Shown here one piece after another: positions 1 to 64,000 of a stretch of 64,000 nucleotides of DNA. The translations under genes and the position numbers were made by a program. The stretch covers positions 1-64,000 of the forward strand of contig JAOAFV010000027.1 in the NCBI GenBank assembly GCA_026416095.1. Direction: 5' to 3'. Positions within the stretch are counted from its first letter, which is position 1. Each line of letters starts with the position of its first letter. This DNA comes from Bacteroidales bacterium (lineage in GTDB: Bacteria; Bacteroidota; Bacteroidia; Bacteroidales; GWA2-32-17). The notes below the pieces were generated by a model that was given only the letters and a program-made list of their open reading frames with translations, did not search any database and was not told where the DNA came from.

Positions 1-32
1 AAGCAGCAATGTAAACTACAATTTACATGAAT

Positions 33-1277
33 TCAGTATAATTTTTTTTCAATTTCTTTTGCTTTCTCTGTTTCATTAATAGAGTTATACGATTTTAATA
101 ACATATTCAAAATGCTCTTATTATTAGGACTAAGTTTTAGAGCTTCTTCTAAGTAAGGGATTGCTTTTTTAAACAAATATTCATATTCCTTGTTTTCATC
201 AAGGTTATAATTTTTATATGCAACAACTCCTTCGTTATAATAAATTACACCTAAGTTGTAATACGATTTAAACAAAATGTCTTTATCTGATGTTTTAGAG
301 TTTATAATTTTTTCGAAAGTTTCTATAGCTTTAAGTTTATATTGAGTAGCAGTTGCAGTATAGTTACGTTTATTAAAATCTTTAGATAATTTGCTATATG
401 CTTGCCCCAGCACAAAAAGCATTTTCAAAGAAGGGTTAGGATTAGCTGCAACTACTTTTTCAAGAATAGTTGCCAAGTCGGCCATTCTATTTGCCTTTTG
501 ATACAAGTCGATAGCAGTCATTATAATATCAACAGAATCAGGGAAAACATTAAGCCCTGTTTCGATAATATTAATTGCTTTATTTGTATCGCCTTGTGTA
601 AATACCATATCGGAATAATATATGTATGCCAGGTAATAATCTTTTTCTCTCGATTCTACAAGTGATTTACCAACCGATGTAAGTTTTTTATAATATTCTT
701 CTGCTTTTGCGTAATTTTTTAAGTTATGTGCACAGTAACCACAATATAAGTAAACCTTTTCCAATCTAATTTTATTAAAATCGAAAAGTGTTTTTAGAAT
801 TGCTTTATCAGCTTCAAGCAAGTCAATAACTTCAAAAAAGTTTTCAAAGTTAATTAGTGCTTCTTCAAAATTCGAAGGGTGTTTATTTTCTAATGCCTTA
901 TTATAAAAGTTTATTCCTTTGTTATAGAATATTGTCCCTAAATCAAACAACACATTAATTCTTTCCGATTCTAATTTTCTTTTCTTATCAAGTTCTTTAG
1001 ACTTTTTAACGGCCAACAATGCTTCACGTTCTGGATTAATAACAATACTTTTATACACTTCGCTTTTTGCAAGTTGAGTATAGACATATGCTTTAAGATA
1101 CCAGTTTTCCTGATCGCCCGAAGTAGCAGGATCGGAACATAATTTATCGACCTGTATTTTCGCCCTATCTAATTTACCTTCTATTTGCTTAATAAAAGCT
1201 TCGCCAGGTTCTAATTTTTGCTGACCAAAAAAAATATACGTAAAATAGCAAAAATATAAAGTTATAAAGATTTTCAT
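33..1277 (-). CDS. TPR-repeat protein with signal peptide
   Basis: ORF track; hydrophobic N-terminus and repeated TPR-like motifs (e.g. KAIPYLEEALKLSPNN). Confidence 0.8.
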   Translation of the reverse strand: MKIFITLYFCYFTYIFFGQQKLEPGEAFIKQIEGKLDRAKIQVDKLCSDPATSGDQENWYLKAYVYTQLAKSEVYKSIVINPEREALLAVKKSKELDKKRKLESERINVLFDLGTIFYNKGINFYNKALENKHPSNFEEALINFENFFEVIDLLEADKAILKTLFDFNKIRLEKVYLYCGYCAHNLKNYAKAEEYYKKLTSVGKSLVESREKDYYLAYIYYSDMVFTQGDTNKAINIIETGLNVFPDSVDIIMTAIDLYQKANRMADLATILEKVVAANPNPSLKMLFVLGQAYSKLSKDFNKRNYTATATQYKLKAIETFEKIINSKTSDKDILFKSYYNLGVIYYNEGVVAYKNYNLDENKEYEYLFKKAIPYLEEALKLSPNNKSILNMLLKSYNSINETEKAKEIEKKLY

Positions 1278-1279
1278 AT

Positions 1280-2398
1280 TTAATTTAATTTATTTAGCAA
1301 ATCATTAATTTTATCTAATTTATCAGGTTCATTTTTTAAAGTGTAAATTGTTTTTAACATTTTTAAAACTACTTCGTCGGTTGTATCTTTTTCTATATAT
1401 CTTATTAAATACTTTTCGGCTTCTTGATACAGCATAAGAGCTTCGTTTTGCTCCGATTTTGTTTTAGCTTTCCTATACTTTTCGGTAGCTCTATTAAAAT
1501 ATATAGCACCTAAATTAAACAAAGCATCTTTATAATATGGGTCTTTTTCTACACATTTCTTATAAAGCTGCTCAGCTTCGTTATTTTTGTTCAAAGCATT
1601 CATTATACTGCCCTTAATAAAGTATAACGAAGCAGTATCGCGATAAATGCTTATGGCTTTATCTAAATATTCAAGGCATTTATCGTACTGATTTTTCATC
1701 AAATATAAATTAATAATTTCAGTATAAAAGTAATATGGATTATTCGAAAATAATGAAATACCCTGCTTAAAGGTTTCTAATGCTTTTTCAGAATTATCCA
1801 TCTTAACGTATAACTTTCCGAGTTCAAGTAAAATGTTATAGAGTTGGAACTTCCATTGTTTAAGCTTTTCATAATAGTCGCACGCTTTTTGATAATCTTC
1901 TACTTTTTCGGCAGCAAGGGCTGCATTATAGTATAGCAAAGTATCAAGTCTTCTTATTGCAGGCAATTGATTAATATTTATTCCATTTTCAAAAAATTCA
2001 AGAGCCTTACGATACATACGTTTATTAAACAAGTATACACCTTCGTAACTAAATTGCTGAGCTATTGTTTTCAAAAACTCAATTGTATTTAATGTATATG
2101 CATGATTTTTATCTAATTCAAGCACTTTAGTAAAGGCTTTATATGCTTGTTCAAGGGCATCCCAGGCTTGATTAGAAGCGTCTTTATTACTTGTACTATA
2201 TATGTTAAGATAAATTTTACCCTTATAAAACCATAATTCCGGATCGTTCTTGTTACTATCTTCCAGCAATAATTTATCGATCAAATTCTTCGATGTTTTA
2301 ATATCGCCCTTCTTAAAGGCTAATTTCAATTCTTCTTTTGTCTGACTATGTAAATATATAAAACTATTAAATAACAGAACTATAAATATAGTTTTCAA
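1280..2398 (-). CDS. TPR-repeat protein with signal peptide, probable tandem paralog of the adjacent gene
   Basis: ORF track; TPR motifs; similar length and architecture to 33..1277, 2 bp apart. Confidence 0.8.
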   Translation of the reverse strand: MKTIFIVLLFNSFIYLHSQTKEELKLAFKKGDIKTSKNLIDKLLLEDSNKNDPELWFYKGKIYLNIYSTSNKDASNQAWDALEQAYKAFTKVLELDKNHAYTLNTIEFLKTIAQQFSYEGVYLFNKRMYRKALEFFENGININQLPAIRRLDTLLYYNAALAAEKVEDYQKACDYYEKLKQWKFQLYNILLELGKLYVKMDNSEKALETFKQGISLFSNNPYYFYTEIINLYLMKNQYDKCLEYLDKAISIYRDTASLYFIKGSIMNALNKNNEAEQLYKKCVEKDPYYKDALFNLGAIYFNRATEKYRKAKTKSEQNEALMLYQEAEKYLIRYIEKDTTDEVVLKMLKTIYTLKNEPDKLDKINDLLNKLN

Positions 2399-2452
2399 AA
2401 CTAATTTTTTTACGAAGTTAATAATTATATTGTTAAACTCAAAAATATTTTA

Positions 2453-3052
2453 TTAACTTAACTTTAACTGCAACGACTTTACATTAAACGACCGTCGGTG
2501 ATAAAAAGTATATCCATATTTCATTATTGCATTTACATGTGCTTTAGTGGGATACCCCTTATTTTTGTTCCATTGATACTCTGGAAATTTCGTATGAATT
2601 TCATTCATAAAGTCGTCTCTGTATGTTTTAGCAAGTATAGAAGCAGCTGCGATACTTGCATATTTAGAATCGCCTTTTACAATGCATTTATGTTGAATAT
2701 TTTTATACTTAATAAAATAATTACCATCTATAATTAAAAAATCGGGTATCACGCTTAATTTATCGAGGCAACGATGCATGGCTAAAACCGACGCCTTTAA
2801 AATATTTAACTCATCAATTTCGCTAGGCATAGCATAAGCAACACTATATGCTATAGCTTCTTTTTCAATAATTTCTCGCAATTTGTATCTTTTTGCAGGA
2901 GAAAGTTTTTTCGAATCGTTTAGTTCTTCAATAAAAATACATTTAGGCAAAACTACACAAGCAGCAAACACAGGACCTGCAAGACACCCACGCCCTGCTT
3001 CATCTAAACCTGCTTCGTATTTTGCAGCTGGATTATATACTGTTCTCAACAT
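2453..3052 (-). CDS. rnhB: Ribonuclease HII
   Basis: AGLDEAGRGCLAGPVFAACVVLP, DSKKLSPAKR, SIAAASILAKTYRD motifs. Confidence 0.96.
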   Translation of the reverse strand: MLRTVYNPAAKYEAGLDEAGRGCLAGPVFAACVVLPKCIFIEELNDSKKLSPAKRYKLREIIEKEAIAYSVAYAMPSEIDELNILKASVLAMHRCLDKLSVIPDFLIIDGNYFIKYKNIQHKCIVKGDSKYASIAAASILAKTYRDDFMNEIHTKFPEYQWNKNKGYPTKAHVNAIMKYGYTFYHRRSFNVKSLQLKLS

Positions 3053-3164
3053 TTAGCTACAAAGTTAATTATTGTTACAATAATAAACATTTAGATTATC
3101 AAAAAATGTTAATATCAATTTTAACATTACATTTTTTTATAGTACATTCGCAAAAAAATATAAA

Positions 3165-3599
3165 ATGAAAGTTAAAATTATAAACAAGTCAAAACACCCT
3201 AATCCAAGCTATATTACAGAGCAATCGTCGGGTATGGATTTAAGAGCTAATTTAGATAAGCCTGTTGTTTTAAAGCCATTAGAAAGAGTGTTAATACCAA
3301 CAGGTTTATACATTGAATTACCACAAGGCTACGAAGCTCAAATACGTCCACGAAGCGGACTTGCTATTAAACACGGCATTACAGTACTAAATACACCGGG
3401 CACTATCGATGCAGATTATAGAGGCGAAATAGGAGTTATTTTAATCAATTTATCTAACGAAGAGGTTGTGATCAACGATGGCGATAGAATTTGCCAGATG
3501 GTTATTTGCAAAGTTGAAAAAATAGAATGGGAAAATACTGAAACAATTATAGACACTGCAAGAGGTGCAGGAGGTTTTGGACACTCAGGCAAAAATTAA
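3165..3599 (+). CDS. dut: dUTP diphosphatase
   Basis: [51 protein letters not shown] motifs. Confidence 0.97.
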
Positions 3600-3611
3600 A
3601 AATTTTTATTT

Positions 3612-4616
3612 ATGAACTTGATAATTCCAATGGCCGGTATAGGTAAACGGCTAAGACCACATACTTTTGAATTCCCAAAACCTTTATTTCATATTGCCGG
3701 CAAATCAATATTATCGTATTTATTAGAATCTTTAACCAATAGTGTAAATAAAAAATTTTTATCGATTAACTTTATTATTAGCAAGCACTTCTCCGAAGAT
3801 ATTAAAAGAAATCTAATTAATTTATCTGAAATTTACTGCAGAAATATTAATTTTTTTATTCAGGAATCGCCATTAGGTACTGCTCATGCCCTTTATTGCG
3901 CTAAAGATACATTAAAAGGTGAAATATTAATAGCTTTTGCCGACACAATTTTCTTTTCTAACAACAAAATTAATAATTTTGATTATGATGGTATAATCTT
4001 TGTCAAAGAAATTGAAAATCCTTCACAGTATGGCATAGTTATAACAGACGAAAATAAAAATATAAAAAAAATTTATGAAAAACCTAAAACTCCCCTAAGT
4101 AATTTAGCAATAATAGGTATATATTTTTTTAAAGATGGTGAAATATTATTAAACGCAATAAACGAAATTATTGAAAAAAATTATAAAGTAAATGGAGAAT
4201 ATCAGCTAACCGATGCATTAGATTTACTCATAATAAATAATTATAAAATAAAAGCACATATCATAAACGAATGGTTAGATTGTGGAAACAAAAATTCAAT
4301 TATAACTGCAAATAATGTAATTCTTGAAAAAAAATATTATACTAATAATTTAAATTTTCAAAAAAACAATAGCATTATTATTGAACCATCTTACATAGGT
4401 AAAGAAGTTAATTTAGACAATAGCATTGTAGGTCCTTATGTTTCAATTCACGAAAAAACAACCATTAAAAATTGTATAATTAAGAATTCAATAATTGGAA
4501 GTAATACTTACATCGAAAACAAATTGATTCAAGACTCAATTATAGGCAATTTTTCCGAATTAAGAGGAGAATTTAATATGTTAAATATAGGCAACTACAC
4601 GTATATTAATGATTAA
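3612..4616 (+). CDS. Sugar-phosphate nucleotidyltransferase family protein
   Basis: N-terminal MNLIIPMAGIGKRLRPHTFEFPKPL; C-terminal hexapeptide-like repeats. Confidence 0.9.
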   Translation: MNLIIPMAGIGKRLRPHTFEFPKPLFHIAGKSILSYLLESLTNSVNKKFLSINFIISKHFSEDIKRNLINLSEIYCRNINFFIQESPLGTAHALYCAKDTLKGEILIAFADTIFFSNNKINNFDYDGIIFVKEIENPSQYGIVITDENKNIKKIYEKPKTPLSNLAIIGIYFFKDGEILLNAINEIIEKNYKVNGEYQLTDALDLLIINNYKIKAHIINEWLDCGNKNSIITANNVILEKKYYTNNLNFQKNNSIIIEPSYIGKEVNLDNSIVGPYVSIHEKTTIKNCIIKNSIIGSNTYIENKLIQDSIIGNFSELRGEFNMLNIGNYTYIND

Positions 4617-6408
4617 ATTTTTTATAATAATATTACTCTTATTTAATCGTTTATTTTCACAAGAAAAAGTAGGAATCAGGAAAAGCGAATATTGGCTAAT
4701 TAAATCATACATACACAAAGTTCATTCAGAATACGAAGAAATGTATAAATGCTACGAAACAGCATTAAAATTAAATCCAAAAGACGATGCAATCTATTTC
4801 AAAATTGCTAATTACAATATTACTCATAAAAAAGACTATCACAAAGCTATTGAATGTTATAAAAAGGCCATTAAAATCAATAAAACAGAATATTATTATT
4901 GGTTCTATTTAATCGAAACATTTATTAACATAAACGACTATAAAAGTGCCATTCACTATACAAAAAAAGCATTAAAGTATTTCCCAAACAACGATGGCTT
5001 AAACGAAAAATTATTACAATGCTACATAGAAACTCAGAATTTTTCAAAAGCAATTACTATTTTAAAAAAAATGATTATGAAAGACCCAACTAATATCGAA
5101 TTGAAAAAAATATTATACGATATATATATTACTAAAAATAAAAATAAAAAATCGTACGAAATTGCAAAAGAAATAATTAAATTAAAACCAAATGACTTAG
5201 AAATGTTATACAACTTATCGATATATTATTTAACTACAAACAATAAAAGCGAACTAAATCTTCTTAAAGAATATATTAAAGGAATCGATAACGTTAACGA
5301 ATTGGTGAATTGGATTAACTTACTTATAAATATTTATTTTGAAAAAAACTACAATGCTGCTTATAATGATATAATGACATTATTACAAAATATCAACAAT
5401 ATTGATATTTTAATTGGCTTCAATCATTCACTATCATATATTCTTAAACAGAATTCCCACCACTTTGGAGTTTTCAAAACAGATTCAATTTTTCAAAAAA
5501 TTTTCACTTGCTATAATAAATTATCACAAAATTCAGAAGATAGCAGATACTTAGAACTATTAGAACTTATACTCGACGACTATTATAAGTTTTTAACTGT
5601 TCATATAGATTCTAACATGGCTCGTATTAAATATAACTACGCTGCATCGCTAATTTACAACAAGAATGAACTTGAATACTGGAAACACAAAATACTTTAT
5701 TATGTGTCATTGCTTGAACTGGGTTATAACTTTAAAAGCCTAAAACATTTAAACGACTCTATTGCTAACTCAATTTATGATACAATTATAAGAAATTGCG
5801 ATACAGCAATATTTATGTACCCATACATATTTGACTTTTATTTAATAAAAGCAAAATATCAGCTAATTTTTAATCACTACGAAAATGCTGAACAAACACT
5901 AAATCTGCTTGTAAAAGAAAACGAATTATTAGCCGATTCAATTAATGCAAACAGTTTATATTTAAATCTTCGTGCCAATTTATATTATCATAAAGAAAAT
6001 TATGACCTTGCTCAGGAATACATGTGTAAATATTTGGAAAATAAAAACTTCAACTGCCGCCACATTACATTTTACTATTACTTAAAAATTAAAAACAATA
6101 ACTACCACGAAAACAACATGGAACAAACACTACAAAATTGCTTAAAAACCGACAGCTCTAATTATTTTATTTATTCAGTATTAGGACTACTAAAAACAAA
6201 GCAAAAAAAATATTCAGAAGCTATAAGTTATTATTCAATGTTTTTATCAAACATTCGAGAGCTGACACCAGAGATTGCTCGTATTTACAATGATATTGGC
6301 GACATGTTTTACGAGTTAAACGACATAGAACAAGCCAAAGAATTTTGGAATTTAGCTATAGAAAACAACTATACACCACAAAATGTTTTTTATAAACTAA
6401 ACAATTAA
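4609..6408 (+). CDS. TPR-repeat protein
   Basis: ORF track; multiple TPR motifs; overlaps preceding CDS by 8 nt. Confidence 0.8.
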   Translation: MIKFFIIILLLFNRLFSQEKVGIRKSEYWLIKSYIHKVHSEYEEMYKCYETALKLNPKDDAIYFKIANYNITHKKDYHKAIECYKKAIKINKTEYYYWFYLIETFININDYKSAIHYTKKALKYFPNNDGLNEKLLQCYIETQNFSKAITILKKMIMKDPTNIELKKILYDIYITKNKNKKSYEIAKEIIKLKPNDLEMLYNLSIYYLTTNNKSELNLLKEYIKGIDNVNELVNWINLLINIYFEKNYNAAYNDIMTLLQNINNIDILIGFNHSLSYILKQNSHHFGVFKTDSIFQKIFTCYNKLSQNSEDSRYLELLELILDDYYKFLTVHIDSNMARIKYNYAASLIYNKNELEYWKHKILYYVSLLELGYNFKSLKHLNDSIANSIYDTIIRNCDTAIFMYPYIFDFYLIKAKYQLIFNHYENAEQTLNLLVKENELLADSINANSLYLNLRANLYYHKENYDLAQEYMCKYLENKNFNCRHITFYYYLKIKNNNYHENNMEQTLQNCLKTDSSNYFIYSVLGLLKTKQKKYSEAISYYSMFLSNIRELTPEIARIYNDIGDMFYELNDIEQAKEFWNLAIENNYTPQNVFYKLNN

Positions 6409-6411
6409 AAA

Positions 6412-7305
6412 TTGAAAACAACATTTAAAATAGTAGTTTTTTTACTTATTACCATTTTAGGATGTAGAACAACTAAAAAAGTTACAGTTCAAGAGCAATT
6501 ACCATCACTAAAAGTTCGTTCAATAGAAAAAATATACGACTCTATAATAAATTGTGCACTCAAATTCGATACCATATCACTTAAATATAACGTTAAAGTT
6601 ATTGAATCTAATAATCGCAGCTACGAAGCATCTGGTTCATTACGGATAATTAAAGATAATCTCATATGGATAAGCATCCAAGGCCCACTAAATATTGAAC
6701 TTGCAAGAATTATGATCAAAAACGATACAATATATTTCTATAATAAAATTCTAAATGAATACATGATTAAACATATTAGCTACATCTACAATTCGTATGG
6801 GGTAAATTTAGAATTTAAGGATATACAAAATATTTTATTAAATGAATTTTTCTTAATTCAAGAAACCGACGAAGAACGAAATATAATGAATAATACACCA
6901 GAACATATCAATGAAAAAGAATTTATTAGAAAAAACCTTTTTAAAAGCAAAGAAAAGGATTCAACTGAATATTTCATTGTATTAAAATCATATAGAAAAC
7001 ATAAGGTTAAAAGATTAATAAAAAAATACGAAAGACCTAATTTAATTTTACAAACTTTTAAAATAAATACATTTTATAAAATTTGTGAAATAAATATCGA
7101 TGACTTTTACAATAAACGAAAGGCAAATATTAAATACCTAAAGCACACTCAAATCAACGATAAATTTTTCCCCACAAGCATAGAATTTAATTATAGCGAT
7201 ACATTAAATAAATATATAATTTTTTTAGAGTATACTAAAATTAATATAGAACCAAACGTTACTTTTCCGTTTAACATACCTAAGGATGCTAAAATAATAG
7301 AATAA
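6412..7305 (+). CDS. DUF4292-like putative lipoprotein (TTG start)
   Basis: Lipobox-like ILGC; position between TPR gene and EnvC-like gene as in typical Bacteroidota clusters. Confidence 0.65.
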   Translation: MKTTFKIVVFLLITILGCRTTKKVTVQEQLPSLKVRSIEKIYDSIINCALKFDTISLKYNVKVIESNNRSYEASGSLRIIKDNLIWISIQGPLNIELARIMIKNDTIYFYNKILNEYMIKHISYIYNSYGVNLEFKDIQNILLNEFFLIQETDEERNIMNNTPEHINEKEFIRKNLFKSKEKDSTEYFIVLKSYRKHKVKRLIKKYERPNLILQTFKINTFYKICEINIDDFYNKRKANIKYLKHTQINDKFFPTSIEFNYSDTLNKYIIFLEYTKINIEPNVTFPFNIPKDAKIIE

Positions 7306-7307
7306 AA

Positions 7308-8552
7308 ATGAAAATTATACTTACAATAATAATCTTATTAATTACAATTAATACACACAATTCTCAAACCAAAAAAGAACTTGAAGAAAAAAGAAAAAAA
7401 ACAATAGAAGAAATTAATTACCTTAATAATTTAATTAATCAAACAAAACAAAAACAAAAATTATCGCTAAATCAATTAATAATTTTAAAAAAACAAATAA
7501 ATGCAAGAGAGCGACTAATTGAAGCACTCGACAAAGAAATAAACGTTATAAATAAAAAAATTGAAAATTTAAATATCAGAATTCAGATACTCGAAAAAAA
7601 TTTATCTCAATTAAAAAAAGCATATAAAGAAATGATAATTTTTGCATATAAAACCAAAACATTATACGATAAAATATACTACATATTTTCCGACGATGAT
7701 TTTAACAAAGCATACAGAAGGTTTAGATATTTGCAATACTACGGGCAATATCGCGAAACTCAAATAAGAAAAATTCAATATACAAAAAAAGAACTATACA
7801 ATGTTATTGAGCAATTAAACAATCAAAAAAAACAAAAAGAGCTATTAAAATCTGAAGTAGAAGCCGAGAAACAAAAGCTGGCAAGAGATAAGAGCGAACA
7901 AGATGCACTTTTAAACAAACTAAAAAAAGATGAAAAAAAACTTTTAAAAAAACTTGAAGAACAAAAATTAGCCGCAAAAAAACTCCAAGAAGCAATTCAG
8001 AAACTAATTGCAGAAGAAATTAAAAAATCAAAAGAACGAGAAGAAAAAAAACATAAGGAATTAGGAATAAAAAACGAAAAGAAACCTACTGTTTCTCCAG
8101 AAATTACCCTTACTCCCGAAGAAAAAAACCTAAATGCAAATTTTGAAAATAATAAAAATTTACTTCCATGGCCAACTGAAAAAGGCATTATAACCTCACA
8201 ATACGGAGAACATGAACATCCTGTACTAAAAGGCATAACAATAAGAAACGACGGCATACAAATTACTACCCTACCTGAAAGTAATGTAAGAGCAGTTTTC
8301 GATGGTATAGTTTCGAATGTAATTTATATACCAGGTAAAAACAACGTGATAATTATAAAACATGGTAATTACTACACAGTATATGCCAATTTAAAAGATA
8401 TTATGGTAAAAAAAGGAGATAAAGTTAAAACAAAACAAATAATTGGTAAAGCCGCTACCGACAACGAAGAAAATAAAACCTTTGTAGAATTTCAAATATG
8501 GAAAAACAATATAAAACTTAATCCCGAAGAATGGTTAGCAGTTAAAAAATAA
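7308..8552 (+). CDS. Murein hydrolase activator EnvC-like protein (coiled coil plus LytM/M23 domain)
   Basis: Signal peptide, long coiled coil, C-terminal LytM-like domain (WPTEKGIITSQYGEHEHPVLKG). Confidence 0.85.
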   Translation: MKIILTIIILLITINTHNSQTKKELEEKRKKTIEEINYLNNLINQTKQKQKLSLNQLIILKKQINARERLIEALDKEINVINKKIENLNIRIQILEKNLSQLKKAYKEMIIFAYKTKTLYDKIYYIFSDDDFNKAYRRFRYLQYYGQYRETQIRKIQYTKKELYNVIEQLNNQKKQKELLKSEVEAEKQKLARDKSEQDALLNKLKKDEKKLLKKLEEQKLAAKKLQEAIQKLIAEEIKKSKEREEKKHKELGIKNEKKPTVSPEITLTPEEKNLNANFENNKNLLPWPTEKGIITSQYGEHEHPVLKGITIRNDGIQITTLPESNVRAVFDGIVSNVIYIPGKNNVIIIKHGNYYTVYANLKDIMVKKGDKVKTKQIIGKAATDNEENKTFVEFQIWKNNIKLNPEEWLAVKK

Positions 8553-9692
8553 CTAATTCATTCTGTTTTTGTAATCATCGTAAGAAAATTTTTTGAGTAA
8601 CTTAAATTCATTATCAACAGACCATAATCCAATACATGGATGATTAACACCATTAAACATATGTGTTTTCACAATTGTATAATGAGCCATATCTTCAAAA
8701 ACAATAATATCACCAATTTTCAATGGATAATCGAATGAATATTCTGTCATAAAATCACCTGCTAAACAAGAATTTCCTCCAATTCTATAAACATATTTTT
8801 TTTCATCACTAGCTAAACTAGCTCCCAGTATTTTAGGTTTATATGGCATTTCAATAGTATCGGGCATATGATTAGCAAACGAAACATTCAAAATTGCTGT
8901 TTTAACGTTATTATTTTCTACTATATCTAAAACTTTTGCCACTAAATAGCCTGCTTCCCAAACATAAGCAGCACCAGGTTCCATGTACAATTCAAGATGT
9001 GGATAATTTAATTTAAATCTATTTATAACAGAAATTAAATGATCTATATCGTATTCTTTATGAGTTATCAAATGTCCACCTCCTAAATTCAACCATTTTA
9101 CTTGTTTTAATAAATGCCCGAACTTTTCAATAAATGCCTCTAAAGTTTTTTCTAATGCAAAAGAATCATTTTCGCAAAGTACATGAAAATGTAGCCCATC
9201 TATTCCGTTTGGTATTCCTTTACTAAAATGCTCAGCACACATTCCTAACCTCGAAAACGGCGATGCTGGATTATATAAAGCTGTTTTCACTTCACTATAT
9301 TCGGGGTTGACTCTTATGCCAATGCTTATCCCTTTTTTTAAAACCTTCTCTTTATATTTATAAAACTGATTTAAAGAATTAAAAGTTATATGAGTTGAAA
9401 GTTCACAAAAAATATCTATATCTTTTTCGTCAATAGCAACACAATACAAATGAGTTTTAGTTTTAAACTCATTATAACTTAATAAGGCTTCATACACAGA
9501 ACTCGAAGCCGTTGCATCTATGTATTCTCTTATTATAGGAAAAATTTTCCATTGTGCAAATGCTTTAAATGCTATTAAGAATTTAATACCAGTCTTATTA
9601 GCCACAAATTTAATCTTTTCACAATTCTCTCTTATTTTCTTTTCATCGAATAAAAAACACGGATTTGGTACTAGTTCAAAATTAATATTCAT
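8553..9692 (-). CDS. nspC: Carboxynorspermidine decarboxylase
   Basis: PLP decarboxylase fold III motifs (GGGH, MEPGAAYVWEAGYL, GNSCLAGD); adjacent to carboxynorspermidine synthase-like gene. Confidence 0.9.
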   Translation of the reverse strand: MNINFELVPNPCFLFDEKKIRENCEKIKFVANKTGIKFLIAFKAFAQWKIFPIIREYIDATASSSVYEALLSYNEFKTKTHLYCVAIDEKDIDIFCELSTHITFNSLNQFYKYKEKVLKKGISIGIRVNPEYSEVKTALYNPASPFSRLGMCAEHFSKGIPNGIDGLHFHVLCENDSFALEKTLEAFIEKFGHLLKQVKWLNLGGGHLITHKEYDIDHLISVINRFKLNYPHLELYMEPGAAYVWEAGYLVAKVLDIVENNNVKTAILNVSFANHMPDTIEMPYKPKILGASLASDEKKYVYRIGGNSCLAGDFMTEYSFDYPLKIGDIIVFEDMAHYTIVKTHMFNGVNHPCIGLWSVDNEFKLLKKFSYDDYKNRMN

Positions 9693-9832
9693 TCTTAGTT
9701 TCTTAATCTTTAAAAAAACTTATTTAAAATACTAATAAATATTAAATTTTAAACTATCAGATTTTATAAATCAAATTCGCTCTTAGCGAAAAAATTATTC
9801 ATATAAAAAATCAAGGTATACAAATTTTTATT

Positions 9833-11038
9833 TTAATCTACTTCGAGGTCAATGTCAAAAAGTTCATGCCATGGTAAACCTTGTTTAGCAAGTTCTTCTA
9901 AATATGGGTCAGGATCAAATTGTTCAACGTTCCAAACACCAGGTTTATTCCAATATCCTTTGAAAAACATAATTACGCCGGTTACAGCAGAAACTCCGGT
10001 TGTATATGCAATTGCTTGTGTGCCTGTTTCTTGATAAGCGGCCTCATGAGAGCAATTATTGTAAATGTAATAGGTTCTTTCTTTACCATCTTTTATTCCT
10101 CTAATTCTACAACCAATAGATGTAAAGCCTTTATAATTGGGGCCTAATTCTGCTGGTCTTGGTAATATTTCCTTTAAAAATTCTAATGGTACTACATCAA
10201 AGCCTTTGTATTTAACTGGCTTTATAGAAGTCATACCTATATTTTGAAGCACTCTAAGGTGTGTTAAATATTCATCGCTAAATGTCATCCAAAACCTAGC
10301 TCTTTTAAGAGAAGGGAAATTCTTTACAAGCGAATCTAATTCTTCATGGAATATAAGGTACGATTTTCTAGGCCCAATTTCTGGATATGTAAGTATTCTT
10401 GATATTTCTAAAGGTTTTGTTTCGATAAGTTTACCATTTTCATAATACTTTCCATTTTGAGTTATTTCTCGCAGATTTACTTCAGGGTTAAAATTAGTAG
10501 CAAATGGTTTACCATGTGTACCTGCATTACAATCGACAATATCTAAATAATGTATTTCATCAAAATGATGTTTGGCTGCATAAGCTACAAATGCCTGTGT
10601 TGTTCCAGGATCGAAACCACAACCTAAAATGGCCGTAATACCACGTTCCTTATATTTCTCATGAAATGCCCATTGAGCTTCATAGTTATAACTAGGGTTA
10701 TCGTAGGGTTCATAATTTGCTGTATCCATGTACGACACCCCAGTTTTTAAACATGCTTCCATAATACTTAAATCCTGGTAAGGCAAAGCAACATTTATAA
10801 CAAACGAAGGCTTATATTTTTCAATAATCTTTACCACATTATCGCTATAATCGGCATCTACCTTATCAATTATTATATCTTTCTTATACTTTTCTTCTAC
10901 ATATTTTTTTATTTTTTCACATTTTTCTATTGTTCTACTAGCTAGTATAATTTCATGAAAAATATCTGAATTTAAAGCACATTTCACAGCTACTACCTGC
11001 CCTACTCCACCTGCTCCTATTATCAATACTTTGTTCAT
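9833..11038 (-). CDS. Saccharopine dehydrogenase family / carboxynorspermidine synthase
   Basis: MNKVLIIGAGGVGQVVAVKCA Rossmann start; GCGFDPGTTQAFVAYAAKH; adjacency to nspC. Confidence 0.88.
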   Translation of the reverse strand: MNKVLIIGAGGVGQVVAVKCALNSDIFHEIILASRTIEKCEKIKKYVEEKYKKDIIIDKVDADYSDNVVKIIEKYKPSFVINVALPYQDLSIMEACLKTGVSYMDTANYEPYDNPSYNYEAQWAFHEKYKERGITAILGCGFDPGTTQAFVAYAAKHHFDEIHYLDIVDCNAGTHGKPFATNFNPEVNLREITQNGKYYENGKLIETKPLEISRILTYPEIGPRKSYLIFHEELDSLVKNFPSLKRARFWMTFSDEYLTHLRVLQNIGMTSIKPVKYKGFDVVPLEFLKEILPRPAELGPNYKGFTSIGCRIRGIKDGKERTYYIYNNCSHEAAYQETGTQAIAYTTGVSAVTGVIMFFKGYWNKPGVWNVEQFDPDPYLEELAKQGLPWHELFDIDLEVD

Positions 11039-11208
11039 AGTGTAACAATTTTTTTACAAAAATACATAAATTTCTTTGTATCAAACAAAATTTTAATTTT
11101 GTTTTATAATGTATTTTGAATAATATTAACAAAATATTTTTAATTATTTTATCAAATTATTCACCTTAAATTCCTCATATTAATATATTTTTGTATTCGA
11201 TAACTTTT

Positions 11209-12441
11209 ATGAAAAGGGTGTATTTTATTTATATTCTTCTAATTACAATAATAGTTTTATTTGCAAAATATAAAGTTATCAATAAAAACAATAAAAAATT
11301 TATTGTTACTATTAAAGAAAAAACAAAAGAAAATAACATAAGCAACTTTATTTCATTAAATTTTTACAGAAAAATATTTTATAAAAAAATCGATGATTTT
11401 TTTACTAAAAGTTTTAATTCTTGGCGGTGCGGTGGTGTTGTTTTTTTAGCCTATAAAGATGTCCCATTATATGTAAAATCGTTTGGCTATAATAACTCAA
11501 AAAAAAGAGAAAAAATTAATACATCTTATTTTTTTCAGATAGGTTCCATTACAAAACATTTTACTGCTGTTGCAATATTAAAATTAGCAGAAGAAAAAAA
11601 ACTTAACCTCGACGATCCAGTGCAAAAGTATCTACCATATTTCCCATTCTCCAATATAACAATAAGAATGTTATTAACTCATACTTCTGGCTTAGAAAAT
11701 TATCAGTACATAATCGAAGAAAAAGCAGAAAGTAAAAATAAACCTTTTACAAACGACGATTTAATTGCTTACATTATTAAATATAAACACAACTTTTATA
11801 ATAAACCAGGGAAAAAATTTATATATTCAAATACTGGCTATGCTATTTTAGCAAAAATTATAGAAGTTGTATCAAATCAAAATTTTAAAAATTACCTTAT
11901 TAATAACTTTTTCTCTAAGTATAATCTTAAATTCTTTTTTTATGACGATATATTTAATAAAAACGATTTTCACGATAAAATTGCTATTCCATACAAAGTG
12001 TACTACAATACAACACAATTCGATTATTTTTTAAATACAATCAACGGCGACAAAGGTATTTTTGCAAACATTTACGACTTATATAAATGGGACACTTTAC
12101 TCTTCAGATATCATTTATTATCTAAAAAATTTACCGATACACTTTTTAATGGTTACACCCTTACCAGAAATAAAATTACTAAATATGGATTTGGTTGGAG
12201 AATTACTGAATTAAAAAACGGAGAAAACAAAAAAATTATCTTTCATTCGGGCTGGTGGCAAGGCTATCAGTCTCTTTTGTTAAATATTCCTGACGACTCG
12301 CTTGTATTAATTGTTCTAAAAAATAAATTTACTGGCAAAGCTGTTATTGATTTCCGACGTTTTTTTAATATTTTTTATAATCAAATGAAAAACATTAAAC
12401 GACCTTATAAGATTGAAACAAATATTCTTGAACAAGAATAA
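11209..12441 (+). CDS. Serine hydrolase (beta-lactamase class C/PBP-like)
   Basis: QIGSITKHFTAVAILKL (SxxK), YSNTGY motif, HSGWWQGY. Track start 11191 is a TTG overlapping a -7-like box; first in-frame ATG is 11209. Confidence 0.88.
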   Translation: MKRVYFIYILLITIIVLFAKYKVINKNNKKFIVTIKEKTKENNISNFISLNFYRKIFYKKIDDFFTKSFNSWRCGGVVFLAYKDVPLYVKSFGYNNSKKREKINTSYFFQIGSITKHFTAVAILKLAEEKKLNLDDPVQKYLPYFPFSNITIRMLLTHTSGLENYQYIIEEKAESKNKPFTNDDLIAYIIKYKHNFYNKPGKKFIYSNTGYAILAKIIEVVSNQNFKNYLINNFFSKYNLKFFFYDDIFNKNDFHDKIAIPYKVYYNTTQFDYFLNTINGDKGIFANIYDLYKWDTLLFRYHLLSKKFTDTLFNGYTLTRNKITKYGFGWRITELKNGENKKIIFHSGWWQGYQSLLLNIPDDSLVLIVLKNKFTGKAVIDFRRFFNIFYNQMKNIKRPYKIETNILEQE

Positions 12442-12502
12442 ATATTTTCTTTAGTAAGAGAAATATTTAAATCTTACTTTGAAAACTGAACAATTTTAAC
12501 AT

Positions 12503-12538
12503 AAAAAAAAGAAAGGTAGGCTTATGTGCCTACCTTTC
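12503..12538 (-). terminator. Rho-independent terminator of the gdhA at 12567..13946
   Basis: Perfect 11-bp stem GAAAGGTAGGC/GCCTACCTTTC, 6-nt loop; on minus strand followed by T8 tract. Confidence 0.9.
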
Positions 12539-12566
12539 CATTAAGTTTAGCTTTAATATTTTAATT

Positions 12567-13955
<1,389 letters not shown>

Positions 13956-14064
13956 TTATTTTGATAATTATCAATAGAAAAAAATATAATTATTAAACAA
14001 ATTTTTTGACTTCTTTTATTTACGCCAATTTATTTAATTTATAAATTAAAAAAATTTTTTCTTT

Positions 14065-17000
14065 ATGAAAGCAGATGAAAAACCATTATTTATCGAAGAA
14101 TTTATTGATACATTGAAATGGAAACTAAAAGAAAGAATTAAAGAACTTGATGCTATAAAAAAAACAGCCACACTAATTTCACAAAACACACCCTTACCCC
14201 AACTAATAAAAGAACTTTGCGAAATAATTCCAGCTGCCTATCAATATGTCGAAAATACATCTTGTAGAATAACAATCAATAACCACTTTTTTTCTTCTCA
14301 AAACTTCATAAAAGAATCTCAGTATTTTCAAAAAGTTGAAAGAAATACATTAAATAATGAAAAAGTAATTATAGAAGTATTTATTGATGAAAATTTCGCT
14401 TCTACATTAGAAAATGAACTTTTTTTAAAGGAAGAAGAAGATCTTCTAAATAATATTTCAATTCTTTTAGTAAATTATATTAACAATCTTAAAGCAAAAG
14501 AACTTATTTTAAAAAATAACGAAAATTTACTAGATATTAATTTTTTGCTTCAAAAACACAAACAAACTAAAAGTTTTTTACAACAGTACCTTAATCAAAC
14601 ATTTAATTACCTTTATTATTCTGAAGAAATATACAAGTATAAAGTAAAGCACGTACTAATAATTTCGAGCTTATATGATATTTATTCTATTACAAGCGAA
14701 TACTTTATGAGAGGAAACAAACATGAAGACAACTTTTTCCTAAACATGCCAATTTTATACGGAGCTACAACTGAAAACGAAATTATTGATATTCTAAACA
14801 TAAAGAAAATAGACCTTATAATATTAATACACGGAATTGATTATACATTTACACAAAATGTATTGAAGTTGTTTAAACAAAACAATTATAATATTCCTGT
14901 ATATGTTCTTTTTAATAACGAAAAAGATTTAACGTCGTTTGAAAAAAATAATCTTAAAGAATTATATTACAAAAGCTTTATATGGTCTTCCGATATTTTT
15001 CTTTTAATTACTATTTTTAAATTAACAGAAGATTTAATAAACATTGAAGAAGATTTAAAAATAGCTGGAGTACCAATTATTCTTGTTATCGAAGATTCTC
15101 CCTCGTACTATAGCAAAATTTTAACTAAAGTTTACCAAACTATTTTTAAAGAAATACTTACTTTAAAAAACGAACTATCTTTAACTGAATCAACATTTAA
15201 TTATAAGTTTCGACCAAAAATTTTACACTATACAACATTCAGTAAAGCTTATAATTTTTATCAAAAATACAAAGATCTTATATTTATTATAATTACCGAC
15301 ATTGAAGCTAACACCGATTCATTAAATAACTCAGAAGATAACTTGAAATATATTGAAGATATTTTAAAAGAAAGCAAACACATATCGTTATTAGCACATT
15401 CATCCGACGAAAAATATAGAAAAAAAATTTATGAATTGGGTGGTATATTTTTAAATAAAAACTCAAAAAGCTTCTATAACGACTTGAAAGATTTTGTTGA
15501 ATACAATCTTTATATATCTCATTTTAGATTTATAACTACCGACAACAAAGTATTTGGAATAGCAAAAAATATTAAAGATTTCATTAACCTGGTAGTTAAC
15601 ATACCTAACGAATCGCTTATTTTTCATGCTTCAAAAAATCATTTTGCTTTATGGTTTTTTACCTTAGGTGAATATAAAATATCTAAAATTTTATTTGAAT
15701 ACAAGGTTAGTAATTTTAAAAATGTAGATGAATTAAGAAGCTTTCTTATTAACATTATACATAAATATAAAATAGAACAAGAGAAAGGTAAAATAATAGA
15801 ATACGACGAATCTGCAATAACCGACGAAAGAAATATAGTCTTATTAAAAGGTGAAGCTATTGGAGGCAAAGCTCGTGGTTTGGCTTTTCTTAATACCTTA
15901 ATACATAATTTTGACTTAAGCCTTAGTATTCCAGGCATTATAATCAAAACTTTACCAACAATGATTATAGGAACCGAAGAATTCGATGCTTTTATGTTTA
16001 GGCATAAATTATATAAGAAAATTAAAGAAATAAACGATTATAAAAAACTAAGAGAAGTGTTTTTAAAATGTGAACTATCTAACGACCTTATGAATAAACT
16101 AAGAGCTATTGTTAAACAAATTAAAACACCCCTAGCAATCAGATCATCTAGCATGTTAGAAGATTCATCTTCATACCCATTTTCTGGAATTTTCGAAACA
16201 TATTTAATTCCAAATTCACACCCCGACGAAAAAGAAAGAATTGAACAAATAGCCGATGCAATAAAGCTTATATATTCCTCAGTATTTTCGCCGCAAGCTT
16301 TATCGTATTTTGAAACTATAAACTTTAGCTACGAAAGCGAAAAAATGGCAATAGTAATACAAAGTGTAACTGGTAAACAATACGAAAATTATTTTTTCCC
16401 CCATATTAGCGGTACAGCTCAATCTTACAGCTATTATTCAATAGGCAATATTGAGCCAAAATATGGATTAGCATCTTTAGCTATTGGCCTTGGACAATAT
16501 GTTGTTGATGGAGAAAAAACATTTAAATTTTGTCCTTCATTTCCTAAAGTAGATTTAATTTCAATAGAAGATTTATTAAACGAAAGTCAAACATTTTTTT
16601 ATGCTATTAATTTAAAAAACAAGAAGCCAAATTTAATTGAAGGAGAATACTCATCATTAGTAAAATTAGATTTGTACGATGCTGAACGCTTAGGCATTTT
16701 GAACCACATAGCTTCGGTTTATGACTATCAAAATGAAAGATTAGATACCTCGCTTAAAATTTCGGGCCCAAGAATTATTAATTTTGCCGATATTTTGAAA
16801 TATAATTACATACCACTGGCCGATGCTATTAAGTTTATACTTGATATAGGCGAAAACACAATGAAAACCCCAGTAGAAATCGAATTCTCCGTAGATTTAA
16901 GCAAAGATAATATTTATAGATTACCAACACTATATCTACTTCAAATAAAACCTCTTATAGGAAAAGATGATTTCACTTTAAATAATAGAATTCCAATTGA

Positions 17001-17508
17001 TAAAGAAAAAATTATAATATTTAGCGAAAAAGTAATGGGAAATGGTATAATTGATTATTTATCTGATATAATTGTTGTTAACCCCGAAAAATTCAATAGC
17101 TTGGTTACCGAAAAAATAGTTAAGGAAATTGAAGAAGTAAATACGAAATTTTTAAAAGAACATAAAGAATATATATTAATTGGCCCTGGTAGATGGGGGT
17201 CTAAAGATAAATTTATTGGAATACCTGTAATTTGGTCTCAAATATCAAAAGCTAAAGTAATAGTTGAATTAGAACTAAATAACTTTCCTCTTGATCCTTC
17301 TCTTGGCTCTCATTTCTTTCATAATGTAATTGCAATGAAAGTAGGTTACTTTTGTATTAAGTACAGAGGCACAAATGATATTATAAATTGGAATTTATTT
17401 AATAACTTTCAAAAATTATACGAAGGAAACTATATTTCTCATTACAAAGCCGACGTAAATGTTATTATGATAGGAAAAGAACAAAAAGGATATATTTTAT
17501 TAAAATGA
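14065..17508 (+). CDS. Large multidomain protein: N-terminal sensor-like domain, pseudo-receiver, receiver, PEP-synthase/PPDK N-terminal-type ATP-grasp domain, C-terminal GRWGS-motif domain
   Basis: ILVIEDSPSYYSKIL...IIITDIEA...AHSSDEK...LNKNSKS (receiver); GEAIGGKARGLAFL, AIRSSSMLEDSSSYPFSGIFETY (PPDK_N); GPGRWGSKDKFIGIPVIWSQISKAKVI. Confidence 0.85.
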   Translation: MKADEKPLFIEEFIDTLKWKLKERIKELDAIKKTATLISQNTPLPQLIKELCEIIPAAYQYVENTSCRITINNHFFSSQNFIKESQYFQKVERNTLNNEKVIIEVFIDENFASTLENELFLKEEEDLLNNISILLVNYINNLKAKELILKNNENLLDINFLLQKHKQTKSFLQQYLNQTFNYLYYSEEIYKYKVKHVLIISSLYDIYSITSEYFMRGNKHEDNFFLNMPILYGATTENEIIDILNIKKIDLIILIHGIDYTFTQNVLKLFKQNNYNIPVYVLFNNEKDLTSFEKNNLKELYYKSFIWSSDIFLLITIFKLTEDLINIEEDLKIAGVPIILVIEDSPSYYSKILTKVYQTIFKEILTLKNELSLTESTFNYKFRPKILHYTTFSKAYNFYQKYKDLIFIIITDIEANTDSLNNSEDNLKYIEDILKESKHISLLAHSSDEKYRKKIYELGGIFLNKNSKSFYNDLKDFVEYNLYISHFRFITTDNKVFGIAKNIKDFINLVVNIPNESLIFHASKNHFALWFFTLGEYKISKILFEYKVSNFKNVDELRSFLINIIHKYKIEQEKGKIIEYDESAITDERNIVLLKGEAIGGKARGLAFLNTLIHNFDLSLSIPGIIIKTLPTMIIGTEEFDAFMFRHKLYKKIKEINDYKKLREVFLKCELSNDLMNKLRAIVKQIKTPLAIRSSSMLEDSSSYPFSGIFETYLIPNSHPDEKERIEQIADAIKLIYSSVFSPQALSYFETINFSYESEKMAIVIQSVTGKQYENYFFPHISGTAQSYSYYSIGNIEPKYGLASLAIGLGQYVVDGEKTFKFCPSFPKVDLISIEDLLNESQTFFYAINLKNKKPNLIEGEYSSLVKLDLYDAERLGILNHIASVYDYQNERLDTSLKISGPRIINFADILKYNYIPLADAIKFILDIGENTMKTPVEIEFSVDLSKDNIYRLPTLYLLQIKPLIGKDDFTLNNRIPIDKEKIIIFSEKVMGNGIIDYLSDIIVVNPEKFNSLVTEKIVKEIEEVNTKFLKEHKEYILIGPGRWGSKDKFIGIPVIWSQISKAKVIVELELNNFPLDPSLGSHFFHNVIAMKVGYFCIKYRGTNDIINWNLFNNFQKLYEGNYISHYKADVNVIMIGKEQKGYILLK

Positions 17509-17580
17509 TTGTCGTTCAATATTTTTTTTTAAAAAAAAATAAGGGAATTTTGTGTAAAAATTACTTAAAAGTAATATAAC

Positions 17581-19605
17581 ATGTTATCTCAAATTATCTT
17601 TATAACCTCGTTGTTTTTATCAATTGGAATTTTTTGCTATTCAATATACAAACAAATTTATATAAACTTTAAAATTACTCGACCTCTTAAAATAAATAAC
17701 TGGAAAAAAAGGTTTATTATTTTATTGAAAATAGCAATAGGACAATATAAAATATTTAGATTCCCATTTGCCGGAGTATTACACGCTATTACCTTTTGGG
17801 GCTTTATTATCATTTTGTTTGGCACTCTTGAAATGATAATTGATGGAATAACTGGTAACATAAAATCTTTATCATTTATTGGAAAACCTTATCAGGTTAT
17901 AATGATGCTAATAGATATTTTTGCTTACCTTATATTTATTTCAATAATCTTATTTCTCGGAAGAAGAATATTTAACATTGTACAACGATTCAAATCGCCC
18001 GAAATAAAGAAAAAATCAAAAATAGATGCTCTTATTTCTCTTTTGCTTATTTTAATACTTATGATTACGTTAATAATTATTAATTTACATGAAGTTAGCT
18101 CTGAAAAAACAAATTATCTTATATTAAGTAAAGTAATACACAATTTAACTGGTATAACTTTTAGCCACAATATAGCAAAAGGTTGCTGGTGGTTGCACAT
18201 TGAACTAATATTTTTATTTGCTAATATTTTGCCATATTCAAAACATTTTCACATTTTTACTTCATTACCAAAAGTATTTTTAAGTAGGTTAGAACCATTA
18301 TCATACATTAGTAATATGAAATCAATTACCGCTCAAATAGAATCTTTTAACAACAACTCCGAAGTAAACTCAGAAATCAACGAAAGATTTGGCATAAAAG
18401 ATGTTGAAGATGTTACATGGCTCTCATATCTCGATAGCATAAGTTGCACAGAATGTGGAAGGTGTGTCTCTGTATGTCCACAAAATTTAACTGGAAAACT
18501 TCTATCGCCTCGAAAAATAATGATGGATTTAAGAAAACGAATGAAAGAAAAAGGATATAAGTATTTTAAAAACAATGATTACAACGATAATAAATCGTAT
18601 CTTTATGACTACATTACTGAAGAGGAAATTTGGGCATGTAACTTATGCAATGCATGTGCAGGTGAATGTCCTATAAATATTTATCATCCCCAAATAATTA
18701 TTGACTTGAGAAGATTCTTAGTATTAGAAGAAGGAAAAGCAAAGGGAGGATTACAAAATATTTTTGCTAATATTGAAAATAATGGTGCTCCATGGCAATA
18801 CTCACCCGAAGATAGATTAAACTGGGCAAAAGAAGATAACATCGAAATACCAGTAATGAAAGATGAAGTAGCAAAAGGCCACTATCCTGAATACCTATAT
18901 TGGGTTGGATGCGCCGGAGCTTACGATTTTAGATATAAAAAAGTTGCTAAAAAGTTTGCCCAAATATTAAATAAAGCTGGTATTGATTATGCTGTTTTAG
19001 GTACCGAAGAAACTTGTACAGGCGACCCCGCAAAAAGGGCAGGTAATGAATTCGTTTTTCAAATGCAAGCTTTTAAAAATATTGAAATATTTAAGCGTTA
19101 CAATATAAAAAAAATTATTACTACCTGTCCTCATTGCTATAATATACTTAAGAATGAATACCCAAGTTTCGGTTATCAATTTGAGACCATACACTATACT
19201 ACTATTCTTAATAAGCTTTTAGATGAAAATAAATTAAAGCCACTACCTATCAATAACATTTCTGTAACATACCACGATCCATGTTATTTAGGAAGAGGTA
19301 ATAATATTTACGAAGAACCAAGAACAATAATAAAAAAATTAGGATATAAGATAATAGAAATAAAACAAAGTAAAAGCTTTTCAACGTGTTGTGGAGCAGG
19401 TGGAGCTCAATTTTTCAAAGAATCTGAAAAAGGTACACAAGAAGTTTACGAATATAGAACTTCTCAATTATTGCAAAGTAACACAAAAACTATTATTACA
19501 TCATGTCCCTTTTGTATAAACATGCTCAACGATGGCCTAAAAAAATTAAATAAAGATACTGAAGTAAAAATTTACGATATTACTGAATTAATAAACACTG
19601 AATAA
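17581..19605 (+). CDS. Membrane-anchored Fe-S oxidoreductase (heterodisulfide reductase-like, 4Fe-4S plus CCG domains)
   Basis: N-terminal TM helices; CTECGRCVSVCPQN, CNLCNACAGECPIN; YWVGCAGAYD...CTGDPAKRAG...CPHCYN; HDPCYLGRGNNIYEEPR...CCGAGGAQ. Confidence 0.9.
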   Translation: MLSQIIFITSLFLSIGIFCYSIYKQIYINFKITRPLKINNWKKRFIILLKIAIGQYKIFRFPFAGVLHAITFWGFIIILFGTLEMIIDGITGNIKSLSFIGKPYQVIMMLIDIFAYLIFISIILFLGRRIFNIVQRFKSPEIKKKSKIDALISLLLILILMITLIIINLHEVSSEKTNYLILSKVIHNLTGITFSHNIAKGCWWLHIELIFLFANILPYSKHFHIFTSLPKVFLSRLEPLSYISNMKSITAQIESFNNNSEVNSEINERFGIKDVEDVTWLSYLDSISCTECGRCVSVCPQNLTGKLLSPRKIMMDLRKRMKEKGYKYFKNNDYNDNKSYLYDYITEEEIWACNLCNACAGECPINIYHPQIIIDLRRFLVLEEGKAKGGLQNIFANIENNGAPWQYSPEDRLNWAKEDNIEIPVMKDEVAKGHYPEYLYWVGCAGAYDFRYKKVAKKFAQILNKAGIDYAVLGTEETCTGDPAKRAGNEFVFQMQAFKNIEIFKRYNIKKIITTCPHCYNILKNEYPSFGYQFETIHYTTILNKLLDENKLKPLPINNISVTYHDPCYLGRGNNIYEEPRTIIKKLGYKIIEIKQSKSFSTCCGAGGAQFFKESEKGTQEVYEYRTSQLLQSNTKTIITSCPFCINMLNDGLKKLNKDTEVKIYDITELINTE

Positions 19606-19612
19606 ACAGTGT
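19595..19612 (+). terminator. Short hairpin overlapping the stop codon, possible weak terminator
   Basis: ACACTG-AATAAA-CAGTGT followed by ATTTTAG. Confidence 0.3.
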
Positions 19613-19830
19613 ATTTTAGAACAATCTATATAAATAATTTTCATAAAAAGTTATACATAAATAAAAATTTAAATATCTTTTATAATTTTCTAAATAAAAT
19701 AAAATTAACCATTTTCGAGATAATAAATCAATATGAGCTTCTATTACAAAAAGAAAATACTTATCTTTTATTTATTGGAAAAATATAAGAGAATAATATT
19801 TAAAGCGTTATAAGATAAAAATTAATATTT

Positions 19831-22824
19831 ATGAATATAAAACAATTAATTGAAAACAAATCATATACATTTTTCGATACATCTTTTGAAATGTTAATGC
19901 AAAAACGCATTTACAAAGTACTCATAATTTCAAATGCATACGATTTATTTATGTTAGAAGAAGATGGAAGAATTGAAGAAAGGTTATTTTTTGAATATAC
20001 TCAATATAACTTGCGGTTTCCTCCTCAAATATTCAAAGCAACAAACGTAAATTCAGCTTTTAACATACTCGAAGAAGAAAACATTGATTTAATAATCATT
20101 ATGCTAAACATTGGCGAAGATGATGCTTTTACTTTGTCGAAAAAAATTAAAATAAACTACCCAAACAAACCTATAGTGTTACTATCTTTATTTTCGCGAG
20201 AATTGATTAACAAGCTTACAACTATAGGAACGCATTATTTCGACGATGTTTATTGTTGGCTTGGCAATACAGATATTCTACTTTCTATAATTAAATTATT
20301 AGAAGACAAAATGAATTTGAAACACGATGTAAAAGAAGTTGGAGTTCAAGCAATTTTATTTGTAGAAGATAATATTAGGTATTATTCGTCATACTTACCA
20401 CATTTGTACAGATTAGTATTCCAGCAATCACAAAGAGCAATGCAAGAAGGACTTAACGAACATCAGAAAATGATGCTAATGAGAGGTAGACCAAAAATTT
20501 TACATGCTAAAACATATAATGAAGCTGAAGAAATTTTTAATAATTATAAAGAAAATTTACTTGGTATTATTTGCGATATTGATTTCCCACGAGAAAACCA
20601 AGAAGATCCCGAAGCCGGTATAAAATTCCTTGAATACGTAAAAAAAGAAGATGAATTTATGCCTTTTATACTTCAATCAAGCGATACTAAATACGAAAGT
20701 TATGCTATTTCAAAAGGTGTTGGCTTTATTAACAAATATTCAAAAAGCTTGTCATTCGAATTGAGAAATTATCTTATTAAACACTTTGCTTTCGGAGATT
20801 TTATTTTTAGAGATCCTAAAACTAATTTACCAATTGATGCAGCTTCCGATTTAAAATCACTCCAGGAAAAGATTTTCAAAATACCCGACGAAACCTTAGA
20901 ATATCATGTTAAACAAAATCACTTCTCTAAATGGCTAATGGCAAGAGCTTTATTCCCTATTGCTAAAATGTTAAAGTATGTTAGGTTTGAAGATTTTAAT
21001 TCTATTGACGAACTAAAAATGTTCTTATACGACGTTATCGATACATACAGAAAATATAGAGGACAAGGTGTAATTGCAAAGTTCGATTCTAAACGAATAG
21101 ATGAATATTTAACTTTTAGTAGAATAGGTGAAGGATCTCTTGGCGGGAAAGCACGAGGCATTGCTTTTTTAGATAATATAATTAAGAAATACGAACTAAA
21201 CTCAAAATACGAAAATGTTAATATAAGCATACCTAAAACCATAGTTATTAGTTCCGATATCTTCGATGAATTTATGGAAGCAAACGGGCTTTACAAGATT
21301 GCCTTAAGCTCCGATATCTCAAACGAAGAAATTATAACAACTTTTGTTGAATCGAAACTTCCGGGTAATTTATTACAAGATTTGTATGCAATTATTGATA
21401 TATTTGATGGGCCAATTGCAATTCGGTCGTCAAGTAAACTTGAAGATTCTCAATATCAGCCATTTGCGGGTGTGTATAATACTTACATGATTCCAAACAT
21501 AAAAAACGATAAGCAAAAAACTATTAAATTATTAACCGATGCTATTAAAAGTGTTTATGCATCAGTTTTTTTTAAAGAAAGCAAATCTTATATTACTGCA
21601 ACATCAAACATTATCGATGAAGAAAAAATGAGTGTAGTTATTCAACAAATCGTTGGCAGTAGATATGGAAATTATTATTTTCCAGTTATCTCAGGTGTTG
21701 CACGTTCTATTAATTTTTACCCTATCGATCAAGAAAAACCTGAAGACGGAGTTGTAAATATTGCTTTTGGACTCGGTAAATATGTTGTCGATGGTGGAAA
21801 ATCTTTAAGATTTTCACCCAAATACCCACAAAAAATTTTACAACTTTCTAACGTTGAACTATCACTTAAAAACTCTCAAAATTACTTTTACGCACTAAAT
21901 TTAGATCCAGATTATTTTGTAGCATCACAGAAAGATGATATTAACATTTCAAGGCTTTATATAAATGAGCTTAGTTTACCTCATAACCTGCTAAATTATA
22001 TTGTTTCTTCTTACGACGCCAATAATAATATTATTTACCCAGGAATTTATTACGAAGGAAAAAAAATAATAACTTTTGAAAATATACTTGTCAATAATTC
22101 ATTCCCCCTTGCTAAAGTTTTAGATGACATATTACAGATACTATACAACGAAACTAATACTCACATTGAAATTGAATTTGCCGTAAACATAGATTGTGAT
22201 AAGAAAATTATGTACTTTTACCTATTACAAATTAGGCCTGTAGTACTTAACAAAGAATTTACTAATATTAATTTTGAAGTATTTAACAACAACGATTGTA
22301 TACTATCTTCTATAAATGTTTTAGGTAATGGAATTTTAGATAATATTTATGATTTAATACTTATAAAAAAAGAAACTTATAAACCGCAAATAAATAACGA
22401 TCTTGTTTATACTATAGAAAAATTAAACAAAAAGTTAAGCAACGAGAACCGATTATACATACTTGCTGGTTACGGCCGATGGGGTTCAAGCGACCCATGG
22501 TTAGGAATACCTGTTAAATGGGCTCAAATTTCAAATGCTAAGGTCATTATAGAAATAGGTTTACCAAATTTTAATGTTGAACCTAGTCAAGGAACTCATT
22601 TTTTTCAAAACATTACTTCTTTAAGTGTAGTTTACATTACAATTAATCCATTTTCAGGCGACGGTTTTTTTAATTTTGAGTTTTTAAATTCTTTACCAGT
22701 AGAATACGAAGACACTTATATTAAACACATCAGATGTACTGAACCCTTTATTACAGCTATCGACGGTAAATTAAAAAAAGGAGTAATACTCAAGCCAGGA
22801 ATCAAGTTAACCTCTGTTACTTAA
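19831..22824 (+). CDS. Paralog of 14065..17508: pseudo-receiver, receiver, PEP-synthase-type ATP-grasp domain, GRWGS-motif C-terminal domain
   Basis: ILFVEDNIRYYSSYLPHLYR...IICDIDFP...LQSSDTK...INKYSKSL; GEGSLGGKARGIAFL; AIRSSSKLEDSQYQPFAGVYNTY; GYGRWGSSDPWLGIPVKWAQISNAKVI. Confidence 0.85.
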   Translation: MNIKQLIENKSYTFFDTSFEMLMQKRIYKVLIISNAYDLFMLEEDGRIEERLFFEYTQYNLRFPPQIFKATNVNSAFNILEEENIDLIIIMLNIGEDDAFTLSKKIKINYPNKPIVLLSLFSRELINKLTTIGTHYFDDVYCWLGNTDILLSIIKLLEDKMNLKHDVKEVGVQAILFVEDNIRYYSSYLPHLYRLVFQQSQRAMQEGLNEHQKMMLMRGRPKILHAKTYNEAEEIFNNYKENLLGIICDIDFPRENQEDPEAGIKFLEYVKKEDEFMPFILQSSDTKYESYAISKGVGFINKYSKSLSFELRNYLIKHFAFGDFIFRDPKTNLPIDAASDLKSLQEKIFKIPDETLEYHVKQNHFSKWLMARALFPIAKMLKYVRFEDFNSIDELKMFLYDVIDTYRKYRGQGVIAKFDSKRIDEYLTFSRIGEGSLGGKARGIAFLDNIIKKYELNSKYENVNISIPKTIVISSDIFDEFMEANGLYKIALSSDISNEEIITTFVESKLPGNLLQDLYAIIDIFDGPIAIRSSSKLEDSQYQPFAGVYNTYMIPNIKNDKQKTIKLLTDAIKSVYASVFFKESKSYITATSNIIDEEKMSVVIQQIVGSRYGNYYFPVISGVARSINFYPIDQEKPEDGVVNIAFGLGKYVVDGGKSLRFSPKYPQKILQLSNVELSLKNSQNYFYALNLDPDYFVASQKDDINISRLYINELSLPHNLLNYIVSSYDANNNIIYPGIYYEGKKIITFENILVNNSFPLAKVLDDILQILYNETNTHIEIEFAVNIDCDKKIMYFYLLQIRPVVLNKEFTNINFEVFNNNDCILSSINVLGNGILDNIYDLILIKKETYKPQINNDLVYTIEKLNKKLSNENRLYILAGYGRWGSSDPWLGIPVKWAQISNAKVIIEIGLPNFNVEPSQGTHFFQNITSLSVVYITINPFSGDGFFNFEFLNSLPVEYEDTYIKHIRCTEPFITAIDGKLKKGVILKPGIKLTSVT

Positions 22825-23892
22825 TTCTATTAATTTTTGTTTTTGTAAAATATGTATTTCATTTCTTAAAGTATCAATAACCTTCATCTCTTTTAAATCA
22901 GATAATATTCTTACCGTATTTTCTGTACTTAATGCAGATAATTCTGAAATATCTTTTCTAGATATAAAACCTTCTATTACTTGACTACAAAATACTTCGT
23001 CGCTTAAGTATAATAAAGTATCACATACTCTAGAAAAAGCTTGTTTTGTTGCAATTTTATTCATCCTATCAATTAAAAATAAAATATTTGACGATAATAA
23101 CTCTATTATAGAATGAGAAAATTTAGAATTTTCTCTTGTTATACGTTCAAATTCATTCCTTTCTATAAAATATACTTTCGAATCGGTAAGAGCATTAATA
23201 GTAAATATTTGATAAGATGTATTGAAAAGCAATGAGAGCCCTACAAACTCAAACCCCTTTGCAATTTTAATTATAAAATTGTGAGAGTATAAATTTTCAC
23301 ATGTAAGTTTTACATAGCCATGCTCTATTAAAAATATGTAATTAACATTCGTCTTCTGTTTGCTTATGGTTTCTCCTTTTTTAAAGTATATTGGTTTTTT
23401 TAAAAAAATTTCCACTTCATTATCTTTCAAACATAACGTTTTAAGGTATTTTATTAAATCTACATTATAATTTTCAGTATCACTATTAACTGTTTTTTTT
23501 ATACTATTAATACTTGATTTGTAACTTAAAAAACTCAATATTCTTTTTGCAACTGTTTTTAATATTAAAATTTCTTCGTTCTTAAAAATAGGTTTTTCAG
23601 AAACAATAGGCTTAATATAATACACGTTAATTTCAATTTCGTTCGACTCATGTTTTTCTTTCACTGTCAATTTGAGTTCTGTTTTTTTAAAATCTTCACA
23701 TTTATAAATTACCTGATTATGTTTTATTTCGCATTTACATATTTCACTGTACGACATTAAACTCGGAACATACGAGCAAATTTTTTCTAATATTTCCTTA
23801 GTATCTCTATTTAAATCAATTAACAAATTCTCAATTTCATTTATAATTTCAAAATGTTTACTCAAAAACATTAAGTCGTATATTTTTTTCAA
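22807..23892 (-). CDS. Crp/Fnr-type cyclic-nucleotide-binding transcriptional regulator with an extra N-terminal sensor-like domain
   Basis: PIYFKKGETISKQKTNVNYIFLIEHGYVKLT cNMP-binding fold; C-terminal wHTH ISRKDISELSALSTENTVRILSDLKEMKVI. Confidence 0.85.
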   Translation of the reverse strand: MKKIYDLMFLSKHFEIINEIENLLIDLNRDTKEILEKICSYVPSLMSYSEICKCEIKHNQVIYKCEDFKKTELKLTVKEKHESNEIEINVYYIKPIVSEKPIFKNEEILILKTVAKRILSFLSYKSSINSIKKTVNSDTENYNVDLIKYLKTLCLKDNEVEIFLKKPIYFKKGETISKQKTNVNYIFLIEHGYVKLTCENLYSHNFIIKIAKGFEFVGLSLLFNTSYQIFTINALTDSKVYFIERNEFERITRENSKFSHSIIELLSSNILFLIDRMNKIATKQAFSRVCDTLLYLSDEVFCSQVIEGFISRKDISELSALSTENTVRILSDLKEMKVIDTLRNEIHILQKQKLIELSNRG

Positions 23893-24052
23893 AAGAATAT
23901 AAATCTGTTTAATTTTAGCTTGATATTTATCATTTTTTTTATTAATTGATTTTTCTTCATATAAGTACTTGATTTATAAATACCTAAATTATATTTGTTT
24001 AAAAACATAAAAAAAAATAACAATTTTTTTTTTTTACTAAAAAAAGAGCTTA

Positions 24053-24060
24053 TACTTTTG
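24053..24060 (+). promoter_or_regulatory. Bacteroidota-type -7 box TACTTTTG upstream of second gdhA
   Basis: TAnnTTTG match 29 nt upstream of ATG; no clear -33 box seen. Confidence 0.5.
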
Positions 24061-24088
24061 AAGAGGTTAACTACAAAAAATTAGTATT

Positions 24089-25426
24089 ATGAATGTAGAA
24101 AAAATAATGCAAGAATTAGAATTAAAACATCCTGGCGAGGTAGAATATTTACAAGCAGTAAGAGAAGTTCTTGAATCTATAGAAGAGTTTTACAATAGTA
24201 ACCCGCAATACGAAAAAGCAAAAATAATAGAACGATTAATTGAACCCGATAGAGTTTTAATATTTAAAGTACCTTGGGAAGATGACAAAGGCGAAATTCA
24301 CGTTAATATAGGTTATAGGGTTCAATTTAATAATGCTATAGGGCCATACAAAGGCGGATTGCGTTTTCACCCATCAGTTAATTTAAGTATTTTAAAGTTT
24401 TTAGGATTTGAACAGATTTTCAAAAATGCACTAACAACGCTTTCAATGGGAGGTGCAAAAGGTGGCAGCGATTTTAACCCAAAGGGCAAATCTAACACAG
24501 AAATTATGCGTTTTTGCTACAGTTTCATGTTAGAATTATGGAGAATTATTGGTCCCGATACAGACGTACCTGCTGGCGACATTGGAGTTGGTGCTCGCGA
24601 AATTGGTTATTTATATGGAATGTACAGAAAACTCTTAATGGAAAACACAGGTGTTTTAACAGGTAAGGGTTTAAACTATGGGGGTTCTCTAATTCGCCCA
24701 GAAGCCACTGGTTATGGCGTTGTTTACTTTACCCAAGAAATGCTTAAAACTCGCGGCCTAGACATTAAAGGTAAAAAAGTCGCCTTGTCGGGGTTTGGCA
24801 ATGTAGCATGGGGGGCAGCTAAAAAACTTAATAGCTTAGGAGCAAAAGTAATTACTATTTCAGGCCCTGATGGTTATATTTACGACGAAGAAGGAATAAG
24901 TGGTGAAAAAGTTGATTTTATGTTAGAATTGAGAGCTTCAAACGAAGATATTGTGAAACCATATGCTTATAAATTCAAAAATTCTGTTTTTTACGAAGGT
25001 AAAAAACCATGGGAAGTTCCGTGCGATATTGCTATACCTTGTGCTACACAAAACGAACTAGATAAAACCGATGCAGAAAATCTTGTTAGGAATGGTTGTA
25101 TTTGCGTAACCGAAGGAGCTAACATGCCATGCACTCCAGAGGCTATAGAAGTAATTCAAAAGAATAAGCTCTTATACGCACCTGGTAAAGCTGCTAACGC
25201 TGGAGGCGTTGCTACTAGCGGGCTCGAAATGAGTCAGAATGCTATGAAACTAATGTGGAGCGCCGAAGAAGTTGACAGAAGATTAAATGAAATAATGAAA
25301 AACATACATTCGCAGTGCGTAAAATACGGTACAGAAAGCGATGGATATATAAATTATGTTAAAGGTGCAAATATAGCCGGTTTTATTAAGGTAGCTAATG
25401 CTATGCTCGAACAAGGAATTTATTAA
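24089..25426 (+). CDS. gdhA: Glutamate dehydrogenase, second paralog
   Basis: [68 protein letters not shown]. Confidence 0.96.
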   Translation: MNVEKIMQELELKHPGEVEYLQAVREVLESIEEFYNSNPQYEKAKIIERLIEPDRVLIFKVPWEDDKGEIHVNIGYRVQFNNAIGPYKGGLRFHPSVNLSILKFLGFEQIFKNALTTLSMGGAKGGSDFNPKGKSNTEIMRFCYSFMLELWRIIGPDTDVPAGDIGVGAREIGYLYGMYRKLLMENTGVLTGKGLNYGGSLIRPEATGYGVVYFTQEMLKTRGLDIKGKKVALSGFGNVAWGAAKKLNSLGAKVITISGPDGYIYDEEGISGEKVDFMLELRASNEDIVKPYAYKFKNSVFYEGKKPWEVPCDIAIPCATQNELDKTDAENLVRNGCICVTEGANMPCTPEAIEVIQKNKLLYAPGKAANAGGVATSGLEMSQNAMKLMWSAEEVDRRLNEIMKNIHSQCVKYGTESDGYINYVKGANIAGFIKVANAMLEQGIY

Positions 25427-26101
25427 TATTTACTAAATTTTGAATACCTCTGTTATAATTTAAAATGAAAGAGTTTTAAAATTGTAAAATCGGTAATTTG
25501 AGCTTAGGAAAGATAGCTTTAGAAGGGAAATAATACATTTAAGTAAATTTAAAAAAAAGAATTTATTGAAAGTAATTATAAAAAACAAAAGAAAATATAC
25601 ATAACTTTAACTTGGTGAAAAAATTCAGAAGAGGTAAACATATTTACAAAAAGGTTATATGCAATAGGTTTGTAAGGGTTTTATGACAACATTTTGGAAG
25701 ATATTGGTTTTTAATCATACTCAGTTGAAAAAAGTTATTTTTTGGTAATTTTATAAAGGCCTTAAAGAATTTTTAGTTCGAAAAAATTAAAAAATTGAAT
25801 TTTCTATAGATTATTTGATTTGTGTAAAAAACTTAACTAGTAAAAGGAATCTGAGAATTTCAAAAATTACAAAAATTTTAAATAATAATTTATCACAATT
25901 ACAGCTATTGTAATTCTGTAACTTTTCTGTTAGTAATTGAACTTGCTTATCAAATTAAACTTATTTAAACTAACTTGCTGCATTTCTTAGAGAAGTTATA
26001 AAATCAATCTGCTTCTAAATTTTTTCTTTTTTAATATAACAAACAAATAAGATTAATAACCTTTCAAATTAAAAGAAAAACCCTTCACTTAAAAAAAAAT
26101 T

Positions 26102-26203
26102 AGACCTTTGCAAAATCTTTTGCAAAGGTCCTAGAATATTTTGGAAAACATTAATTTTTTTCTATTACAGTTAAATTATTTTTAGGTAGTTTTGCAAAGG
26201 TCT
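26102..26203. mobile_element. MITE-like element or IS remnant with 14-bp terminal inverted repeats AGACCTTTGCAAAA
   Basis: Left end 26102-26115 AGACCTTTGCAAAA; right end 26190-26203 TTTTGCAAAGGTCT; extra internal inverted copy at 26118-26130. Confidence 0.5.
26103..26130 (-). terminator. Candidate rho-independent terminator downstream of dnaK, formed by a perfect 13-bp palindrome
   Basis: GACCTTTGCAAAA-TC-TTTTGCAAAGGTC; on minus strand followed by TAATTTTTTTTT. Confidence 0.55.
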
Positions 26204-26230
26204 CAATTAAAAAGACAAAACTTGACATAA

Positions 26231-28135
26231 TTACTTAACTTCCTCAAAATCGGCATCGGTAACATTTGCATCTTCAGTTGTCGATGAAGATTGAGTTTTT
26301 TCTGAAGTTGTACTTCTAGAACCGGAAGTATTCGCACCTGCTCTATACATTTCTTCTGTTGCTTTATGGAAAACATTATTAAGCTCTGCCATTGCTTTAT
26401 CAATTTCAGATATGTCTTGGCGCTGATGAGCATCTTTTAATCTTTGCAAAGCACTTTCTATTTGACTTTTTTTATCGGCAGGTATTTTATCGCCAAATTC
26501 TTTTAGTTGTTTTTCAGTTTGATAAATTAAAGAATCAGCTGCGTTAAGTTTATCGATACGTTCACGCATTTTTCTGTCTTCTTCTGCATATTTTTGAGCT
26601 TCTGCTTTCATTCTTTCAATTTCTTCTTTAGTCAATCCAGAAGAAGCCTCAATTCTAATACTTTGTTGTTTACCAGTAGCTTTATCTTTAGCCGATACAT
26701 TTAATATTCCATTTGCATCGATATCGAAAGTTACTTCAATTTGAGGTACACCTCTAGGAGCTGGAGGAATACCATCAAGATGGAAACGACCTATTGTTTT
26801 ATTATCTTTTGCCATTGTACGTTCTCCTTGTAACACATGAATTTCAACAGTAGTTTGATTATCGGCTGCGGTGGTAAAGACTTCGGTACGGCGAGTTGGT
26901 ATTGTGGTATTTGCTTCAATTAATTTTGTCATTACACCGCCAAGTGTTTCTATACCAAGAGATATAGGAATTACATCAAGTAATAACATGTCTTTAACTT
27001 CGCCCGAAATAATAGCTCCTTGAATAGCGGCACCAATTGCCACTGCTTCATCGGGATTAACGCTCTTATTAGGTACTTTTCCAAAGAAATCTTGTACTAT
27101 TTTTTGTACATATGGAATACGAGTTGAGCCGCCTACTAGAATAACTTCGTCAATATCTTCCGGTCTTAAATTAGCTGCTTTCAATGCAATACGACAGGGT
27201 TCTATAGTTTTTTGAACGAGATCATCGATTAACTGTTCAAACTTTGCACGAGTAAGTGTTTTTACTAGATGTTTTGGAACGCCATCAACTGGAATTATAT
27301 ATGGTAAATTAATTTCTGTAGTTGTAGAAGTTGAGAGTTCTATTTTAGCTCTTTCGGCGGCTTCTTTAAGGCGCTGTAATGCCATTGGATCTTTTCTTAA
27401 GTCAACACCTTCTTCTTTCTTAAATTCTTCGGCAAGCCAATCAACAATTCTTTGATCAAAATCATCGCCGCCTAAATGTGTATCGCCACTAGTACTTTTA
27501 ACTTCAAGCACATTATCGCCAATTTCAAGTATAGATATATCGAAGGTACCACCTCCCAAGTCGTATACAGCAATTTTCATGTCTTTCTTTGCCTTATCAA
27601 GACCAAAAGCTAAAGCTGATGCTGTTGGCTCATTAATTATACGACGTACTTTTAAACCAGCTATTTCGCCCGCTTCTTTAGTTGCTTGTCTTTGTGCATC
27701 ATTAAAATATGCAGGTACAGTAATCACGGCTTCAGTAACTTCGTGTCCTAAATAATCTTCTGCTGTTTTTTTCATTTTCTGCAATATCATTGCAGATATT
27801 TCTTGAGGGGTATAAGTTCTATCTTTTATTTTAACTCGAGGAGTATTATTTTCGCCTCTTACTACTTCGTAAGGCACTCTTTTAATTTCTTCTATTACCT
27901 CATCGTAAGTATTGCCCATAAAACGTTTTATGGAATATACTGTATTTTTAGGATTAATTATTGCCTGTCGCTTTGCAGGATCTCCTACTTTACGTTCGCC
28001 ATTATCCAAAAAAGCAACTACCGAAGGAGTTGTTCTTTTCCCTTCGCTATTAGTAATAACAGTAACATCTTTACCTTCAACAACGGCAACGCAAGAGTTA
28101 GTTGTTCCTAAATCTATTCCTATTATTTTTCCCAT
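26231..28135 (-). CDS. dnaK: Molecular chaperone DnaK (Hsp70)
   Basis: [21 protein letters not shown]; full-length Hsp70; track start (28165) is 10 codons upstream of the canonical MGKIIGID start. Confidence 0.98.
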
Positions 28136-28214
28136 AGTATTATATTTTTTTGTTAAAAATAACAATAATTATGCCATTGTTTTAAAAGTTAGAATTCTGA
28201 AAAAATGTCAGTTT

Positions 28215-29231
28215 TTAAGGAAAATTATTCCAATTTGAATGATAAAAATCAAGAAATTTTAAATGCTTAGTATATTGGCTATTAGCAATTGAATCAACAG
28301 TTCGCTGATTTAATGAATCTATTTTACTGTACTTTGTAAATCGCGAAGTAAACAACCCAATGCCATTAGAAATATTATTATAAAGAGGCTTATCTACAAC
28401 AACACCAGAAACCGGTTCAATTGATTGCAAATATGCAAAATATTCCTGACTTCCAACGTAAATAATTATTTGAGTAGCTTTTTTTGCAACAACTCTATAA
28501 AGTAGATTAGCATTATTATTTTTTATTTTATTTTTCAAAGTTTCATAAAACGATATGGATGGATAAGATACTGTAATTTCTTCATTTCCTTCGATTGTAG
28601 CTGTAATATTTTTAGACAAATAAATATCAAGGTGCTTTTTTACAGTATCATCTGGAAATACTTCGTAATAATAAAATCTTAAAAACGTTTGAAATATTTT
28701 GCCATATTTTGGAGTTTTAAATACTACTTTAATATAAGAATTTTGTTGAGGTATAATGGATGATGTAGTTTGATTCTTTATGTAAAGTTCATTTCCTGGA
28801 ATAAGATACGTTTCGGCTTCAACAGTTTTATTTTCAATATTAACCTTTAGTTTATATTTAGCAAACATATTTAGAGGTTCCTTTGTAACAAAATAATAAT
28901 TTTTACTATTCGAAAAAACTCCCTCATCTCTATGTATTATTGAATCTTTAACCAAAGTAATAACCTTTGTTAAAGAAGTACCATTCCATTCTTCAAGAAA
29001 AACATTTACGGGTTTACTATAATAAAAAGAATCAGGAATTTTAGCCATTTCATAAGCATTACCGGCACCAAGAAAGGCTTTACTAACTCTTACTATTTGA
29101 ATAGTATCGGCAGGATCAAGAATGCCATATACAACTGTAATATCGCGCCAATTATCTTGAACATTAACATCTGTATTACAAGAAATAAGAAAAAGTAAAA
29201 AAAACACAAAAAATATTATGTTATCTCGCAT
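28215..29231 (-). CDS. Putative lipoprotein, DUF4249-like
   Basis: Internal Met gives MRDNIIFFVFFLLFLISCNTD lipobox signal; -7 box TATCTTTG on minus strand at 29250-29257 supports start near 29231. Confidence 0.6.
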   Translation of the reverse strand: MRDNIIFFVFFLLFLISCNTDVNVQDNWRDITVVYGILDPADTIQIVRVSKAFLGAGNAYEMAKIPDSFYYSKPVNVFLEEWNGTSLTKVITLVKDSIIHRDEGVFSNSKNYYFVTKEPLNMFAKYKLKVNIENKTVEAETYLIPGNELYIKNQTTSSIIPQQNSYIKVVFKTPKYGKIFQTFLRFYYYEVFPDDTVKKHLDIYLSKNITATIEGNEEITVSYPSISFYETLKNKIKNNNANLLYRVVAKKATQIIIYVGSQEYFAYLQSIEPVSGVVVDKPLYNNISNGIGLFTSRFTKYSKIDSLNQRTVDSIANSQYTKHLKFLDFYHSNWNNFP

Positions 29232-29273
29232 AAAAAGTAGAAATTTGCACAAAGATATATAAATTATTTTAAA

Positions 29274-30086
29274 ATGGAATTTAAACAACTAAAAAAAATA
29301 ACAACTCATGTTTTATGGGAAATGAAGTTAAGAGGAGAAAAAATTACTATGCTAACGGCTTACGATTATACAATGGCAAAGATACTAGATAAAGCTGGAA
29401 TCGACGTAATACTGGTTGGCGATTCTGCTTCGAATGTAATGGCAGGCTATGATACTACAATCCCAATAACACTCGATGCAATGATTTACCATGGTGCAGC
29501 AGTTGTTAGGGGCACAAAAAGAGCATTAGTAGTTGTAGATATGCCATTTGGTACCTATCAGGGTAACAGCTTAGAAGCATTACATTCTGCTATAAGAATA
29601 ATGAAAGAAACAGGTGCTTCAGCTGTCAAACTTGAAGGAGGCGAAGAAATAAAAGAAAGCGTGCAAAGAATACTATCGGCAGGTATTCCGGTTATGGCTC
29701 ATCTCGGCTTAACACCCCAAAGTATTCATAAATTTGGCACTTACTCTGTAAGAGCTAAAGACGAAAAAGAAGCAGAGAAGCTTATTAGCGATGCTATGCT
29801 TCTTGATGAACTTGGATGTTTTGCTTTAGTTTTGGAAAAAGTTCCCGCAACTTTAGCCGAAAAAGTAACTAAAATGGTTAGAATGCCTGTAATAGGAATT
29901 GGTGCAGGCAATAAAGTTGATGGACAAGTGTTGGTTCTTCACGATATGCTGGGATTAACAACAGAATTTTCGCCACGTTTTTTAAGAAGATACCACAACC
30001 TTGCCGAAGAAATTACTAAATCGGTAATCAAATACATTAATGATGTAAAAACAGGAAATTTTCCAAATGAAAATGAACAATATTAA
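29274..30086 (+). CDS. panB: 3-methyl-2-oxobutanoate hydroxymethyltransferase
   Basis: [54 protein letters not shown]. Confidence 0.97.
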
Positions 30087-30089
30087 AAA

Positions 30090-30788
30090 ATGTATTTTTT
30101 TACTGAAAATCGAATAATTTATGAAGATAATCATATTTTAGCAATAAATAAATTAGCGGGCGAACTTGTACAATCAGATGCAAAAGGAGATATATCTTTA
30201 GAAGAAATAGTAAAACTATACATAAAAGAAAAAAATTCGAAACCAGGAAATGTTTTTTTAGGTGTAGTTCATAGATTAGACAGGCCGGTAAGTGGACTTT
30301 TATTATTTGCTAAAACAAGTAAATCTCTTGCACGCTTTAATAAAATGCAACAAGAAAGAAAAATTAAAAAACTATATATTGCGTTAACCTTAGAGGCACC
30401 TCCGGTAAAAACAGGTGTTTTAAAAAATTACATTATAAAAGCTCCAAATAAAAATATATCAAAAATTGTATCGGAATCTAATAAAAATGCAAAATTAGCA
30501 ATTCTTGAATACGAAATAATTCCAGGTAATGGTATATATATATGGAAAATAAATCTTATTACCGGCCGACATCATCAAATAAGGTGTCAACTTGCTCATA
30601 TCGGTTGTCCAATTTTGAACGATGTGAAATATGGATTTAAAAAAAGTTATAAAACAGATAAAATATATTTACATTCTTATTCAATGGAATTCACTCACCC
30701 AGTAAAAAAAGAAAATATGAAATTAACAGCCCCTCTTCCTACAGACGATGAAATGTGGCTAAGAGTAGAAAAATTTATTTATCCTTAA
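30090..30788 (+). CDS. RluA-family pseudouridine synthase
   Basis: VVHRLDRPVSGLLLFAKTSKSLARF; INLITGRHHQIRCQLAHIGCPILND. Confidence 0.93.
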   Translation: MYFFTENRIIYEDNHILAINKLAGELVQSDAKGDISLEEIVKLYIKEKNSKPGNVFLGVVHRLDRPVSGLLLFAKTSKSLARFNKMQQERKIKKLYIALTLEAPPVKTGVLKNYIIKAPNKNISKIVSESNKNAKLAILEYEIIPGNGIYIWKINLITGRHHQIRCQLAHIGCPILNDVKYGFKKSYKTDKIYLHSYSMEFTHPVKKENMKLTAPLPTDDEMWLRVEKFIYP

Positions 30789-31497
30789 AATTATTTTCTT
30801 TTATAAAAAATTCTATTTCTTTTTTAGATAATTTTTTAATGTTTGTAATTATATATTTTCTTTCAACTATCTTTTTATATTTATTAATTTCAGTTATTAT
30901 TGAATTCATTACTTCTTTCACATCTTCTTCAATTGGTAATAAAAAAAGCATAGTAGTATAACCTTCATTAAAATTTATTTCTTCAACTACACCTTTATAA
31001 TTTTCAAGTACAATTTTAGTTTCTATTTCAATAATTTTTTTCAAAGAATCATCTAATTCAACAACATGCAAAAACACAACAAAAAAACGTAATTTATCGT
31101 CTACTCCACCCAAGCCTGTCGATATTATTACCTGATGTTGCTCCAATAATTCTGACTCTAGCAACACTCGATTTTCTATCAATGCTAATTTAGCCCAATT
31201 TTTTAATTCGTCATCACAAGTATTATAAAAATTTTCAATTATTCTATAAGCTTCTGGCTTTGGAATTGAAGCTAATTCTGCAAGAATTCTCTTTATCTCG
31301 TCTATTGAATCATTATTTGATAAATTACTTGCCTTTGAAATTACTTGTTCGTAATTTATACCCTCTCTCTTAACTTTTTGAGATAAGTTAAAATATTCTA
31401 ATTGTGTATTAAGTGGTATATTTTCCGATATAATATTTATTTTATCTACTTTAATATTCGCAATTTCTTGTAATATTTGTTGAACTTTATCTTTCAT
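30775..31497 (-). CDS. Conserved-looking hypothetical protein
   Basis: ORF track, 240 aa; no family recognised. Confidence 0.65.
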   Translation of the reverse strand: MKDKVQQILQEIANIKVDKINIISENIPLNTQLEYFNLSQKVKREGINYEQVISKASNLSNNDSIDEIKRILAELASIPKPEAYRIIENFYNTCDDELKNWAKLALIENRVLLESELLEQHQVIISTGLGGVDDKLRFFVVFLHVVELDDSLKKIIEIETKIVLENYKGVVEEINFNEGYTTMLFLLPIEEDVKEVMNSIITEINKYKKIVERKYIITNIKKLSKKEIEFFIKENNFKDK

Positions 31498-31873
31498 CTA
31501 TTACAAATAGGTTTATACATACAAATATAACTCATTTTATAATTAGTTTACAACTTTTCTTTGTAACTTTTTAACTCTCTTCACATTAAAAACTAATTTG
31601 TAAAAAATTAGATGTGTTTTTAAAAATTGAGATCTGTAAAAAATTTTAAACACCCATTCATTTCATTTTACAAAAAAATAAAACCCAAACGAATAAGCTA
31701 ATTACAACTGAGATTCTATTCCTAAAACCATTACGTTTAAATAACATAAACTCATTTATAATAATAATAATTTTACAAAATTAGTACTATTATTCTTATA
31801 TTGCAAATAATCTACTACTCAATGTTTATACTTTTTTTAACTCTTTTTAATATTTTTGGTATGTAAATTTAAC

Positions 31874-31881
31874 TAACTTTG
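31874..31881 (+). promoter_or_regulatory. -7 box TAACTTTG upstream of gldF
   Basis: TAnnTTTG match, 11 nt gap to ATG at 31893. Confidence 0.45.
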
Positions 31882-31892
31882 CATGTTAAAAT

Positions 31893-32627
31893 ATGTACGC
31901 TTTATTCAAAAAAGAATTTTTATCTTTCTTTGCTGGGATTACAGGTTACGTAGTAATTATATTTTTTTTAGTACTTAATAGCGTTTTATTATGGATTATA
32001 CCTGGTCCTTTTAATATTATTGAAGTTGGATATGCCACACTTGATAGTTTTTTTACTTTGGCTCCATGGATATTTTTATTTTTAGTACCTGCCATAACAA
32101 TGAAAATGTTTGCAGAAGAAAAAAAAACTGGTACTCTTGATACAATTTTAGCTAAACCTATTTCAGATTTACAAATAGTTCTTGCAAAATTTTTTACTGG
32201 CGTATTACTTGTAATTGTTTCTTTATTTCCAACTGTAATATATTTTATTACACTTTACCTAATAAGTAATCCTGTCGGGAACATTGACACAGGAAGCATT
32301 TTCGGTTCTTATATTGGTTTATTTTTTCTTGCTAGTATTTATGTTTCAATAGGAATATTTGCTTCTTCGCTTACCGATAATCAGATAATTGCCTTTTTAA
32401 CAGGAGCAATTTTTTGTTTTATATTATTTTTTGCTTTTGACTCATTAACTACATTACCATTATTAAAACCTTTTTCTTATTTTCTAATAAACTTAGGGAT
32501 TAATGAGCATTATAAATCGATTAGCAAAGGAGTTTTAGACACCAGAGATATAGTTTATTTTCTAAGTATGATTTCTATATTTATCATTCTCACAAAGATA
32601 AAATTAGCGAGCAGAAAATGGAAGTAA
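31893..32627 (+). CDS. gldF: Gliding-motility-type ABC transporter permease GldF
   Basis: ABC-2 permease topology; EEKKTGTLDTILAKPISDLQIVLAKF; followed by gldG. Confidence 0.88.
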   Translation: MYALFKKEFLSFFAGITGYVVIIFFLVLNSVLLWIIPGPFNIIEVGYATLDSFFTLAPWIFLFLVPAITMKMFAEEKKTGTLDTILAKPISDLQIVLAKFFTGVLLVIVSLFPTVIYFITLYLISNPVGNIDTGSIFGSYIGLFFLASIYVSIGIFASSLTDNQIIAFLTGAIFCFILFFAFDSLTTLPLLKPFSYFLINLGINEHYKSISKGVLDTRDIVYFLSMISIFIILTKIKLASRKWK

Positions 32628-34390
32628 ACGAAAACATAAAAAGATCGTCATATAAAAAACAATCTTACATTGACCTAATTGTTTTAATCATAATTATTTT
32701 TCTACTTAATTACATTTCATCTTTTTTCTACGTAAGAATAGATCTGACGTCGGAAAAAAGATATACCTTAACAAACAAGACAAAAGAAGTATTAAAAAAT
32801 TTAAAAGAAGATTTATTTATTAAAATATTTTTAGACGGCGATTTACCATATAACCTTAAAATTTTACAAAAATCTATTAAAGAAACGCTCGACGAATTCA
32901 GGTCGATTGCAGGCGATAAAATACAATATGAATTTATCGATATTGCTTCAAGGTATAAAACTAAAAAAGAAATTAATAACATTTATAAACAATTATATGA
33001 AAAAGGAATAATACCCTATAATATAGAAGAAAAGTCACCTGAAGGCAAGATTACACACCGTGTAGTTTTTCCAGGAGCATTAATTAATTCTGGCGATAAA
33101 GAAACAGCAGTAAATTTTATAAAAACAAGCATGACAAAAACACCCGAGGAGGTAATTAATTCATCAATAGAAGATATAGAATATAACATTACTAATGCCA
33201 TTAGAAAGCTGCAAAATGAATTTGGGCAATATATAGCTTTTATTGAAGGTCACGGCGAACTCCAAGAAGATTATGTAAAAGATTTAACAAATGCTTTAAC
33301 AGAATATTTCAATGTTGAAAGAGTTAGATTAAACAATAAAATTTACTCATTAACTACCAGAAAAATAGATTCTATAACAGGAAAAGTTACTGTTTATAAC
33401 AAATACGACTTAATTATAATCGCCGACCCAGATTCAGTATTCGACGAAAAAGATAAATACATTATTGACCAATATTTAATGTATGGTGGAAAAATTTTAT
33501 TTGTATTAGATGGTACTACAGCAGATATAGATAGCTTAGCTTATCAAAATAGCTTTATTTGTAACGTTAAAGATTTAAACCTCAGCGATCAACTATTTAA
33601 GTATGGCATAAGGGTAAACTATAATTTAATTCAAGATATTCAATGTGCATTAATACCTGTTAATATTGCACCAGCTGGCAGCACTCCCCAATTTTCGCCT
33701 TACCCATGGATTTATTTTCCACTATTAATTCCCAATTCTTCCCATCCTGTAGGAAAAAATGTTAACATAGTAAAATCTCAATTCCCATCTACTGTCGATG
33801 CTGTTGGAGAAAATCCAGAAGTAAAAAAATTTGTTCTTTTAACTTCTTCGGAATATTCAAGAATTATAAACGCACCAGCAAAAATTAGTTTATCACAAAT
33901 TAGATACCCACGAAAACCAGAATATTTCCCAAAATCATTTTTACCTGTATGTATTTTACTTGAAGGAACTTTTGAAAGTGTATATAAAAACCGATTAGCC
34001 CCTGAAATGTATGAATACAAGGAAATAGCTTTTAAAGAAAAAAGTGTACCTACAATGATTGCAGTAATTAGCGATGGAGATATTATTAAAAATAATGTAA
34101 AAAGATTAGGATTTAATACAACACCATTACCTTTAGGTTACGACAGATATACTGGCGAAACATTTGGTAACAAAGATTTCGTACTAAACTTAATAAAATA
34201 TATGCTAGACTCTAAAAATTTTACCGAACTAAATTCAAAATATTATCAATTACGTTTGTTAAATAAATCATATATCGAAAATAATAGCTTATTTATAAAA
34301 ATAATTAATACATTGTTGCCAGTAATCATAGTGATTATAGCTGGAATAATAATAAATTTCGTAAGAAAAATAAATTGTGCTAAAATATGA
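32618..34390 (+). CDS. gldG: Gliding-motility-associated ABC transporter substrate-binding protein GldG
   Basis: RIDLTSEKRYTLTNKTKEVLKNL; FIEGHGEL; C-terminal TM; overlaps gldF. Confidence 0.9.
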   Translation: MEVNENIKRSSYKKQSYIDLIVLIIIIFLLNYISSFFYVRIDLTSEKRYTLTNKTKEVLKNLKEDLFIKIFLDGDLPYNLKILQKSIKETLDEFRSIAGDKIQYEFIDIASRYKTKKEINNIYKQLYEKGIIPYNIEEKSPEGKITHRVVFPGALINSGDKETAVNFIKTSMTKTPEEVINSSIEDIEYNITNAIRKLQNEFGQYIAFIEGHGELQEDYVKDLTNALTEYFNVERVRLNNKIYSLTTRKIDSITGKVTVYNKYDLIIIADPDSVFDEKDKYIIDQYLMYGGKILFVLDGTTADIDSLAYQNSFICNVKDLNLSDQLFKYGIRVNYNLIQDIQCALIPVNIAPAGSTPQFSPYPWIYFPLLIPNSSHPVGKNVNIVKSQFPSTVDAVGENPEVKKFVLLTSSEYSRIINAPAKISLSQIRYPRKPEYFPKSFLPVCILLEGTFESVYKNRLAPEMYEYKEIAFKEKSVPTMIAVISDGDIIKNNVKRLGFNTTPLPLGYDRYTGETFGNKDFVLNLIKYMLDSKNFTELNSKYYQLRLLNKSYIENNSLFIKIINTLLPVIIVIIAGIIINFVRKINCAKI

Positions 34391-35379
34391 AACACAAAAA
34401 ATACTTATACATAATAGCTTTAATTACTGGCATTATATCAGTATTATTATACCTCACAAATAAAAATTCAACTATTAAAAGAGACTTAAAGGACTTTGCA
34501 TTTGAAGATACTGCAACAATTACTAAAATTTTTATGGTAAACAAAGCAAACAAAAAGGTATTACTTACTAGAACTCCAGAAGGATGGATCGTAAACAATA
34601 AATACAAAGCACGCTCTGACGCTATCAATTTACTACTTCAAACCATTTACTCTGTCGAAATTAAATCGCCAATACCAACATCATCGATTCCGCAAGTAAT
34701 AAAATTATTAGCAACACGCTCAACAAAAGTAGAAATTTACACAAAAAAGGGAAAAGTAAAATCGTATTACGTTGGAGACCCTACTCCAACAAATTTAGGT
34801 ACTTACATGATAATGGAAAATTCATCCACACCATACATAACTCACATTCCTGGCTTTAATGGTTACTTATCGGTAAGATATTTCGTTGACGAACAAGAAT
34901 GGAGAAGTACTAAAATATTTAATATACCACTTTCTCAATTATATTCAATACATATAACTAATTATTTCGAAAAAAAAGAATACGATATTCATTATAACTC
35001 TGCCAATAATATTAATTTAAAAATCAATAATAATGCAATTAAATACTTTGACACAATACTTATAAAACAAACTATAAAAAAAATTTTACTTGCAAGTGTT
35101 GATTCATGGATTAATGAAGTTAAACACAAGATAGACTCACTTAAAAACACCACACCATATTCAAAAATTAGTGTTAAATCTGTTACAGGCAAAACTAATA
35201 CACTTGTTTTATACAAAATGCCTAACATAAAAAAGCTATTGAACGAAAACGGAGTTCCCTTTGAGTTTGACCCCGACGTATTATACGGTGTTATAAATGA
35301 TTCCGATTTAGCTTTATGTCAGTATTTTATATTTGACGATATTTTTATTCCATTGGCAAACATGAAAATTTATAAATAA
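34387..35379 (+). CDS. DUF4340-like/hypothetical protein, single N-terminal TM
   Basis: ORF track; ATGA overlap with gldG; N-terminal TM. Confidence 0.6.
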   Translation: MKHKKYLYIIALITGIISVLLYLTNKNSTIKRDLKDFAFEDTATITKIFMVNKANKKVLLTRTPEGWIVNNKYKARSDAINLLLQTIYSVEIKSPIPTSSIPQVIKLLATRSTKVEIYTKKGKVKSYYVGDPTPTNLGTYMIMENSSTPYITHIPGFNGYLSVRYFVDEQEWRSTKIFNIPLSQLYSIHITNYFEKKEYDIHYNSANNINLKINNNAIKYFDTILIKQTIKKILLASVDSWINEVKHKIDSLKNTTPYSKISVKSVTGKTNTLVLYKMPNIKKLLNENGVPFEFDPDVLYGVINDSDLALCQYFIFDDIFIPLANMKIYK

Positions 35380-35473
35380 TTGTTAATAAAATACAAAAAA
35401 TTGTTGATAAGTATATTTATTATTTCTTCTTACTAATTGATTTAAAAAATATTTTTGCAAAAAATACAAATTT

Positions 35474-36607
35474 ATGAACTTGATTATAGCTGCAAGTGAA
35501 TTATATTCGCATTTACAAAAAGTTGGAAAAGTAATTCCAAGTAAAAGTACTTTACCAATATTAACAAATGTTTTATTTGAAATAGAAAATAATAAATTAA
35601 AATTAACAGGTAGTGATTCTGTTAACATTATTTCAACAACAATTGAATTGCCAGCAAGTTATGAAAAATATTCACTTTGCCTTGAAGCAAAGCGGCTTTT
35701 AGAAATTTTAAAAGAGCTAAATGAGCTACCTATTGAAATTAACTTTAATAAAGAAAACTTAATGACAACAATAAAAACTCAATATGGCGAATACACTTTT
35801 ATGGGAACAATATCAAACGATTACCCAAAAATTCCTTCTATTGATAATGAAGATGCCCAGTCGTTTAATATAAATTCAAACGTATTATTAGAGGCACTAA
35901 ACAAAACTTTATTTGCCGTTGGTAACGACCCCTTAAGACCTTATATTAATGGTATATATTTCGATTTATACCCCGACAAAGCATGTTTTGTATCGACCGA
36001 TATTCAAAAGCTTGTTTTATATAAAAGATACGATATTGCCATAAATTTTACAAATTCATTTATACTCTCTCAAAAAACAGCCTCTATACTAAAGTCACTC
36101 CTTAGTAAAGATGATTCTCAGATCTCAGTTACTTTTGATAAACAAAATGTAAAGTTTGAAATAAACAATAACCTTTATATTATAGGTAGGTTATGTGAAG
36201 GAGTTTATCCTGCTTACAATTCTGTAATTCCACCAAAGCGCCAATGTAAGTTAACTATCGATAGAAATGAATTATTAAATAGCATTAAAAGAGTAAGCTT
36301 ATTTGGTAATCCTGCATCAAACCTTATAAAATTTGAAATTAACGAAAACAATATAAATATATCGGCCGAAGATTATGATTTATCAACATCTGCCACAGAA
36401 ACCATTCAATGCTCTTACAAAGGAACTTCAATGACTATTGGTTTTAAATCGATATTCCTACAAGAAATATTATCTAACATCGATTCTTCTTTTGTTCTAT
36501 TTGAATTCAATGATGCTGTTAAGCCAGTTTTAATATTTCCTGCTGAAGAAGATAAATCAAAAGAGGATACTTGTATGCTTATTATGCCCTTGAAAATAAA
36601 TGAATAA
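35474..36607 (+). CDS. dnaN: DNA polymerase III beta subunit (sliding clamp)
   Basis: ELYSHLQKVGKVIPSKSTLPILTNVLFEI; LRPYINGIYFDL; C-terminal LIMPLKI. Confidence 0.96.
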   Translation: MNLIIAASELYSHLQKVGKVIPSKSTLPILTNVLFEIENNKLKLTGSDSVNIISTTIELPASYEKYSLCLEAKRLLEILKELNELPIEINFNKENLMTTIKTQYGEYTFMGTISNDYPKIPSIDNEDAQSFNINSNVLLEALNKTLFAVGNDPLRPYINGIYFDLYPDKACFVSTDIQKLVLYKRYDIAINFTNSFILSQKTASILKSLLSKDDSQISVTFDKQNVKFEINNNLYIIGRLCEGVYPAYNSVIPPKRQCKLTIDRNELLNSIKRVSLFGNPASNLIKFEINENNINISAEDYDLSTSATETIQCSYKGTSMTIGFKSIFLQEILSNIDSSFVLFEFNDAVKPVLIFPAEEDKSKEDTCMLIMPLKINE

Positions 36608-36763
36608 CAAATTCTAACAACTATTAAACATACCACTTTAAATTGCGTGAGAAGCAAATTTTTTACAATATTAAAAGTGAACGAAAAACCTCATAAAAGT
36701 TAGCTACATGAGTATATTAATTTTACTTTATTTACGATTATCCAAATAGAAAGTATGTTTTTA

Positions 36764-37432
36764 TTAAAGTATTTCATTGATTTTTCTATTCTGAAATAAA
36801 AACATTCTATGAGGAAACTTTTCAACAAGATTATAATTATGAGTTGCAACAATTACAGCACATTCTTGCTTTGCTAAATCGTTCAATATCTCCATAATAT
36901 TATTTGCAGATTGAGGATCAAGGTTACCTGTAGGTTCATCGGCAATAATTAACATTGGTTTATTCAATAAAGCTCGTGCTATAACTATACGTTGCTGTTC
37001 ACCACCCGATAATTCCGATGGAAATTTTTTAATCTTATCGAGCATTCCAACCTTTTCAAGTACTTCATTAATTCGAGCATCTATTTGATCGGTAGGATAA
37101 TTTGTAGCCTTTAAAACAAACTTTAAATTATTATATACGTTTCGATCGGTTAAAAGCTGAAAATCTTGAAAAACAATACCTATATTCCTTCTCAATAATG
37201 GTATTTGAGACTTTTTTATTTTTAAAAGATCGTACCCACATACAAAAGCAATATTTCCTTCTATGTTAGCATCTGCATACAAACTTCTAAAAAAAGTTGT
37301 TTTTCCACTCCCTACTTCTCCAAGAAGATAAACCAGTTCTCCTTTCTTAATAGAAAAATTCACTCTTTCAATAATTAACTCTTTATCTATGTACACATTA
37401 ATACTGTCATATAATACTACGTAATCGTTCAA
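36764..37432 (-). CDS. ftsE: FtsE-like ABC transporter ATP-binding protein
   Basis: Walker [11 protein letters not shown], signature [15 protein letters not shown], Walker [14 protein letters not shown]. Confidence 0.85.
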
Positions 37433-37586
37433 ACTTCAAGTACTTTTTTCAAAGTTCGCAAATAAAGCATTAATACCATCACCATTTCATAACTAATAAT
37501 CAACATTAAACTGTTAATTAAAAAGAGTTTTAAGTTACCAAAAAAATAAAGTTAAAATTTTAACTTTACATTCTAAATAAAAATAT

Positions 37587-40500
37587 ATGCGTTTTCTTTT
37601 TTTATGGTTTGCTATAATGATGGTTTTTCTTGCAAATGGTCAACGTTCATATATTTATAACGACTCAAGAAAATTTTTTAAAATTGGTCAAATGTTTTTT
37701 GACGAAGAAAAGTATGGAGTTGCTCAATTGTTTTTCGAAAAATACATAAATTTAAAAGAAAAATTTACCGAAGATTTAATAGTATCCGATGCTGCTTACT
37801 ACAATGCAATATGTGCTCTTGAATTATTTAACCAAAATTCGGAAAAACTTATAAACGATTATCTTTATTATTATCGCGAAAACTCTAGATACCTTTATGC
37901 TAATTTTAAAATGGGCAAGTACTGGTTTTCAAAAAAATATTTTAAAGAAGCAATTAAATGGTTCGAAAAAGTTAATGCTTCCGACTTAGATAAAAAAGAA
38001 AAAAACGAATATTACTTCAAATTGGGCTATTGTTATTTTTTAAACGAAGATTACAACAAAGCGGAAAAATGTTTTTACGAAATTAAAGATATACCGAACG
38101 ATTATCACGATCCGGCTCTTTATTACTATTCGTATATAGCATACATAAAAAAAAATTATGAAGTTGCTGCCGAAGGCTTTAAAAAGCTAGAAAATAATGA
38201 AATATTCAAAGAAATGATTCCCTATTACTTGGGGCAAATATACTATTTACAACAAAAATACGAAAAAGTTATTGAATACTTAGAACCTAAGTTACCCACA
38301 CTTGAAAGAAAAAGAGCAATAGAAATGAATAGGATTGTTGGCGAAAGCTATTATAAATTAAATAAATTTACTCTTGCTCAAATATATCTGGAAAAATATC
38401 TAAGTGAGTGCCCATCGCCACAACGCGAAGACTATTATCAACTTGCCTACTGCTATTATCAGACTAGGAAAATAAATAAAGCTATTGAATATTTAGAAAA
38501 AATAACAATAAAAGAAGATTCTCTCACTCAACAGTCGTTATATCTTCTTAGTGAATGCTATATTCAGAATGCTCTTAAAAACAAAGCTAGATTAACCTTA
38601 TCGAAAGTAGCCAAAATGAACTTTTACCCAGAATTGCAAGAAGAAGCTTTATTTAATTTTGCTAAAATAAGCTTTGAACTTTCTTACACTCCTTTTAACG
38701 AAGCAATTGTATCTTTTAAAGAGTTTCTCAATAAATATCCGAATTCTTTATATTCCGAAGATGCAAAAACATATTTAGCAAAGGCATATCTTTTTTCCAA
38801 GAATTATAAAGAAGCCCTAGAAATAATGGAAAATATTAAAGAAATCTCTCCCGAAATTGAAGAAGCATTTACAAGAGCATCATTTTACTATGGTTTAGAA
38901 TTATTTAAAAACTTAGATTTTGAAAATTCAATAAAATATTTAGATCAGTGCATTAATAATTCAAAATACAATCAGAAATACTTACCTTATGCTCTTTATT
39001 GGCGTGGCGAAGCTTATTACAGATTAAAAGACTACAAAAATTCACTTAATTCTTATGAGCGATTTATTAAAACACCCAATGCCTATTCGACCGAATATTT
39101 TATTTTGGCTTATTATAGTATCGCTTACTGCTATTTTCATTTAAAAGATTATGCTAATGCTCAACTTTGGTATAGAAAATATGTAGAAAACGAAAAAAAT
39201 AAAAACAAAATAGAAATTTTCGATGCTTATAATAGAGTAGGTGATTGCTTTTTTATGTTAAAAAGATACGAAGATGCAATCGAAAATTACGAAAAAGTTG
39301 CAAATGCAAATGTGTCTTCAGCAGATTATTCGTTATATCAATTATCAAAATGTTACATAATACTTTCAGACAACCGTAATGCAATAATAAATTTAAACAA
39401 GCTAATTGAAAATTACAAGAACTCATCTTATATTCACATGGCATACCTCGATCTAGCTTCTGCATACGAATTTATAGGCGAAAATTCAATGGCAATAAAC
39501 ACTTTGCAAAAATTTATTTCTTCGTATCCTAATAGTTCATTAATAACAAAAGCTTACCTAAAACTTGGCTTAATTTATTTTAATAGCGATAATAACGATA
39601 AAGCTATTGAAACCTTTAAAATAATTATTGAACAATATCCGAATTGCGAAGAATACAAAAGTGCTATAACTTCTCTCAAAAATGTTTATATTGAAAATAA
39701 CGATATTAACAGTTACTATTCTTACATTAGCGAAAAAGCAAAAAATATTCCAGTAAGCGAAACCGAAAAGGACTCTGTATTATACCTTACCGCCGAAAAA
39801 AATTACATGAATGCTAATTGTACAAAAGCAATTCAAGCATTTAAAGAATACTTAACTAGCTTTCCAAAAGGATTTTTTACATTACAAGCAAATTATTACC
39901 TTGCCGAATGCTTGTATAACACTAAAAACTACGATGAAGCTTTAAAATATTTTAGCGAAGTTCTTAAATATCCATATTCAAAATTCACCGAACCTGCTTT
40001 AGTAACAATTACTACCTATTATTATAAAAACAAAGAATATGCAAAATGTATTCCATATTATTCAATGCTACTTGAGCTAGCTCAAAATCCCGAAAATTTA
40101 CTTAAAGCAAAAATTGGTTTAATGCGTTGTAATTTTTACTTAAATAACATAGAAGAAGCGGCTAAATATGCTCGTTCTTTAATAAACGAACAAAAGCTTC
40201 CGGAAGAAATATTTATTGAAGCTCATTATGTTATTGGCAAACAATTTTATATTAATGGTAAATACGAAAATGCGTTAGAAGCCTTTACACTCATTGCAAA
40301 AGATTGTAAAACTCCTAAGCAAGCCGAAGCAAAATCGCTAATAGCCGAGATTCAATATAAATTGAATAGATACGATGAAGCAGAAGCAACCGTAATTGAT
40401 TTTGTAAAAAAGAACACACCCCAACAATATTGGCTAGCAAAAGCATTTATTACCCTTGGCGATGTTTATATTGCTAAAAACAATCTATTTCAAGCCCGTG

Positions 40501-40649
40501 CAACCCTTCAGAGTATAATTGATAATTACAAAAATAATGATGATGGAATTAAAGAAGAAGCAAGAAAAAAAATATTGGAAATAGAAAACATTGAGAATTC
40601 AAAATATCAAAATACCGAAATAAATAAAGAAAATATTGAAAACGAATAA
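37587..40649 (+). CDS. Large periplasmic/outer-membrane TPR-repeat protein
   Basis: Signal peptide; more than 15 TPR-like units across 1020 aa. Confidence 0.85.
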   Translation: MRFLFLWFAIMMVFLANGQRSYIYNDSRKFFKIGQMFFDEEKYGVAQLFFEKYINLKEKFTEDLIVSDAAYYNAICALELFNQNSEKLINDYLYYYRENSRYLYANFKMGKYWFSKKYFKEAIKWFEKVNASDLDKKEKNEYYFKLGYCYFLNEDYNKAEKCFYEIKDIPNDYHDPALYYYSYIAYIKKNYEVAAEGFKKLENNEIFKEMIPYYLGQIYYLQQKYEKVIEYLEPKLPTLERKRAIEMNRIVGESYYKLNKFTLAQIYLEKYLSECPSPQREDYYQLAYCYYQTRKINKAIEYLEKITIKEDSLTQQSLYLLSECYIQNALKNKARLTLSKVAKMNFYPELQEEALFNFAKISFELSYTPFNEAIVSFKEFLNKYPNSLYSEDAKTYLAKAYLFSKNYKEALEIMENIKEISPEIEEAFTRASFYYGLELFKNLDFENSIKYLDQCINNSKYNQKYLPYALYWRGEAYYRLKDYKNSLNSYERFIKTPNAYSTEYFILAYYSIAYCYFHLKDYANAQLWYRKYVENEKNKNKIEIFDAYNRVGDCFFMLKRYEDAIENYEKVANANVSSADYSLYQLSKCYIILSDNRNAIINLNKLIENYKNSSYIHMAYLDLASAYEFIGENSMAINTLQKFISSYPNSSLITKAYLKLGLIYFNSDNNDKAIETFKIIIEQYPNCEEYKSAITSLKNVYIENNDINSYYSYISEKAKNIPVSETEKDSVLYLTAEKNYMNANCTKAIQAFKEYLTSFPKGFFTLQANYYLAECLYNTKNYDEALKYFSEVLKYPYSKFTEPALVTITTYYYKNKEYAKCIPYYSMLLELAQNPENLLKAKIGLMRCNFYLNNIEEAAKYARSLINEQKLPEEIFIEAHYVIGKQFYINGKYENALEAFTLIAKDCKTPKQAEAKSLIAEIQYKLNRYDEAEATVIDFVKKNTPQQYWLAKAFITLGDVYIAKNNLFQARATLQSIIDNYKNNDDGIKEEARKKILEIENIENSKYQNTEINKENIENE

Positions 40650-42381
40650 AACTATGAGAATAAGATATTTAATTTATTTGAGTTTAACTTTTCTGGGTAC
40701 TGCTTATTCGCAACAACCTTTGAATTTACATGTAAGCGTTATAAAAGATTTTGAACCAACTTTAGCCGATGCTTATAAAATTAATAATTTACCTGCTATT
40801 ATCGATACCGAAAATGTAAAAGTGTCGTTCGAATATAAGTTATATCCTAAACAATATCCCACAAACTTTTATCCAACACCACTAAAACCAGCAAAATATA
40901 CAAGCGAAAGCATTGCAACCTTATATAAAAACAACTTAAAACTTGGAGGAGGAATATACTCTACACTTGTAGCTACTTATGCCTTTAATACTACAAGAAA
41001 CGATAATTGGAGTGCAGGTTTCTACGCTAATCATTATTCATCGCGTGGAAAAATTAAATTAAAAAATAATTACAAATACGATGCCTTTTTTAGCGAGAAT
41101 AACTTAGAAGGATATGCTAAAAAATTTTATAAAAATTACGTAATTCACACCAATGCTAAATTTGATCGCTATGTTTATAACTATTACGGACACAAAATAG
41201 AATTCGACTCATTATTTAAAATGTCGAAACAAATATATTCAATTGGAGGAATAAAAGCTGGATATTATACTTCTCACTTAGATACAACAAAAATTATGCA
41301 CAACGCAGATGTAATGTTTAATATTCTAAACGACAAATTCTCGAATTTCGAAAACAATGTATACGTAACTGGTAGTGTAAGCAAAATATTTAATTCACAA
41401 ATTTTTGGAGGCGATATTTCTGTTAATTGGTACAATATAAATACTTCTTCCGATACAAATAATAAAGCAATTGTTTCTATTTTTCCATGGGTCAGATTTT
41501 TTGGCGAACAATGGCGACTTAATTGCGGTTTTGCTCTCGAAGTAGACGCATATTCCGATAGCACTTTTTATCATTATTACCCTAAAGCAAATATTCAGTA
41601 TAATGTTATAGAAAATTTTCTTATTCCATTCGCCGGCTTTAATGGTAAAATGATCATTAATACTTTAACTACTTTAATTTTACACTCTCCTTACATAAAA
41701 CCTGGGTTACATTTCAAAAATACAAATAACTTAATGCATATTTACGCTGGCTTTAAAGGTAACTTCAGCAAAAACATATCTTACCTTTTGCAAGGCAATT
41801 ATTCTCTTTACGAAAATTTACCATTTTTTATTAACGACACTTTAATTCCTTCTAAAATTATTGCTCAACCAGGTAATTTCTTCGACACAATAATAACCCC
41901 TATAATTTATAACCCTGAAAATTATTTTATTGTTGTTTACGATGGCACAAAATCAAAGGAATGCCAAGAGGTGAAATTTACGGGTGAAATTGCATTTAAA
42001 CACAAAGAAAAACTTAATATTATATTAAGTGGAAATTTACTTAGGTATACCTTATCAAACTTAGATAAACCATACCAAAAACCTTTGTGGGATGTTACTC
42101 TTAGTTCAAGATATAATATTCAACAAAAATTCATTTTAACAATCGATTTACTAGTAATAGGCGACAGATGGGCTAGAACTTATAACATCAATAAAAAAAC
42201 ATATGAAAATATTAAACTTTCGCCATTTACCGATTTAAATTTAAAGGTAGATTATTATTATTCAAAATTATTCGGCGCCTTTTTAAAATTCAACAACATA
42301 TTAAATAAAAACTATTCTTATTGGAACAACTACCCTGTACAAAAACTCCAAATTATTGGCGGAATAACTATGAGCTTTTAA
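40636..42381 (+). CDS. Outer-membrane beta-barrel protein (TonB-dependent receptor-like)
   Basis: Signal peptide ending AYSQQ; alternating beta-strand pattern; C-terminal aromatic residue (MSF); coupled to TPR gene by 14-nt overlap. Confidence 0.7.
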   Translation: MKTNKTMRIRYLIYLSLTFLGTAYSQQPLNLHVSVIKDFEPTLADAYKINNLPAIIDTENVKVSFEYKLYPKQYPTNFYPTPLKPAKYTSESIATLYKNNLKLGGGIYSTLVATYAFNTTRNDNWSAGFYANHYSSRGKIKLKNNYKYDAFFSENNLEGYAKKFYKNYVIHTNAKFDRYVYNYYGHKIEFDSLFKMSKQIYSIGGIKAGYYTSHLDTTKIMHNADVMFNILNDKFSNFENNVYVTGSVSKIFNSQIFGGDISVNWYNINTSSDTNNKAIVSIFPWVRFFGEQWRLNCGFALEVDAYSDSTFYHYYPKANIQYNVIENFLIPFAGFNGKMIINTLTTLILHSPYIKPGLHFKNTNNLMHIYAGFKGNFSKNISYLLQGNYSLYENLPFFINDTLIPSKIIAQPGNFFDTIITPIIYNPENYFIVVYDGTKSKECQEVKFTGEIAFKHKEKLNIILSGNLLRYTLSNLDKPYQKPLWDVTLSSRYNIQQKFILTIDLLVIGDRWARTYNINKKTYENIKLSPFTDLNLKVDYYYSKLFGAFLKFNNILNKNYSYWNNYPVQKLQIIGGITMSF

Positions 42382-42435
42382 ATGTTTTAATTAAGAATTT
42401 TTGAGATAACACAACAATTATTTAAGATTATTTTA

Positions 42436-42467
42436 ATTGCACATGAAAATTTTTATTGTTACATTTG
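42436..42467 (+). promoter_or_regulatory. gyrB promoter, Bacteroidota type (ATTG-N20-TACATTTG)
   Basis: TACATTTG at 42460-42467, near-consensus -33 ATTG at 42436-42439. Confidence 0.6.
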
Positions 42468-42487
42468 TAAATAATAAGGAAAAATAA

Positions 42488-44455
<1,968 letters not shown>

Positions 44456-44463
44456 TACCTTAA

Positions 44464-45675
44464 ATGGAAAAAGGTCGTGAATCAAAACCTCATATAGGAA
44501 TATATGGCCGTAGAAATTATGGGAAAAGTAGCTTAATTAATTGTATAACTGGTCAAGACGTTGCTATTGTTTCAGATATTGCAGGAACTACAACCGACCC
44601 AGTAAAACGCTCTTATGAAATTTTATCTGTTGGTCCTGTAATATTTATCGACACAGCAGGAATTGACGATACTGGCGAATTAGGAGAAAAAAGAATAAAA
44701 AAAACTCTCGATACTATTTCAACTATCGACTTGGCACTATTAGTTATAACCAATAACGAATTTGGCCATTTTGAAGAAATTCTAATAAACGAATTCGACA
44801 AATTCGATGTTCCATATCTAATTATTTATAATAAAAATGATATTTATCCATGTAACGACGAATTCTTATCAATGGTTAAAAATAAGACAGGTAAAGAAGT
44901 AATATTATTTAGCACAAAATTTCCCAATAATGTGAATTATATTATTCAAAAAATTAAAGATACAATACCTGAAAATGCTTATAATAAACCCACACTACTT
45001 GGCGACATCATTAACAAAAACGATATTGTTTTACTTATTGTGCCTATTGATACTGAAGCTCCTGAAGGTCGACTTATATTGCCACAGGTACAAGTTATCA
45101 GGGATGTTCTCGACAACTTTGCTGTTGCAATTGTATTGAAAGAAACCGAAGTAGAAAATTTTTTAAAAACCACTACTATAAAACCCAAGCTTGCAATAAC
45201 CGACAGTCAAATTTTTTCGAAAGCAAATTCACTTGTTCCATCCAACATAATGCTAACAAGCTTTAGTATAGTTTTGGCACGTCATAAAGGTCCTTTTAAA
45301 GAATATATTAAAGGAACACCACATATTAGCAACCTTAAAGATAACGATAACATATTGCTTTTAGAATCTTGCAGCCATCAAATAACTTGCGACGACATAG
45401 GGCGATATAAAATACCCAAATGGCTATCGCAATTCACAGGTAAAAAATTAAACTTCGATATAGTTGCTCGTTTAGAGAACATCCCAAAACCAATTACTCA
45501 ATATGCTATGGTAATACAATGTGGTGGTTGCATGATTACTCGTAAACAATTATATAATCGTTTAAAACCAGCTATTGATAACGGTATTCCTATTTCTAAT
45601 TATGGGTTAACTATCGCTTACATAAATGGTATTTTTAACAGAGCCATTCAACCATTTACAAAAAATCTAGAATAA
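44464..45675 (+). CDS. hydF: [FeFe]-hydrogenase H-cluster maturation GTPase HydF
   Basis: GRRNYGKSSLINCITGQDVAIVSDIAGTTTDPVKR; C-terminal CSHQ...QCGGCM. Confidence 0.95.
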   Translation: MEKGRESKPHIGIYGRRNYGKSSLINCITGQDVAIVSDIAGTTTDPVKRSYEILSVGPVIFIDTAGIDDTGELGEKRIKKTLDTISTIDLALLVITNNEFGHFEEILINEFDKFDVPYLIIYNKNDIYPCNDEFLSMVKNKTGKEVILFSTKFPNNVNYIIQKIKDTIPENAYNKPTLLGDIINKNDIVLLIVPIDTEAPEGRLILPQVQVIRDVLDNFAVAIVLKETEVENFLKTTTIKPKLAITDSQIFSKANSLVPSNIMLTSFSIVLARHKGPFKEYIKGTPHISNLKDNDNILLLESCSHQITCDDIGRYKIPKWLSQFTGKKLNFDIVARLENIPKPITQYAMVIQCGGCMITRKQLYNRLKPAIDNGIPISNYGLTIAYINGIFNRAIQPFTKNLE

Positions 45676-46515
45676 AGTATCTTTAATTTAAATTTTTTTC
45701 ATATAATTTCATTGCACTAATAATTAGAGTAAATGCTTTTTTAATACACTGATTATTTTTTAGTTTTTTGATTTGTTATTTAAGTATCTCTTATTCTAAT
45801 ACACTTTTATAAAAAATTAACTTTTAGCACGGTACTTTTTCTAATTCTTAATTATTAACATCCCCCCTTTAAATGTTAAATTTACTATATAATCATATTC
45901 TCAATGTTTTAGCCATGTAATCCGTCGTTTGGGTAAAGTGAAATTAAAAAGTAACATCTTTAAACATATTAGTCAACACTTATTAGTTATTATTAACTTT
46001 CAAGTTCTAATAATAAGCACTTTCTAAGAAGTAAAAACTTATTTTTGATAAAATAAAATACTCAATTTTTTAAAAAGAACCTTCCTTAAATAAATTGTTA
46101 TAAAAACCAAAAAATGCTTTAATTTTTTTTCTTTTTTTCTTATATAATATTGCGATTTTACCAATAATTTTAATAAAATTAATCAAAATCTTCTAACTTT
46201 ATAAGCTTATTACCAAAACACAAATATTGATTTATCTAATTGTTAATTTTATAGCGTTGCTTACAACAAACCTCGGCATGTGAAAAAGAAACATCAAAAA
46301 GTTAAAAAAATTAAAAAATAAAAATTGAATAAAAAGTTAAGAGTTTCTTTATATTTTTTCAAAAACTCAGAAATACGGCATAACATTAAAAAGCTTTCTT
46401 TTTATTAGGTTAATTACCTTGTTTTAAATCAAGTAAATTACTTTTTAAAAATTTTTTCCAATAGTAAAATTCTTGTCAAACGCTTATAATGTTGTTAAAA
46501 TATAGATTTTTTAAC

Positions 46516-47244
46516 CTAACAAAACTGTTCAATTAAGTTTAAATATTCTTTTACGTTCTTAAACGAAATATTTCTGTGTAAGTGATAAATTAAGTATTTT
46601 TCGAAAAAGGTTAATATTTTTTCTTCAAAATCTTTAGTTAGTTTCAATTTATTTATTTCTTCAAAGCTCATATTAAGTAATCTGCTTAAAAACTCTGAAA
46701 ATTCATTATCTAAGACCAGGTTACTACACTGGGTTTTAACAAACTGGGCTTTTTCAATATCGAAAAAAATATTTTCAGAATCAAAGTTATTTATAGGCTT
46801 AAAGCCTAAAATTGTAATGAGTTCCTTCAAAGCCCATATATAAATATACTTTATTTCTGAAAATGATCTAGTAGTACAAATTATTTCGTAAATTTTATTT
46901 ATTAAACCGTATAAATTAAAATCTTTTAAAGGATATATGCACACATTATAAAACAACGCAGCAATGAGTTGAGCAACAATTTTTACTTCGTAAATGAGCT
47001 CATAAGAAACTTTTTCAAACTCTAATTCAACAGTGATTGCATTAAATATTTCATTTTTAGGCTTATAATAAAAACTCCCATTCACTTTTGACAATGGAAA
47101 TAAGTAAACACCAATATTTTTCTTTTTTTTTATTCGATGTAATAAAGAAATTAAACCAAAATTTTTTGTGTAAACATTTAATATTATACTATTATCTGAA
47201 TATTTGCATTTTCTTAAGAGAAATCCCTCAAATTCTGTTATCAT
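46516..47244 (-). CDS. recO: DNA repair protein RecO
   Basis: EGFLLRKCKYSDNSIILNVYTKNFGLISLLHRIKK; RecO-like N-terminal OB fold and size. Confidence 0.85.
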   Translation of the reverse strand: MITEFEGFLLRKCKYSDNSIILNVYTKNFGLISLLHRIKKKKNIGVYLFPLSKVNGSFYYKPKNEIFNAITVELEFEKVSYELIYEVKIVAQLIAALFYNVCIYPLKDFNLYGLINKIYEIICTTRSFSEIKYIYIWALKELITILGFKPINNFDSENIFFDIEKAQFVKTQCSNLVLDNEFSEFLSRLLNMSFEEINKLKLTKDFEEKILTFFEKYLIYHLHRNISFKNVKEYLNLIEQFC

Positions 47245-47843
47245 TACTTATTGAAAAATTCCTTAATTATGTATGGTAAAAAAGATAATCCAATAATTGC
47301 CACTACAGGCCACAAACCAACAAACCTTGGAACAACTCTACCCGAAAAAATATAATACATATAAACAGAAAGAATAACAGCAACTATAATTACCGCTACT
47401 AACACAGAAATAAATGTTATTAACTTTACAAACGAAGGAACATAAACTTCCTTTTCTTGATTAAAATCAGATAAAGAATTCTTTATCGAATAATCTATCT
47501 TCTTTAAAGAAATAAATAATAAAAATAAGACAAGCAAAACAAGTAAAATAGGCGACAGCACATACAATTTTTGTAAAAAAGAAAGATGATACGACGATGC
47601 TCTACTAGGGCAACATTTATTGTGTCTAAATTTACATATCTTTTGCTTTTCTATAAATTCTTTTGTAGGTTCGCCAAGAAATTCAACACTAAACTCTCCC
47701 TCACCTTCTGGCTCTTGCTTTAACATTTTTAATTGAACTTCAACTGTTTTCAACCTTTTTTCTAGGCTATCAATATTAACTACAACACTAAAAGAATTAA
47801 AATAAACAAAAAAACTTACAAAAATTAAACATAATGTTTTCAT
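47244..47843 (-). CDS. Hypothetical membrane protein with signal peptide and three TM segments
   Basis: ORF track; start moved to internal ATG at 47843 because a minus-strand TAAATTTG box lies within the track 5' extension. Confidence 0.6.
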   Translation of the reverse strand: MKTLCLIFVSFFVYFNSFSVVVNIDSLEKRLKTVEVQLKMLKQEPEGEGEFSVEFLGEPTKEFIEKQKICKFRHNKCCPSRASSYHLSFLQKLYVLSPILLVLLVLFLLFISLKKIDYSIKNSLSDFNQEKEVYVPSFVKLITFISVLVAVIIVAVILSVYMYYIFSGRVVPRFVGLWPVVAIIGLSFLPYIIKEFFNK

Positions 47844-47922
47844 GTTATATAATTTTTTCAAATTTATAATTTTTTCTTCAAACAAAAAAATGAAAATAAA
47901 AAATTAAATTTGCACAAAAATT

Positions 47923-49449
47923 ATGCACGATTGTATAATTATATTTGATGCAGGTTCTCAGTATACCCAATTAATAGCACGTAAAATAAGAGAATTAAAC
48001 GTTTATTGCGAAATAGTACCTTACGATAAAAATATTTTACCCAATAACAATATTAAAGGAATTATATTATCAGGTAGTCCATATTCTGTTAACGAGAGCA
48101 ATAGTCCTAAATTTAACATTGAAAAATTTATAAATATTGTACCTATTTTAGGTATTTGTTACGGAGCACAGTTTATTGCAAAAAAATTCGGTGGTGTTGT
48201 AAAAAGTTCAAATTCAAGAGAGTACGGCAGAAGTAATTTACATATTACGAAAAAAACACCTATTTTCGAAAATATTCCTGAAAATAATGCGGTATGGATG
48301 TCACATTCCGATACAATACTTACACTACCACAAAATTTTTATAAAATTGCTTCAACCGATACAATTGAAATTGCTGCATATTCGAACAAGAATAATGATA
48401 TTATAGGACTTCAATTCCATCCCGAAGTTTATCATACTCAAAACGGTCATAAAATCTTAAAAAATTTTGTAATCAAAATATGCAAATGCAAAAGAACTTG
48501 GACTCCCAAAAACTACATAGAAGAAAAAGTTAATGAAATTAAAAATATAGTTAAAAACGAAAAGGTAATTTTAGCCATATCGGGTGGTGTTGATTCATCG
48601 GTAGCAGCACTATTATTAAAAAAAGCAATCAACGATAATTTGGTTTGTGTTTTTGTTAACACTGGCTTTTTACGTAAAAACGAATTCAATAATGTTATAG
48701 ACACTTATAAACAACTCAATTTAAACTTAATACCAGTAGATGCGAGCGATATTTTCTATCGTAATATTAAAGGCATTTCAGAACCAGAAGAAAAAAGAAA
48801 AATTATTGGAAAAACATTTATAGAAGTTTTTGAAAACATTGCAAAATCAATAAAAGATATAAAATGGTTGGCACAAGGAACTATATACCCCGATGTTATT
48901 GAATCCATTTCGGTACACGGACCTTCGGCTCGAATAAAATCACATCATAATGTTGGCGGATTACCCGAAAAATTAAACTTAAAAATTATTGAGCCACTCA
49001 AATTTTTATTTAAAGACGAAGTAAGAAAACTAGCAAAAGAACTTAATTTACCTGAAGAAATATATAAGCGTCATCCATTTCCTGGGCCAGGGCTTGCTAT
49101 TAGAATTATTGGAGCTATTACTCCTGAAAAAATAAAGATACTGCAAGAAGCCGACCACATATATATAGAATCATTAAAAAAGTGGGGCCTCTACGACAAA
49201 ATATGGCAAGCTGGTGCAATACTATTGCCTATTAAGTCGGTTGGGGTCATGGGCGATGAAAGAACTTACGAATATGTACTTTCTCTTAGAGCCGTTACTA
49301 GCACAGATGGAATGACAGCCGACTGGGCTCGCCTTCCGTACGATTTCTTAAGCTATGTTTCAACAAAAATAATAAACGAAGTAAAGGGTATAAATAGAGT
49401 AGTATTCGATATTAGTTCTAAACCTCCTGCTACAATAGAATGGGAATAA
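47923..49449 (+). CDS. guaA: GMP synthase (glutamine-hydrolysing)
   Basis: [68 protein letters not shown]. Confidence 0.98.
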
Positions 49450-49462
49450 AAATTTATTTATA

Positions 49463-49470
49463 TATCTTTG
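49463..49470 (+). promoter_or_regulatory. -7 box TATCTTTG upstream of gpsA
   Basis: TAnnTTTG match overlapping the TTG proposed as start in the ORF track. Confidence 0.5.
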
Positions 49471-49485
49471 CAAGTAAAAATTATT

Positions 49486-50478
49486 GTGAGCTATAACATA
49501 GGTATAATAGGTGAAGGAAGTTGGGCAACTGCAATAGCTAAAGTTATTACAGATAAAAAAATTCATATAAATTGGCTTATTAGATTTAGCGACATCAGAA
49601 AAGCAATTAAAGAAAAAGGAAAAAATCCAAAATATTTAAGCGATGTAACTCTAGATACAAAATATATTAAAGTAAAAGAAAATTTAAATGAACTTTTTAA
49701 TAGTTCTGAGATAATTTTTTTAATACTTCCATCAATCTATACTGAAGAGCTTTTTAGCTCTTACAACTTTAATATTCAAAACAAAATAATTATATCAGGT
49801 ATTAAAGGTATATTGCCTAAATGTATGCTTACACCTTCTCAATTTTTTAATACTAAATTCAATATATCTTACGAAAATATTGCTTTTATTAGTGGCCCAT
49901 CACACGCCGAAGAAATAGCAATGGAAAAACTCACATTTTTAACTGCCTTTTCTTCAAATAAGAATCTATCAGATTTTATTAAAAAAATTTTAGAATGTAA
50001 TTACCTTAAAATATCATACGACGAAGATATTATAGGTGCTGAATATGCAACTTCTCTTAAAAATGTAATAGCAATTGCTGTAGGAACAGCCGATAGCTTA
50101 GGATATGGTGATAACTTTATTTCTATACTTGTTTCGAATGCTATGAAAGAAATAAAAACATTTCTCGATGTAATTATTCCCTCACCAAAAAGAAATATAA
50201 TTAATTACCCTTATTTAGGCGATTTACTTGTTACATGCTATTCACAATTTAGCCGAAATAGAACTTTTGGTGTAATGCTTGGCAAAGGTTATTCTGTAAA
50301 GGCAGCTCAACTAGAAATGAATATGATTGCTGAAGGTTATTATGCTGTTAAAAGCATAATTACAATTGCCGAAAAATATAATATATCACTACCTATTTGC
50401 AACGCTGTATATTTATATACTCATAAAAATCATTCTCCACGAGTTGAATTAAGATTACTAACAAATAAATTAATGTAA
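49486..50478 (+). CDS. gpsA: NAD(P)H-dependent glycerol-3-phosphate dehydrogenase (GTG start proposed)
   Basis: NIGIIGEGSWATAIAKVI; SGPSHAEEIA; EYATSLKNVIAIAVGTADSLGYGDN. Confidence 0.95.
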   Translation: MSYNIGIIGEGSWATAIAKVITDKKIHINWLIRFSDIRKAIKEKGKNPKYLSDVTLDTKYIKVKENLNELFNSSEIIFLILPSIYTEELFSSYNFNIQNKIIISGIKGILPKCMLTPSQFFNTKFNISYENIAFISGPSHAEEIAMEKLTFLTAFSSNKNLSDFIKKILECNYLKISYDEDIIGAEYATSLKNVIAIAVGTADSLGYGDNFISILVSNAMKEIKTFLDVIIPSPKRNIINYPYLGDLLVTCYSQFSRNRTFGVMLGKGYSVKAAQLEMNMIAEGYYAVKSIITIAEKYNISLPICNAVYLYTHKNHSPRVELRLLTNKLM

Positions 50479-50482
50479 ATCT

Positions 50483-51844
50483 ATGGAAAGGATTAGTTTA
50501 AATTATAATTTTGTTAGCGATTTCCTAAGTGAACAAGAAATTTTTCAAAGATTCGATGAAGCAAAAGAACATTTAAAATCGCTTATAAATAAGACAGGAA
50601 AAGGTAACGATTTTCTTGGATGGATAGACTATACAGAAAGCATTCAAAGCGATGAACTATATGAAATAGAAGAATATGCCGAAAAAATAAGAGAAAAAAT
50701 TGATATACTGGTACTAATAGGAATTGGTGGATCTTATCTTGGTACAAAAGCAATAATTGATATGCTATCTCATAGTTTCACCAGTTTATTGCCCGAAAAA
50801 AATAATCCTATAATTCTATTTGCAGGTAATAATCTTGGCGAAGATTATTTACACGATTTGCTCGAAATACTTAATTATTATGAATATGGTATTGTGGTTG
50901 TATCTAAATCTGGCACAACTACCGAACCAGCTATTGCCTTTAGAATATTAAAACATCATATTGAAAATAAATATGGGAAAGATAAAGCAAAAGAAAGAAT
51001 TTATGTTGTAACCGATAAAAACAAAGGTATTCTATTAGAAATTGCTAAAAACGAAAACTATAAATGCTTTTATATTCCTGACGATATAGGAGGTAGGTAC
51101 TCGGTACTTACTCCAGTGGGCCTTCTTCCTCTCGCTATTGTAGGAATAGACATTCATCAGCTAATTCAAGGTGCAAATTCATTAAGAAGCTCTGTAATAA
51201 ACAATTTCACCAAAGATAATATTGCTATACAATATGCACTTATACGAAATGCTTTATACAATAAAGGCAAATTAGTAGAAATAATGGTATCTTATACCCC
51301 GCGCATGCACTTTTTTATTGAATGGTGGAAACAACTTTTTGGCGAAAGCGAAGGTAAAGAAAATAAGGGCCTCCTGCCAGTAGGGGTTGACTTTACTACT
51401 GATCTACATTCATTAGGACAATATATTCAAGAAGGTAAAAGAATATTATTTGAAACTGTTTTACATATAAACAAACCAACAAACCAGCTAATAATTCCAC
51501 ACGACAATGAAAATATAGATAAACTTAATTTTCTTAGTTATAAAAGAGTATCGTATGTTAATAACATGGCTATGCTTGGCACAATACTTGCCCATACTGA
51601 TGCTGGTGTCCCTAACATTTTGATCGATATACCATCATTGCAAGAAAAATATATAGGACAATTAATTTATTTCTTTCAGATTGCATGTGGTATTAGTGGC
51701 TATTTATTAGGTGTTAATCCTTTTGACCAGCCAGGAGTTGAAGCTTATAAAAATAATCTTTTTGCACTTATAAATAAGCCTGGTTACGAAAATATTAGCA
51801 CCGCTATTAAAAAACGCCTTAACGAAAAATTTAAACTCCCTTAA
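50483..51844 (+). CDS. pgi: Glucose-6-phosphate isomerase
   Basis: IGIGGSYLGTKA; VVSKSGTTTEPAIAFRIL; GGRYSVLTPVGLLPLAI; NPFDQPGVEAYK. Confidence 0.97.
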   Translation: MERISLNYNFVSDFLSEQEIFQRFDEAKEHLKSLINKTGKGNDFLGWIDYTESIQSDELYEIEEYAEKIREKIDILVLIGIGGSYLGTKAIIDMLSHSFTSLLPEKNNPIILFAGNNLGEDYLHDLLEILNYYEYGIVVVSKSGTTTEPAIAFRILKHHIENKYGKDKAKERIYVVTDKNKGILLEIAKNENYKCFYIPDDIGGRYSVLTPVGLLPLAIVGIDIHQLIQGANSLRSSVINNFTKDNIAIQYALIRNALYNKGKLVEIMVSYTPRMHFFIEWWKQLFGESEGKENKGLLPVGVDFTTDLHSLGQYIQEGKRILFETVLHINKPTNQLIIPHDNENIDKLNFLSYKRVSYVNNMAMLGTILAHTDAGVPNILIDIPSLQEKYIGQLIYFFQIACGISGYLLGVNPFDQPGVEAYKNNLFALINKPGYENISTAIKKRLNEKFKLP

Positions 51845-51880
51845 ATCTAATAAATACCAAATTTGTATTAAAATTAACTT

Positions 51881-52951
51881 TTAATATTGTTTTATTTCCA
51901 CTTCGCCACGCATAGCCATAAGAGCGTTTGTAGCAAGAGCTCTCATCTCATCTTCGCCCGGGTAAACAAAAATAGGCGCAATAAACGAAGTTCTTTCTTT
52001 TATATATTCAACGAAATCATTATCGTAAGCTATACCACCTGTAATAAGTATTGCATCTACTTTTCCTTTTAAGACTGTGGCCATTTCGCCAATTGCTTTA
52101 CTTACTTGATAAGCCATTGCTTCCCTTACCTTGGCAGCTTTTTCGTCGCCATTTTTTATTCTTTGTTCAACCTCATAAGCATCGTTAGTATTAAGATATG
52201 CAACATAACCACCCTTGCCAGTTATCATGTTCAGAATCTCTTCTTGCGAATATTTACCACTAAAGCATAACCTAACAAGCGCACCTGCCGGCAAAGTGCC
52301 CGATCTTTCGGGCGAAAATGGCCCTTCTCCATCTAAAGCATTATTAACATCTATAACTCTACCTTTATAATGAGCTCCTACAGAAATTCCTCCACCTAAA
52401 TGAGCAACAATTAAATTAAGTTCTTCGTATTTTTTCCCAATAGAATTAGCATGTAAGCGGGCTATCGCTTTCTGATTCAAAGCATGAAAAATTGAGATCC
52501 GTTCAAATAATGGATGTCCTGTATACCTAGCCACATCTTCCATTTCATCTACTACAACAGGGTCGGCAATGAAAGCTTTTACACCAATGTTCTTAGCTAT
52601 ATCATTAGCAAGCACTCCTCCTAAGTTACTAGCATGCTGACCTAATACCCCTACTTTTAAATCGTTAATCATTTTTTCATTAACCTCGTAAACACCAGAA
52701 GGAATGGGCCTCATAAGCCCACCTCTACCAATAACTACATCGATATCGTTAATATTAATACCTGCTTCTTTTAGCTCTCTTAATATTACCTCTTTTCTGA
52801 AAGGATATTGATCGTAAAGCGTTTTATAAGGAGCAAGCTCCTCCATCGTATGTTTAATGTTCTTTTTGAATATCTCCTTATCATCGACAAACACCGCAAC
52901 TTTTGTCGATGTTGAACCAGGATTAATTACAAGAATTTTATACGTTTTCAT
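51881..52951 (-). CDS. buk: Butyrate kinase
   Basis: ILVINPGSTSTKVAVF; AHLGGGISVGAHYKGRVIDVNNALDGEGPFSPERSG. Confidence 0.95.
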   Translation of the reverse strand: MKTYKILVINPGSTSTKVAVFVDDKEIFKKNIKHTMEELAPYKTLYDQYPFRKEVILRELKEAGININDIDVVIGRGGLMRPIPSGVYEVNEKMINDLKVGVLGQHASNLGGVLANDIAKNIGVKAFIADPVVVDEMEDVARYTGHPLFERISIFHALNQKAIARLHANSIGKKYEELNLIVAHLGGGISVGAHYKGRVIDVNNALDGEGPFSPERSGTLPAGALVRLCFSGKYSQEEILNMITGKGGYVAYLNTNDAYEVEQRIKNGDEKAAKVREAMAYQVSKAIGEMATVLKGKVDAILITGGIAYDNDFVEYIKERTSFIAPIFVYPGEDEMRALATNALMAMRGEVEIKQY

Positions 52952-52956
52952 TTTAT

Positions 52957-53859
52957 TTAAGTTTTTAAAGATGCAGCCAAAGCTATAGACATTAATTTAC
53001 TTTTTTCGGTGTCGGCTCTTGAAGTTAATACTATAGGCACTTTGGCACCAACAATAATAGCAGCCGAAGTGCACCCCCCCAAAAATCCCATTGTTTTATA
53101 CATTATATTACCGGCTTCTATATCAGGACAAAGTATTAAGTCGGCATCGCCTGCAACTTCGCTTACTATACCTTTATGTTGAGCAGCTTCTTTTGATACG
53201 GCATTATCAACGGCAAGAGGTCCGTCTATTAAACAGCCTTTTATTTGTTTACGTCGGTTCATTTGAGTTAACATTGCTGCGTGGATAGTATCTTCCATTT
53301 TCGGGTTAACTGTTTCTACTGCTCCTACTACTGCTATTTTAGGACACTCTACTCCAAGTCTATGAAAAGCTTCTACGCTGTTTTCAATAATTGAAACCTT
53401 TTCTTCAAAAGTAGGGTCTATGTTAACTCCGCCATCAGCTATTGCCAACAATTTATGATAATAAGGACTTTCCATAAATGCAAGATGGCTTAATAAAGCT
53501 CCTTTTCTAATGCCATTTTCTTTATCGAGCACCGCCTTTAATAATGTCGAAGTAGAAATAAGACCTTTTACTAATATATCAGCATTTCCTTCCCTTATAA
53601 TTTGAACGGCTTTTTTAGCTGCAATGTTGTCGTTTGGTTCGTCTATTATATTACTATCGCTAAAGCTAATATTTAACTTTAAGCAAATCTCAATAATCAA
53701 CTTTTTATTACCAATTAATATTGGCTCAACAAAACCTTCTTTTTTTGCTTCATAAACAGCTCCAAGTACAGTTTCGTCGGCAGCAGCTGCCACAACAATT
53801 TTTTTAAGATCTCCTTCTTTTGCTCTTTCTACAAAATAATTTAAGGTTTTTATTACCAT
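52957..53859 (-). CDS. ptb: Phosphate butyryltransferase
   Basis: LVKGLISTSTLLKAVLDKENGIRKG; PIVLTSRADTEKSKLMSIALA; adjacent to buk. Confidence 0.93.
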   Translation of the reverse strand: MVIKTLNYFVERAKEGDLKKIVVAAAADETVLGAVYEAKKEGFVEPILIGNKKLIIEICLKLNISFSDSNIIDEPNDNIAAKKAVQIIREGNADILVKGLISTSTLLKAVLDKENGIRKGALLSHLAFMESPYYHKLLAIADGGVNIDPTFEEKVSIIENSVEAFHRLGVECPKIAVVGAVETVNPKMEDTIHAAMLTQMNRRKQIKGCLIDGPLAVDNAVSKEAAQHKGIVSEVAGDADLILCPDIEAGNIMYKTMGFLGGCTSAAIIVGAKVPIVLTSRADTEKSKLMSIALAASLKT

Positions 53860-53873
53860 AATTAATTATATTT

Positions 53874-55091
53874 TTAATAACTAATATTCCTACCAAATAC
53901 AATATTAACAGTATCAATAGCGATTACCAGTTCTTCGTTAGTTGTAATACACATAACTTTCACTTTTGAATCGGGAGTGCTTATTATAGCATCCTTACCT
54001 TTTAAGCCATCATTAACTGCTTTATCAATTTTAACTCCCATAAATTCAAGGCCTTCGCAAGCCCATTCTCTAATTTTATAATCGTTTTCGCCTATACCAC
54101 CAGTAAAAATAATTAAATCTACTCCACCCAGAGCAGCAGCATAAGCACCTATATATTTTTTTACTCTATAGGCATACATTTTTAAAGCTAATTCAGCTCT
54201 TTTATTTCCTTGCTCCATTGCATTATGTAAATCTCGCATGTCCATGGAAACTCCACTAATACCAAATACACCACTTCTTTTATTAATAAGGTCGTTTGCC
54301 TGTTTAGTATTTAGGTTTTCTTTTTCCATTAAAAAAAGTAAAACTCCATTATCTAAATCGCCACAACGAGTCCCCATCATTAATCCTTCTACTGGAGTAA
54401 AGCCCATAGATGTATCGACAGATTTTCCATTTTTTATTGCAGCTACCGAGGCTCCATTACCTAAATGATTAGTGATTATGTTAACTTCATTTATATCCCA
54501 TCCTAATATTTTACATGCTTTTTGAGCTACGTATTTATGACTTGTTCCGTGAAAACCATAACGACGAATTTTATATTTTTCGTAATATTCGTATGGTATT
54601 GCATACATGTAAGCCTCGGGTAGCATAGTTTGATGAAAAGAAGTATCGAAAACAGCAACCATAGGCACACCTGGTAAAAGTTCTTCGGTTGCAAGTATTC
54701 CTTTTAAATTTGCTGGGTTATGTAATGGAGCAAGTTCGATACAACGTTCAATATTATTTTTAGTTTCCTCTGTAATCAAGGCACTTTTAGTAAAATTTTC
54801 GCCTCCATGAGCAACTCTGTGTCCTACAGCACTTATTTCAGATAAAGACGATATAACGCCATGGTTTTTATCGGTAAGTGTTTGTAATATCCATTCTATT
54901 CCCTCGGTATGATTAGATATAGGTCTAACCCATTTTATCTTTTCTTTACCTTTTGCCTGATGACTGAGTTCACTATCTGGCAAACCTATTCTTTCCACTA
55001 AACCCTTTGCAAGCAAATCGGGTTCATCGTGCATATCTAATAGCTGATATTTTATAGACGAACTTCCACAGTTTAACACAAGTACTTTCAT
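53874..55091 (-). CDS. ackA: Acetate kinase
   Basis: KVLVLNCGSSSIKYQL; AVFDTSFHQTMLPEAYMYAIPYEYYEKYKIRRYGFHGTSHKYV; TNHLGNGAS. Confidence 0.98.
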   Translation of the reverse strand: MKVLVLNCGSSSIKYQLLDMHDEPDLLAKGLVERIGLPDSELSHQAKGKEKIKWVRPISNHTEGIEWILQTLTDKNHGVISSLSEISAVGHRVAHGGENFTKSALITEETKNNIERCIELAPLHNPANLKGILATEELLPGVPMVAVFDTSFHQTMLPEAYMYAIPYEYYEKYKIRRYGFHGTSHKYVAQKACKILGWDINEVNIITNHLGNGASVAAIKNGKSVDTSMGFTPVEGLMMGTRCGDLDNGVLLFLMEKENLNTKQANDLINKRSGVFGISGVSMDMRDLHNAMEQGNKRAELALKMYAYRVKKYIGAYAAALGGVDLIIFTGGIGENDYKIREWACEGLEFMGVKIDKAVNDGLKGKDAIISTPDSKVKVMCITTNEELVIAIDTVNIVFGRNISY

Positions 55092-55099
55092 AAAATATT

Positions 55100-56116
55100 T
55101 TATTTTTTACTATTTTTATACATTAAACACTGATTTACAGTAATGGCGATTAAATTTACGATATCCAATACAGAGCAACCTCTAGACAAGTCGTTAATAG
55201 GGGCACCTAGGCCTTGAAGAACAGGGCCAATTGCTTGAGCATCGCCTAATCTTTCTACCAACTTATAAGCAATATTTCCGCTTTGTAAATCGGGGAAAAC
55301 AAGCACATTTGCTTTGCCAGCAACAGAAGAACTTGGAGCTTTCTTTTTAGCTACACTTTCAATTATAGAGGCATCTGCTTGTAGTTCACCATCAATATTT
55401 AAGTCGGGCCTTTTACTTTTTGCTATTTTACAGGCATTGATCACTTTAGTTACCAATTTATGCTCTGCTGAACCCTTCGTAGAAAAGGAAAGCAAAGCAA
55501 CATTAATGTCATTAATATTAAAAAGCGATTTTGCTGTTTCGGCACTTGCTATTGCAATGTCGGCAAGTTGGTCTTCAGTAGGATCGGGTAAAATAGCCAC
55601 ATCGGCAAATAAAAACATTCCTTTATATCCAAGATTTTCTTTTTTAGTAATCATAATCATAGCCCCCGATACTACCGAAACTCCTTTTGCTGTTTTTACA
55701 ATTTGTAAAGCTGGTCGAACCGTATCGGCAGTTGTATGCTCGGCACCACTAACTTCACCATCAGCATCACCCTTATATATCATCATAGGGCCATAGTAAA
55801 GAGGATCTCTTAATAATTTACATGCTTCTTCATATGTAATTCCCTTTTCTTTTCTTAATTCAACAAATGTTTTAACGTAATCCTCGAACTTAGTATCTTT
55901 GATAGGATTTACCAATATTGCCTTTTTAATATCGATATTATTTTTTCGTGCTACATCTAATATTTCATTTTCGTTACCAAGAATAACCAATTCTGCTATT
56001 TTTTCTTTCAACACTATTTCTGCAGCCTTCAAAGTTCTTTCGCTATTACCTTCGGGTAGTACTATTCGTATATTCTTTCCTTTTGCTCTTTCTTTTATTT
56101 CAGTTAGAAAATCCAT
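55100..56116 (-). CDS. pta: Phosphate acetyltransferase
   Basis: RIVLPEGNSERTLKAAEI; AEHTTADTVRPALQIVKT; VFPDLQSGNIAYKL. Confidence 0.97.
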   Translation of the reverse strand: MDFLTEIKERAKGKNIRIVLPEGNSERTLKAAEIVLKEKIAELVILGNENEILDVARKNNIDIKKAILVNPIKDTKFEDYVKTFVELRKEKGITYEEACKLLRDPLYYGPMMIYKGDADGEVSGAEHTTADTVRPALQIVKTAKGVSVVSGAMIMITKKENLGYKGMFLFADVAILPDPTEDQLADIAIASAETAKSLFNINDINVALLSFSTKGSAEHKLVTKVINACKIAKSKRPDLNIDGELQADASIIESVAKKKAPSSSVAGKANVLVFPDLQSGNIAYKLVERLGDAQAIGPVLQGLGAPINDLSRGCSVLDIVNLIAITVNQCLMYKNSKK

Positions 56117-56130
56117 AGGAATTTCACTTC

Positions 56131-56138
56131 CAAATTTA
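56131..56138 (-). promoter_or_regulatory. -7 box TAAATTTG upstream of pta-ackA-ptb-buk
   Basis: CAAATTTA on plus strand, 14 nt gap to the pta ATG. Confidence 0.45.
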
Positions 56139-56272
56139 CTAATAAACAGAAAAAGAATGAAATTTTTTAATTAAAAATTAAACACCAATAAAACATGCTT
56201 ATTATGCTTATTCTAATAGGCATGAATGCATTTTTACAGTTACAAAAAAATTTTGTTTTAAAACAATTTTAA

Positions 56273-57247
56273 TTATTTTTCTCTTGATGATATATAATCG
56301 GTTAATAGTTGAAGAGATACATTTATTTCGTTCTTAGGTAATTCTATTAAAATTTTTTTTGCTTTTGCAACAAAATCATTTAATTTATTTTGAGTATATT
56401 CAAAACCACCATATTTTTCGATAATGAGTTTTAAGTCATCGATATAAGAAAAGTCGTATTTAATTTTTTTTAGCAACGAAAAGGCTTTAGTTTTATCTTT
56501 ATCTGAAGCATTATTTATTGCATATATCAGAGGTAATGTGTATTTTTGTTCGCGTAAGTCATTACCTGCTGGTTTGCCAGTATTATTATCATTTATAAAA
56601 TCGAAAAGATCGTCTTTTATTTGAAAAGCCATACCAATAGAATGCCCAAACTCTTTCATTAATTTAAGATAACTTTCATTATTTGTAGTAGTTATAGCCC
56701 CTATTAATGCAGAAGATGCAAAAAGAGTAGCTGTTTTTTTAGAAATTATTTCATAATATAATTTTTCTGAAATATCAATTTTTCTGGCTTTCTCTACTTG
56801 CAACAATTCTCCTTCGCTCATTTCTTTTACTGCTTCTGAAATTATATTCAATAATCTATGTTCATTATTATCAATAGCAATTAATAAGCCCTTTGCTAAC
56901 AAATAATCTCCAACTAAAACAGAAATTTTATTCTTCCATAAAGCATTAACCGAAAACACTCCTCTTCGTTCATAAGAATTATCAACTATATCGTCGTGAA
57001 TTAAAGTTGCTGTATGCAAGTATTCTATAAGCGACGCTGCTACATAAGACGATTTATTTATTTCTCCAAATAATTTTGCCGACAATAATACTAATATTGG
57101 TCGTAGTTGCTTGCCTTTATTTTTAATAAGATAATTAATTATAATGCTTAAAATTGGCACATTACTTTTTAAATGTGTGCGAAAGAAAATATCGAATTCT
57201 TTTAATTCATCTACTATAGGTAATTTTATACGGGTAAAAATATCCAT
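56273..57247 (-). CDS. Polyprenyl (trans-isoprenyl) diphosphate synthase
   Basis: GKQLRPILVLLSAKLFG; LIHDDIVDNSYERRG; FQIKDDLFDF. Confidence 0.95.
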   Translation of the reverse strand: MDIFTRIKLPIVDELKEFDIFFRTHLKSNVPILSIIINYLIKNKGKQLRPILVLLSAKLFGEINKSSYVAASLIEYLHTATLIHDDIVDNSYERRGVFSVNALWKNKISVLVGDYLLAKGLLIAIDNNEHRLLNIISEAVKEMSEGELLQVEKARKIDISEKLYYEIISKKTATLFASSALIGAITTTNNESYLKLMKEFGHSIGMAFQIKDDLFDFINDNNTGKPAGNDLREQKYTLPLIYAINNASDKDKTKAFSLLKKIKYDFSYIDDLKLIIEKYGGFEYTQNKLNDFVAKAKKILIELPKNEINVSLQLLTDYISSREK

Positions 57248-57612
57248 ATATTTACATTACTAAATTTAATCTAATATTTCGTGCCATTATAACCAATAAT
57301 TTTGTAAAAATAAAAACATTTTCTTAACTTTTCCTTTAAAAAGTTTTCATTCACTAATTTTATAGATTAAGCCTCGACAAAAAGATATTTTTTTACTTAG
57401 GAAAAAACCTTAAAGTGTCTTTAAATTTTCGAATACTAAGATAATAAATTTTATTTATATCAAAATGTTATTGGCAATAAAATGTTCAAAAAAAAGCATT
57501 TAAAGATTCACGCAATTGTGCTTGCAAAGCACTTGTTATTAATTATTTAAATTTCAATAGTTGCTTCTCAATAATAACCACCAAAATACTTGTAAAACAC
57601 AAAAATTTTACT

Positions 57613-57620
57613 TAACTTTG
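57613..57620 (+). promoter_or_regulatory. -7 box TAACTTTG immediately upstream of ORF 57625
   Basis: TAnnTTTG match, 4 nt gap to ATG. Confidence 0.45.
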
Positions 57621-57624
57621 TAAA

Positions 57625-58230
57625 ATGAAATTAATAAAAAAATATCTTTCACAAAAAAGGACCAAAGAATACAGAGAATATTATTATAAAAACCTTTTTC
57701 CTCCTCTTGACATAAAAGAAATAGTAGATAGAATAAAAAAATGTGAAATAATTTACCATACAAAAAATTTAATTACGTTTAGAAATACTATTAATTTTTT
57801 CGATAATAGCAAAAAAGTAATTTCAAGTTTAGGCGAACCGTCGTATAAGAAACATAATTTTACTAAAGATTATACTATTTTTTTTTATAAAAATAAAATA
57901 GAAAAATTAAAAATTAAATGTCAAATTCATTTTATAAACGATTGTTTTATTTATGCCGCTCAAGTGTTTCCTAATTTAACAGACAAGCAAATTGAAGAAT
58001 TAATAAGTATAATTAAAGAAAAATATATTATACACGATCATAATAAAGACATTCAAATTCCCTTTAGCATAAGAGATGAAAACGAAAATACTTTATTTAT
58101 TGAAAAATATTTTTGTTTAACAATAAATTACCTAACAGGAAATTCTGAAATACTTTCAACAGTAGAAGAGATCATTCCTTATGAGCAATCACAAATTAAA
58201 TCTTTTAAATATTTACATAAGTTTATATAA
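57625..58230 (+). CDS. Hypothetical protein, 201 aa
   Basis: ORF track; plausible promoter and start; no family recognised. Confidence 0.6.
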   Translation: MKLIKKYLSQKRTKEYREYYYKNLFPPLDIKEIVDRIKKCEIIYHTKNLITFRNTINFFDNSKKVISSLGEPSYKKHNFTKDYTIFFYKNKIEKLKIKCQIHFINDCFIYAAQVFPNLTDKQIEELISIIKEKYIIHDHNKDIQIPFSIRDENENTLFIEKYFCLTINYLTGNSEILSTVEEIIPYEQSQIKSFKYLHKFI

Positions 58231-58270
58231 AGTCACTATTTAAAACATTATAGTACAAGTTATAAAAAAG

Positions 58271-60355
58271 TTAAAATTTTATTCCTATAACACAAACATC
58301 ATCGGTTTGTTCATTGTTCCCTTTCCATTCTTCAAAAAAATCATTTAACATTTCCTTTTGTTTATTAATAGGTTCATTACAAATTTTTATTAAAATTTTC
58401 TTAAAATTTGACCGTTTTAATTTTTTATCTTTATCGCCCCCAAATTGATCAGTATAACCATCTGAAGTTAAGTATAGCATATCGCCAGAAGAAACATTAA
58501 TATTTACCATAGAAAAACTTCCTTGTTTTTCAAAATCACCAATAGGCATTTTAGTAGGCATCACCTCATAAAGGTAATATCCATTACTTTCTATTTTTTC
58601 AGAATTCTCAATTTTGTTATTTTCACAAGATATATAATATAAGGGAGTATTGGCTCCTGCATATTTCAGTAAATTAGTATTTGTATTAAAACAACATATT
58701 GCTATATCCATTCCATCTTTTATATTTTTTTCATTGGTGTGAAGAGCAATTTTTAATAATTCATTCAATTTATTCAATATTTCGTCGGGTTCAGTAATAT
58801 TATACTCTCTAACTACTTGATTCAATGTATAAGTACCTAATATACTCATAAAAGCACCAGGTACACCATGGCCGGTACAATCGGCTACAGCAAAAATTAT
58901 TAAGTTATTTATACGAACAAACCAATAAAAATCGCCCGATACAATATCTTTGGGCTTATATAAAACAAATGCCCTCTGATATATGTAATCTATCTCTTTT
59001 ATCGAAGGTAATAAAGCATCTTGAATTCTTTTAGCATAATTAATACTAGCTATTATGTTTTCATTTTTTTGCTCAATAATACTTTTTTGTCGACTTATTT
59101 CGACGTTTTGAGCTTCAAGTAATTTATTTGCTTTTTTCTTTTGCGAATAACTATTATAAATAACACCAATTAAAAGAACAAGCATTAAAGCGCCCCCCAG
59201 CGATGTGTAAATTATAATTTGTTGTTGTCGCAGTTTTAGTTCCTTTTCTTTTAATTTACTTTCAGCTATTTGAATATCTTTTTCACGCTGTTCTGCATTA
59301 AATTGCTCTCTTAACTGATTTAATGTTTTTATGGCAGATTCAGATAAAACACTGTCTTTTGAAACAGACCATACAGTGCGAAATTCATAAGCTTTTTCGA
59401 AATTTTTTATTTGCTTATATAATTGAGATAGTAAAAAAGAACTTTCCATTATTAATCTATAATTTTTCATCTCATTTGCCATATTGTATGCTTTCAAAGC
59501 ATACTGTATTGCAATTTGGTATTGATTAAGAGACTGATACAATGCCGAGATTGAAGTATAAGCACTTACGAGTCCTACTTTATCGTTTATTTTTTCTTTT
59601 ATTCCTATTGCTTTTTTAAAAAACTTTTCTGCCAATTGTGGATTTCTCTTTGGGTACTCCGTATCGGAATAGATATTAGCCAAATTCATTAATGACATTG
59701 ATATACCATAATTGTCTTTTATCTTTTCAAACATCGAAAGAGCTTTATTGTAGAATACTATTGATGAGTCATACTCCTTTGAATAATGGTACGATACTCC
59801 TATATTATTATATACCATTGCAGTAGCATAGTCATTTTTTAAATTTTTTACTATTTCTAAAGCTTTAAAATAATTATTAATAGCTTTTGTTTCTAAGCCC
59901 TGATAATGAAATATTAATCCTATGCTGTTATAAAACGAAGCTATTTCTTTTTTATTATTTATCTTTTCCCATATCTTATACGATTTGTAATAATTATTAA
60001 GGGCTTCAGGGTAATTAGGGATATTTTCATATGTTTTACCAATCTTTTTATATAAAAGACCTGCCTTATACAAGCTATCAATTGTTAAGTAATTTTTTAC
60101 AGATAAGTTATAATATTGTATTGCCCGATAATAAGAATTTTTATTACAATAAAAATCGCCTGCTTTTTCCGAAAATATTGCCAAGTTCAAATAATTATTA
60201 TTTCTTTTAAAATATTTTATTGCTTTTTCGCAAACTTCTATATATTCTTTACAAGTATCACATGTCGATTTAATTTTTATAAAGAAAAAATTACTTGAAT
60301 CGGTATTCGCAAATAAATTAGAAAAAAGCAATATAAAAATTAAAATTATATTCAT
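58271..60355 (-). CDS. TPR-repeat, TM-anchored, SpoIIE/PP2C-type serine phosphatase
   Basis: Signal peptide, TPR repeats, TM (IYTSLGGALMLVLLIGVIY), PP2C motifs KDIVSGDFYWF, ADCTGHGVPGAFMSILG, LYLTSDGYTDQFGG. Confidence 0.92.
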   Translation of the reverse strand: MNIILIFILLFSNLFANTDSSNFFFIKIKSTCDTCKEYIEVCEKAIKYFKRNNNYLNLAIFSEKAGDFYCNKNSYYRAIQYYNLSVKNYLTIDSLYKAGLLYKKIGKTYENIPNYPEALNNYYKSYKIWEKINNKKEIASFYNSIGLIFHYQGLETKAINNYFKALEIVKNLKNDYATAMVYNNIGVSYHYSKEYDSSIVFYNKALSMFEKIKDNYGISMSLMNLANIYSDTEYPKRNPQLAEKFFKKAIGIKEKINDKVGLVSAYTSISALYQSLNQYQIAIQYALKAYNMANEMKNYRLIMESSFLLSQLYKQIKNFEKAYEFRTVWSVSKDSVLSESAIKTLNQLREQFNAEQREKDIQIAESKLKEKELKLRQQQIIIYTSLGGALMLVLLIGVIYNSYSQKKKANKLLEAQNVEISRQKSIIEQKNENIIASINYAKRIQDALLPSIKEIDYIYQRAFVLYKPKDIVSGDFYWFVRINNLIIFAVADCTGHGVPGAFMSILGTYTLNQVVREYNITEPDEILNKLNELLKIALHTNEKNIKDGMDIAICCFNTNTNLLKYAGANTPLYYISCENNKIENSEKIESNGYYLYEVMPTKMPIGDFEKQGSFSMVNINVSSGDMLYLTSDGYTDQFGGDKDKKLKRSNFKKILIKICNEPINKQKEMLNDFFEEWKGNNEQTDDVCVIGIKF

Positions 60356-60444
60356 TGCACACAAAGGTAATTAATAAAACAATAATAATAAACAACATAA
60401 CATTTTTTTTGAAAAAATTCTAAACATTATTTTTGTAGAAAAAA

Positions 60445-60894
60445 ATGAAACTTACACATATTAACAATGATGGTAAAGCTCAAATGGTAAATATATGCGA
60501 AAAAGAAGTTGTTTATAGGAAAGCAATTGCCGAAGGTACCATATATATAAATCCTAATACTATTGAACAAATAAAAAATAACTGCATAAAAAAAGGCGAT
60601 GTGTTATGTGTAGCAAAAATAGCAGGAATACAAGCTGCTAAACAAACTGCGAACTTAATTCCGTTAACGCATCCTTTAAACATAAATTTTATTGACATTA
60701 ACTTTAAAATATACAAAAATAAAATAAAAGTTTTAGCAGAAGTTGAATGTATAGAAAGAACTGGTGTTGAAATGGAAGCACTCTGCGCTGTTTCTGTAAC
60801 TCTTTTGACAATTTACGATATGTGTAAAAGTAGTGATAGAAAAATGAGAATATCTGAAATTAAACTTTTAAAAAAAGAAAAAAGAAAATTATGA
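60445..60894 (+). CDS. moaC: Cyclic pyranopterin monophosphate synthase MoaC
   Basis: KGDVLCVAKIAGIQAAKQTANLIPLTHPL; ERTGVEMEALCAVSVTLLTIYDMCKS. Confidence 0.97.
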   Translation: MKLTHINNDGKAQMVNICEKEVVYRKAIAEGTIYINPNTIEQIKNNCIKKGDVLCVAKIAGIQAAKQTANLIPLTHPLNINFIDINFKIYKNKIKVLAEVECIERTGVEMEALCAVSVTLLTIYDMCKSSDRKMRISEIKLLKKEKRKL

Positions 60895-61826
60895 ATAGAA
60901 TAAAGATTTTATCTCTTAATATATCTCAGCAAAAGGGAACAACAAAAATACCTGTAAACGAAGTTACAATAGACGAAAAAGGCATTCTTAACGATGCTCA
61001 TTACGGCACAACAAACAGAGAAATTAGTTTGCTTGATATTACAAGCATACAAAAATTTGAAAAAATACTAAATCGTAAAATAAACTATGGTGAGTTTGCT
61101 GAAAACATTACTACAAATGGCCTTGATTATACTAAAGTTAAACCTCTCGATATTCTTTACAACGAAAATATTACTCTCCAAATAACCCAAATAGGAAAAG
61201 AATGTAATAATAACAAGTGTTCAATATTTAAGCAAACGGGTAAATGTGTTATGCCAGAAGAAGGCATTTTTTTAAGAGTTATAAAAGAAGGTAAAATAAA
61301 AATCAATGATGAACTATATTATCAACCCAAAGTCTTTAATGTGGCAATAATAACCTTAAGTACGAGAGCATTTAATAAGGAATATGAAGACATAAGTGGT
61401 AAAATCTTAATAGAAAAGTTAAAAAGTTATTTTAATAACATAAACTACTTATTTAACATTGAATACTACTTAATACCAGATAACGAAATTCTTTTAGAAG
61501 CAAAACTTAATCGTTTAATTATAAACAAAACCGACATAATTATAACTACAGGTGGAACTGGTATAAGCAACACAGATATAACAACAAACATAGCAAGTAA
61601 AGTTATAACAAAAGAAATTCCTGGAATAATGGACTACATAAGACTAAAATACAGCAAAGAAAACATTAAAGCCCTAACAAGTAGAAGCATTGTAGGTGTT
61701 AAAAATAGTTCACTGATATTCTGCTTGCCAGGCAGTAAAAATGCTGTAACTGAATATGTTGAAGAAATAAGCAAGCACTTACTTCACTTAATATATATGA
61801 TAAATAATATAGATATACATAAATGA
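60891..61826 (+). CDS. Fusion: MOSC domain plus MogA/MoaB-like molybdopterin-binding domain
   Basis: MOSC-like N-terminal half (GILNDAHYGTTNREISLLD); C-terminal VAIITLSTRAFNKEYEDISGKIL...IITTGGTGISNTDITTNIASKVITKEIPGI; ATGA overlap with moaC. Confidence 0.88.
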   Translation: MNRIKILSLNISQQKGTTKIPVNEVTIDEKGILNDAHYGTTNREISLLDITSIQKFEKILNRKINYGEFAENITTNGLDYTKVKPLDILYNENITLQITQIGKECNNNKCSIFKQTGKCVMPEEGIFLRVIKEGKIKINDELYYQPKVFNVAIITLSTRAFNKEYEDISGKILIEKLKSYFNNINYLFNIEYYLIPDNEILLEAKLNRLIINKTDIIITTGGTGISNTDITTNIASKVITKEIPGIMDYIRLKYSKENIKALTSRSIVGVKNSSLIFCLPGSKNAVTEYVEEISKHLLHLIYMINNIDIHK

Positions 61827-62416
61827 GAAAGCAAAAAAAATATTACGTTGTATGGGAAGGAAAAAATCCGGGTATTTACGAAACATGGGATGAATGTAAA
61901 AAACAAATAGAAGGTTATAAAGGAGCTAAGTATAAATCGTTTAAAACACTGGACCAAGCAAAAGAAGCTTTTTGCAATCCTCACTTAGCAAATTCAAAAC
62001 CTCTCGACTATCCATTATACGGAATCTGCGTAGATGCTTCATATAGCACTAAAACAAAAGAAATGGAGTACCGTGGAATATTACTTCACGAAAAAAATAA
62101 ATTACTTTTCTCTCAAGGAGGCTACAAGAATGCAACAAATAATATAGGGGAATTTATTGCAATAGTACATGCACTTGCTTTATGTAAAAAAAATAATTGG
62201 AATTATCCAATTTATTCCGATAGCAAAACAGCTATCTCATGGGTTAATAAAAAAAAAGTTAACACTAAATTAAAACTTAATGAAGAGAACCACATATTAT
62301 TTGAACATTTAACAAGAGCTCTAAACTGGCTCAAAGAAAATACCTATAATAACAAAATTATTAAATGGAACACAGAAAAATGGGGCGAAATACCGGCCGA
62401 TTATAACAGAAAATAA
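61823..62416 (+). CDS. rnhA: Ribonuclease HI with N-terminal viroplasmin/RNase H1-type domain
   Basis: YYVVWEGKNPGIYETWDECKKQIEGYKGAKYKSFKTLDQAKEAF; DSKTAISWVNKKK; ICVDASYS. Confidence 0.9.
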   Translation: MRKQKKYYVVWEGKNPGIYETWDECKKQIEGYKGAKYKSFKTLDQAKEAFCNPHLANSKPLDYPLYGICVDASYSTKTKEMEYRGILLHEKNKLLFSQGGYKNATNNIGEFIAIVHALALCKKNNWNYPIYSDSKTAISWVNKKKVNTKLKLNEENHILFEHLTRALNWLKENTYNNKIIKWNTEKWGEIPADYNRK

Positions 62417-62418
62417 AG

Positions 62419-63150
62419 CTACTTGTATATAATCTTGCTAATGCTTCCGTTTGTAAACTGAATTGTGTAATTATTATATTCCCATACTTCTTTATTCCCT
62501 TCTTCATCTATAAAGCTCTGTTTCGATAATGGCTTCCCAATACTTTCTATTGTCATTCCCATTGTCATGCCTTTCCACACTTCTTTGTTAAGAATTCTAA
62601 TGGCATTGTCATGCCCATACAAATTTTTTAATTTTTGATATCGCGGATCAGATGTGTCGATATTTTTAATTATTTTAGTTTCTGAAGTTGTAGGTTGCTC
62701 AGGAATTATAACTTCTTTTCCTTCTAAAAAATTATCTAATTCAGGTGTAGGTATAAGAGTAGAATAACTAACGTATCCTATTTTCCCATTGTATTCGGCC
62801 TTTAAATATAAGTTTTGTTGCTCTTTAAAAACTTTTATTTGAGTATTTGGAGGAATTGTAGATATTTCTGTACCTAAAGAAGATGGCTTATCTCGTAAAA
62901 TAGAGCCACTTGAACTAACTTTTACTAAAAAATAGTCTTGCATTTTTAAATGCATTAATTGAGACTTTTTTTGTTCTAATTGAATTATTTCATTCTGAAT
63001 TCTTTTTTGCATTTCTTCATAAGCTCTTATTCTTTGTTGAATATTTTGCTGTTCATTTTTTAGGCTATCTATTTTTTTATTTATTTGCTCAATGGTTTGA
63101 GAAAACATGCAAAATGGAAATACGATCAAACTTACAATAGCAATTCTCAT
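62419..63150 (-). CDS. Secreted coiled-coil protein with bacterial SH3-like domain
   Basis: Signal peptide; coiled coil; GSILRDKPSSLGTEISTIPPNTQIKVFKEQQ SH3b-like. Confidence 0.75.
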   Translation of the reverse strand: MRIAIVSLIVFPFCMFSQTIEQINKKIDSLKNEQQNIQQRIRAYEEMQKRIQNEIIQLEQKKSQLMHLKMQDYFLVKVSSSGSILRDKPSSLGTEISTIPPNTQIKVFKEQQNLYLKAEYNGKIGYVSYSTLIPTPELDNFLEGKEVIIPEQPTTSETKIIKNIDTSDPRYQKLKNLYGHDNAIRILNKEVWKGMTMGMTIESIGKPLSKQSFIDEEGNKEVWEYNNYTIQFTNGSISKIIYK

Positions 63151-63207
63151 ATTTTTTTTACAAATTTAATAATTTTATTTTGTTAAACAATTTTTTTTTT
63201 TATTCTT

Positions 63208-63239
63208 TTTGTTTAAATTAAAATTGTTATATACCTTTG
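63208..63239 (+). promoter_or_regulatory. tRNA-Lys promoter, consensus Bacteroidota type TTTG-N20-TACCTTTG
   Basis: TTTG 63208-63211, TACCTTTG 63232-63239, tRNA starts 63251. Confidence 0.75.
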
Positions 63240-63250
63240 CAAAAAATTTT

Positions 63251-63323
63251 GTTCCAGTAGCTCAGCAGGTAGAGCATCGCCCTTTTAAGGCGGGGGTCCC
63301 GGGTTCAAATCCCGGCTGGAACA
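63251..63323 (+). tRNA. tRNA-Lys(UUU), CCA not encoded
   Basis: Cloverleaf folded by hand: acceptor GTTCCAG/CTGGAAC, D-arm GCTC/GAGC, anticodon stem TCGCC/GGCGG with loop CTTTTAA, T-arm CCGGG TTCAAAT CCCGG. Confidence 0.97.
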
Positions 63324-63345
63324 CTCCGAAAAAGATGTGTTTAAT

Positions 63346-64000
63346 TTATGCTTTTTCAATGAATTTTAGATCTAAGTGTCTTTTTTGAAGGTTTACACTT
63401 TCAATTTCAACAATAACATAATCTCCAATACAAAATCTTTTTTTATGTCGTTTGCCTTGAATAACCATTTTTTCATCGTCGTAAATATAAAAATCATCAT
63501 CGAGAGTTCTTAAACTTATCATACCTTCGGCCTTTGTTTCTATAATTTGCACATATATTCCCCATTCTGTTAACGATACAATTAACCCCTTAAACCTTTT
63601 CCCAATTTTATCGGCCATAAATTCTATTTGCTTATACTTAATCGATGCTCTTTCGGCTTCTGCTGCTATTTGTTCTCGTTCAGAAAGATATTTACATTTA
63701 CCTTCAATATCAGTGTCGTCGATATTTAAGTCATTATTATTTAATAAATGATCAAGATACCTATGTACTATTAAATCAGGATATCTTCTTATTGGCGAAG
63801 TAAAATGAGTATAATGACTAAAGGCCAATCCAAAATGACCAATATTTTTAGAAGAATAAATAGCCTTTGCCATTGAACGTATTGCCAGTTCTTCAATAAT
63901 ATCTTTTTCAGGTTTATTAGTAAGATTTAAAATGGTGTTATTAAGAGATTTAATGAAGCTTTGCTTGTTTTTTATTTTTATCTCATATCCCCATTTTTTG
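63346..64000 (-). CDS. rnr: Ribonuclease R, C-terminal part; truncated by window edge
   Basis: GLAFSHYTHFTSPIRRYPDLIVHRYLDHLL plus S1-like domain; reading frame stays open to position 64000. Confidence 0.93.
   Translation of the reverse strand, partial: KKWGYEIKIKNKQSFIKSLNNTILNLTNKPEKDIIEELAIRSMAKAIYSSKNIGHFGLAFSHYTHFTSPIRRYPDLIVHRYLDHLLNNNDLNIDDTDIEGKCKYLSEREQIAAEAERASIKYKQIEFMADKIGKRFKGLIVSLTEWGIYVQIIETKAEGMISLRTLDDDFYIYDDEKMVIQGKRHKKRFCIGDYVIVEIESVNLQKRHLDLKFIEKA

Follow-up and report, generated by a model that had tools for sequence, protein, structure and literature searches.

Receiver-bearing ATP-grasp paralogs encoded beside glutamate dehydrogenase genes in Bacteroidales: candidate dedicated modulators of these enzymes

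Introduction

The PEP-synthase-type ATP-grasp domain (Pfam PPDK_N) of PEP synthase, pyruvate phosphate dikinase (PPDK) and rifampin phosphotransferase has catalytic residues in common with the protein family described here, which is represented by P1 and P3. In contrast to these enzymes, P1 and P3 have no PEP/pyruvate barrel, carry receivers at the N-terminus and an undescribed domain at the C-terminus, and their genes are linked to those of glutamate dehydrogenase (GDH). Response regulators of the PleD/PorX type have tandem receivers ahead of the output domain, as do P1 and P3, but the output of the latter is an ATP-grasp module; to our knowledge, no described response regulator has such an output. 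By its description, the nitrogen phosphotransferase PtsP (enzyme I-Ntr) may also be likened to P1 and P3, since its sensor domain precedes a module for phosphotransfer that is linked to nitrogen status. PtsP is a GAF and phosphohistidine protein which uses PEP, not ATP, and has no receivers.

GDH catalyzes the main ammonia-assimilating step in Bacteroides. According to the title of a study on Bacteroides thetaiotaomicron (title taken from PMC4539542), the trans-acting gene(s) downstream of gdhA affect GDH activity (Baggio and Morrison 1996, J Bacteriol 178:7212). The molecular identity of the gene(s) was not found in the literature searched, and the searches returned nothing on the P1/P3 family together with GDH. 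The complementing segment was reportedly 3 kb long.

Results

Organization of the locus

The window is a stretch of 64,000 nucleotides of a Bacteroidales genome (contig JAOAFV010000027.1). The initial annotation described four of its genes as a regulatory/metabolic cassette, and all four ORFs are intact with the coordinates and strands given there: P1 (14065..17508, plus strand, 1147 aa), an Fe-S gene (17581..19605, plus strand, 674 aa), P3 (19831..22824, plus strand, 997 aa) and a Crp-type gene (22807..23892, minus strand, 361 aa), which is convergent with P3 and overlaps it by 18 nt. The proposed Fe-S and Crp-type identities were borne out by Pfam, which detected 4Fe-4S and CCG domains besides the membrane part in the former protein, and cNMP_binding and HTH_Crp_2 domains behind a GAF-like sensor in the latter. 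The set is flanked by gdh1 (12567..13946, minus strand) and gdh2 (24089..25426, plus strand), both transcribed outward; gdh1 is thus divergent from P1, with 118 bp between them. Their products are 64% identical and are full-length matches to family-I hexameric GDHs above curated cut-offs (NCBIfam NF006929, 796 bits, and NF010633, 832 bits, respectively). These flanking genes, the dominant partners of P1 and P3, were absent from the initial annotation. The genome also encodes a normal PPDK.

Domains and conserved residues of P1 and P3

The initial description of the two large proteins as paralogs pairing receiver-like modules with a PEP-synthase-type ATP-grasp domain proved correct. PPDK_N was found in both P1 and P3 (E 1.8e-33 and 1.5e-39), and by sequence comparison the two are true paralogs (34% over 991 columns, E 8e-164). 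A Pfam receiver match, weak (2e-6) and below the curated cut-off, was obtained with P3 only; the receiver modules of P1, which Pfam missed, were assigned by homology to P3 and from a structure model. P3 consists of a pseudo-receiver (approximately aa 27-160), a complete receiver (171-320), a helical linker (324-425), PPDK_N (436-808) and a C-terminal GRWGS/GTHFF domain (809-997). In P1, a GAF-like sensor (approximately aa 12-150) precedes the pseudo-receiver (approximately 190-330), the complete receiver (approximately 335-485), PPDK_N (598-965) and the C-terminal domain (966-1147). Both thus belong to an uncharacterized family in which a pseudo-receiver and a complete receiver are followed by a PEP-synthase-type ATP-grasp; the domain at the C-terminus is undescribed and has an invariant His.

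The first receiver of P3 is devoid of the phospho-acceptor Asp, having Met91 instead. The second has the residues that characterize a receiver, namely the acidic pair E179/D180, the Asp D249, S283 and K302; the last three are invariant among the P3-family members possessing the domain, and Asp249 (codon 20575..20577, plus strand), the candidate phospho-acceptor, is D in 182 of 182 of them. The corresponding candidate of P1, Asp412 (15298..15300, plus strand), is invariant together with E343, D344, S446 and K465 (alignment A2). The ATP-grasp residues K440, R532, E538, D539, E782 and Q800 of P3 are conserved in the family. The last Arg of the ATP site (R802 in P3, also present in PEP synthase) is replaced by Lys in P1, which may therefore be catalytically altered. 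The candidate catalytic His923 of the C-terminal domain of P3 (22597..22599, plus strand) is H in 197 of 198 members and lies at the N-terminus of helix 923-930; its invariant counterpart in P1, His1083 (17311..17313, plus strand), is the first residue of a predicted helix.

Comparison with known folds

Profile and structure searches, as the initial annotation had suggested, identified PPDK_N, the receivers and a rifampin phosphotransferase match, but left the C-terminal domain without a relative in a PDB profile search. The ATP-grasp of P3 is homologous to that of PEP synthase (hhalign 99.3%, 3.5e-20), and in Foldseek searches with the whole P3 model rifampin phosphotransferase was the best structural match (E 8e-12), with PleD and PorX among the matches; the whole-model search did not isolate the C-terminal domain. 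No PEP/pyruvate-binding TIM barrel was found: Pfam and NCBIfam detected nothing beyond the ATP-grasp, and the P3 chain ends approximately 190 aa behind it. Pfam gave no match to PF00391, the phosphohistidine swivelling domain of PEP utilizers, in P1 or P3. The invariant His is located at a helix start in a place matching the PEP-synthase swivelling domain, with which only the first strand of the C-terminal domain aligns (hhalign); the hhalign comparison with PPDK gave no swivel homology, with a profile too narrow to be informative.

Distribution and linkage to GDH genes

The P1/P3 family is widespread in Bacteroidales, human gut species included, and of the 295 sampled genomes of the order, 258 (approximately 87%) contained P3 relatives. 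Linkage to GDH extends over the phylum: in a phylum-wide sample of 29 loci, 23 had a GDH gene no farther than approximately 1.5 kb from P3. GDH genes accounted for 34 of the 135 ORFs located at most three genes from P3 versus 0 of 107 farther away, and for 17 of 389 versus 2 of 453 in 80 named loci. GDH near P3 was absent in 35 of the 43 well-flanked named loci of the window's own order. The linkage is also paralog-specific, as P1-type genes adjoin gdh1-type GDH genes (7 of 7) and order-level P3-type genes adjoin the gdh2 type (23 of 28; Fisher p 1e-4). The P1-linked GDHs form a single clade (support 96/89), and the divergent gdh1-P1 pair recurs in four genomes of the genus/family and in loci L059 and L081. 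Divergent family members (approximately 30% identity), some of which combine GAF, ATP-grasp and nucleotidyltransferase domains, also adjoin GDH genes, of another class, and so do receiver-less members of 580 and 1060 aa.

In Parabacteroides distasonis, the annotated gdhA adjoins a gene for a "PEP/pyruvate-binding domain-containing protein", with a second GDH gene 3.5 kb on, and the arrangement in Phocaeicola massiliensis is similar. In two further loci (L112 and L113), a 3.0-kb P3 gene lies directly downstream of gdh; since its product is 80% identical to the P. massiliensis P3, we judged these loci to belong to Bacteroidaceae. A histidine kinase/response regulator pair is located between GDH-P3 modules in several genomes. 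The other recurring neighbors are metabolic (a 2-oxoacid:ferredoxin oxidoreductase subunit, glutaminase, and a NuoE/NuoF/NAD(P)-flavoprotein complex).

Of 20 genomes of the order without P3, 17 retained a GDH match (one of them as a contig-end fragment only), which indicates that not every GDH requires P3, and a strict phyletic dependence of GDH on P3 was rejected. At least two gdh matches were present in 10 of 22 P3-bearing and 0 of 20 P3-lacking genomes (p 6e-4, with genome size and completeness as confounders).

Discussion

The dedication of P1 and P3 to GDH is well supported by their linkage. We are inclined to favor, with some reserve, the view that they are dedicated modulators of the adjacent GDHs, receiver-gated, ATP-spending and acting post-translationally, and that the P3-type protein corresponds to the trans-acting gene reported in 1996. 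P1 would act on the gdh1 product and P3 on the gdh2 product. The signal would be phosphorylation of the complete receiver, in P1 also a ligand of the GAF-like domain, and would gate the PEP-synthase-type ATP-grasp module. This module and the C-terminal domain, in which the invariant His is located, would jointly spend ATP and switch GDH activity, probably by transferring a phosphoryl group to GDH or via His/Asp sites within the regulator. The domain anatomy, the conservation of the residues, the linkage to GDH (phylum-wide and specific for each paralog) and the location downstream of gdh in Bacteroidaceae-like loci were observed here; GDH as the target, the direction in which its activity would change, and the chemistry, phosphoryl transfer included, are inferred. 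The location of P1/P3 genes beside GDH genes across the phylum suggests that the proteins probably control ammonia uptake or release by these bacteria. More tentatively, and with less confidence than in GDH modulation as such, they might constitute a new class of metabolic-enzyme switch, in which a receiver/GAF-controlled ATP-grasp/phosphohistidine module reversibly activates or inactivates GDH by phosphoryl transfer, with one paralog per isoenzyme, across Bacteroidales (human gut genera too) and related lineages.

Since one chain holds the ATP-grasp, the complete receiver and the invariant His, which begins a helix in the PEP-synthase swivel position, with the receivers in place of the usual acceptor domain, P1 and P3 could instead be self-contained signalling proteins that pass phosphate from the ATP-grasp via the His to the receiver Asp and control GDH indirectly, e.g. 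by a phosphorylation-dependent protein contact. We consider this unlikely, as receiver-less members are GDH-linked too, some genomes have a linked histidine kinase of the conventional type, and homology to the swivel domain is not established. Rather unlikely, too, is that they carry out a dikinase-like reaction on some small molecule from the glutamate/2-oxoglutarate/pyruvate node and are co-located with GDH by pathway and not by regulation. Membership of the ATP-grasp in a metabolic enzyme family and the metabolic character of the other neighbors agree with such a role; the lack of a barrel or other substrate domain in Pfam and NCBIfam searches, the PPDK already present in the genome, and the receiver and GAF-like domains argue against it, and the paralog-by-paralog pairing with GDHs fits a regulator better.

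The four-gene cassette, proposed initially as one phospho-signalling or redox switch of P1, the Fe-S oxidoreductase, P3 and Crp, is contiguous in the window, and the P3-Crp adjacency recurs in three genomes (G555, G592 and G442). Neighborhood comparison largely refuted it, and we regard it as highly improbable. Among more than 100 loci, not one carried the Fe-S gene in the neighborhood of P3 or GDH, and the 80 named loci had no match to it near P3; the gene is a fusion of two genes which in relatives are mostly separate, at unrelated places. It was therefore rejected as a member of the unit and is judged to be a passenger outside the P1/P3/GDH system. The sister genomes have gdh1-P1 on one contig and Crp-gdh2 on another, as separate modules. 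What remains of the suggested association is the paralog pair, since 12 of the 43 well-flanked named loci have a P1-type gene at most three genes from P3. Co-occurrence beyond this genome holds for P1, P3 and Crp but not for the Fe-S gene.

With its position downstream of gdh, as seen in the Bacteroidaceae-like loci L112 and L113, its length of approximately 3 kb and its association with GDH, P3 would match the B. thetaiotaomicron gene(s) reported in 1996, and a P3-type protein is their likely identity. A specific candidate, currently annotated only as a PEP/pyruvate-binding domain-containing protein, can thus be named for them. If this is true, an ATP-grasp phosphotransferase joins the outputs of receiver-domain signalling.

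The Crp gene, which is divergent from gdh2, was added locally: apart from a few others, only members of the genus/family have it next to P3 or gdh2, the divergent Crp-gdh2 pair being present in five genomes of the genus/family besides the window. The crp-gdh2 promoter region contains the FNR-like palindrome TTGATATTTATCAT (23920..23933), a tentative operator with one mismatch to TTGATN4ATCAA. A site with at most one mismatch occurs in six of six crp-gdh2 spacers of the family and does not arise in shuffled controls. The Crp-type regulator probably controls the transcription of gdh2 and of its own gene in this genome. A perfect palindrome, TTGATAATTATCAA (13961..13974), in the gdh1-P1 spacer is FNR-like as well, but it is not conserved in sister species, sites of this kind are not enriched genome-wide, and it may be a chance occurrence. 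The N-terminal GAF-like domain of the Crp protein is common to P1 (hhalign 99.7%), a relationship that the initial annotation did not contain.

Genes of the cluster

The initial annotation placed four ORFs together, and all are present at the proposed positions and strands: P1 (14065-17508, +, 1147 aa), the Fe-S gene (17581-19605, +, 674 aa), P3 (19831-22824, +, 997 aa) and the Crp gene (22807-23892, −, 361 aa). P1 and P3 are indeed paralogs (34% identity over 991 columns), each with a Pfam match to PPDK_N; the Fe-S protein matches CCG/4Fe-4S, and the Crp protein matches cNMP_binding and HTH_Crp_2. The proposed membership of the Fe-S gene was not upheld: it was seen in none of 80 loci with P3 relatives. 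It fuses a membrane/4Fe-4S protein with a CCG protein, which most relatives encode in two adjoining genes.

Outside the originally proposed unit, the set is flanked by two glutamate dehydrogenase (GDH) genes transcribed outwards, gdh1 on the left (12567-13946, −) and gdh2 on the right (24089-25426, +), which are 64% identical. The gdh2-dnaK gap contains an inverted repeat (26097-26208), AAATTAGACCTTTGCAAAA / TTTTGCAAAGGTCTCAATT (19 nt, 89% complementary), enclosing an extra copy, TTTTGCAAAGGTC.

Association with GDH

Judged by genomics, the P1/P3 family is very probably dedicated functionally to GDH. The 80 loci, found in the genome_contigs collection (84,980 species), come nearly all from Bacteroidales/Bacteroidota MAGs, and P1-type genes and GDH are repeated neighbours in them. 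P3 occurs in 258 of 295 genomes of the window's order. In a phylum sample of 297 genomes, full-length relatives were found in several families outside the order, and 23 of 29 P3 loci cut with 1.5-kb flanks contained a GDH gene. Another class shows a repeated arrangement, gdh-P3-(histidine kinase, response regulator)-gdh-P3-second-type gdh. Comparing ORFs at most three genes from P3 with those farther off in the same loci, GDH was counted in 34/135 vs 0/107 (phylum, p 3e-10), 7/117 vs 1/167 (order, p 0.009) and 17/389 vs 2/453 (named loci, p 1e-4), the p values not being strict since loci share descent. Linkage is looser within the order, and 8 of 43 well-flanked named loci had GDH within three genes of P3. 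Glutaminase adjoins P3 in loci L010, L014, L029 and L037, and in L018, L026, L167 and L171 the genes immediately upstream of P1 encode 2-oxoacid:ferredoxin oxidoreductase (TPP-binding subunit).

The pairing is paralog-specific. When distinct adjacent pairs were typed by closer resemblance to gdh1 or gdh2, P1-type genes stood beside gdh1-type enzymes in 7/7 cases and order-level P3-type genes beside gdh2-type in 23/28 (Fisher p 1e-4); P1-linked GDHs form a single supported clade (96/89, 82-row tree). In sister genomes (same genus or family), gdh1<>P1 and Crp<>gdh2 form two distinct divergent modules, located on different contigs; the window unites them, with the Fe-S gene between. After gdh1, the sisters carry a NuoE/NuoF/NAD(P)-flavoprotein-molybdopterin-like set (L282:588-8006(−), L283, L284, L288), which we label a GDH-linked electron-transfer complex; none lies beside gdh1 in the window. 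Such genes adjoin P1/P3 in other families too.

Among named relatives, Parabacteroides distasonis has, divergent from gdhA, a gene for a 'PEP/pyruvate-binding domain-containing protein' that shares 49% identity with P3, and another GDH gene lies 3.5 kb farther along. The GDH-P3-GDH arrangement is also present in Phocaeicola massiliensis. Loci L112 and L113 are probably from Bacteroidaceae, because their P3 shares 80% identity with the P. massiliensis protein. In both, a 3.0-kb P3 gene lies directly downstream of gdh1, convergent, and gdh2 follows past a prolyl oligopeptidase gene.

Possible mode of action

The P3-family ATP-grasp domain is homologous to PEP synthase, and K440, R532, E538, D539, E782 and Q800 are conserved among 199 aligned members including P3; R802 is Lys in a subset including P1, and K962 is invariant in the P1 alignment. 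The second receiver is complete (E179, D180, D249, S283, K302), whereas the first lacks its Asp (Met91). In place of the PEP synthase phosphohistidine domain stands a C-terminal domain whose first strand aligns with it; past that strand no homology was established. Its R883, W884, G885, D888, S919, G921, F924 and F925 are invariant and H923 nearly so; His923 (P3) and His1083 (P1) start a helix in AlphaFold models (mean pLDDT 85.5 and 73.6, respectively). P1 and P3 are probably not PEP-making enzymes, since neither contains a PEP/pyruvate barrel and a distinct PPDK is encoded in the genome.

It is likely that the family controls GDH activity post-translationally, and ATP-driven phosphoryl transfer would be a plausible means. 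The receiver's partner could be a histidine kinase, a gene for which lies inside the GDH-P3 cluster of other genomes, or the His of the protein itself. As leads for such control, a second plasmid with ~3 kb of DNA downstream of Bacteroides thetaiotaomicron gdhA reportedly restored activity in E. coli in 1996 work by Baggio and Morrison, and B. fragilis GDH is said, in 1980s reports, to be reversibly inactivated in vivo. The former study, on trans-acting gene(s) downstream of gdhA that affect the enzyme's activity, is cited with its full title in PMC4539542, which also describes one GDH as three 2D-gel spots, compatible with modification without proving it.

Homologous N-terminal domains (hhalign 99.7-99.9%) are found in P1, in the Crp protein and in divergent ATP-grasp/nucleotidyltransferase proteins of 1060 aa that are linked to GDH, which suggests the same kind of signal for the Crp regulator. 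An FNR-like palindrome (at most one mismatch) occurs in the Crp-gdh2 spacer of 6/6 family genomes and was absent from shuffled controls. The perfect FNR-like box of the gdh1-P1 spacer is not conserved in sister species, and matches of such quality occur across the window at chance frequency.

The P1/P3-GDH system may include a nucleotidylylation/phosphatase arm. The divergent GDH-linked members L181:4764-7946(−), L185:7640-10807(+) and L188:7842-10580(−) end in a nucleotidyltransferase domain, and two of these proteins have a GAF-like N-terminus. In L164, the genes between P1 and P3 include a metallophosphoesterase and a stand-alone GAF-like + nucleotidyltransferase gene.
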